Below are positions 1-33,652 of a DNA stretch of 33,652 nucleotides, one piece after another. Made by a program: the position numbers and the translations under genes. Every line of letters begins with the position of its first letter. Position 1 is the first letter of the stretch. The DNA comes from Prevotella sp. (lineage in GTDB: Bacteria > Bacteroidota > Bacteroidia > Bacteroidales > Bacteroidaceae). The notes below the pieces were generated by a model that saw only the letters and a program-made list of their open reading frames with translations, did no database searches and was not told where the DNA came from. The DNA is taken from positions 1-33,652 of the forward strand of contig JAFSKJ010000005.1 of assembly GCA_017449025.1 (NCBI GenBank), read 5' to 3'.

Positions 1-70
1 GCGAGGGCGCCCGCGTTCCAAGACATCCTCACGCATACGAGATGGCACATAGGAACGCGGGCGACCTCGC
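1..70. repeat. 19-bp near-perfect inverted repeat at the window edge
   Basis: Bases 1-19 and 52-70 are reverse complements with one mismatch (arm core CGCCCGCGTTCC against GGAACGCGGGCG), around a 32-nt loop. No gene is visible here. It could be part of a larger palindromic element cut by the window edge. Confidence 0.6.
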
Positions 71-135
71 CCGCCCCGCTGGCACATCCACTCGCTCGTG
101 CGTACGAGAAAAAAGGCGTGAAACATGCCTCATCC

Positions 136-216
136 GTAGAGTGGCACTTTACGATTGTAAAGTGGCACTTAACTTCAGAAAAGTGCCACTTTAGCTCCGT
201 AGAGTGCCACTCTACG
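136..216. repeat. 21-bp-period array of GTGGCAC/GTGCCAC units
   Basis: GTGGCAC starts at 141 and 162, and its reverse complement GTGCCAC at 183 and 204, giving an exact 21-bp period over four units, mostly in the context AAGTGGCACTTT. An open frame across it gives a seven-residue repeat, but this follows from the period and I do not call a gene. The same array recurs at 27899-27994. Confidence 0.8.
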
Positions 217-272
217 GTGAAGCCACGATGTTTCACGGCTGAAAAGTGTGGTGACAGACCCTCCTCCCCAAT

Positions 273-304
273 AAAAAAACTGGGGATGAGCATTGCCCAT
301 CCCC
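273..304 (-). terminator. Rho-independent terminator of the TonB receptor gene
   Basis: On the minus strand, GGGGATG (complement of 298-304) pairs with CATCCCC (complement of 282-288) and is followed by a run of seven T (complement of 273-279). It lies about 37 nt past the receptor stop codon. Confidence 0.8.
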
Positions 305-340
305 CGTTTGTTGTGCATATCAGCTTACGCGAAGAATAGT

Positions 341-3300
341 TTAGTTGAAGTAGTACTTCACGCCAATCTGCATGCGCCAGCACTGGTTGAAGTTATGGTT
401 GAAGTCCCAGCTGTCGGTGATCTTCGAACCGTCGGTGTTGGTCTGCATGTTGAAGTAAGGCGTGCCATTGTCAATTTTTGCCACCTTAAGAATCTGGCCG
501 TTGCGCGAGAGCACGGTCTTCTCCACGCCCCACTTAGAGCTGAAGAGGTTGCCCACGTTCATAATGTCGCAAGAGAGCTGCAGCTTGTGCGATGTAGAGC
601 CTATCTTGAAGTCGAAGTCGTGCTGCCACTTGAAGTCGAAGCGGTTAACCCAGGGAGCGCGTGCGCTGTAAGCCTCAGCATACTCACCCTTGTGGTTCTT
701 AAGGTAGTTGTCCTGCTCCACATAGTTCCAGAAGTCCTGGCGCTGCTCGGCAGCAGAATAGGTAACGTTGCCCGACTTGTCGGTGACGTCGAGGAAGTTA
801 ATCTCGCTGTCGTTGGCAGGAATGTACATAAGGTCGTAGTTGATGCCGTCGCCATTGATGTCGCCATAATAATAATAGCTGTAACCGACAGGCGAGTAGC
901 CCTGATAGAAGAGCGAGAAGTGTTCCTTATGATAATTATATGTTGCCGAGGCAATCACCCTATTGGGAATAACATAGGTTGAGTTCTGCACACTGACATT
1001 GTTCGGGCCGTCGACGGTGTAGAGTCCCTGCCAAGCCGACGTTGCGTTCGAGCCGGGCATGCCAGACACCTCGCGCATCACGGTATGAGTGTAGGATGCC
1101 ATCAGGAAGAGATCCTTTATAGGCTCTGCATTCAGGGTAACGTTGGCCGTCCAGCCATAGCCCTTGCTGGTGTTGGTGAGCACACATGCGTCGGACACAT
1201 CGTTATAATAGCGGAAGTCGCTCGGATACTGCAGGCGGTTGTCGGCACCATTCAGGCGCGACCATCCTTCGGCCGGCTTGATGTTGTAGTTGTCCAAACG
1301 CACGGCATTGATGTTCTTGGTGTAGGTGAACTCGCCGGTGAGTGTCAGGGGGAAGCTTACCGGGAGCTGATAGTCGAGGGCAATGGAGGATTTCCATACC
1401 TGTGGCATCTTGAAGCTGTGGTCTACACCGGCAAACGAGCGCTGGAACTGTCCGTCTTCAGGCGTAATGGTCTCTGGAATGTCGAGCATCCGTGCCATCT
1501 GGTTGACATCGGTAACAAGTCCGCCCTTGAACTTGTCAAGGTAGTTGTCGTCGCGGTTGGTAACAACACCGTTCTTATAACCTGTGCCGTAGTATGTCAG
1601 GCTCTGAAGCATACCGGCATTTGTGGGCATGTTGGTGAAGAACACCAACGGCAGGCGGCCAGCGAACAGGCCAGTACCACCACGCACCTTGAGCGACTTG
1701 TCGCCGAACACATCGTAGGTGAATCCCACGCGCGGAGAAATCTGGATGTTGGCCTTCGGCCACTGACCCGTGTCAATATGGCGCCCTCCGAAGTCAAGGT
1801 CGTAGAGTGCATTGTTGCGCATCACGTCGTCGTTGTTGAACGAGATGTTGTCGAAGCGTATGCCGTAGGTCAGCTTAAGGTTGTCCAGCACATCCCACTC
1901 ATCCTGAAGATACAGTCCAAACTGGTTGAACCTAACCTGTGCTGCGGGGTTTTTCTCTCCGTTGTATCCAGTACAGAGTGCCACTGTCTCAGGTGCAGCA
2001 CCTGTGAGGAAATCGTCGAGCGAACGGTAGCGGTAGTATCCCGTACCCTCGCGCATATAGGCATTGTTGGCCAGCTGGTGCTCGAAGCTCAGTCCGGCAG
2101 TAAGCTTGTGTGCGCCCAAATAATAGGTAAAGTTGTCGGTAACTGTGGTAACCTTGTTCTGCACCTTGTTGTTCCAGGTGAACAGCTCATAACCGAAGGT
2201 CATGTAGGGATAGAGGTCCTGTGTCACAGTGCCATCGTCGGCCACGGAATATCCGTTCATAATGTCAACGAATGGGAATGGTGCCGAGTCTGAACCACGC
2301 TCGTCCTCAATGTTTGAGTAGGTGAAAAGGAGCTGGTTCGAGATTTTCTCTCCGAAGCGGCTGTTGAGGTCGGCAGACACAGTCTGGATCTTGTTGTCGG
2401 TGGAGTACATAGAGTTAGAGAATGCCATACCATATTCAGAGAAGCGGTTGGCAGCCATACGGGTATTGGTGTAAGCATAGTTACCCGAGCTTCCGTTTGT
2501 GGAGTTCCAAGCCTTGTTCTTGGTGTTGTTGTATCGCACTGCAAGACGGTGGTTGTCGGTGATGTTCCAGTCTAAGCGAACAAGGAATTTGGTATTGCTC
2601 TCGTCTGCGGGGAAGTCGGTGTAAGAGCCTGGGTCATAGCCGTAAGTGCTCTTCAGGTAGTCAGACACGCGCTGCATGTCCGACTTCTTGGTGCGCGAGA
2701 TATAGTTGGCCTTGTCGGAGACGCCGTCTTCCGATGCCTGCCAGCGATTCACCACCGTAGGCACTGCAGAGTGCTCAAAGTTGGCGAAGAAGAACAGCTT
2801 GTCCTTTACAATCGGTCCGCCAAGGGTGAAGCCAAACGTGGTATTGCGCACCTTGCCCGGATCCACATTGTATGCGTTGTCCACACGGTTACCATGCATG
2901 TTCTCGTTGGTATGATAGATGTATGCCGTGCCTTTGAAGGTATTGGTTCCCGACTTGGTTACAGCGTTGATACCGCCGCCAATGAAGTTGGTCTGGCGCA
3001 CATCGTAGGGAGCCACCACTACCTGCACTTCCTCAATGGCATCCATAGAGATGGGAGAGCCGCCTCCGGGGAGGTTTGACGACAGTCCGAAGTTGTTGTT
3101 GAAGTTGGCACCATCGAGCTTGAAGTTTGTCGAGCGGCCGTCGCCACCAGAGAATCCCATACCGTTGGCGTATGGCGAAACGCGGGCAATGTCGGAGATG
3201 CTACGGCTAACTGTAGGAAGAGCCATCATCTGTGTGTTGGAAATATTGGTGGTGGCACCCGTTTTCTCTGCTGCGAACTTCGAAGCCTTTCCGCTGACGA

Positions 3301-3658
3301 TAATCTCGCTCAGCTCGTTGGTGTCTTCCGAAATCCAGACAGCCAGATTGTAGGTCTCACCCAGCTGCAGGGTGATACCCTTCAGCGTCTTTGTCTGGAA
3401 ACCGATGTAACTGACAGTCACTGCGTACGGACCACCAGTACGCATACCCTGAATAGAGAAGCGGCCGGTGGCGTTGGTCACGGCATTATAGCGCGTACCC
3501 GACGGCTCGTGGACGGCCTGCACGGTAGCACCTATGACCTCTTCGCCCGTGGCTTCGATGGTCACCTTACCTGCCATACTTGATGTTGTAATTTGTGCCA
3601 TTGCCGTTAGCGAAAGCGTTAACAGCAGTGCGGCCAGAAAGTACAATCTTTTCTGCAT
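341..3658 (-). CDS. TonB-dependent outer-membrane receptor with carboxypeptidase-regulatory-like N-terminus (Oar-like)
   Basis: The 1105-residue product starts with a classical signal peptide (about residues 1-22, ending AMAQ). A carboxypeptidase-regulatory-like beta-sandwich follows (about 28-110, with GKVTIEATGEEVIGATV), then a TonB plug (about 125-240, with the glycine-rich NFNNNFGLSSNLPGGGSP) and a long beta-barrel ending in an aromatic residue plus Asn (GVKYYFN). The length and the GFTYDVFGDKSLKVRGGTGLF-type barrel motifs fit the Oar-like branch of TonB receptors. No SusD-like lipoprotein lies next to it, so it is not an ordinary SusC/SusD glycan pair and the substrate cannot be named. 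It should act in the outer membrane in active uptake. It appears monocistronic, with its own -7 element at 3730-3737 and a terminator at 273-304. Confidence 0.93.
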   Translation of the reverse strand: MQKRLYFLAALLLTLSLTAMAQITTSSMAGKVTIEATGEEVIGATVQAVHEPSGTRYNAVTNATGRFSIQGMRTGGPYAVTVSYIGFQTKTLKGITLQLGETYNLAVWISEDTNELSEIIVSGKASKFAAEKTGATTNISNTQMMALPTVSRSISDIARVSPYANGMGFSGGDGRSTNFKLDGANFNNNFGLSSNLPGGGSPISMDAIEEVQVVVAPYDVRQTNFIGGGINAVTKSGTNTFKGTAYIYHTNENMHGNRVDNAYNVDPGKVRNTTFGFTLGGPIVKDKLFFFANFEHSAVPTVVNRWQASEDGVSDKANYISRTKKSDMQRVSDYLKSTYGYDPGSYTDFPADESNTKFLVRLDWNITDNHRLAVRYNNTKNKAWNSTNGSSGNYAYTNTRMAANRFSEYGMAFSNSMYSTDNKIQTVSADLNSRFGEKISNQLLFTYSNIEDERGSDSAPFPFVDIMNGYSVADDGTVTQDLYPYMTFGYELFTWNNKVQNKVTTVTDNFTYYLGAHKLTAGLSFEHQLANNAYMREGTGYYRYRSLDDFLTGAAPETVALCTGYNGEKNPAAQVRFNQFGLYLQDEWDVLDNLKLTYGIRFDNISFNNDDVMRNNALYDLDFGGRHIDTGQWPKANIQISPRVGFTYDVFGDKSLKVRGGTGLFAGRLPLVFFTNMPTNAGMLQSLTYYGTGYKNGVVTNRDDNYLDKFKGGLVTDVNQMARMLDIPETITPEDGQFQRSFAGVDHSFKMPQVWKSSIALDYQLPVSFPLTLTGEFTYTKNINAVRLDNYNIKPAEGWSRLNGADNRLQYPSDFRYYNDVSDACVLTNTSKGYGWTANVTLNAEPIKDLFLMASYTHTVMREVSGMPGSNATSAWQGLYTVDGPNNVSVQNSTYVIPNRVIASATYNYHKEHFSLFYQGYSPVGYSYYYYGDINGDGINYDLMYIPANDSEINFLDVTDKSGNVTYSAAEQRQDFWNYVEQDNYLKNHKGEYAEAYSARAPWVNRFDFKWQHDFDFKIGSTSHKLQLSCDIMNVGNLFSSKWGVEKTVLSRNGQILKVAKIDNGTPYFNMQTNTDGSKITDSWDFNHNFNQCWRMQIGVKYYFN

Positions 3659-3729
3659 ATACTTTACTTTTTTTAATTATTAATGCTCAGCTTGGGCATA
3701 AAACCGTGGCTGAAAGTTTATTTCGCGGG

Positions 3730-3737
3730 CAAAATTA
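3730..3737 (-). promoter_or_regulatory. Bacteroidetes-type -7 element upstream of the TonB receptor
   Basis: The minus strand reads TAATTTTG, matching TAnnTTTG, about 70 nt before the receptor start codon. No clear -33 TTTG box sits at the usual spacing, so the call rests on the -7 element alone. Confidence 0.5.
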
Positions 3738-3793
3738 AGCAAAAAAAACGATATAAACGTTATTTTCCTCGTCTTTTTTTCATTTCGGGGCAA

Positions 3794-4963
3794 TTATTTG
3801 CCTATAGTGGCTTTGCCGCTCTTGGTAAAGGTCACTTTTCCAGTGTTCAGTTTGTGGGTGACATGGTTGAAGATGATGTTCGAGTTGTAGGGCCTGCCTT
3901 TGACGCGCACCTCGAAGTGCAGATGCTCGGTGGTGGCGCGCCCCGTGCGCCCCGTCAGGGCTATGCGCTGCCCGGCCTTCACATGGTCGCCCACGCGCAC
4001 CATGTTCTTCACGTTGTGGCTGTAGAGTGTCTCCAAGCCGTTGTTGTGGCGTATTACAATGCAGTTGCCGTAGCCATAGTACAGCTGCGACATGGTAACC
4101 ACGCCGTCGAAGGCAGCCAGTATGTTGTCGGAGGGCCGCGTCTTCAGGTCAGTACCGGTATGGCGGCGCCCGTTCCTGCTGCCAAAGGGGCTGATGACCT
4201 TGGCACCGGGCAGTGGATAGCACCAGTCGTCACTCGACATGTTGGAAAGGTTAAGGGTGAACTGGCTGCCACCGCCGAAGGGGTCGCTGGGAGTAAGGCC
4301 CTTGTCGGTCTTCTTCTTGGCCATGTTGCGGTCGTTCCACGGGTCGGGCTCCACCACGCTGACGTCGATGCGGAAGCCCTCGCGCTTGCACATCACCACC
4401 TGCTTGAGCAGTCTGTGGCTCTTCAGGCCCACTATGATGCTGGGGTTTATGCGCCGCCCGTTCACCATGATGGAAAACTCGCAGTAATGGCGGTCGCCCT
4501 CGCCGCCCACGATGGCAATGGTCTGCCCGGCCTTCACGCGCTCGCCCGCGCGTACCATATTCTGACTATTGCGCCCGTAGACGGTCTCTAAGCCGTTGTT
4601 GTGGCGCACAACGACAACGTTGCCGAACGGCGCTATGCTGCGCGACAGGCGGACGGTGCCGTCGAACATGGCCTTGACGGCATCGCCCTTGGCCGAAACA
4701 ATTTCTATGTTGTAGTCCTTGCCATTTTCCGCCTTGCCCACGGGCAGGGGGAAGCTGTACTGGTTGTCCCTGTAGTAGCCGAAGTCAATGGTGAACGAGT
4801 CTGACTGCTCAAACAGCCCCGGTGTCTCCACGCTGATGGACTGCTGCTCAATGGGAGTGAACTCAATGGCCGAGGGGCTGGAGACCTGCGCCACGGCATT
4901 GACAACAAAACAGGCACAGCACAGAAGCAACCCGAATAGTCGGTGTTCATTCCTCATATTCAT
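3794..4963 (-). CDS. M23/LytM-family peptidoglycan peptidase with a degenerate first LytM domain
   Basis: The product is 389 residues from the ATG at 4963. A longer frame reaches 4996 but lies inside obgE, and this start gives MNMRNEHR followed by a hydrophobic signal peptide ending NAVAQ. Two LytM-like domains are visible. The C-terminal one has the zinc ligands and catalytic residues of active M23 enzymes (HTGTDLK and HLHFEVR). The N-terminal one is clearly homologous ([14 protein letters not shown] against [14 protein letters not shown]) but has no HxxxD motif and reads HYCEFSI instead of HLHFEVR, so it is probably non-catalytic. Expected role: periplasmic endopeptidase on cell-wall cross-links, or an activator of another hydrolase. 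The start overlaps the last 17 nt of obgE, which suggests translational coupling. Confidence 0.9.
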
Positions 4964-6113
4964 AGTCGTCCAGGTCTTCAACGTCCTCAATCTCATCCTC
5001 GTCTACAAACACTATCTCCTCATCCTCGCCGGCATCAGCCATCTCGGCAGCAAAACGTCTCATGTCCTTGTCGCGGTGAACCAGCGCCTCAGAGGTGGTG
5101 ACGGCGGCCAGCTTGTTAGACTCGGCATTCATCTCGCTCCAGAGCACATCCTTCAGCTCGTCGAGACCGAAGCCGCTGACGGCAGAGATGAACACCACCG
5201 GCAGGTCGGTAGGCAGAGTCTCGCGGAGCATCTCCATCAGCTCATCGTCGAGCAGGTCGCACTTGGTGACTGCCAGCACACGGTGTTTGTCGGTCAACTC
5301 GGGGTTGAACTGCTGAAGCTCGTTAAGCAGGATCTCGTACTCACGCTTGATGTCGTCGGTGTCGCCAGGTACCATGAAGAGCAAGAGCGAGTTGCGCTCA
5401 ATGTGGCGCAGGAACCGTAGCCCGAGGCCCTTGCCTTCGGCGGCCCCCTCGATGATTCCCGGAATGTCGGCCATGACAAACGACTTGCCGTCGCGATAGG
5501 CCACTATGCCCAACGAGGGTTCCATGGTGGTGAAGGGATAGTTGGCTATCTTCGGCCTGGCATTCGACAGCGCCGACACCAATGTGGACTTGCCGGCATT
5601 GGGGAAGCCCACCAGTCCGACATCGGCAAGCAGCTTCAGCTCGAGGATGACCATCATCTCCTCCATTGGCTCGCCCGGCTGTGCATAGCGCGGAGCCTGG
5701 TTGGTGGCGCTGCGGAACTGGAAGTTGCCAAGTCCGCCGCGTCCGCCCTTCAACAGCAGCACCTCCTGACCGTCGTAGGTTACGTCGCAGACGTACTTGC
5801 CTGTCTCGGCATTGTAAACCACTGTGCCACAGGGCACGTCGATATACACGTCCTTGCCGTTGGTGCCGTGGCACTTGTCGCGACCGCCGTTGCCGCCGTG
5901 CTCGGCGAAGATGTGGCGCTCGTATTTCAAGTGAAGCAAAGTCCAGTAGTTGTGGTTGCCGCGCAGTATGATACTTCCACCCTTGCCGCCGTCGCCGCCG
6001 TCGGGGCCACCGTTGGGGTTGTACTTCACATGCTTAAGGTGCATGCTGCCCTTGCCGCCCTTGCCGCTGCGGCAAAGTATCTTGACGTAGTCAACGAAAT
6101 TGGATTCTGGCAT
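4947..6113 (-). CDS. obgE: GTPase ObgE/CgtA, 50S ribosome assembly factor
   Basis: 388 residues, starting [20 protein letters not shown]. The glycine-rich Obg fold (about 1-160) is followed by the G domain: G1 [10 protein letters not shown]3 [16 protein letters not shown] and G4 TKCDLLD. The C-terminal tail is short and acidic ([12 protein letters not shown]..., ending YEYEE), with no full Obg C-terminal domain. Obg proteins are essential GTPases acting late in large-subunit assembly and in growth control. The gene begins 18 nt after the stop of the AAA-ATPase gene upstream and overlaps the M23 gene downstream. In many Bacteroidetes obg lies next to adk and hpt; here those genes are about 6 kb away on the same strand, separated by accessory genes. 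Confidence 0.97.
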
Positions 6114-6131
6114 ATAAATACAGTGTTCTTT

Positions 6132-7700
6132 TTAGGTATGTTCTATAAGGCAGGTATGGGTCTTCTGCCGTTTGTCGTAGTTGATGCCTACCAACAGCAG
6201 GTTGTCGGCATACGGGGCCACCTTGGCAGTGTATTTCTTCCGCTTTATCTGGCTGATGGCGGCGTCGGCATCCTGATTATATTTCAGTTCCACAACAATG
6301 GCTGGCGAGTCCACATTCTTGCGAGGTATGAACACCAGGTCGGCAAAGCCCTTCCCGCTGGCCAGCTCTCTGTGAATGACATAGTTGTTGCGGGCGTAGT
6401 AGAAGGCGATGCTGAGCACACAGGCCAGCGAATTCTCGTTGTTGTAGCTCAGTATGCTCGTATTCTCATCGTGGGCTGCGGCTATTCCTTCGGCTACGGC
6501 TTCGCTGTCGCCGTCGAGCACCGCGCCCAAGAGTTGCTTCGACTTGTCTATCGCTACGGCAACGTGGTTCCAGTTGCTTAACTTCACGGCATTCACCATT
6601 TCGCCTGCCACCTCATAATTGGGAATGAAGCACTCGTTCTCACGCCAGTTGTAGGAGAGATAGCCTAAGTGTATCAAAACCGTCAGTACGTCATCTTTAG
6701 AATGTATCACAGACATGTCGTTCTGGAAACCTGTGGGATCCACATAGCAACGGCCACCAGCCAGCATTTGGATGATGTCGTCTTTCAGCCCTTCGTAGTT
6801 CATCTGTATATAATGAGCCACAGCATCGTAGGCTCCTGTACTGGCCCAGAAACTGCGGCAACGACGGCTCCTAATAGCCATCATCACTGAGTTTGGGTTG
6901 AACATCGACATCTCATCGCCAATCTGGTAGCCGTCGTACCATTTCTCCAATTCTTCGTAGTCCGCTCCATGCTTCTCAGCCAACATCCTTACCTCGTCCT
7001 TGGTAAAACCAAAGTATTGGCCCATGTCTACAGGCTCTACTATCGAGTATTCCACGAAATTGTTCAGGGCCGATTCCGTCTTGTATTTTTTTATTGGCAG
7101 GATGCCCGTCATATACACACCGGCAAAGACGCGTGATGCGTTGACATCCTTGAACATCCGGCGCATCCAGCCTACATAGCTGTCCATGGCGCTTGACGCG
7201 GGAGGAAACTCGCGGCAGATGGCATCCCATTCGTCAACGATGAGGATGAACGTGTCGCCAGTAGCCTCGTTGATACGGATTAGCGCCTCCATCAGGTCAT
7301 CACCCTCCTTTACCGTCACCTGTGGGTAGACATCCAGAACGTCATCAAGCAGCTTCTCCTTGATCTTGTCAACTATACTGTCGTTCTTGAAGCGCTCTGT
7401 GAAAGCGCTCATGTCAAGATAGATGACAGGGTATTTGTTCAGATGCTTCTCAAACGCCGGATCTCCAGCAATCTCTAAGTCGGCGAACAGGTGGCGTGAG
7501 TCGCACGAACGGTCGTAGTAGGCACAGAGCATCTTTGCCGCCAGCGACTTGCCAAAGCGGCGGCAGCGGCTGACGCAGCTGAAACGCCGCTCGGTGAAGA
7601 GCGAGCCATTGACAATGGATATAAGTCCCGACTTGTCGACGTATTCACCATTGCGGGCTGACTGGAACCCTGCATTTCCAATATTGATATATGTACCCAT
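6132..7700 (-). CDS. AAA-ATPase-like protein with C-terminal PD-(D/E)XK nuclease-type domain (DUF1703 group)
   Basis: 522 residues. The N-terminal AAA-ATPase-like domain has a Walker A variant CRRFGKSL (about residues 45-52; the family usually reads RPRRFGKS) and Walker B FILIVDEWDA. The C-terminal region has GFADLVF, then VVELKYNQDADAAISQI and KKY, the D...ExK...Q pattern of the PD-(D/E)XK_9 domain. This family is often present in several copies in Bacteroidetes genomes and its function is unknown; nucleic-acid cleavage has been proposed only from the fold. No signal peptide. It has its own promoter (7740-7770), and obgE follows 18 nt downstream, so some obgE transcription may come from this promoter. 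Confidence 0.88.
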   Translation of the reverse strand: MGTYINIGNAGFQSARNGEYVDKSGLISIVNGSLFTERRFSCVSRCRRFGKSLAAKMLCAYYDRSCDSRHLFADLEIAGDPAFEKHLNKYPVIYLDMSAFTERFKNDSIVDKIKEKLLDDVLDVYPQVTVKEGDDLMEALIRINEATGDTFILIVDEWDAICREFPPASSAMDSYVGWMRRMFKDVNASRVFAGVYMTGILPIKKYKTESALNNFVEYSIVEPVDMGQYFGFTKDEVRMLAEKHGADYEELEKWYDGYQIGDEMSMFNPNSVMMAIRSRRCRSFWASTGAYDAVAHYIQMNYEGLKDDIIQMLAGGRCYVDPTGFQNDMSVIHSKDDVLTVLIHLGYLSYNWRENECFIPNYEVAGEMVNAVKLSNWNHVAVAIDKSKQLLGAVLDGDSEAVAEGIAAAHDENTSILSYNNENSLACVLSIAFYYARNNYVIHRELASGKGFADLVFIPRKNVDSPAIVVELKYNQDADAAISQIKRKKYTAKVAPYADNLLLVGINYDKRQKTHTCLIEHT

Positions 7701-7739
7701 ACAGCTAACTCATATTGAGGTTTTCGCATTAACAGACTG

Positions 7740-7770
7740 CAAAAATACGAATAGTTTCTCACATTTCCAA
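7740..7770 (-). promoter_or_regulatory. Promoter of the AAA-ATPase gene (TTGG-N19-TATTTTTG)
   Basis: On the minus strand a -7 TATTTTTG (7747 to 7740) lies 19 nt after TTGG (7770 to 7767), a good match to the Bacteroidetes housekeeping promoter. It gives a leader of about 35 nt before the ATG at 7700. Confidence 0.65.
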
Positions 7771-7834
7771 GCATTTTCCCGCTTTTCTTCGGAACGAGGC
7801 CGGAAATAGGTTATTCTTTGATGTGCCATGGCTT

Positions 7835-7864
7835 GATAGGGGTAGCCAGCTGGCTACCCCTATC
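7835..7864. repeat. 30-bp perfect palindrome between the BspA-like and AAA-ATPase genes
   Basis: Each arm is GATAGGGGTAGCCAG; the second is its exact reverse complement with no loop. It lies 54 nt past the stop of the BspA-like gene. There is no T-run on either side, so it is not a classical intrinsic terminator. It may act as an mRNA 3'-end stabiliser or as a protein-binding site. Apart from this palindrome and the promoter at 7740-7770, I see nothing in 7701-7918. Confidence 0.75.
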
Positions 7865-7918
7865 TGATACCTACGGCATCGTCTTCCTATAGATGTGTAT
7901 TGGCAATAGACATTCCTT

Positions 7919-10279
7919 TTACTTCATCGCGACCTTTTTACCTCCAATGATGTTGATGCCCTTGCGAGGAGCGGCGAGGCGCAGGCCAGAGAGCGAATAG
8001 ACGGGAGCAGCCTTGTCGACATCGGCGGTGATGTCGCTGACACCAGCCTTATAGGCATCGTAGTCCTGCGTGAAGAGGAACTCCTTCCACTGGTCGGCAG
8101 CCTGATAGGCGGCAGTGGAGCCATTGGGCACGGTAAGCGTGCAGTCCCACTTGTTGATGTCGTCCATGGCCTGTGAGCCGCAGACGGGAGGAACAGCTGT
8201 ATGGCTGATAACGTTCTTCACGGCAGAGCAGTCGGAAAACGCTTCCTTGCCGATGGTCTTCACGCTGCTGCCGAACTCGAAGTAGTCGAGGCTGGAGCAG
8301 CCGCTGAAGGCCCAGTTGCCGAAGGTGGTCACGCCGTCACCAATCTTCACGCTCTTCAGCCCACTACATCCGTAGAACTCATTCTCGCCAATCTCCGTCT
8401 CGCGGTCGGTAATCTCCACCTCACGTAGCGAAGTGTTTCGGTAGAAGGGGCTGTAGCCCTCATTCTTGCTTGTGCCGTAGGCGATGTTGCGGCCAATATA
8501 AACCTTGTCCAACGGGCAGTCCTCGAACAGGGGAGTGCCACTATATACGGTTACCTTGTTAGTCTCGTAGTTTACACTTATAAGCGCATTGTAATCTAAG
8601 GAGAGCTGTCCCGCTCCGTCGTTCATGGTGACATTCTTCAAGGACAGGCATCCCTTGAAGGCATTGAACAACACGTTGGTGGTGGCGGCGGGCAAGGCTA
8701 TCTCTTTCAGCGATGTGCAGTCCTGGAACGAGCTAATGCCAAGCCAGGTTATCGTCTCAGGCAGTTTCGCGCTCTCAAGGTTTCTGCAACCGTCGAACAC
8801 GTGGTCGGCAATGTAGGGCAGGCCCTCTCCCAGCTCAGCTTTCTTGACGAACGTATTGCCGCAGCAGGTGTAGGGGTTCACATTGTTCACCTTGAACGTC
8901 ACGCCGCGATATGTAACCGTAGTGCCCAGCTTGGTCAGTGCCGCGCTCTCGTCGTAGACGGCATCGAAGGCGTCGCACGTCCTATCGGCCATGCTCGTCG
9001 GCACATACTTCACGCCGTCAATGGCAAAGGCGGAGCTGAGCAGCGGGTAGATGTAGATTCTTAAATTTGTGATACGATAACGGTCTTTATCAAATGTAAA
9101 CAGGTTATTCGACACATAGTTGACATTTCCCGCTGCATTTGTATAGTTCGTAGGCGGCGTGTTCGTCAGCCAGATAGTCTTTTTTATAAAGCTCCTTTCC
9201 TCATATGAACTATCATGGCCTCCGAATGCGCTCTGGCCTATTTCCAAGACTCCAGAGCCGATGGTGAGCGAATGGATGGTGTCTTGATAGAAGGCGTTAT
9301 TTCCGATACTGGTCACAGAATTGGAAATGTTAACCGACTCAATAGTGCCACAGCCTCTAAACGCTCCTTCCTCTATTGAAGTCACAGCATTATGAAGAGT
9401 AATGGTTCGCAGCCCTTTGAATCCATAAAAAGAATATTGAGGCACCTTAGTTATTGAAGTTGGTATCACCAGGTCTTTCACTTCTTCCCCGTTCAGATAT
9501 AGATGTTTGGCGAATTGTAAAGGGTTACTATAGCCACGTTGGTCATTAGTTGCTTTCTGGTCTACAAAAGGTATTCTTAGCCATGCCTCTAAATCGGAAA
9601 TGTAAACTTCTGACAAATTATTGCACTGATAAAAAGCAGTCTCCTCTATTTCTGTTACCGAACTTGGGATATTAATTGAAGCTAATTTGGAACACTCTCT
9701 AAAAGTTCCAGAACGAATTGCCGAGATGGAATTTGACATAACCACAGACGTAAGTTCATAACATCTGTAGAAAGCATTTTTCCCCAAACTTTTCACAGTA
9801 TTGGGCATCGTCACAGAACTCAGCTTTCCGCAAGATTCAAAGCATTGCTCACCAATCGTCTCTAAAGAATTACTAAGGGATATTGTTGTAAGTTTACTGC
9901 AATCAAGAAAAGCCCCCCTCCCCATTACCGTGACTGAATTTGGAACGTTGATGCTGGTCAAACCTTCACATCTGTAAAAGGCATGATCTCCGATGGAAGT
10001 AATAGTATTAGGGATTACAACACTTGCAAAATCATTACTACAAGCGTAGAATGCACCCTCGCCAATACTCGTTACTTTGTATTCCTTCCCTTCATAGGTA
10101 ACTAATTCCGGAATTACAACTCTTCCTGTATATGTGCCAGGTGCTTTCTCTCTTGTTACCTGAGCCTCACCACCAGAAAGGTTATAGAAAATTCCGTCAA
10201 TCTTTGCATCGTATGCCGACACTTTGCCTGTCGCCATGCTGAGCAGGGCGATAAGAAATAATGTGTAATATTGTTTCAT
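7919..10279 (-). CDS. BspA-like leucine-rich-repeat surface/secreted protein
   Basis: 786 residues from the ATG at 10279. An upstream in-frame ATG at 10315 would put 12 polar residues before the signal peptide, so I prefer 10279 (MKQYYTLFLIALLSM..., ending SAYDA). Most of the protein is LRR_5-type repeats with the motif xxIGxxAFxxCxxLxxVxIPxSV, as in BspA adhesins. The repeats fall in two blocks: about 50-390 and about 470-740. The segment between contains IDGVKYVP, which resembles the start of the first block (IDGIFYNLS), suggesting two fused modules. The C-terminus reads YSLSGLRLAAPRKGINIIGGKK, a tail common on Prevotella surface proteins that may be a sorting or anchor signal. Likely role: adhesion or binding at the cell surface. 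The coding sequence right of about 9060 is much more AT-rich than the part to its left. Confidence 0.9.
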   Translation of the reverse strand: MKQYYTLFLIALLSMATGKVSAYDAKIDGIFYNLSGGEAQVTREKAPGTYTGRVVIPELVTYEGKEYKVTSIGEGAFYACSNDFASVVIPNTITSIGDHAFYRCEGLTSINVPNSVTVMGRGAFLDCSKLTTISLSNSLETIGEQCFESCGKLSSVTMPNTVKSLGKNAFYRCYELTSVVMSNSISAIRSGTFRECSKLASINIPSSVTEIEETAFYQCNNLSEVYISDLEAWLRIPFVDQKATNDQRGYSNPLQFAKHLYLNGEEVKDLVIPTSITKVPQYSFYGFKGLRTITLHNAVTSIEEGAFRGCGTIESVNISNSVTSIGNNAFYQDTIHSLTIGSGVLEIGQSAFGGHDSSYEERSFIKKTIWLTNTPPTNYTNAAGNVNYVSNNLFTFDKDRYRITNLRIYIYPLLSSAFAIDGVKYVPTSMADRTCDAFDAVYDESAALTKLGTTVTYRGVTFKVNNVNPYTCCGNTFVKKAELGEGLPYIADHVFDGCRNLESAKLPETITWLGISSFQDCTSLKEIALPAATTNVLFNAFKGCLSLKNVTMNDGAGQLSLDYNALISVNYETNKVTVYSGTPLFEDCPLDKVYIGRNIAYGTSKNEGYSPFYRNTSLREVEITDRETEIGENEFYGCSGLKSVKIGDGVTTFGNWAFSGCSSLDYFEFGSSVKTIGKEAFSDCSAVKNVISHTAVPPVCGSQAMDDINKWDCTLTVPNGSTAAYQAADQWKEFLFTQDYDAYKAGVSDITADVDKAAPVYSLSGLRLAAPRKGINIIGGKKVAMK

Positions 10280-10294
10280 GTTTTCTTGTTTTGG

Positions 10295-10466
10295 GAGAAT
10301 AAGAAAAGGGCGCAAACCATCCGATGCTTATTCTCAACTCTTGGTAACCGGCAAGCAACCAAACACATTAAACAAGCAAGAACAGTCCACGCCCCCAAAC
10401 GGGCGTGAACCTTCTGGACTGCTTGCTCTCAATGTGTGAAAATTTGCCGGTTTTCTTGAGTTGAGA
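10295..10466 (-). promoter_or_regulatory. Long structured leader region upstream of the BspA-like gene
   Basis: The gene-free stretch 10280-10678 contains a nested imperfect hairpin: 10332-10340 with 10458-10466, 10346-10354 with 10444-10452, 10364-10369 with 10431-10436, 10375-10380 with 10422-10427, 10383-10389 with 10415-10421, and 10390-10394 with 10401-10405 (42 pairs in all). A competing 9-bp pair, 10295-10303 (GAGAATAAG) with 10327-10335 (CTTATTCTC), overlaps the outermost stem, so the two folds exclude each other. I found no TAnnTTTG promoter for the BspA-like gene in this stretch. It may be a structured 5' leader or a MITE-like element. I do not recognise it as a known RNA family. 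Confidence 0.6.
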
Positions 10467-10678
10467 GAGACAAGAGCAGAAAGCTCATGTATCTAAAAAG
10501 ACTGTCGAACGGGACTCAGACGCACTTCCCTCATTTCCAGGTTAGTAATTACGTTTGTTTTCAGTCCCTTTGGGAGCGCGGCACCCGGTGCCGTCTTTCT
10601 GTGGTTTCTTCCCGTTGTTGTCAGTTGTTATGTCATATTATTGCATTATTAAATTTGTTTCTTTGGAATTACTCATCT

Positions 10679-11461
10679 TCAGAAAAACACCATGGGGAGT
10701 GCTGACTTCTGCTTTTGCGCCATCTCACTCTCCATGCGCTGGACGGCTGTCTTCAAGAAGAAGGCCACGAGGTGTTCGTCGGTTCCTTCCGTCCGTATCT
10801 GCTTCAGGGCAGTGATGTAGGCTGCTCGGGCTTCGCGCCTTATAATCAGCAACGGATGCCCTGCACGTAGCAGGATGAAGTTGGAGAGCAGACGACCCGT
10901 TCTGCCATTGCAGTCACGGAAAGGATGCAGATACTCGTAATAGCCGTGCCATCTGGCGGCAACCACCAAGGGGTGCTGCCCACTGTCGATAGCTCTCTGT
11001 GTCGATTCCATCAGACTGGGTACACGAGCAACGAGTGTCTTATGGTCGCCAAAGAGTGTGTCGCCAACCACCATATCCTCGGTAGTATATTCTCCGGCAA
11101 CGGCTCCTGGCACCCGATAGCTTAGAGTGTGCTCCGTAACCAGACGGTTCACTGCCTTCAACAAGGCCTCGTCGAACGGGCTGTCTAAGTGTCCGACCAT
11201 GTAGTCGAAGGCCCGGAAATGGTCGGCCATCTCCACACACTCCAACAGAGAATGGCCTACGGGAACCATTGCCATGCCCTTTTCGCGGAGCATACGGGTA
11301 TCGTCTACAGTAAAGGTGTTGCCCTCAATAGCACAAGAATGAGCCGAGAACAGTATCTCGCCATATTCCAGCCACTGTTCGCGCCCCATCCTGTCGGCCA
11401 CCTTCTGCTGATACTCCCGCCGGATGCTTTCGTATTCCTCTATTTCCTTTTCAAACATCAA
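10679..11461 (-). CDS. Fic-domain protein (probable AMP transferase) with N-terminal inhibitory motif
   Basis: 260 residues. The Fic motif reads HPFRDCNGRTGR (residues 179-190); the catalytic His179 and the Arg residues are present, but the usual Gly before NGR is Cys184. The N-terminal SCAIEGN (42-48) matches the (S/T)xxxE(G/N) inhibitory helix, which makes it a self-inhibited class II Fic protein with Glu46 as the blocking residue. Such enzymes usually transfer AMP from ATP to a Ser, Thr or Tyr of a target protein; the target is not known here. It starts 21 nt after the stop of the preceding gene and is the last member of the hpt-adk-DUF3990 group. A GTGCCG-type hairpin is visible near 10580-10593, but without a T-run. 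Confidence 0.92.
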   Translation of the reverse strand: MMFEKEIEEYESIRREYQQKVADRMGREQWLEYGEILFSAHSCAIEGNTFTVDDTRMLREKGMAMVPVGHSLLECVEMADHFRAFDYMVGHLDSPFDEALLKAVNRLVTEHTLSYRVPGAVAGEYTTEDMVVGDTLFGDHKTLVARVPSLMESTQRAIDSGQHPLVVAARWHGYYEYLHPFRDCNGRTGRLLSNFILLRAGHPLLIIRREARAAYITALKQIRTEGTDEHLVAFFLKTAVQRMESEMAQKQKSALPMVFF

Positions 11462-11482
11462 TTGGTTTTTTATGATTCCTCG

Positions 11483-11941
11483 TCAAGCCAGTACTGCGCC
11501 GGCCTTGTAAGACTCAAACAGGTAGCTCGGGTTCTCATAGTACATGGATGAGTTATAATTATCTATCTTACGCGTAATCCAAGAGTTGTATACCGCTATC
11601 AACGTTTCGATAACATTTCCACCGCCAGCATGGGAGACATCCAAGATAAGGCGTTGGTAAACCTTGCCAATATCCCAATGTGAAGGGATGGCATAACGAG
11701 ATGGAGCAATATTGTCGAAGTAGCCTTCTTCTATATGGTGCTTCGCCACCAGTTCGTCTGCCACCTTGTCAATATTCTCACAATGGTATATGTCAGCATA
11801 ATCATAGACGTGCTGTAATTCTTTCCTGCCCAATGCGTTCACCACCGTGCTACGATAGTTATTAGTCTTACGACCAATATACTCAATAAGGCTGCAAAGG
11901 AAAAACAGGTCGTTCTCTTTCTGGTCTTCTCTTCCTGTCAT
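11483..11941 (-). CDS. Conserved hypothetical partner of the DUF3990 protein
   Basis: 152 residues, soluble, no signal peptide. I do not recognise a named domain. The N-terminal half (about 10-75) is helix-rich and contains ENDLFFLCSLIEYIGRKT, LGRKELQHVYDYADIYHCEN and KVADELV. The second half has IPSHWDIGKVYQRLI and a C-terminal SWITRKIDNYNSS. As far as I recall, proteins of this kind are commonly encoded beside DUF3990 genes in Bacteroidetes. Its ATG overlaps the DUF3990 stop by 4 nt (ATGA), so the two are translationally coupled. That arrangement would fit an antitoxin or immunity-like partner, but this is inference from context only. Confidence 0.75.
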   Translation of the reverse strand: MTGREDQKENDLFFLCSLIEYIGRKTNNYRSTVVNALGRKELQHVYDYADIYHCENIDKVADELVAKHHIEEGYFDNIAPSRYAIPSHWDIGKVYQRLILDVSHAGGGNVIETLIAVYNSWITRKIDNYNSSMYYENPSYLFESYKAGAVLA

Positions 11942-12390
11942 AGGCTATAAACCGTTTTAAAAGTGATACTATTCAACGAGGCATCTGTACAAAAGGCAAT
12001 TTGGTAAGTGGGGTACTTGAATTTGGCCAACACCCAGAATTGTTCGCGTGTTATGATACCACGGATATAGTCTGAAACGTAATTATATATTTGGTCGTTG
12101 GCCATCGCCCCAATGACAATGTCGTTGCCATGAGGCTGTCCGTCTCTGCATGCAACAACAAAGTCAAGCCATTCATCGGTCATATCCTTGAACTCAAGAA
12201 CCTTCAGTCCTTCCACTGGCAGATACTCGTAGACATTCACCTGAGGTGTGTCATATTTCCCAGCCCACCGTTCTGCCTGTTGCTTCAGCTGAGTGCAGTA
12301 GAAACCCGTGCCAAAATCCTTCGTGTAACGTCCTTTGATGATACGAGGTATCTCTACCTTAGTATAACTGCCGTGATATACTTCCATCAT
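11938..12390 (-). CDS. DUF3990-family protein, ADP-ribosyltransferase-like fold suspected
   Basis: 150 residues beginning MMEVYHGSYTKVEIPRI; the second Met is an equally possible start. Family hallmarks visible are VYHGS (His6), DFGTGFYCT (Tyr32), the central NDIVIGAMANDQIYNYV and the C-terminal YPTYQIAFCT. DUF3990 has been proposed in comparative work to belong to the ADP-ribosyltransferase superfamily; the H...Y...Q pattern would fit that, but activity is unproven. The start overlaps the adk stop codon (ATGA), and the stop overlaps the next gene in the same way. With the partner gene and Fic, it may form a protein-modification or toxin-antitoxin-like module attached to a housekeeping operon. 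Confidence 0.82.
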   Translation of the reverse strand: MMEVYHGSYTKVEIPRIIKGRYTKDFGTGFYCTQLKQQAERWAGKYDTPQVNVYEYLPVEGLKVLEFKDMTDEWLDFVVACRDGQPHGNDIVIGAMANDQIYNYVSDYIRGIITREQFWVLAKFKYPTYQIAFCTDASLNSITFKTVYSL

Positions 12391-12962
12391 TTTAGATTAT
12401 CAATCACTTTTTGAATATCGCTGAAGATGCGGTCGAGGTCACCAAGACCGTCTATGTGATGATGAATGCCCTCATGCTTGTACCACTCGATGAGCGGCTG
12501 TGTCTGGGAATGGTAGACAACGAGGCGCTTCTTGATGGTCTCCTCGTTGTCGTCGGCACGACCGCTCTGCTGTCCGCGCAGCAGGAGGCGCTTCATCAGC
12601 TCGTCCTCAGGCACTTCAAGTTCAAGCATCGCAGCCACCTTGTGCCCGCGCTCGGCAAGCATCTGCTTCAGGGCCTCGGCCTGGGGGATGGTACGTGGGA
12701 AACCGTCGAAGATTACGCCGGGATGGCTGGGGCCGAAGCTGTCGTAGACAGAGGCGAGGATGGAGACCATCAGCTCGTCGGGTATCAGCTGGCCTTGGTC
12801 AATATACTGCTGGGCGGTCTTGCCCAACTCGGTGCCGGCCTTGATTTCGCCGCGCAGCACGTCGCCGGTGGAGATGTGCTTCAGGCCGTACTTCTCTATC
12901 AGTTTGTCGCTCTGCGTTCCCTTGCCTGAGCCTGGAGCGCCGAAGATTACGATGTTTTTCAT
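12387..12962 (-). CDS. adk: Adenylate kinase
   Basis: 191 residues from the ATG at 12962. P-loop GAPGSGKGT (residues 7-15), NMP-binding region STGDVLR, DGFPRT, and a short LID (GRADDNEETIKKRL) without the zinc-binding insertion. It catalyses ATP + AMP to 2 ADP in the cytoplasm. I chose this start because it gives the family-typical N-terminus (MKNIVIFGAPG) and is preceded by AAAGGA eight nt upstream. The frame stays open for 48 more codons to an ATG at 13106, only 21 nt after the hpt stop. That extension (PREVKLPHLPSDPELKEGD...) is not part of known adenylate kinases. The stop overlaps the DUF3990 start by 4 nt. Confidence 0.96.
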   Translation of the reverse strand: MKNIVIFGAPGSGKGTQSDKLIEKYGLKHISTGDVLRGEIKAGTELGKTAQQYIDQGQLIPDELMVSILASVYDSFGPSHPGVIFDGFPRTIPQAEALKQMLAERGHKVAAMLELEVPEDELMKRLLLRGQQSGRADDNEETIKKRLVVYHSQTQPLIEWYKHEGIHHHIDGLGDLDRIFSDIQKVIDNLK

Positions 12963-13127
12963 ATTGTTAATCCTTTCTGTGTTTGTTTGCAAGATGTATG
13001 TGTTCTTTGTCTTCAGACCGTGCAGGCCGAAGATGTCCATTGCGAAGTCGCCCTCCTTGAGTTCTGGGTCGCTCGGCAGGTGTGGCAGTTTTACTTCTCT
13101 TGGCATATCAGGAGTTCTTTTGCTTCT

Positions 13128-13667
13128 TTAATCACTTACCAGAGTATAAACGTCTTTCAGCCCTCGGCCACGCTGGTCGTAGTCAAGGCCATAGCCTAAG
13201 ATGAAATCATCAGGGATGCGGAAGGCCACATAGTCTATCGACAGGTCAACCTTCTGGCGGTCGGGCTTGAAGAAAAGGGTACAGATGTGTACTGACTCAG
13301 GGTTGCGTGTACCGAGAGACTCTATCATCCGCTTCATGGTAAGGCCACTCTCCACAATGTCTTCAAGAATGATAATGGTGCGCCCGCTCAGGTTTTCGTT
13401 GATGCCTATCACTTCCTTGATTTTACCTGTGGAGGTGGTGCCCTGATAGGATGCCAGCTTCACAAACGAGATCTCACACGGGATGGTCATCTCGCGCATC
13501 AGGTCGGCAGCAAAGATAAAGGCACCGTTAAGCACTGCGAGGAACAGCGGGTTCTTACCCTCCATGTCACGGCTGATCTTCTGTGCCAGGTCCTTTACTC
13601 GCTGCTTGATCTCTGCCTCGGAGATTGACGGTTCGAACGTTTTGTCGTTGATGGTTATTCTGCTCAT
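13128..13667 (-). CDS. hpt: Hypoxanthine phosphoribosyltransferase
   Basis: 179 residues from the ATG at 13667 (MSRITINDKTFEPSISEAEI). The frame extends 11 codons further, but those residues do not fit the family and the -7 element would lie inside them. The PRPP-binding loop is IIILEDIVESGLTM, with the flexible loop SYQGTTSTGKI and the C-terminal purine-contacting IPDDFILGYGLDYDQRGRGL. It converts hypoxanthine or guanine plus PRPP to IMP or GMP in purine salvage. It is the first gene of a minus-strand run with adk, DUF3990, its partner and fic. Confidence 0.95.
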   Translation of the reverse strand: MSRITINDKTFEPSISEAEIKQRVKDLAQKISRDMEGKNPLFLAVLNGAFIFAADLMREMTIPCEISFVKLASYQGTTSTGKIKEVIGINENLSGRTIIILEDIVESGLTMKRMIESLGTRNPESVHICTLFFKPDRQKVDLSIDYVAFRIPDDFILGYGLDYDQRGRGLKDVYTLVSD

Positions 13668-13697
13668 AGCTGTGAGGTTTTGTCTTACTTTCGGTTG

Positions 13698-13705
13698 CAA
13701 AGATA
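13698..13705 (-). promoter_or_regulatory. -7 element for the hpt operon
   Basis: The minus strand reads TATCTTTG (TAnnTTTG), about 30 nt before the hpt start codon. No TTTG is seen 19-21 nt further up. That position coincides with the -33 box of the divergent gene, so the two promoters are nearly back to back. Confidence 0.55.
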
Positions 13706-13724
13706 GTCATTTTTTTGATATTAG

Positions 13725-13755
13725 TTGCACGTCTCAGCATTATTTTGTAACTTTG
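13725..13755 (+). promoter_or_regulatory. Promoter of the receiver/PPDK-like gene (TTGC-N19-TAACTTTG)
   Basis: TTGC at 13725-13728, a 19-nt spacer and TAACTTTG at 13748-13755 match the Bacteroidetes promoter pattern. The leader to the ATG at 13789 would be about 28 nt. Confidence 0.65.
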
Positions 13756-13788
13756 TAGCCAAATTTTCCCGGAAGATATTTATTGACA

Positions 13789-16700
13789 ATGGAAGAGACA
13801 ACAAAAATACCACATGAGTGGAACAAGTTCTACCTGAAGGACGTGTCGTTTGTAAACCTGATGACAAGGCGCATATTCAGCGTGCTGATAGTGGCAAACC
13901 CCTATGACGCCTTCATGCTGGAAGACGACGGCCGCATAGACGAGAAGATTTTCGACGAGTATATGGAGCTGGGCATGAGATACCCGCCCACCTTCACGCA
14001 GGTGTCCACCACCGATGAGGCCAACGAGGTGCTCAAGACCACAGACATAGACCTGGTGATATGCATGCCGGGTACGGCCGACAACGACGCTTTCACCGTT
14101 GCCCGCGAGGTGAAGGCTGCCCACCCCACAATACCATGCGTTGTACTGACACCATTCTCACACGGCATAACCAAGCGCATTGAAAACGAGGACATGTCGA
14201 TGTTCGACTATGTCTTCTGCTGGTTGGGCAACACCAACCTCATCATGTCGATAATAAAGCTGCTCGAGGACAAGATGAACATTGAGCACGACATACGCGA
14301 GGCCGGAGTGCAGATGATACTGCTTGTGGAGGACAACATACGCTTCTACTCGTCTGTACTGCCCAACCTGTACAACTACATACTGGCGCAGTCGAAGCGC
14401 TTCTCTACAGAGGCACTCAACCCACACGCCGCAGCACAGCGCAAGCGCGGACGCCCCAAGGTGGTGCTGGCCACCAACTACCAGGAGGCAATGGAGATTT
14501 ATGAGAGATATGCTGAGAACACCCTCGGGGTGATATCAGACACCCGCTTCCCGATGAAGGCGATTGCCGGCAGGCTGAGCCACGTGGACGAGGGAGACCC
14601 CGAGGCTGGACTGAAGCTGCTGCGAGAGATAAGGCGACGCGACGAGTACGTGCCGCTGATTCTCGACTCCAGCGAAACCGTGAACAGGGAGAAGGCCATA
14701 GAAGAGGGATTCCACTTCATAGACAAGAACTCGACAAAGATGAACGTAGACCTGCACCGCCTGATGGAGGAGCACATGGGTTTCGGCGACTTCGTGTTCC
14801 GCGACCCGGAGACACATGAGGAGATAGCCCGCGTGTCGAGCCTCAAGGAGCTGCAGGACAACATCTTCAAGATTCCCGCCGACTCGCTGAGCTACCACGT
14901 GTCGAGAAACAACATGAGCCGATGGCTGACCGCAAGGGCCATCTTCCCGGTATCGGCATTCCTGAAGCACGTCACGTGGCACAAGCTGCAGGACATTGAC
15001 GCCCACCGCCAGATTATCTTCGACGCCATAGTGCAGTACCGCAGGATGAAGAACATAGGCATAGTGGCCGTATTCGACCGGCTGAAGTTCGACCGCTACG
15101 CCCACTTCGCCCGCATAGGAGAGGGCTCGCTTGGCGGAAAGGGGCGTGGACTGGCTTTTCTCGACAATATCATCAAGCGCCACCCGGAAATGAACGAGCA
15201 TGAGTATGCACAGGTATCGATACCTAAGACGGTGGTGCTGTGCACAGACTTCTTCGACGAGTTCATGGAGAAGAACAACCTGTATCCCATTGCCCTGAGC
15301 GATGCTCCCGACGAGGAGATACTGCAGCACTTCCTGAGGGCACAGCTGCCAGACTCGCTGATAGCCGACTTCTTCACATTCTTCGACGCCGTGAAGTCGC
15401 CCATTGCCGTACGCTCAAGCTCACTGCTCGAAGACTCGCACTACCAGCCCTTCGCAGGCATTTACTCCACATATATGATACCATACTTGGACGACAAGTA
15501 TGAGATGCTGAGGATGATGGCATGCGCCATAAAGGGCGTATATGCATCAGTGTACTACAAAGACTCGAAAGCTTACATGCTGGCAACGCAGAACGTGATT
15601 GACCAGGAGAAGATGGCAGTGATACTGCAAGAGGTTGTTGGCAGACAGTACGGCGACCATTATTATCCCAGCTTCTCTGGAGTGCTGCGCTCGCTGAACT
15701 ACTATCCCATTGGCGACGAGACAGCCGAGGAAGGCATAGCCTCATTAGCATTGGGACTGGGCAAATATATAGTTGACGGAGGGCAGACTCTGCGAGTAAG
15801 CCCCTATCACCCCACGCAAGTATTGCAGACGAGCGAAATGGAAACAGCGCTGCGAGACACCCAGACGCGCTTTTATGCCTTGGACATGAAGAGCGAGGAG
15901 TTAGGATGGTCTGTCGACGACGGTTTCAACATTAAGTCGCTGCGTGTGAAACAGGCAGATGCCGACGGCTCACTGAACTATATAGCGTCAACCTTCGACC
16001 CCGTGGACCAGGTGATACGCGACGGCATATACGAGGGCGGCAGAAAGGTGATAACATTCAGCGGAGTGCTACAGCAGGGAGTGTTCCCCCTGCCAGAGCT
16101 GCTACAGATGGCACAGAAGTACGGATCGGAGGAAATGCGCCGGCCAGTAGAGATTGAGTTTGCATGCAACATCGACTCCAAACCGTCGGAAGGGGGAAAA
16201 GTGAACGGCACCCTCTACCTGCTGCAGATACGCCCCATCGTAGACTCGAAGCAGGTGTTGGACGAAGACCTGCAGAAAATACCCGACAGCCGATGCCTAC
16301 TACGTTCGTACAACTCATTGGGGCACGGCATTTCAGAGGATGTTTACGATGTGGTGTACGTGAAGACCGACGACAACTTCACTGCAGCCAACAACCCCGC
16401 CATAGCCCGGGAAATAGAGACAATAAACCAAAAATTCTTAGACAAGTCGGAGAACTACGTGCTTATAGGTCCCGGACGCTGGGGCAGCAGCGACTACTGG
16501 CTCGGCATACCTGTGAAATGGCCGCACATCAGCGCGTCGAGGGTGATTGTCGAAGCCGGACTTAAGAATTACCGCGTAGACCCCTCTCAGGGCACACACT
16601 TCTTCCAGAACCTGACAAGCTTCGGTGTAGGATACTTCACAATAAACACATTCACAGGCGACGGCGTGCTGCAAAAAGAAATTCTCGATGCCATGCCAGC

Positions 16701-16800
16701 CATAGAAGAGACAGACCATGTGCGCCACGTGCGCTTCGAACGCCCGCTTAAGATCATGATGGACGGAAAGAAGCAGCAGGGAGTGGTGCTGTTGCCGTAG
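13789..16800 (+). CDS. PEP synthase/PPDK-type ATP-grasp protein with two N-terminal receiver-like domains
   Basis: 1003 residues from the ATG at 13789; a TTG two codons upstream is less likely. Two receiver-like regions come first. Region 1 (about 25-150) has lost the phospho-accepting Asp (DLVICMPGT). Region 2 (about 180-335) keeps the pocket: LLVEDN, an Asp in VISDTRF, LDSSE and a Lys in FIDKNS. Then comes a PPDK/PEP-synthase ATP-grasp with GSLGGKGRGL, AVRSSSLLEDSHYQPFAGIYST and LYLLQIRPI. The C-terminal region (about 840-1003) has VLIGPGRWGSSDYWLG. I see no swivelling phosphohistidine domain and no PEP-binding TIM barrel, so it is unlikely to make PEP. It may be a regulator or an ATP-dependent transferase controlled by phosphorylation. 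The 3' end is 1 nt from the convergent lipoprotein gene. Confidence 0.85.
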   Translation: MEETTKIPHEWNKFYLKDVSFVNLMTRRIFSVLIVANPYDAFMLEDDGRIDEKIFDEYMELGMRYPPTFTQVSTTDEANEVLKTTDIDLVICMPGTADNDAFTVAREVKAAHPTIPCVVLTPFSHGITKRIENEDMSMFDYVFCWLGNTNLIMSIIKLLEDKMNIEHDIREAGVQMILLVEDNIRFYSSVLPNLYNYILAQSKRFSTEALNPHAAAQRKRGRPKVVLATNYQEAMEIYERYAENTLGVISDTRFPMKAIAGRLSHVDEGDPEAGLKLLREIRRRDEYVPLILDSSETVNREKAIEEGFHFIDKNSTKMNVDLHRLMEEHMGFGDFVFRDPETHEEIARVSSLKELQDNIFKIPADSLSYHVSRNNMSRWLTARAIFPVSAFLKHVTWHKLQDIDAHRQIIFDAIVQYRRMKNIGIVAVFDRLKFDRYAHFARIGEGSLGGKGRGLAFLDNIIKRHPEMNEHEYAQVSIPKTVVLCTDFFDEFMEKNNLYPIALSDAPDEEILQHFLRAQLPDSLIADFFTFFDAVKSPIAVRSSSLLEDSHYQPFAGIYSTYMIPYLDDKYEMLRMMACAIKGVYASVYYKDSKAYMLATQNVIDQEKMAVILQEVVGRQYGDHYYPSFSGVLRSLNYYPIGDETAEEGIASLALGLGKYIVDGGQTLRVSPYHPTQVLQTSEMETALRDTQTRFYALDMKSEELGWSVDDGFNIKSLRVKQADADGSLNYIASTFDPVDQVIRDGIYEGGRKVITFSGVLQQGVFPLPELLQMAQKYGSEEMRRPVEIEFACNIDSKPSEGGKVNGTLYLLQIRPIVDSKQVLDEDLQKIPDSRCLLRSYNSLGHGISEDVYDVVYVKTDDNFTAANNPAIAREIETINQKFLDKSENYVLIGPGRWGSSDYWLGIPVKWPHISASRVIVEAGLKNYRVDPSQGTHFFQNLTSFGVGYFTINTFTGDGVLQKEILDAMPAIEETDHVRHVRFERPLKIMMDGKKQQGVVLLP

Positions 16801-16801
16801 G

Positions 16802-17500
16802 CTATCGGCTGGTGCGCATTCTAAAGGTACGCGACTGGCTGCCTATCTCGCTTGCTCCCTGAAAAAGGCCTATCTGAATAACAGCCTCACCATCCCTTAG
16901 CCTATTGTCGGCTTTCACAGTGGCAGTGTAACGAATGGTCTGATATGGCTGTATACTCTCAATAAGAACATTCTCAGAGATACGGATATGCTTGTTTCCC
17001 GACACTTCGCTGACAGTAGGCATAACGTGGAAGGCTGTCTGCGCAGAGTTATTGTAGATTTCAAACACCATGCGAGCCTCTTCGTTTCGTGCGATGATAC
17101 CGTCGCGGCTGCTATCCAAGAGGCGGGCATTGCGTATCTCAAGAACAGCATTACTTACTGATGAACGATACTCTCGGCGGTTGATGTCACCCTGCCAATC
17201 GTCGGCATAATCGCGTTGGGAATAGCCATCGCGGTCATAGCGGCGGTTCACACGGTCCTCATACTGCTGCTGGGCGCGATTATCAGCAGCGCGACCCACA
17301 GCAGCACCGACAGCAGCACCTCCAGCCATTCCCACCAAGGCTCCTACATCGCTACCGCGCCAGCCGCCCGTAACACCACCAACAACAGAGCCAATGATGG
17401 ACCCGAAATGTGCGCCTGTATATGCGCCTGTAGCCTCATAACTGCCGCAACTGCTCATGAGCATTACAGCAATAGTCATCATTAAAAATACCTTCTTCAT
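16802..17500 (-). CDS. Glycine-zipper lipoprotein
   Basis: 232 residues. It has a lipoprotein signal peptide with the lipobox LMSSC (Cys at about 18). A glycine-zipper segment of about 50 residues follows (GSIIGSVVGGVTGGWRGSD... and GAAVGAAVGRAADN), then an Arg/Tyr-rich linker (EDRVNRRYDRDGYSQRDY). The C-terminal beta-rich domain (about 115-232) contains NAVLEIRNARLLDSSRDGII and YTATVKADNRLRDGEA. Glycine zippers insert into or line membranes. The protein probably sits in the outer membrane facing the periplasm; its role is unknown. It has its own promoter (17541-17571) behind the upstream gene's terminator. Its stop is 1 nt from the convergent gene, which leaves no room for a shared terminator. 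Confidence 0.83.
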   Translation of the reverse strand: MKKVFLMMTIAVMLMSSCGSYEATGAYTGAHFGSIIGSVVGGVTGGWRGSDVGALVGMAGGAAVGAAVGRAADNRAQQQYEDRVNRRYDRDGYSQRDYADDWQGDINRREYRSSVSNAVLEIRNARLLDSSRDGIIARNEEARMVFEIYNNSAQTAFHVMPTVSEVSGNKHIRISENVLIESIQPYQTIRYTATVKADNRLRDGEAVIQIGLFQGASEIGSQSRTFRMRTSR

Positions 17501-17540
17501 AGCTATTATCTTTTTTATCAGTTATTGCCTTATAGCGTTG

Positions 17541-17571
17541 CAAAGGTAGACAATAAATCCATTCCGTGCAA
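17541..17571 (-). promoter_or_regulatory. Promoter of the glycine-zipper lipoprotein (TTGC-N19-TACCTTTG)
   Basis: The minus strand has TTGC (17571 to 17568), a 19-nt spacer and TACCTTTG (17548 to 17541). A start site near 17535 gives a leader of about 35 nt. Confidence 0.65.
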
Positions 17572-17605
17572 GGGGAATTCCCCAAAACAGCATAGGGGAA
17601 CCCCT
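17572..17605. promoter_or_regulatory. Paired G4/C4 palindromes next to the -33 box (candidate operator)
   Basis: GGGGAATTCCCC (17572-17583, perfect palindrome) and AGGGGAACCCCT (17594-17605) have centres 22 bp apart. The first abuts the -33 box of the glycine-zipper gene. Two like sites about two helical turns apart could bind a dimeric regulator; no regulator is identified. Confidence 0.4.
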
Positions 17606-17644
17606 AAAAACGAAGAGAGCCGGAACACTAATGTTCCAGCTCTC
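17606..17644 (-). terminator. Rho-independent terminator after the 372-residue lipoprotein
   Basis: Minus strand: GAGAGC and GGAAC arms (one mismatch between them) around a six-base loop at 17615-17644, then TTCGTTTTT (complement of 17606-17614). It lies 20 nt past the stop codon. Confidence 0.85.
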
Positions 17645-17664
17645 CTTAGTATCGTTAAGAATGA

Positions 17665-18783
17665 TTACTTAATCTGAGTAGATGCACCAGAGTGAGTGTT
17701 AACCAGAACGATGCTGGCTACACCAGTGTAAATCCTTACGCTGAATGTCTGGCCACCAAATACGAACTCAACGTCCTTGTACTCATGAACAACCTGAAGC
17801 TCATAAGTCTTACCGTCATAGTCAACAGGTAATACAACAGGAACGTCCTCAGTCTGTACAGGAGCACCGAACAAGCTGTTCAGGAAGCTACCAATCAGAC
17901 GGAAAGCCTCGCCTAATGCGCGCTGTACGCCATAGACACCAAGTATCTCATAACCATAACGCATGGGAACGATGTTAGAGTTACCAGGATTGATAGGACG
18001 CTGAGGAGCTACATAGGTGATGTAGTCGCGGCCAACCTGAACGTTGATGATACGAGCGAGCAGGCTGAACACCCAGCTGCGAGGACCAATGTTGTCGATG
18101 TCTGCAGAGAGAACACCATCCTTAACCATAACGGGAACAGTCTGCTCACCGTTGGTAGCAACGAACTCGAAGTTGGTGGCAACACCCTCGGGCATAGTAG
18201 CAGTCAGCTTAACAGGACGGCTGAAAGAAACGCCCTTAGGCTGAATGTCGAAAGCCATAACGGGAGAGCTGATTTCCTCACCAGCAACCAGATTGTTAAC
18301 ATCGATAGCATTAGCAACCTCGTAAGAAGCGATAGAGAAACTCTTGTCAGAACCGTTGATAGCAACATCAGCGGGAACCTCAATACCAGCTACTGCACCC
18401 CAGCTGTTAGGAGTACTGTAAACAGTTGTACCCTTAGCACTCTCCTGAGCAACCTCGTTAGAAGCCTTCTCCATCATGGTAATCTCGATAGACTTCAGTG
18501 AGCTCTCGCCGAACTCAATCTGAGACTCCTGAGAGATGTAGCCCTCGGCAGAAACGGTGAGAACACCCTTAGTAGCCTTTGTTGAGAACTCAGCCTCAGT
18601 ACCAGTCTTGGTCTGGCCGTCGAATGTGAAGGTAGCAGCAACATTACTCTTAATCTTAAGAGTGTTGCCCATCTGAACCTTTACTTCCTTTACAACGCCA
18701 TCGTTGTCATCACTTGCGCAAGAACTCAGAGTCAAACCGGCTACGAGTGCCACTGCGCCAAACATAAAGTTAAATTTGTTCAT
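17665..18783 (-). CDS. Surface or periplasmic lipoprotein of unknown function
   Basis: 372 residues. The lipoprotein signal peptide ends LTLSSC (Cys about 22), followed by ASDDNDG, an acidic stretch typical of Bacteroidetes lipoproteins exported to the cell surface. An Ig-like or carboxypeptidase-regulatory-like region (about 30-105, LKIKSNVAATFTFDGQTKTG) is followed by a segment resembling a ZU5-like fold (about 165-240, MAFDIQPKGVSFSRPVKLTA). The C-terminal part is beta-rich (TYELQVVHEYKDVEFVFGG). I do not recognise a specific family. It has its own promoter and a strong terminator, so it is probably a single transcription unit, perhaps well expressed. Confidence 0.8.
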   Translation of the reverse strand: MNKFNFMFGAVALVAGLTLSSCASDDNDGVVKEVKVQMGNTLKIKSNVAATFTFDGQTKTGTEAEFSTKATKGVLTVSAEGYISQESQIEFGESSLKSIEITMMEKASNEVAQESAKGTTVYSTPNSWGAVAGIEVPADVAINGSDKSFSIASYEVANAIDVNNLVAGEEISSPVMAFDIQPKGVSFSRPVKLTATMPEGVATNFEFVATNGEQTVPVMVKDGVLSADIDNIGPRSWVFSLLARIINVQVGRDYITYVAPQRPINPGNSNIVPMRYGYEILGVYGVQRALGEAFRLIGSFLNSLFGAPVQTEDVPVVLPVDYDGKTYELQVVHEYKDVEFVFGGQTFSVRIYTGVASIVLVNTHSGASTQIK

Positions 18784-18864
18784 AATTGTAAGATTTAATT
18801 AAATGTGTATAATTGTATGTTTGTTTATATCGATATTTTGCCTTTAGCCACTTCAAGTGATGTG

Positions 18865-18893
18865 CAAATTTACGAATAATTTATGTAACTCAA
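18865..18893 (-). promoter_or_regulatory. Promoter of the 372-residue lipoprotein gene
   Basis: The minus strand reads TAAATTTG (18872 to 18865) with TTGA 17 nt further upstream (18893 to 18890). The predicted leader is about 75 nt, longer than for the other genes here. Confidence 0.55.
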
Positions 18894-18964
18894 TGCTTCC
18901 GCAAGCTTTTTTATCCGTTTTTTAACATCATATAACATAAACCGCTTATTTTTGAAGTTTTTAT

Positions 18965-19543
18965 TCAATAATTCTTAATAGTTATGCGCTTGTTTTTAAT
19001 TCTTTTCATGTCGCTGTTCATGTCCTGCCATCTCGGAACAATGCCATAGGGGCTGATATCGGCAATCTCGAATTCAAAGATGGGTAGTTCTGGCGACATG
19101 TCCTCGGTCTTCATGGGATAGTTTGTTGTAAGCATACGCTCTACAGTGACTGTTGTGATGCCCTGTGCGAGCATGTCAAGGGCTTTGGCAGCTCCCCACG
19201 ACAGGTCAATGATTCGACCTCTTCCGAAAGGTCCCCTGTCAGTAACCCTTACCACCACCTGCTTGCCGTTTGAGAGATTGGTGACTTTGAGAATGGTGCC
19301 GAAGGGGAAGGTGCGGTGCGCGCATGTCATGGAATCGTGGTGCAGGCGTTCTCCGCTGGCAGTACGCACTCCCGTTGCCCGTTTGGAATAGTAGGAAGCC
19401 TTTCCTCGCTGTTGTTGTGCTCTTGCGGTTGATATATTAAGGTGGGAGACTTGGCTCATTGCGCCCACCATGAGGAACAACACGCACAGCAATGTTACGC
19501 GCAGCCCATTGGAAGAAGCTTTATTCGCGACTTGTCTACTCAC
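18965..19543 (-). CDS. RlpA-like double-psi beta-barrel protein (septal-ring lytic transglycosylase family)
   Basis: 192 residues. The signal-peptide hydrophobic core (LRVTLLCVLFLMVGAM) starts near residue 14; there is no lipobox. The RlpA double-psi beta-barrel spans about 48-140: GKASYYSKRATGVRTASGE, TCAHRTFPFGT, VRVTDRGPFGRGRIIDLS. The last contains the Asp and the RGP/IDLS hallmark of the family. A short basic C-terminus follows (MKRIKNKRITIKNY), without a SPOR domain. RlpA proteins cleave or bind denuded glycan strands; with no SPOR domain, septal targeting would need another partner. It begins 57 nt after the gdhA stop on the same strand, and no terminator is seen between them, so read-through from gdhA is possible. 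Confidence 0.9.
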   Translation of the reverse strand: MSRQVANKASSNGLRVTLLCVLFLMVGAMSQVSHLNISTARAQQQRGKASYYSKRATGVRTASGERLHHDSMTCAHRTFPFGTILKVTNLSNGKQVVVRVTDRGPFGRGRIIDLSWGAAKALDMLAQGITTVTVERMLTTNYPMKTEDMSPELPIFEFEIADISPYGIVPRWQDMNSDMKRIKNKRITIKNY

Positions 19544-19600
19544 TTACACCTTATTATATATATATACGCTTACGTTTTATACTATCCGGCATTTCTGCCT

Positions 19601-20935
19601 CTAAACCACACCCTGAGCCAGCATGGCCTTGGCCACCTTCATGAATCCAGCGACATTGGCTCCCTTCACGTAGTTGACATAGTCACCGTCACGGCCGTAT
19701 TTCACACACTGCTCGTGAATACCAGACATGATCTGGTGCAGACGCTGGTCAACTTCGTCGGAAGTCCAGCTCAGTCGCATAGAGTTCTGAGACATCTCAA
19801 GTCCGCTGGTGGCCACGCCTCCTGCATTTACTGCCTTACCTGGGGCGAAAAGCAGCTTGGCGGCAATAAACTTCTCAGCAGCTTCAGCCGTGCAGCCCAT
19901 GTTCGACACTTCTGCCACACACAGTGGCTTCTGAGCCAGAATCTTGTCGGCATCATCACCGTTAAGCTCGTTCTGCGTGGCACATGGCAGATAGATGTCG
20001 GCCTTCTGCTCCCAAGGTTTCTTTCCCGGGAAGAATGTAGCGCCGTCGAACTCATCTGCGTATGGCTCACAGACATCATTACCCGAGGCGCGCAGTTCCA
20101 GCAGGTAGTCGATTTTCTCTGCGTCGAGGCCTGCAGGGTCATAGATGTATCCGTCCGGCCCGCTAATGGTGATCACCTTGGCCCCAAGCTCTGTAGCTTT
20201 CTTTGCGGCTCCCCATGCCACGTTACCGAAGCCAGAGACGGCAATGGTCTTGCCCTTAATGTCAAGGCCATGCTCGGTGAGCATCTGGTTAACAAAGTAC
20301 AATGCTCCGAAGCCTGTTGCCTCTGGGCGCAGTATACTGCCTCCCCACTCACGGCCTTTGCCCGTGAGCACTCCTTGGAACTGGTGCGTGAGCTTCTTAT
20401 ATTGTCCGAAGAGATAACCGATCTCACGTGCTCCTACGCCGATATCGCCTGCGGGAACATCCTCGTCTGGTCCGATATGGCGGTAGAGTTCTGTCATAAA
20501 AGCCTGGCAGAACTTCATCACCTCGTTGTCGCTCTTTCCACGTATCGAGAAGTCGCTGCCTCCCTTACCACCGCCCATGGGCAGGGTTGTAAGTGCGTTC
20601 TTGAACGTCTGCTCGAAGCCGAGGAACTTCAAGATGGAAAGGTTAACTGATGAGTGGAAGCGCAGACCACCCTTGTACGGGCCAATGGCGCTGTTGAATT
20701 GCACGCGATAGCCGAGATTAACCTGTACTTCCCCTTTGTCATCGACCCAAGGCACGCGGAATGTCACAATGCGCTCCGGTTCAACAATGCGCTCTACAAT
20801 CTTTGCCTTCTCAAACTCAGGATGCTGGTTGTAGACGTCTTTGATTGATTCAAGCACTTCGCGTACTGCCTGTAGATACTCCAACTCGCCGGGATGCTTG
20901 CGCTCCAGTGCTTGCATGATTTTTTCAACTTCCAT
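19601..20935 (-). CDS. gdhA: NADP-dependent glutamate dehydrogenase
   Basis: 444 residues, the usual hexameric GDH length. Substrate-site motifs include FHSSVNLSILKFLGFEQ and PMGGGKGGSDF with the catalytic Lys; then DVPAGDIGVGAREIGYLFGQY, and the Rossmann loop GFGNVAWGAAKKATELGAK. The motifs fit the NADP-linked biosynthetic type. It makes glutamate from 2-oxoglutarate and ammonium, the main ammonia entry route in gut and rumen Bacteroidetes. It has a strong promoter match at 20996-21026. Confidence 0.96.
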   Translation of the reverse strand: MEVEKIMQALERKHPGELEYLQAVREVLESIKDVYNQHPEFEKAKIVERIVEPERIVTFRVPWVDDKGEVQVNLGYRVQFNSAIGPYKGGLRFHSSVNLSILKFLGFEQTFKNALTTLPMGGGKGGSDFSIRGKSDNEVMKFCQAFMTELYRHIGPDEDVPAGDIGVGAREIGYLFGQYKKLTHQFQGVLTGKGREWGGSILRPEATGFGALYFVNQMLTEHGLDIKGKTIAVSGFGNVAWGAAKKATELGAKVITISGPDGYIYDPAGLDAEKIDYLLELRASGNDVCEPYADEFDGATFFPGKKPWEQKADIYLPCATQNELNGDDADKILAQKPLCVAEVSNMGCTAEAAEKFIAAKLLFAPGKAVNAGGVATSGLEMSQNSMRLSWTSDEVDQRLHQIMSGIHEQCVKYGRDGDYVNYVKGANVAGFMKVAKAMLAQGVV

Positions 20936-20995
20936 AGTGCTGTAGATTTGTCGTTTAATTGTTAGTGTAATATCATTATGTTACTTAAGACGGCG

Positions 20996-21026
20996 CAAAT
21001 ATAAGAAAAATATAAATACCTTCCAA
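20996..21026 (-). promoter_or_regulatory. gdhA: gdhA promoter (TTGG-N19-TATATTTG)
   Basis: Minus strand: TTGG (21026 to 21023), a 19-nt spacer and TATATTTG (21003 to 20996), with a leader of about 55 nt. The rest of 20936-21160 shows only the possible terminator at 21126-21142. Confidence 0.7.
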
Positions 21027-21125
21027 GCTTTTTCGTGAATAAAATTCCCATAAAGTTACAGTTTGTTAAATACAGAGGCTTTAACAGCCCCTATACCCCA
21101 CTCTTCCATGCAAAAAGCAAAGTAA

Positions 21126-21142
21126 GGACAAGCTTCCTTGCC
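21126..21142 (-). terminator. Possible terminator after the five-gene sensor operon
   Basis: Minus strand: GGCAAG, loop GAAG, CTTGTCC, then the T-rich TTACTTTGCTTTTT. The stem is only about six pairs with one wobble, so the call is weak. Confidence 0.35.
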
Positions 21143-21160
21143 AAATGCCACGGTAAGCAT

Positions 21161-21400
21161 CTACTTCTTCAGCAAAGATGCGATGTAGAGAATGACAACT
21201 GCTCCAACGACTGCCGTTCCAAGCTGTCCCAAGAGTCCACCCCACTCAATGCCCAAGAGGGTGAAGAGCCATCCGCCGAGGGCACCGCCGAAAAGCCCGA
21301 GGAGCAGGTTCATCAGGAAGCCGAAGCCGCCACCTTTCATTAACTTGCCGGCACAGAATCCAGCCAGACATCCGATAATAATTGATCCGATAATTCCCAT
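21161..21400 (-). CDS. GlsB/YeaQ/YmgE-family small stress membrane protein
   Basis: 79 residues with three hydrophobic helices: MGIIGSIIIGCLAGFCAGKL, then GGFGFLMNLLLGLFGGALGGW, then GQLGTAVVGAVVILYIASLL. This is the typical layout and length of the transglycosylase-associated (GlsB/YeaQ) family, inner-membrane proteins often linked to general stress responses. Their molecular function is unknown. It starts 19 nt after the stop of the preceding membrane protein and is the last gene of the sensor operon. Its A-rich upstream stretch (AAAAAAAAGAATT before the ATG) is typical of Bacteroidetes initiation regions. Confidence 0.9.
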   Translation of the reverse strand: MGIIGSIIIGCLAGFCAGKLMKGGGFGFLMNLLLGLFGGALGGWLFTLLGIEWGGLLGQLGTAVVGAVVILYIASLLKK

Positions 21401-21419
21401 AATTCTTTTTTTTTAAATG

Positions 21420-22001
21420 TTATTCTTTATTGCCAGTTGGCACACTGTCAGCTTGTATCTTTGCTTGCGAGTGACTGCTGAAGTACCCTTCTACCCTATC
21501 CCAGTCAACGCGCACCACTTCCACTGGTTCGTCATAATCCACGGCAGTCACCTTCCGGTCTTCCATGTCGAAGCTTACCACAACCACGTCGTCGACACAA
21601 ACCCTGAAGGAGTCCATGGGTATCACGTCGAAGAGCTTCTCATGAAAATGCCTTCTGTATCGCTTTCGTTCTTCCTCATTGTTTTCATAGTATTCGTAAA
21701 GGCACTCATCGTCGGCTTTCAGGTACCACGTATGGGTCTTGTTTCCACTCCCTTTCTTTCTCAGCACTACCATGGCCTCATCGTGCATCTTATCGTAGTC
21801 GTACTCCTCATGGGTGCCAATGAAATAGAGGCCAATGGAAATGGCTATGCCACATACAACCGGCTGCAACAGACAGCCTATGGCCATTCCCTTCCATCGC
21901 TTACGCATGAATCCGTAGAAGGGAATGGTAAGTGAGGCAACGATCACCGCCATTAAAACCATTGCTACGGTGAAGTAGAAAGTAAAAGCATGGTCTAACA
22001 T
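21420..22001 (-). CDS. Hypothetical membrane protein with charged C-terminal domain
   Basis: 193 residues. Two transmembrane segments (about 8-30 and 40-62, LLQPVVCGIAISIGLYFIG) flank a short basic loop (FMRKRWKG), followed by a soluble domain of about 130 residues rich in Asp, Glu, Lys and Tyr (THEEYDYDKMHDEAMVVLRK, CLYEYYENNEEERKRYRRHF). I do not recognise a family. It lies 15 nt after the SpoIIE-type phosphatase and 19 nt before the GlsB-type gene, so it is probably part of the same sensory operon. Confidence 0.7.
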   Translation of the reverse strand: MLDHAFTFYFTVAMVLMAVIVASLTIPFYGFMRKRWKGMAIGCLLQPVVCGIAISIGLYFIGTHEEYDYDKMHDEAMVVLRKKGSGNKTHTWYLKADDECLYEYYENNEEERKRYRRHFHEKLFDVIPMDSFRVCVDDVVVVSFDMEDRKVTAVDYDEPVEVVRVDWDRVEGYFSSHSQAKIQADSVPTGNKE

Positions 22002-22016
22002 AGCGTAAACAGTTTT

Positions 22017-24032
22017 TTAGTTGTTATTAGAAGTGTTGTCTTCGCCCGACAAGACGGCGGAGCCGGAATTGGTGTACTGCAATGCGAGCATTGTCAGGTC
22101 GTCGCTCTGCTCGGCGTCGCCCACGAAGAGTCTCACCGCCTGCGTCATGGCCTCGATGAGTGGCTGTGGCTTGCTCACCGTGACCTTTGCCACCTTCTCC
22201 ACGCGTTCCATTCCGAACAGCTCGTGGTTGATGTCCTCGGCTTCATTAAGACCGTCGGTATAAAGGAAGACGCTATCGTTGACATCCATCTGCAACTCCT
22301 GAACGGTGTACTGCCAACCGTCCATCACTCCAATCGGGATGTTGGAATCGCACTCCAAGGTACTCACTTTTCCTCCAGCCATGAGCAGCGGAAGGTTGTG
22401 ACCTGCGTTGGAATAACTTAAGTGCCCCGTGCTCAGCTCGAGGACTCCGATGAATAGCGTAACGAACATGCCTGTGTCGTTGTTGGCACTCAAGGCCTCG
22501 TTGAGAGCCACCAGGACATGTCCGGGGTTTTGGGTGTATGCTGCAATGTTACGGAAGAGCGAGCGCGTCACTGCCATTACCAACGATGCCGGCACTCCCT
22601 TTCCCGACACGTCTCCAATGCAGAAGAACAGTTTCTCCTCGCGTATGAAGAAGTCGTAGAGGTCGCCGCCCACGGCCTTTGCCGGCATCACCTGCCCGTA
22701 GATGTCTATATCATGTCGGTCGGGGAAGGCAGGGTACGTCTTTGGCAGCATCGACATCTGTATGTCGTGGGCAATCTTCAGCTCGCTCTCTATCGATGCC
22801 TTGGCCGCCGTGGTGGTCTTCAGCTCCTCCACGTATGCCTTCAGTGAGTGCTGCATGTTCTCGAATGAGTCGCGCAGCAGATGTATCTCGTCGCGGCTCT
22901 TCATCACCGGCAGTTCCGTATCAAACTGTCCTCCTGCCACCTTGTCGGCAGTATCTGCCAGCTGCTTAAGTGGCTTGGCGGCGTGTCTGATGGCCAGCCG
23001 GCATACGAAGACAGTAACGATAATCACCACGGCCATGGCAAACAGCAGCACTCCACCCACTATTATTCCCAAGAAGCTGAGTGCCTTCATGGGCACTGTC
23101 ACTGCCAACATCCAATCAATGCCCTCCAAAGGGGTATAGAAGATGCAGGTCTTCACCCTGTTCACAAGCACCACCCTTTCTGTCTCGTTGCTGCTCTTGT
23201 ATCCCTCCGAAATCTCGCCTGTTATAATATCGGCAATGCCATGCTTCTCGTCGTCCTTTATATGTACGAAGAAATTGCTCTTCAAGATGCGCCTCTGGTC
23301 GGGATGTGTGATGTAGTTTCCGTCATGGTCAAGCACATAGCTTTGGAAGAACCCTTCGCCCGAGATGCGGAACGAATAGGTCTCTTTCTGAAACGCAATG
23401 TCCTGCTCTTTAAGCAGATGTGTCATGAAGTCGAGCGACAGGTCGGCTCCGAGTATTCCCACCAAGCGGCCCTTTGAGTCGTGTATGGGGTACAAGTATG
23501 CCACCAAGGCCGTCTTTGCATCGTGGCTGTCAAAGAAGGGCTTCGACCAGTAGGCTGAGTCAGCAGCAATGGCCTCGCTGAACCAGTCGGACTCTAAATA
23601 AGACTCTTGCATGCCTTTCCTCGCACGGCCTTCCACTCCTAAGCTGTCTTTTCTCCATGCGTATGGGCAGAAGCTGCGCCCTTTCTGTGGATAGTAGCCC
23701 TCAACAAAACTGAGCCCGCAGCTTCTCACTCTCGGGTTTACTTCTACAATGCGCTCCATTATGGCCTGTATCTGGTCGGGCTGTCCGAGGTGGCTCTCTA
23801 TCTCAGATATGTTGTTCCTTACAGCCACGCTCACGTCAGACATGGCGTTGAGTATGTTTCCTCCAGACGATTGCATGCTGCTATGGAAGATTTTGGCGCT
23901 AACCTCTACTATTGCAGTCTTCGTCAGCCAGTAGCCGACGTATGCCAGAGCACTCATCATGACAAACAGCACCAGCATGACCAATCGTGTCAGGGTGCGC
24001 GCAAATGAGTGGTTGTATTTCTTTTTCTTCAT
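22017..24032 (-). CDS. Cache-HAMP sensor with SpoIIE/RsbU-type PP2C phosphatase domain
   Basis: 671 residues from the ATG at 24032. An earlier in-frame ATG at 24083 lies inside the upstream kinase gene and adds a polar stretch before the membrane helix. A first membrane helix (LTRLVMLVLFVMMSALAYVGY) precedes a periplasmic double-Cache domain (about 50-320, with YITHPDQRRILKSNF). A second helix and HAMP follow, then the phosphatase domain (about 440-655) with GGDLYDFF, GDVSGKG, NAGHN and SDDLTMLAL, which carry the metal-binding Asp residues. Known relatives dephosphorylate anti-anti-sigma (STAS) proteins; no STAS or anti-sigma gene is in this window. It begins 31 nt after the histidine kinase stop. 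Confidence 0.9.
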   Translation of the reverse strand: MKKKKYNHSFARTLTRLVMLVLFVMMSALAYVGYWLTKTAIVEVSAKIFHSSMQSSGGNILNAMSDVSVAVRNNISEIESHLGQPDQIQAIMERIVEVNPRVRSCGLSFVEGYYPQKGRSFCPYAWRKDSLGVEGRARKGMQESYLESDWFSEAIAADSAYWSKPFFDSHDAKTALVAYLYPIHDSKGRLVGILGADLSLDFMTHLLKEQDIAFQKETYSFRISGEGFFQSYVLDHDGNYITHPDQRRILKSNFFVHIKDDEKHGIADIITGEISEGYKSSNETERVVLVNRVKTCIFYTPLEGIDWMLAVTVPMKALSFLGIIVGGVLLFAMAVVIIVTVFVCRLAIRHAAKPLKQLADTADKVAGGQFDTELPVMKSRDEIHLLRDSFENMQHSLKAYVEELKTTTAAKASIESELKIAHDIQMSMLPKTYPAFPDRHDIDIYGQVMPAKAVGGDLYDFFIREEKLFFCIGDVSGKGVPASLVMAVTRSLFRNIAAYTQNPGHVLVALNEALSANNDTGMFVTLFIGVLELSTGHLSYSNAGHNLPLLMAGGKVSTLECDSNIPIGVMDGWQYTVQELQMDVNDSVFLYTDGLNEAEDINHELFGMERVEKVAKVTVSKPQPLIEAMTQAVRLFVGDAEQSDDLTMLALQYTNSGSAVLSGEDNTSNNN

Positions 24033-24063
24033 CTTGCTACAGTTTTGTTTCGAAGAAGCGTTA

Positions 24064-25998
24064 TCATCCGGCCTCAGTCTCATCGTTGTCTAAGGGCAGC
24101 TCTACGATGAATCGGCAACCGTCGTGGTAGCTGGCATCAATAGTAAGGTCGCCCCCAAGGGTTTGGGCATGGCGTTTTGCCAATGGCAGCCCGAGTCCGA
24201 GACCCTCGGAGAGGTCGTCGATTTTCATAAAGAACTTGAATATCCTGTCGTGTTCGGCCTCGGGAATACCCTTTCCAGTGTCCTCTACAGTGAAGAGTAT
24301 TGAAGTTGGTGAGCGGAACACCCGCAACACCACGTGCTTGCCGTCGGAATACTTGGCCGAATTGTACATTATCTCGCGCAACGTGCGCATCAGGTAGGTT
24401 CGGTTTGTCTTGATGCAGAAGTCGTCGGGCACATTGCTCTCGAAGATTACGTTGAGATTGGGGTAGTGCAGCTTGATGTAGCCTATGGCCTCGTGCGACA
24501 CATCGTTGCATGGCACCATGTCATGCTTATGTGCTTTCAGTTCCTCGCTGAGTCCTGTGTCAGAGCTGTCGAAGAGCATGAGGAGCATACGGTGTAGCAG
24601 CTTCGAGTTGTGCTCCATCATCTCCACAATGTTTTTCGACTCCTCGTCCGAGAGTCCGTTTTCCGTTCCGTCCGTGGAGTGATATTCTGCAAGCACCTGT
24701 GAGAATCCCATGATGATATTAAGGGGAGTGCGTATCTGGTGGCTTACGTTCTGAATGAAAGCCGTTTTCTGCCTGTCGGCCTCTTCCACCATCAGTGTGG
24801 CCTTCTCAAGCTCCTCGTTGCGCTGCTCGGTCTGACTCGTTGTGTAGCGTATGCTCCCCATGTGGAAGTTGAGCGACTGCAGCATGGTGGCAAAGCTGTT
24901 CTGCAACCGTCCTATGACATCTTGTCGATTGCTGCGAGGTATGTGCACCTCCATGTTGCCTTCGGCTATGGTCTGGGTTTTCCCCAGCAGCACCCGTATT
25001 GGCTGTATGGTCTGTGTCACGGCCTTATGGCAGAAGATGAGGATTATGATGATTCCTATGACGAGCAGCGGTATGACAATGTAAGTCAGACGGTGGTATC
25101 CGGCCAGCACTTCGCTGTCGGGACAAACAATGGCCAGGCTCCATGTGGTGCCCGGCACGGGCTGATAGCATACGAGGCTGGAGATGCCGCCTATTACGGC
25201 TCTGGTATGTCCCTGCTTCCCCTCCGTCATCTCATGTCCCAAGGCAATGATGTCGGCATGCTGCAAAGGGTTGACGTCGCTGAATATTGTCTTCTTGAAG
25301 AGCCGGGTGGTGTCAGGGTGCACGATGTAGCGGCCATCCTCGTCAATCATCATGAAATATGAGTGGGGGTATGGCCTTTCCTGCGACATCACTTTGGTAA
25401 GGCGCAGCAACGAGAGGTCGGTGGAGATAACTCCGATGAATGTTCCGTCGGAGGCATGCAGTGGTCGGGCGTAGGATGCCAGCATGCCTTCGAGCAACAG
25501 GTCCAGGGTTTCGTCGTCTTGGTAAACCACCCAGCATGGCCCGTCGTTGTCACGCGGTGATTTGTACCATATCCGGTCGAAGTATTCGTAAGGCTCCTCG
25601 ACAACGGTGGCTACGCTGTCGCCCTCACGCACTGTGTAGGCCGAGAAATATCGTCCGTATTTGGGAAACATGTCCGGCTCTGCGCTGATGGAGCACCCGT
25701 CGATGTGTGAGTTCATGCGCACCAGTCGGTTGGAGAAGACAAGCATAGAGTCGGGAACAAACGACCGCTCTATCAGCCAGCAGTTGGAGTTGGTGGCGGT
25801 CTCTATGGCCATCAGGTTTCGGCATAAGCGCTGCAAGGTTGTGTTCAATACACTATTTGCGCGACCTACCGCCTCGGCACGTATCATGTGGCGCGACTGA
25901 GTGAAGAGTATGCCTAAGGAGACAATGAAGATAGGCGCGGCCAGAAGCAGTATGCCGAGGCTGAGCTTGGTGGAGAACGACTTGCTAATGCTAATCAT
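24064..25998 (-). CDS. Cache-HAMP sensor histidine kinase
   Basis: 644 residues. N-terminal helix (LGILLLAAPIFIVSLGILF), periplasmic double-Cache domain (about 40-310, with YIVHPDTTRLFKKTIF), second helix, HAMP, and a coiled-coil-like linker. The DHp H-box is FIQNVSHQIRTPLNIIMG, with an intact His. The catalytic domain has the N-box REIMYNSAKYSD, G1 VEDTGKGIPE and G2 GLGLGLPLAKRH. No receiver or output domain is attached and no response regulator is encoded nearby. It overlaps the upstream receptor gene by 8 nt and is preceded by a perfect Shine-Dalgarno sequence. Confidence 0.93.
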   Translation of the reverse strand: MISISKSFSTKLSLGILLLAAPIFIVSLGILFTQSRHMIRAEAVGRANSVLNTTLQRLCRNLMAIETATNSNCWLIERSFVPDSMLVFSNRLVRMNSHIDGCSISAEPDMFPKYGRYFSAYTVREGDSVATVVEEPYEYFDRIWYKSPRDNDGPCWVVYQDDETLDLLLEGMLASYARPLHASDGTFIGVISTDLSLLRLTKVMSQERPYPHSYFMMIDEDGRYIVHPDTTRLFKKTIFSDVNPLQHADIIALGHEMTEGKQGHTRAVIGGISSLVCYQPVPGTTWSLAIVCPDSEVLAGYHRLTYIVIPLLVIGIIIILIFCHKAVTQTIQPIRVLLGKTQTIAEGNMEVHIPRSNRQDVIGRLQNSFATMLQSLNFHMGSIRYTTSQTEQRNEELEKATLMVEEADRQKTAFIQNVSHQIRTPLNIIMGFSQVLAEYHSTDGTENGLSDEESKNIVEMMEHNSKLLHRMLLMLFDSSDTGLSEELKAHKHDMVPCNDVSHEAIGYIKLHYPNLNVIFESNVPDDFCIKTNRTYLMRTLREIMYNSAKYSDGKHVVLRVFRSPTSILFTVEDTGKGIPEAEHDRIFKFFMKIDDLSEGLGLGLPLAKRHAQTLGGDLTIDASYHDGCRFIVELPLDNDETEAG

Positions 25999-27517
25999 GT
26001 TTCACCTCCTTCCCTGTTTCTGCCTCGCTTATTTCCTTTATCTTATCCTCATCTGAAATGTTCAGCAGGTTCTTCAGCAGCTCGGCAATGATATTGCCGT
26101 TGCGCTGTATGTTTCCGACAAGGTAGCCGGAAGCATCCTGGCCAATGTCGCAGAGTGTTTCCACGTCTCTGTTAATGGCCTCGGCCGGCGCCAGCATCTG
26201 GTTGGTCATGTTGTGCAGGAAGGCCATTTTCATGCGGTCGGCCTTTTGGGCGTGCTCGTATGCAACGCGCAGTTCATCGCCGTGTTCGCGCATCATGGCT
26301 GTCAGGTGTTCCAGCTCTCCGATATGCTTCGACAGCGACTGCTGCATGTGCTTGAAATTGCCTTGGAGCTGGCCTATCTCGTCCTTGTTGCTACAGTCGG
26401 GGATGGGTTCGTCGTAATTACCCCTGGCTATCTTATGTGCCTTCGCTGCAAGAATGTCCAACGGCTTCAGCTGATGGTGGATGACAGCCCAACTGAGCAG
26501 GAACATCAGCAGGAGGCATGCTATGGCTATGACGAGTACGTAGTGGAACAGGCTGTTGTAATCGCCGAAGATGTCGTCTTCGGGATATACTATGCCTGCG
26601 CTCCAGCCGAGCTTCTCTGTAGTGCGGCCAGGCAGTATGGCACGTTCGAAGGGTTTATAGAAGACGTAGTAGTCGGTGCCGTCCATGCGGAAAGGCCTGT
26701 ATCCTGTCTGCCCTGACACCATTGCCAAGGCAGCCTCCTTTACCGACGGGTCGGCATTCTCATAGAGTTCAAACACCGTCTTGTGGTTCAGCTTATTGGT
26801 GTCGGGATGCACTATGTACGAGCCGTCTTTGGCAAGCAGTATTGAGTAGGAGTTGGCCGAAGGCTTGGCTTCGGCAACGATGCGCGAAAGCACCGTGAGC
26901 GACACGTCGACGCCTATCACTCCGACTGGCTTGCCATCAGGGCCGGGAATAGGAAGTGAATAGGTGAAGATAGGAGCCTCGTCTGTGTTCAAGCCAATCA
27001 AGGGGTTCAGCCATCCTGGTATTCCTCTCTCCATGGGAAGAGTGAACCATTCCTGTTGGGTATAGGGGCGGTCGCCGAACGAGTCGTCGCGTACAAGTTT
27101 CTTGCTGCCGTAAGCCACATCTGCGCTGTCGGCATAGTGAACGTATGCCAAGAAAAACTTGTGGTCGGGAAAATAGTTTTCCTTGAAGGCTATGGCACAG
27201 CCAACCAGACAAGGATTTGACTCCACCAATTTGCTGGCGTAGGTGAACATCATCTCTGGACCGTCTTTATGCCTCAGCATGGCAATGTAGATGTTTCCCG
27301 TGGCCTGCTCCACGCTCAGCAGCATATTATCAACGCGCTCCACAGTACCATCAAGCGTCTGCGAAGCCTTGTGGATAGCCTCATACTTCACTGCTTTCCT
27401 CGAGAAATGTAGCATGACTGCCAACGACGCCATTAGCAGCAATGCCATAGCGCACACAACCATCAGACTTAAGCGTATAGATAAGGTTCGGTTGATTAAT
27501 TTGGTCAGTCGTCGCAT
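25991..27517 (-). CDS. Cache-HAMP receptor with degenerate, truncated histidine-kinase core
   Basis: 508 residues from the ATG at 27517; a TTG four codons upstream lies inside the -7 promoter element and is unlikely. First helix (LSLMVVCAMALLLMASLAVM), periplasmic double-Cache domain (about 45-320, with YIVHPDTNKLNHKTVF), second helix, HAMP and a helical linker. The C-terminal segment aligns with the DHp helix of the neighbouring kinase, but FLHNMTNQMLAPAEAI has Asn where the phospho-accepting His should be. The protein ends soon after, without an ATPase domain. It cannot autophosphorylate as a normal kinase. It may be a co-receptor that pairs with the kinase downstream. First gene of the five-gene run. 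Confidence 0.85.
   Translation of the reverse strand: MRRLTKLINRTLSIRLSLMVVCAMALLLMASLAVMLHFSRKAVKYEAIHKASQTLDGTVERVDNMLLSVEQATGNIYIAMLRHKDGPEMMFTYASKLVESNPCLVGCAIAFKENYFPDHKFFLAYVHYADSADVAYGSKKLVRDDSFGDRPYTQQEWFTLPMERGIPGWLNPLIGLNTDEAPIFTYSLPIPGPDGKPVGVIGVDVSLTVLSRIVAEAKPSANSYSILLAKDGSYIVHPDTNKLNHKTVFELYENADPSVKEAALAMVSGQTGYRPFRMDGTDYYVFYKPFERAILPGRTTEKLGWSAGIVYPEDDIFGDYNSLFHYVLVIAIACLLLMFLLSWAVIHHQLKPLDILAAKAHKIARGNYDEPIPDCSNKDEIGQLQGNFKHMQQSLSKHIGELEHLTAMMREHGDELRVAYEHAQKADRMKMAFLHNMTNQMLAPAEAINRDVETLCDIGQDASGYLVGNIQRNGNIIAELLKNLLNISDEDKIKEISEAETGKEVKHD
26002..26011 (-). promoter_or_regulatory. Perfect Shine-Dalgarno sequence for the histidine kinase
   Basis: The minus strand reads AAGGAGGTGA three nt before the ATG at 25998, with the GGAGG core six nt away. 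It lies inside the 3' end of the receptor gene. Most other starts in this window are A-rich and lack such a motif. Confidence 0.7.
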
Positions 27518-27526
27518 AATCGGTTG

Positions 27527-27534
27527 CAAATATA
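27527..27534 (-). promoter_or_regulatory. -7 element of the sensor operon, with a very short leader
   Basis: The minus strand reads TATATTTG ending only about 10 nt before the ATG at 27517. A start site 5-7 nt downstream would leave a leader of about five nt or less. No clear -33 TTTG is seen. Confidence 0.45.
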
Positions 27535-27784
27535 ATAAAAAAAATGGGAATCAGCACACACAAGACTCCAAATAATTGTTAATTCGCAACAGTAAATTAC
27601 GTAAGCTCACCTTTGGTGTCAGTCAGGCCGCTTGAAAGAAGGCAAACGATTTGAGAAAAGTATCCGAGGTGTGGCCGAACTTGTCTCTCGCGCGCGTGTA
27701 CAAATTACCTTTGCTACGTAAAAAGAGGTCGTGCCCGAAACAGACCAAAGGATATATTACAATTTTTTATGAAATAGGGTGTCA

Positions 27785-27858
27785 GGGTGACAGAATGTCC
27801 TGCCACAAAGCGTTTGCACCCTGTTTGAGGGTGACAGAGGGTGACAGAAGGGTGACAG
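27785..27858. repeat. GGGTGACAG short repeats
   Basis: GGGTGACAG occurs at 27785, 27829, 27839 and 27850; the last three follow each other with a 10-11-bp period. The octamer GGTGACAG also occurs inside the early trpC region, and a close relative near 250. No gene is visible in 27535-28284; the stretch holds this array, the 21-bp array and the hairpin cassette. Confidence 0.6.
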
Positions 27859-27898
27859 GTCTGACAATGGACTTTACACTGACTCAGATTGGATTTTC

Positions 27899-27994
27899 GA
27901 AAAGTGACACTTTAGCGTCGTAAAGTGGCACTTTAGCGCCGTAAAGTGCCACTCCTGCACCGCCAAGTGCCCCCCCTGCGCCGCTAAGTCATCA
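27899..27994. repeat. 21-bp-period array, second copy
   Basis: GTGACAC at 27904, GTGGCAC at 27925, GTGCCAC at 27946, GTGCCCC at 27967 and a decayed unit at 27988 keep an exact 21-bp period. The unit core is GTAAAGTGGCACTTTAGC, decaying from left to right. It is the same family as 136-216. Confidence 0.8.
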
Positions 27995-28000
27995 AATTAG

Positions 28001-28255
28001 GAAAATTCCGACCTGTGCGGTTGAAATGACGCTGAAAGCGTCTCCGCTCAGTAACCGTAGTGTCCGAAGGACCTGCGGACAAATGAAAGCTGCGGAATGC
28101 ACTCTGAAAGAGTGCCCCAGCAGCAGTATTGGGCGACCCCTTTAGGGTCGTTGTCCTCCCCTCTGCTTCTCCGGGGGTGCTTCGCACCACCCGGTTATTG
28201 AGAGGTGACCGCGTTGCGGTCATACTGCAGTTCAACCGCACAGCACGGAAAATTC
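28001..28255. repeat. Six-hairpin cassette bounded by 25-bp inverted repeats
   Basis: The arms 28001-28025 and 28231-28255 are reverse complements with four mismatches (shared core CTGTGCGGTTGAA). Between them lie six hairpins: 28028-28042 (GACGC TGAAA GCGTC), 28062-28072 (GTCC GAA GGAC), 28099-28115 (GCACTC TGAAA GAGTGC), 28134-28150 (CGACCC...GGGTCG), 28171-28194 (nested GGTGC/GCACC) and 28207-28221 (GACCGC GTT GCGGTC). No open frame of note. The outer repeat suggests a MITE-like unit; it ends 30 bp before the trp promoter. Confidence 0.75.
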
Positions 28256-28284
28256 TGGCAAAAAGAAAAATAATTGGGAAAAAA

Positions 28285-28316
28285 TTTGGCAGAAAGAAAT
28301 TAAATGCTTACTTTTG
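28285..28316 (+). promoter_or_regulatory. trp operon promoter (TTTG-N20-TACTTTTG)
   Basis: TTTG at 28285-28288, a 20-nt spacer and TACTTTTG at 28309-28316 make a complete Bacteroidetes-type promoter. The start site would be near 28322, about 30 nt before the leader peptide. Confidence 0.8.
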
Positions 28317-28350
28317 CAGCCGAATAGTTATTGAACGAGAATAATCAAGT

Positions 28351-28407
28351 ATGAAAATGACTGTAAACTTTTGGTGGTGGCGCAACTCAAGATTCGGACA
28401 ATCGTGA
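28351..28407 (+). CDS. trpL: trp leader peptide with three consecutive Trp codons
   Basis: ATG to TGA encodes 18 residues, MKMTVNFWWWRNSRFGQS. Three adjacent TGG codons lie at 28372-28380. A strong terminator hairpin follows 41 nt after the stop, before trpB. This is the classic layout of ribosome-mediated attenuation: starvation for tryptophan-loaded tRNA stalls the ribosome on the TGG run and changes folding of the following RNA. The Trp codons (28373-28377) can pair weakly with 28420-28424, and GCCT at 28418-28421 with AGGC at 28450-28453 of the terminator arm, a possible switch; these pairings are short. Confidence 0.85.
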   Translation: MKMTVNFWWWRNSRFGQS

Positions 28408-28448
28408 GAAGATAGCCGCCTACCTATATTTTACAATTAAGATACTGA

Positions 28449-28488
28449 GAGGCCTGTCGTAATCACGACGGGTCTCTTTTCAGTTTTA
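28449..28488 (+). terminator. trp attenuator terminator
   Basis: GAGGCCTGTCGT (28449-28460), loop AATC, ACGACGGGTCTC (28465-28476): 12 continuous pairs including two wobbles, followed by TTTTCAGTTTT. It lies between the leader peptide and trpB. Confidence 0.88.
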
Positions 28489-28500
28489 AAAGACAACAAT

Positions 28501-28540
28501 CGACATATCGTAATATCGACATCACGAAATAAACAAAAAA
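28501..28540 (+). repeat. 8-bp-phased CGAAATAT-like repeats before trpB
   Basis: Units CGACATAT, CGTAATAT, CGACATCA, CGAAATAA and ACAAAAAA start every 8 bp from 28501 and run up to the trpB start codon. The same unit precedes trpD and trpC. Confidence 0.65.
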
Positions 28541-28542
28541 AT

Positions 28543-29727
28543 ATGAGTACTTATCAAGTTGACGAGAAAGGATTTTACGGGGAGTTCGGCGGCGCGTATG
28601 TGCCGGAGATTCTGTACAAGTGCGTGAAGGACTTGCAGGAGGCGTACAGGCCGATTGTGGAGAGCGAGGAGTTTAAGGCGGAGTATCACGCGCTGCTGAA
28701 GGACTATGTGGGCAGGCCCTCGCCGCTGTACCTTGCAAAAAGGATGAGCGAGCGTTACGGTTGCCAGCTGTATCTGAAGCGCGAGGATTTGAACCACACG
28801 GGTGCGCACAAGATCAACAACACCATCGGGCAGATTCTGCTGGCGAAGAAGATGGGAAAGACCCGAATCATCGCGGAGACGGGAGCCGGACAGCACGGCG
28901 TGGCGACGGCGACGGTGTGTGCGCTGATGGACATGAAGTGCGAGGTGTTCATGGGCGCGACGGACGTGGAGCGACAGCACACGAACGTGGAACGCATGAA
29001 AATGCTCGGCGCCGAGGTGCATCCGGTGCGGACGGGCAACATGACGCTGAGCGATGCCTGCTCGGAGGCCATCCGCGACTGGTGCTGCCATCCCGCCGAC
29101 ACTTTTTACATCGTCGGCTCGACGATGGGGCCGCACCCGTACCCCGACTTGGTGGCGCGGATGCAGAGCGTCATCTCGGAGGAGATCAAGTGGCAGCTGC
29201 AGGAGAAGATCGGGCGCGACTACCCCGACTATCTCGTGGCCTGCATCGGCGGGGGAAGCAATGCCGCCGGCACGATTTACCACTACATGGACGACAATCG
29301 CGTAAAAATTGTGCTGGCCGAAGCCGGCGGCCACGGCTGGGACACGGACTACACGGCGGCGACGATTCACCGCGGCACGGTCGGCATACTGCACGGGGCG
29401 AAGATGCTCGTGATGCAGGACGACGACGGGCAGATACAGGAAGCTTTCACCATCTCGGCAGGCCTGGACTATCCGGGCGTGGGCCCCATGCACTGCAACA
29501 TGGCGAAGAAGGGCCGCACGCAGGTGCTGAGCATCAACGACGACGAGGCCATCTACGGCGGCTACGAGCTGACGCGCATGGAGGGCATCATCCCCGCCAT
29601 CGAATCAGCCCACGCCATCGCCGCGCTCTCCAAGCTCAGCTTCAAGAAGGATGACGTGGTGGTGCTGACGGTCAGCGGACGCGGCGACAAGGACATTGAA
29701 ACGTACCTCAAGAATAAACCAAAGTAA
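28543..29727 (+). CDS. trpB: Tryptophan synthase beta subunit
   Basis: 394 residues, starting MSTYQVDEKGFYGEFGGAYV. KREDLNHTGAHKINN carries the PLP-binding Lys, ETGAGQHGVATA the catalytic Glu region, and CIGGGSNAAG binds the PLP phosphate. It makes tryptophan from indole and serine together with TrpA, which is not in the window and probably lies beyond trpC. It is the first structural gene of the operon, as is usual in Bacteroidetes (trpB-E-G-D-C-F-A). The stop codon lies at the left edge of a 35-bp inverted repeat whose other arm is inside trpE. I see no insertion within trpB itself. Confidence 0.97.
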   Translation: MSTYQVDEKGFYGEFGGAYVPEILYKCVKDLQEAYRPIVESEEFKAEYHALLKDYVGRPSPLYLAKRMSERYGCQLYLKREDLNHTGAHKINNTIGQILLAKKMGKTRIIAETGAGQHGVATATVCALMDMKCEVFMGATDVERQHTNVERMKMLGAEVHPVRTGNMTLSDACSEAIRDWCCHPADTFYIVGSTMGPHPYPDLVARMQSVISEEIKWQLQEKIGRDYPDYLVACIGGGSNAAGTIYHYMDDNRVKIVLAEAGGHGWDTDYTAATIHRGTVGILHGAKMLVMQDDDGQIQEAFTISAGLDYPGVGPMHCNMAKKGRTQVLSINDDEAIYGGYELTRMEGIIPAIESAHAIAALSKLSFKKDDVVVLTVSGRGDKDIETYLKNKPK

Positions 29728-29858
29728 AAGCCCACCCAAGCCCTCCCGAAGGGAGGGATGTTTAGATAGATAAATAAATAGATAATTATGAATAATAGTA
29801 AAAACATTGCATCTGGTAACCAGACATCCCTCCCTTCGGGAGGGCTTGGGTGGGCTTT
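29727..29858. repeat. 35-bp perfect inverted repeat bracketing the trpE start codon
   Basis: Arms 29727-29761 and 29824-29858 are exact reverse complements, with a 62-nt loop that contains the trpE ATG (29788). Each arm also folds on itself (CCCTCCC GAA GGGAGGG). The left arm starts at the last base of the trpB stop codon; the right arm is translated as residues 13-24 of TrpE. Confidence 0.92.
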
Positions 29859-31302
29859 CACCACCGTGTCGAAGACCATTCTCGCCGACCTCTACACCCC
29901 CGTCGGCGTGTACATGCGGCTGCGCGACCTCTATCCGCAGAGCGCGCTGATGGAGAGTTCGGACTACCACGAGAAGGACAACTCGCGCTCGTTCATCGGC
30001 ATCAATCCCATGGCGAGCGTGGCCATCGGCCACGGCGTGGCAACCATCACCTTCCCCGACGGAACGACGGAGGAGCACGAGGTGAACAGCGACTACCGCT
30101 CGGACAGGGCCATCCACGCGCTGATAGACCGCATCGAGGTCGAGGGCGATGACGCCAGGACGTGCGGCCTCTTCGGCTACACGAGCTTCAACGCCGTGCG
30201 CTACTTCGAGGACATCGCGGTGAAGGACGAGACGCAGGCGAAGAACGACGCGCCCGACCTGCTATATATATTATACAAGGTGGTGATTGTGTTCGACCAC
30301 TTCAATAATACGCTCACAATCGTTTCACTCAATGGCGAGAAAGAACTTGATAACGTCATGAAGGCCATGAACAAAGCCAACGTGAAGGCTTACGACTTCC
30401 ACCCCGTGGGCGACATGCGGTCGACGCTGACCGACGAGGAGCACAAGGCGAACATCCGGCGGGGCATCAAGCACTGCCTGCGCGGCGACGTATTCCAGAT
30501 CGTGCTCTCGCGGCGCTTCATCCAGCAGTACGAGGGCGACGACTTCAAGCTCTACCGTGCCCTGCGCAGCATCAACCCATCGCCTTACCTCTTCTACTTC
30601 GACTTCGGCGGATTCCGCATCTTCGGCTCCTCGCCGGAGACCCACTGCCGGATAAGCCCCCCCCATCCCCCCCTTGGGGGGGAGTCCCGGAGTGCATCCA
30701 TTACCCCCCTGGGGGGGGGACAGGGGGGGCCTCGCATGTATATCGACCCCATCGCCGGCACGACCCGGCGCACGGGCGATGCCGAGACCGACCGCAAGGG
30801 CGCGGAGTACCTGCGCAACGACCCGAAGGAGAACGCCGAGCACGTGATGCTCGTCGATCTGGCCCGCAACGACCTCTCGCGCAACTGCCACGGCGTGAAG
30901 GTGGACTTCTACAAGGACCTGCAGTACTACTCGCACGTCATCCACCTCGTCAGCCGCGTCTCCGGCGAGCTCGACGAAGACAAAGACCCCATCAAGGCCT
31001 TCATCGACACGTTCCCCGCCGGCACGCTCAGCGGAGCGCCCAAGGTGCGCGCCATGCAGCTCATCTCCGAGTACGAGCCCCACAACCGCGGCGCCTACGG
31101 CGGCTGCATCGGCTACATCGGCCTCGACGGCTCACTCAACCAGGCCATCACCATCCGCACCTTCGTCTCGCGCAACGGCGAGCTGTGGTTCCAGGCGGGC
31201 GGCGGCATCGTAGCGAAGAGCAACGAAGAGTACGAGCTGCAGGAAGTGAATAATAAGCTCGGCGCCCTGCGCCGCGCGATACTAATGGCCGAGAAGATGT
31301 AA
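29788..31302 (+). CDS. trpE: Anthranilate synthase component I, carrying two in-frame palindromic insertions
   Basis: 504 residues; relatives I know are about 465-470. Typical features: KTILADLYTPVGVYMRLRD and LMESSD (feedback-site region), SSPETH, DPIAGTTRRTGD, ENAEHVMLVDLARNDL and GTLSGAPKVRAMQLI. It converts chorismate, with ammonia supplied by TrpG, to anthranilate. Residues 13-24 (TSLPSGGLGWAF) are encoded by one arm of the 35-bp inverted repeat. Residues 290-316 (SPPHPPLGGE...GGGQGGPR) are a G/C-homopolymer-rich palindromic insert placed between SSPETHCRI and MYIDPIAGT, where relatives have only a short loop. Both keep the frame. Removing them gives about the usual length, so the enzyme is probably functional. 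Confidence 0.95.
   Translation: MNNSKNIASGNQTSLPSGGLGWAFTTVSKTILADLYTPVGVYMRLRDLYPQSALMESSDYHEKDNSRSFIGINPMASVAIGHGVATITFPDGTTEEHEVNSDYRSDRAIHALIDRIEVEGDDARTCGLFGYTSFNAVRYFEDIAVKDETQAKNDAPDLLYILYKVVIVFDHFNNTLTIVSLNGEKELDNVMKAMNKANVKAYDFHPVGDMRSTLTDEEHKANIRRGIKHCLRGDVFQIVLSRRFIQQYEGDDFKLYRALRSINPSPYLFYFDFGGFRIFGSSPETHCRISPPHPPLGGESRSASITPLGGGQGGPRMYIDPIAGTTRRTGDAETDRKGAEYLRNDPKENAEHVMLVDLARNDLSRNCHGVKVDFYKDLQYYSHVIHLVSRVSGELDEDKDPIKAFIDTFPAGTLSGAPKVRAMQLISEYEPHNRGAYGGCIGYIGLDGSLNQAITIRTFVSRNGELWFQAGGGIVAKSNEEYELQEVNNKLGALRRAILMAEKM
30655..30735. repeat. In-frame palindromic insertion in trpE
   Basis: 81 nt (27 codons). The left half (GCCCCCCCCATCCCCCCCTT then a G-run) and the right half at 30703-30732 are imperfect reverse complements; each half has its own C-run/G-run hairpin. 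Flanking residues match conserved TrpE sequence on both sides. Confidence 0.8.
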
Positions 31303-31372
31303 TATTCAGCCCCGAAGGTAAGAAAGCGAAAGATGCAGGGACGCGAACCAGCCCCGAAGGGGCGACAAGACC

Positions 31373-31504
31373 ACAGGCAGGGGTGCAACCCCTGCAATGG
31401 CCGCAGGCAGGAAAGTCCCGAAGGGCCGACAGAGCAGCCTGTCACCTTTTCAGGGTTCCGCCGTTTCCGACGCAACAGGATACAGGGGTTGCACCCCTGC
31501 CTGT
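31373..31504. repeat. 22-bp perfect inverted repeat between trpE and trpG
   Basis: 31373-31394 (core GGCAGGGGTGCAACCCCTG) is the exact reverse complement of 31483-31504. The 339-nt gap 31303-31641 also holds several CCCGAAGGG-type mini-palindromes (for example GCCCCGAAGGGGC near 31351). No gene is seen in this gap. Confidence 0.8.
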
Positions 31505-31515
31505 AATCTGATAGC

Positions 31516-31627
31516 CCTTCGGGCTTCACGGCCACGAAAACCCACCGTCTGAACGGCCTTCGGGCATCACGGCAACGAAAAACCCACCGTCTGAACGGCC
31601 TTCGGGCTTCACGACGACGAAAAACAA
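31516..31627. repeat. 41/42-bp tandem repeat, about 2.7 copies, upstream of trpG
   Basis: Units start at 31516, 31557 and 31599 with CCTTCGGGCTTCACGGCCAC or close variants; the first two run on through CCCACCGTCTGAACGG. The third is cut short 14 nt before the trpG ATG. Confidence 0.8.
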
Positions 31628-31641
31628 AAATGTAAGAAGCA

Positions 31642-32370
31642 ATGAAGATAGTAATCATCGACAACTACGACTCGTTCACGTACAATCTGAGTCACCTGGT
31701 GAAGGAACTGGGCGCGGAGGTCACCGTCCTGCGCAACGACCAGTTCGAGCTGCCGCAGCTCGAGCAGTTCAGTAAGATAATCCTCTCCCCCGGCCCGGGC
31801 ATCCCCTCGGAGGCGGGCCTGCTGCTCGACGTCATCCGCGAGTACGCCGGCCGCAAGCCCATCCTCGGCGTCTGCCTCGGCCATCAGGCCATCGGCGAGG
31901 CCTTCGGCGCCCGCCTCGAGAACCTCAGCGACGTGTTCCACGGCGTGGCCACCACGTGTCATTTAGTTACAGACCCCACCCCTGCCCCTCCCCTTGAAGG
32001 GAGGGGAGTCCCTGCGGAGTATCCCTCTGCCTCCCTTGAAGGGAGGGGAGTGGCTACCGCCCTGCCTGCCGCCAACTTCTGTGCAGCAGCTCCCCTCCCC
32101 TCAAGGGGAGGGGTCGGGGGTGGGGTCTGTAATCCCATCGACCCGCTCTTCTCCGGCCTCCCCGCCGACATCACCGTCGGCCGCTACCACTCGTGGGTGG
32201 TCTCACGCGAGGGACTCCCCGACTGCCTCGAAGTGACCGCCGTCTCGGACGAGGGCCAGATCATGGCCCTCCGCCACCGCCAGTTGAACGTGCGCGGCAT
32301 ACAGTTCCACCCCGAGAGCGTCCTGACGCCCGACGGACGGCGGATGCTGCAGAACTGGATGTTCCTTTAA
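31642..32370 (+). CDS. trpG: Anthranilate synthase component II (glutamine amidotransferase) with a 55-residue in-frame insertion
   Basis: 242 residues; the family is normally about 187-195. Class I amidotransferase features: IIDNYDSFTYNL, LSPGPGIPSEAG, GVCLGHQAIGEAFG with the nucleophile Cys, and the His/Glu pair in GIQFHPESVLTPDG. It releases ammonia from glutamine for TrpE. Residues about 110-164, encoded by 31967-32132, interrupt the fold between HGVATTCHLV and IDPLFSGLPADITVGRYHSW and consist of Pro/Leu/Gly/Arg-rich repeat translation (PAPPLEGRG, PSASLEGRG, PLPSRGGVGG). Subtracting them restores the usual length. The frame and all catalytic residues are preserved, so a functional protein with an extra surface loop is plausible. 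Confidence 0.94.
   Translation: MKIVIIDNYDSFTYNLSHLVKELGAEVTVLRNDQFELPQLEQFSKIILSPGPGIPSEAGLLLDVIREYAGRKPILGVCLGHQAIGEAFGARLENLSDVFHGVATTCHLVTDPTPAPPLEGRGVPAEYPSASLEGRGVATALPAANFCAAAPLPSRGGVGGGVCNPIDPLFSGLPADITVGRYHSWVVSREGLPDCLEVTAVSDEGQIMALRHRQLNVRGIQFHPESVLTPDGRRMLQNWMFL
31967..32132. repeat. 166-bp in-frame palindromic element in trpG
   Basis: The ends (31967-32008 and 32090-32132) are imperfect reverse complements over about 42 bp (outer core TTACAGACCCCACCCC, inner CCCCTCCCCTTGA), differing at about three sites and one indel. A third copy of the inner hairpin unit lies near 32030-32052. Each unit is a CCCTCCCCTT/AAGGGAGGGG-type hairpin. Confidence 0.9.
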
Positions 32371-32373
32371 CCT

Positions 32374-32413
32374 CGAAATATCGAAATACCGAAATATCGA
32401 AATACTGAAAAAA
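32374..32413 (+). repeat. 8-bp-phased CGAAATAT/C repeats before trpD
   Basis: Four units of CGAAATA followed by T or C start at 32374, 32382, 32390 and 32398, then decay into A-rich sequence. They fill most of the 54-nt gap to the trpD ATG. Confidence 0.85.
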
Positions 32414-32424
32414 AGAATAAGACA

Positions 32425-33486
32425 ATGGCACAGACAATGAAAGACATCCTCAACCGGATGCTCAACCACGAGGAACTATCCCGTGAAGAAATGAAAACCA
32501 TCCTGGTGGGCATCACTCAGAGTGAATACCCCACCGAGCAGATCACAGCCCTGCTCACCGCCCTGCAGATGCGTGGCGTCACGGTGGACGAGCTGCTCGG
32601 CTTCCGCGACGGCATCCTCGAGACCGGCGTGCCCGCCATCCTCAATGCCGACCGCTACATCGACGTCGTAGGCACCGGCGGCGACCGCAAGAACACTTTT
32701 AATATCTCGACTACGTCATGCTTCGTCATCGCCGGCGCCGGCTACAAAGTCGCCAAGCACGGCAACTACGCCGCCACCAGCGTCAGCGGCGCCTCCAACG
32801 TCATTCAGCACCACGGCATCCGCTTCACCGACGACATCGACCGCCTCAACCGCTCGCTCAACGAGGCTGGCATCGTCTACCTCCACGCACAGCTCTTCGC
32901 CCGCGCCATGAAGTTCGTCGGACCCATCCGCAAGGCCCTACAGTTCCCCACCATCTTCAACCTCCTCGGCCCCCTCGTCAACCCCAGCCAGCCCCAGTGC
33001 CAGCTACTCGGCGTGGCCAACCTCGACCAGATGCGCCTCTACCAGCAGGTCTACCAGCGCATCGGCATCGACTACGGCATCGTCAACTCCATCGACGGCT
33101 ACGACGAAATCTCCCTGACGGGCCCGTTCAAAGTCACCGTCGGCATCGCCCCCGCCGCCACCCCCGCCGCCACTGTTCCCGGCGCTTCTCCGTCGGGTTA
33201 CGAGCGCATCTTCAGCCCCAAGGACCTCGGCTTCGAAATCGCCAAGCCCGAAGAACTCGTCGGCGGCGCCACCGAAGAGGAGGCCGCAGCCATCTTCGAC
33301 GCCGTCCTCGAGAACCGCGCCCTCCCCGCCCAGAAGAACATCGTCCTCGCCAACGCCGCCTTCGGCATCCAAGTGCTGGAGAAGGGCGAGAAGAGCATCG
33401 AGGAGTGCATCGCCATCGCCCGCGAGAGCATCGATAGTGGCGCCGCCCTCCGCACCTTCAAGAAGTTCGTCGAACTGAACAGCTAA
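32425..33486 (+). CDS. trpD: Anthranilate phosphoribosyltransferase
   Basis: 353 residues. VVGTGGDRKNTFNISTTS is the PRPP-binding loop; KHGNYAATSVSGASNVI, GPIRKALQFPTIFNLLGPLVNP and DGYDEISLTG are further family motifs. It transfers the phosphoribosyl group of PRPP to anthranilate. Residues about 240-257 (IAPAATPAATVPGASPS) are low-complexity, encoded in part by a direct repeat of CCCGCCGCCAC, and make the protein slightly longer than relatives I know; they sit before the YERIFSPKDLGF segment. The DNA is visibly GC-rich with mostly C-ending codons. Confidence 0.96.
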   Translation: MAQTMKDILNRMLNHEELSREEMKTILVGITQSEYPTEQITALLTALQMRGVTVDELLGFRDGILETGVPAILNADRYIDVVGTGGDRKNTFNISTTSCFVIAGAGYKVAKHGNYAATSVSGASNVIQHHGIRFTDDIDRLNRSLNEAGIVYLHAQLFARAMKFVGPIRKALQFPTIFNLLGPLVNPSQPQCQLLGVANLDQMRLYQQVYQRIGIDYGIVNSIDGYDEISLTGPFKVTVGIAPAATPAATVPGASPSGYERIFSPKDLGFEIAKPEELVGGATEEEAAAIFDAVLENRALPAQKNIVLANAAFGIQVLEKGEKSIEECIAIARESIDSGAALRTFKKFVELNS

Positions 33487-33487
33487 T

Positions 33488-33535
33488 CGACATCTCGAAA
33501 TATCGAAATAACGAAATATCGAAAAAACGAAAAAA
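33488..33535 (+). repeat. 8-bp-phased repeats before trpC
   Basis: Units CGACATCT, CGAAATAT, CGAAATAA, CGAAATAT, CGAAAAAA and a last CGAAAAA start every 8 bp from 33488 and run into the trpC ATG at 33535. Confidence 0.85.
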
Positions 33536-33652
33536 TGCAAGACATCCTGCAACAAATCATCGCCCACAAGCGCGAGGAGCTGGCCGCCATCCGCGCCGTC
33601 TGTCCTCTATGCGGTGACAGTGTCGCCGGCCCCCCCCCCCCCCGCCGGGCCC
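33535..33652 (+). CDS. trpC: Indole-3-glycerol-phosphate synthase, N-terminal fragment (runs off the window)
   Basis: The visible start is MQDILQQIIAHKREELAAIR, which fits the N-terminus of TrpC proteins and the expected gene order. After about residue 22 the sequence reads VCPLCGDSVAG and then a 14-base C run (33630-33643) translated as Pro. That part does not resemble TrpC, so a further in-frame repeat element or an assembly error at the contig end is possible. The complete enzyme would close the indole ring to form indole-3-glycerol phosphate. Confidence 0.7.
   Translation, partial: MQDILQQIIAHKREELAAIRAVCPLCGDSVAGPPPPRRA

Follow-up and report, generated by a model that had tools for sequence, protein, structure and literature searches.

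Short GC-rich palindromic repeats in frame within conserved genes of a Prevotella draft genome

The trp genes of a gut Prevotella sp. carry long palindromes within and between their coding sequences, which raises the question of whether palindromic repeats have been inserted in frame into conserved protein genes. The window, i.e., the whole stretch of DNA that was analysed (33,652 nt), comes from a draft genome of 3.5 Mb in 134 contigs, 80.65% complete; a gene found in "one copy" is therefore one in the recovered part of the genome. In this genome, GC-rich short palindromic DNA repeats of several families lie in frame within conserved genes. Judged from its translation, such a repeat would add a loop or a new N terminus to the protein.

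Palindromic elements in the trp operon

The trpG gene (31642..32370, plus strand) specifies an anthranilate synthase glutaminase of 242 aa with a GATase domain. A type-A element (TTACAGACCCC...GGGGTCTGTAA; 31967..32132, plus strand), delimited as an inverted repeat and by alignment with relatives, lies in frame within it and has three inner hairpins. Its arms (31967-32006/32093-32132) pair over 40 nt at 78%, with an overlapping pair of 42 nt at 81%. The segment 31960-32140 folds at -127.4 kcal/mol (z -9.6), and none of 200 shuffles folds as well. The net insert of 55 residues (about 111-165), the translation of which includes the peptide GVPAEYPSASLEGR, is absent from the aligned relatives. 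Thirteen of 14 relatives have a TrpG of 187-189 aa and one of 202 aa (14 of 29 relative loci were used, the 15 minus-strand loci being left out), so that TrpG without the insert has the family length, as the preliminary description had proposed. In several relatives (e.g., G007, G050, G059, G013), two TrpG-homologous pieces meet exactly at the insert site. No target-site duplication is evident by eye when the site is compared with those of relatives; inverted ends are present. In the AlphaFold model, residues 114-163 have a pLDDT under 50 and the core is mostly above 85: the core is predicted with confidence and the insert is predicted to be disordered. Alignment with solved homologues also leaves gaps. 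Stop-to-stop frames of up to 272 aa were also seen at trpG in some other genomes.

The trpE gene (29788..31302, plus strand) encodes anthranilate synthase component I (504 aa; Anth_synt_I_N and Chorismate_bind domains). A type-C element, SPPHPPLGGESRSASITPLGGGQGGP (30655..30732, plus strand), recognised by its C/G hairpin pair and by alignment with relatives, specifies residues 290-315 in frame. The gap between the HCRIS and MYIDP blocks is 26 residues here, 3 in 53 of 74 relatives and 5 to 75 in the other 21; the element thus occupies a loop that is variable among relatives. Removal of the inserts had been expected to restore a normal TrpE length of about 465 aa; 11 of 74 relatives have 463 aa, and the range is 463-569. 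Together, the 55-residue TrpG insert and the 26-residue TrpE loop, each set against relatives, bear out the core proposal of palindromic in-frame inserts in trp genes. The further insert suspected in TrpC is not confirmed, as the contig end cuts that gene.

The other element formerly counted as a TrpE insert between conserved blocks does not fit that description: it lies across the trpB-trpE boundary and covers the last part of one gene and the first part of the next. This type-B pair (29724..29861, no strand assigned), found by inverted-repeat search and folding, reads AAGCCCACCCAAGCCCTCCC-GAA-GGGAGGG, followed by its inverted copy. The arms (29724-29768/29817-29861) are 45 nt long and 91% complementary, the outer GCCC..GGGC pair delimits 126 nt (29730-29855), and the segment 29715-29875 has a folding energy of -83.6 kcal/mol (z -12.1), which none of 200 shuffles reached. 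The left copy adjoins the trpB stop codon (29725..29727, plus strand), which sequence and comparison with relatives place directly against the element; TrpB ends in KNKPK* versus KNKAMAKEYGEF* in a relative (L084) and is shorter than in relatives. The palindrome as a whole supplies the opening ~24 codons of the trpE ORF, and its right copy those for residues ~11-24. The start codon of trpE is located between the arms, in the long-stem loop.

A further inverted-repeat element occupies the trpE-trpG spacer (31360..31517, no strand assigned; arms 31360-31394/31483-31517). Visual comparison suggests a likeness to repeats next to Y1 genes on two other contigs (C87 and C129), of which the strict pattern matched the C87 locus only. 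An Rfam search of 28000-33652 returned eight matches, all below gathering scores. Those on the elements are plant or viral families and one bacterial family, whalefall-1 (30663-30721); Acido-Lenti-1 matched within the spacer (31350-31395). We set these matches aside as chance hits to hairpins.

Copies and reading frame across the genome

All inserts had been thought to share one design. The common design stands, but they are not a single family: the three trp-operon elements belong to three related but distinct sequence families (A, B and C), each multi-copy genome-wide. BLAST searches found 95 (A), 65 (B) and 30 (C) pieces inside and outside genes (E up to 1, searching both strands and counting the query), and the hairpin pattern has 83 matches versus one for the reversed control. 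The best non-self pieces are 94% (A), 97% (B) and 74-90% (C) identical, and similar DNA is found in unrelated genes and, in the form of hairpin pairs, beyond gene borders. This bears on whether the inserts are ordinary Pro/Gly-rich low-complexity loops, grown by slippage and palindromic in appearance only. The TrpE and alanyl-tRNA synthetase (AlaRS) loops do vary in relatives, some of which hold tandem and charged inserts there, and slippage may account for other loops, such as that of TrpE in L125. For the type A-C copies, we consider it very improbable because their DNA is shared among sites.

Another 71 sites were classified; 17 loci with type A nested in a larger repeat (L204-L211, L230-L232, L234-L239), three weak-hit loci (L240-L242) and a few weak BLAST pieces were left out, and regex hairpins in fetched loci were added. 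Coding was called with a codon table trained on seven window genes and 13 ORFs, inserts included. At 30 sites, both flanks are coding on one strand, and in 22 of these one frame runs through without a stop. The remaining eight (six in another frame, two with a stop) are operon junctions; in every one of them, the reading frame upstream terminates within 0-3 nt of where the element begins. The non-junction copies with both flanks coding on one strand are thus in frame and open in 22 of 22 cases. Coding on one side only was called at 23 of the 71 sites, where frameshifts could hide. Pfam supports five further internal sites, giving at least 27 of 71 internal in-frame sites, or at least 29 with TrpG and TrpE. 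Twelve in-frame sites are of type C.

The frame also speaks to two other readings. Hairpins as stable as these might be skipped by translational bypassing or removed at the RNA level, so that the inserts would never appear in protein; yet skipping needs neither a frame-keeping length nor an open frame, and the 22 non-junction copies all have both, which makes this most unlikely. Alternatively, repeats could have been misjoined during assembly or binning of a metagenome draft. The draft is split into 134 contigs, and many of the type-A copies found within a larger repeat are close to a contig end. The window itself stops at 33652 in a run of C, after the first 116 bases of trpC (33537..33652, plus strand), which is cut there. 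A misjoin would, however, fuse different genes, whereas 22 sites keep one coding frame across, several inserts each have one Pfam domain continuing on both sides, and in-frame open copies occur in other genomes, including one in a single-contig genome. We give this explanation very little credence.

The hosts include alanyl-tRNA synthetase, methionyl-tRNA synthetase (MetRS), DNA polymerase III alpha (DnaE), a UvrA-like protein, glutamate synthase (GltB), CbiC and CbiD. Within their Pfam domains, residues exceed profile positions in AlaRS (579/538), DnaE (299/259), MetRS (409/389), GltB (442/420), CbiC (205/194), CbiD (262/253) and an SDF symporter (393/381). AlaRS, with one match in the draft, carries two inserts, both absent from 24 of 24 aligned relatives, in which the loops are variable. 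Some inserts (AlaRS, TrpE) replaced native residues, and the Pfam excess in SDF and CbiD is smaller than the insert; at these four genes, the sequences do not show a clean, simple transposition.

The five internal type-B pairs (98, 107, 98, 98 and 92 nt) all have a length of 2 mod 3, which is what the in-frame state requires; 11 other measured pairs are distributed 1, 6 and 4 over 0, 1 and 2 mod 3. At 11 sites, and likewise in TrpE, a type-B copy forms part of the opening codons of an ORF, and some of these look signal-peptide-like by eye. Such pairs could have been selected as operon-junction punctuation, kept for expression control and providing a stop, a loop with the start codon and a leader or signal peptide. 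The upstream stops at the eight junctions and at trpB agree with this, as do start codons within the pair at seven loci (L165, L166, L174, L180, L181, L184, L185) and in trpE, where the codon sits in the long-stem loop, and a different palindrome pair, read by eye, at the trpB-trpE junction of L117. On the other side, element ends often bear a TAA-like sequence, enough to supply the stop alone, and two cases on one contig (C16; L180 and L181) are alike and may be a single duplicated event. A selected function of this kind is unlikely, albeit less so than the readings above.

We also considered whether pyrimidine/purine runs make the elements stop-free by design. Hairpin cores with tail (88 units) have 5.22 open frames of six versus 4.46 in a mononucleotide shuffle control, a weak enrichment. 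Whole sites compared with random genome windows have 4.22 versus 3.70 (A) and 3.88 versus 3.34 (C), but type B has fewer than random (2.09 versus 2.58), and the idea was dropped.

Distribution in the genus and proposed mode of spread

The preliminary description had offered either a local hot spot or a mobile element that tolerates translation. The same families occur in many unrelated genes, which speaks against a trp-specific hot spot; clustering is mild. A Poisson estimate from 74 sites gives about 0.03 windows of this size with at least three sites genome-wide, and the trp cluster is unusual, but only mildly so. It was not seen in the trp regions of 66 relatives (L084-L149, of 80 loci fetched), where five hairpin-regex matches included none within a gene with coding on both sides. 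Tolerance is favoured over targeting because the TrpE loop varies in relatives.

The hairpins are common in the genus, with few copies inside genes in the other sampled genomes: in-frame open copies make up one of 46 sites in the single-contig genome G016, 4 of 33 in G034, 2 of 39 in G019 and 1 of 11 for two more genomes. By the hairpin pattern, G053, G019, G059 and G034 are among the copy-rich genomes of the genus. No strain pair with and without the same insert was seen, the insert-free sites coming from other species.

A REP-associated tyrosine transposase (RAYT) had been proposed as something to look for. The Y1_Tnp domain has four matches in the own genome, and 35 of 60 genus genomes have a match. 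A scan of 29 genus Y1 loci, part of the Y1 places in the genus, with one hairpin regex that would miss diverged units, found two with a hairpin, both ~750 bp or more away; a Y1 gene flanked by two inverted copies was seen neither there nor at the four own loci. Two own-genome cases are ambiguous: on C129, a truncated Y1 gene is followed after 77 bp by a type-A pair, and on C117 a C-like pair and a broken Y1 remnant lie about 600 bp apart. The Y1 search of the own genome and these genus loci found no mobilising gene beside types A-C.

We consider it quite probable that these are REP/REPIN-like palindromes that have multiplied across the genome and that ribosomes translate wherever the insertion is in frame. 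Such a unit would comprise a C-rich/G-rich hairpin, single or double, and a G-rich tail; it would often occur as an inverted pair and may be mobilised by a transposase of the HuH/Y1 type acting in trans. Insertions at structured or frame-sensitive positions would be purged, and the survivors, in surface loops, inter-domain linkers, signal peptides and operon junctions, would be nearly neutral additions, the native loop sometimes being replaced by the insert.

It is conceivable, although we doubt it, that REP-type palindromes of several families are, in this Prevotella lineage, a general protein-remodelling force that has rewritten loops of dozens of proteins (among them AlaRS, MetRS and DnaE, core enzymes of translation and replication) and donated signal peptides, start regions and junction stop codons. 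If so, a repeat class known as extragenic would be a source from which new protein sequence and the punctuation of translation are drawn. Some host genes were found once and are expected to be essential. With at least 29 internal in-frame sites in one genome, a gut genus with cultured members and insert-free relatives, it becomes testable whether translated selfish repeats are carried along neutrally or supply the material from which new protein sequence arises. For annotation, some Pro/Gly-rich loops in Prevotella proteins (PLGG, GEGLGG, TPLPSRGG) can be repeat-derived.

Comparison with known systems

A literature search of open-licence PMC papers brought up no account of in-frame palindromes from Bacteroidales. 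In the sources consulted, Rickettsia and Wolbachia are their best-known hosts, and other organisms provide additional cases (PMC2229807, PMC10969869). The Rickettsia palindromic elements (RPEs) are described there as palindromes of ~100-150 bp, of several families, in frame in conserved, unrelated genes, with 44 integrations in genes of R. conorii (PMC10969869). The likeness to Rickettsia suggested earlier holds for behaviour: the Prevotella palindromes are multi-copy, inside and outside genes, and in frame in many unrelated protein genes of a Bacteroidales genome, from a bacterium of a kind unrelated to Rickettsia. Unlike RPEs as described, they are REP-like pairs of GC-rich hairpins that carry a G-rich tail, and single-unit inserts also occur.

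Correia/NEMIS, ERIC, YPAL/RU-2 and QMITE elements are likewise reported in in-frame gene fusions, in which YPAL/RU-2 can contribute a portion of a signal peptide (PMC2229807, PMC5896051); by these descriptions, hosts, sizes and termini differ from ours. Inverted repeats inside coding genes are also reported from Nematomorpha, where, according to that account, they are mitochondrial (PMC6649704). REP/REPIN sequences with their RAYTs are described as short hairpin units, often in inverted pairs, in many copies and several families per genome (PMC2817692, PMC3733652, PMC6006769). The Prevotella elements share the short hairpin units, the copy number and the inverted pairs, and type B has, by eye, a GTAA-like tag before the hairpin; the GTAG-tagged REP superfamily is defined by a GTAG tetranucleotide at one end. 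In those accounts, however, REPs are extragenic, whereas at least 27 of 71 Prevotella sites are internal to a reading frame, and no Y1 gene was found with types A-C on both sides. As far as their sequences indicate, the elements are RPE-like in their working and REP pairs in their anatomy, in a Bacteroidales host.

Palindromic insertions in the trp operon

The operon at the window's end comprises trpB (28543-29727), trpE (29788-31302), trpG (31642-32370), trpD (32425-33486) and the first bases of trpC. An inverted repeat at 31967-32132 lies entirely within trpG, as the preliminary description had held, and accounts for the excess length assigned to it there (242 aa, about 187 on removal): TrpG has 187-189 aa in 13 of the 14 same-genus relatives aligned and 202 in the remaining one. 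At the insertion site, where codons were compared across 16 relatives (TrpG relatives being in many cases from ruminants), pieces 1-111 and 167-242 matched and abutted to the base in several genomes, e.g., G007, with a net gain of 55 residues absent from the aligned relatives. AlphaFold (30 sequences) modelled the TrpG core confidently, while residues 114-163 had pLDDT < 50. Residues C78, H223 and E225, which we take to be the catalytic triad, are among those invariant throughout the alignment.

Of the two inserts claimed for TrpE, the internal one stands: 26 residues (SPPHPPLGG...GGQGGP) run from HCRIS to MYIDP, in a loop that has 3 residues in 53 of 74 relatives and 5 to 75 in the other 21; the site is a permissive loop. 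Other repeat-like peptides occur at that one spot in relatives, including a tandem array of AGPEADASGTAERM in locus L125 and SEVRGERL...SPLTSHLSP in L096. The other proposed insert (29724-29861) instead covers the end of trpB and the start of trpE; TrpB is a few residues shorter, its stop codon adjoining the element. Among 49 trpB-trpE junctions of relatives, L117 carries a different palindrome pair and none was seen by eye in the other 48.

Directly 5′ of trpB, at 28328-28458, a full-length but sub-threshold match to the Rfam tryptophan leader RNA Bacteroid-trp (41.2 bits, gathering 49; E 0.021) would fit an attenuator. Short AT-rich arrays of 8-bp period (ATCGAAAT and kin) occur immediately 5′ of the trpB, trpD and trpC starts (28491-28548, 32364-32429 and 33478-33551), trpG is preceded by a 42-bp direct repeat in three related copies (GAACGGCCTTCGGGC and the like; 31496-31620), and TrpD has an Ala/Pro-rich stretch (IAPAATPAATVPGASPSG; 33150-33200) with no evident hairpin.

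Repeat families and reading frame across the draft genome

The draft genome comprises 134 contigs totalling 3.5 Mb and is 80.65% complete; the window is its contig C49. The single design proposed for the elements holds as relatedness, but they fall into three families: A/D (TrpG; outer ends GACCCCACCCC or GCCTCACCCCC), B (trpB-trpE junction; AAGCCCACCCAAGCCCTCCC) and C (inside TrpE; AGCCCCC...CCCCCC). The genome-wide search suggested at the outset returned 95, 65 and 30 BLAST pieces, respectively (both strands, query included), with many copies inside and outside genes. Many type-A pieces, excluded from the site list, lie inside a larger repeat that has TGAGYCCACTTTAAAAAGTCA-like ends and is often close to contig ends (L021-L034; contigs C122, C118, C107, C87, C78, C41, C26, C23, C121 and C12 among them). 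In appearance this larger repeat is a relic of a MITE or IS bearing a repeat pair.

Codon usage in the 180-bp flanks served to sort 71 sites (A/D 23, B 23, C 25); applied to 400 windows of its own training sequence, the method assigned the correct frame to 395. The element is in frame and open at 22 (A/D 5, B 5, C 12), in frame with a stop at 2, between different frames of one strand at 6 and between opposite strands at 1; 23 sites have one coding side and 17 neither. All eight stop or other-frame sites are type B, and in each the upstream stop codon lies 0-3 nt from where the element starts. The next frame's first start codon lies inside or just past the element in seven; in the eighth, L172, the open frame extends 74 nt before the element and an ATG (METDNK) lies inside. 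We read them as operon junctions. With these set aside, every one of the 22 sites that have coding sequence of one strand on both sides is in frame, in many unrelated host genes, which upholds the claim of Rickettsia-like in-frame palindromic inserts in a Bacteroidales genome. Random length would leave at most a third in frame, so the rest were either selected away or decayed, with the caveat that sites with one coding side could conceal frameshifts. Type-B pair length is 2 mod 3 at all five internal sites, as the in-frame state requires, and mixed at 11 others.

At five further sites the element falls inside a Pfam domain, or between Pfam domains, of a single ORF (GltB, the first CbiD copy, a sigma-54 regulator, a radical-SAM protein and an SDF symporter), bringing internal sites to 27 of 71, besides TrpG and TrpE of the window. 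Type B also occupies the first codons of 11 ORFs, five of them among the eight junctions; Pfam names PorV (L175), SusD (L176) and an ABC ATPase (L172) there. Several such starts, by eye, resemble signal peptides, and other hosts were likewise named by eye.

AlaRS, DnaE, MetRS and a UvrA-like protein provide the strongest cases. AlaRS, with one match in the 80.65%-complete draft, carries two type-C inserts, absent from 24 of 24 aligned relatives, whose loops there are different and variable; the inserts took the place of native residues. Against solved homologues, the gap at the insert is about 19 residues in DnaE and 5 in MetRS, and the UvrA-like protein has 35 residues versus 10 in the solved chain; the AlaRS alignment takes in the first insert, with gaps, but does not reach the second.

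Distribution in relatives

Of 60 genus genomes, 50 have the hairpin pattern CCTCCCN{2,6}GGGAGG, in up to 253 copies (reversed controls ≤ 3); across the order, 27 of 198 genomes have a tailed pattern, most of them in few copies. Outside this genome, few copies are in frame and open: 1 of 46 in G016, 4 of 33 in G034, 2 of 39 in G019 and 1 of 11 jointly in two further genomes, where sites were chosen by regex (BLAST plus regex in the own genome) and, G016 apart, counts cover part of the copies. The repeat is thus common across the genus, and this genome is notable for its wealth of in-frame copies.

At what is by sequence the same spot of GltB, before YICSLSxKNIIYKGM, palindromic inserts with differing hairpin sequences occur in two species (L308 1512-1526 of G034, and L218 of the own genome); this could be either an old shared insert or repeated insertion. 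At position 957982 of the single-contig genome G016 (L292), an N terminus resembling that of guanylate kinase has a hairpin insert; gmk is a host of the palindromic elements of Rickettsia as well (PMC2229807).

Possible mobility and known palindromic elements

The best-supported mechanism is that these would be mobile, or formerly mobile, REP-pair elements (inverted hairpin pairs), perhaps moved by a Y1-type transposase, survivors persisting at places that the protein may tolerate. On C87, a repeat family other than A-C lies to either side of a Y1 gene, whose motif YIRGQEEHH fits Y- - -Q- -HH, the signature of subclass 1.2 (PMC6006769). Y1 genes, one of them truncated, adjoin CTCCACC[GC]CCTGCCTGT-like repeats (L001 1501-1842, C87; L003 506-760, C129) that by eye are like the trpE-trpG spacer element.

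A search of open-licence PMC papers found no account of in-frame palindromes in Bacteroidales. Elsewhere they are known as Rickettsia palindromic elements, Wolbachia repeats, Correia, ERIC, YPAL and QMITE (PMC2229807, PMC10969869, PMC5896051). The elements described here behave like those of Rickettsia but have REP-pair anatomy and occur in another phylum.
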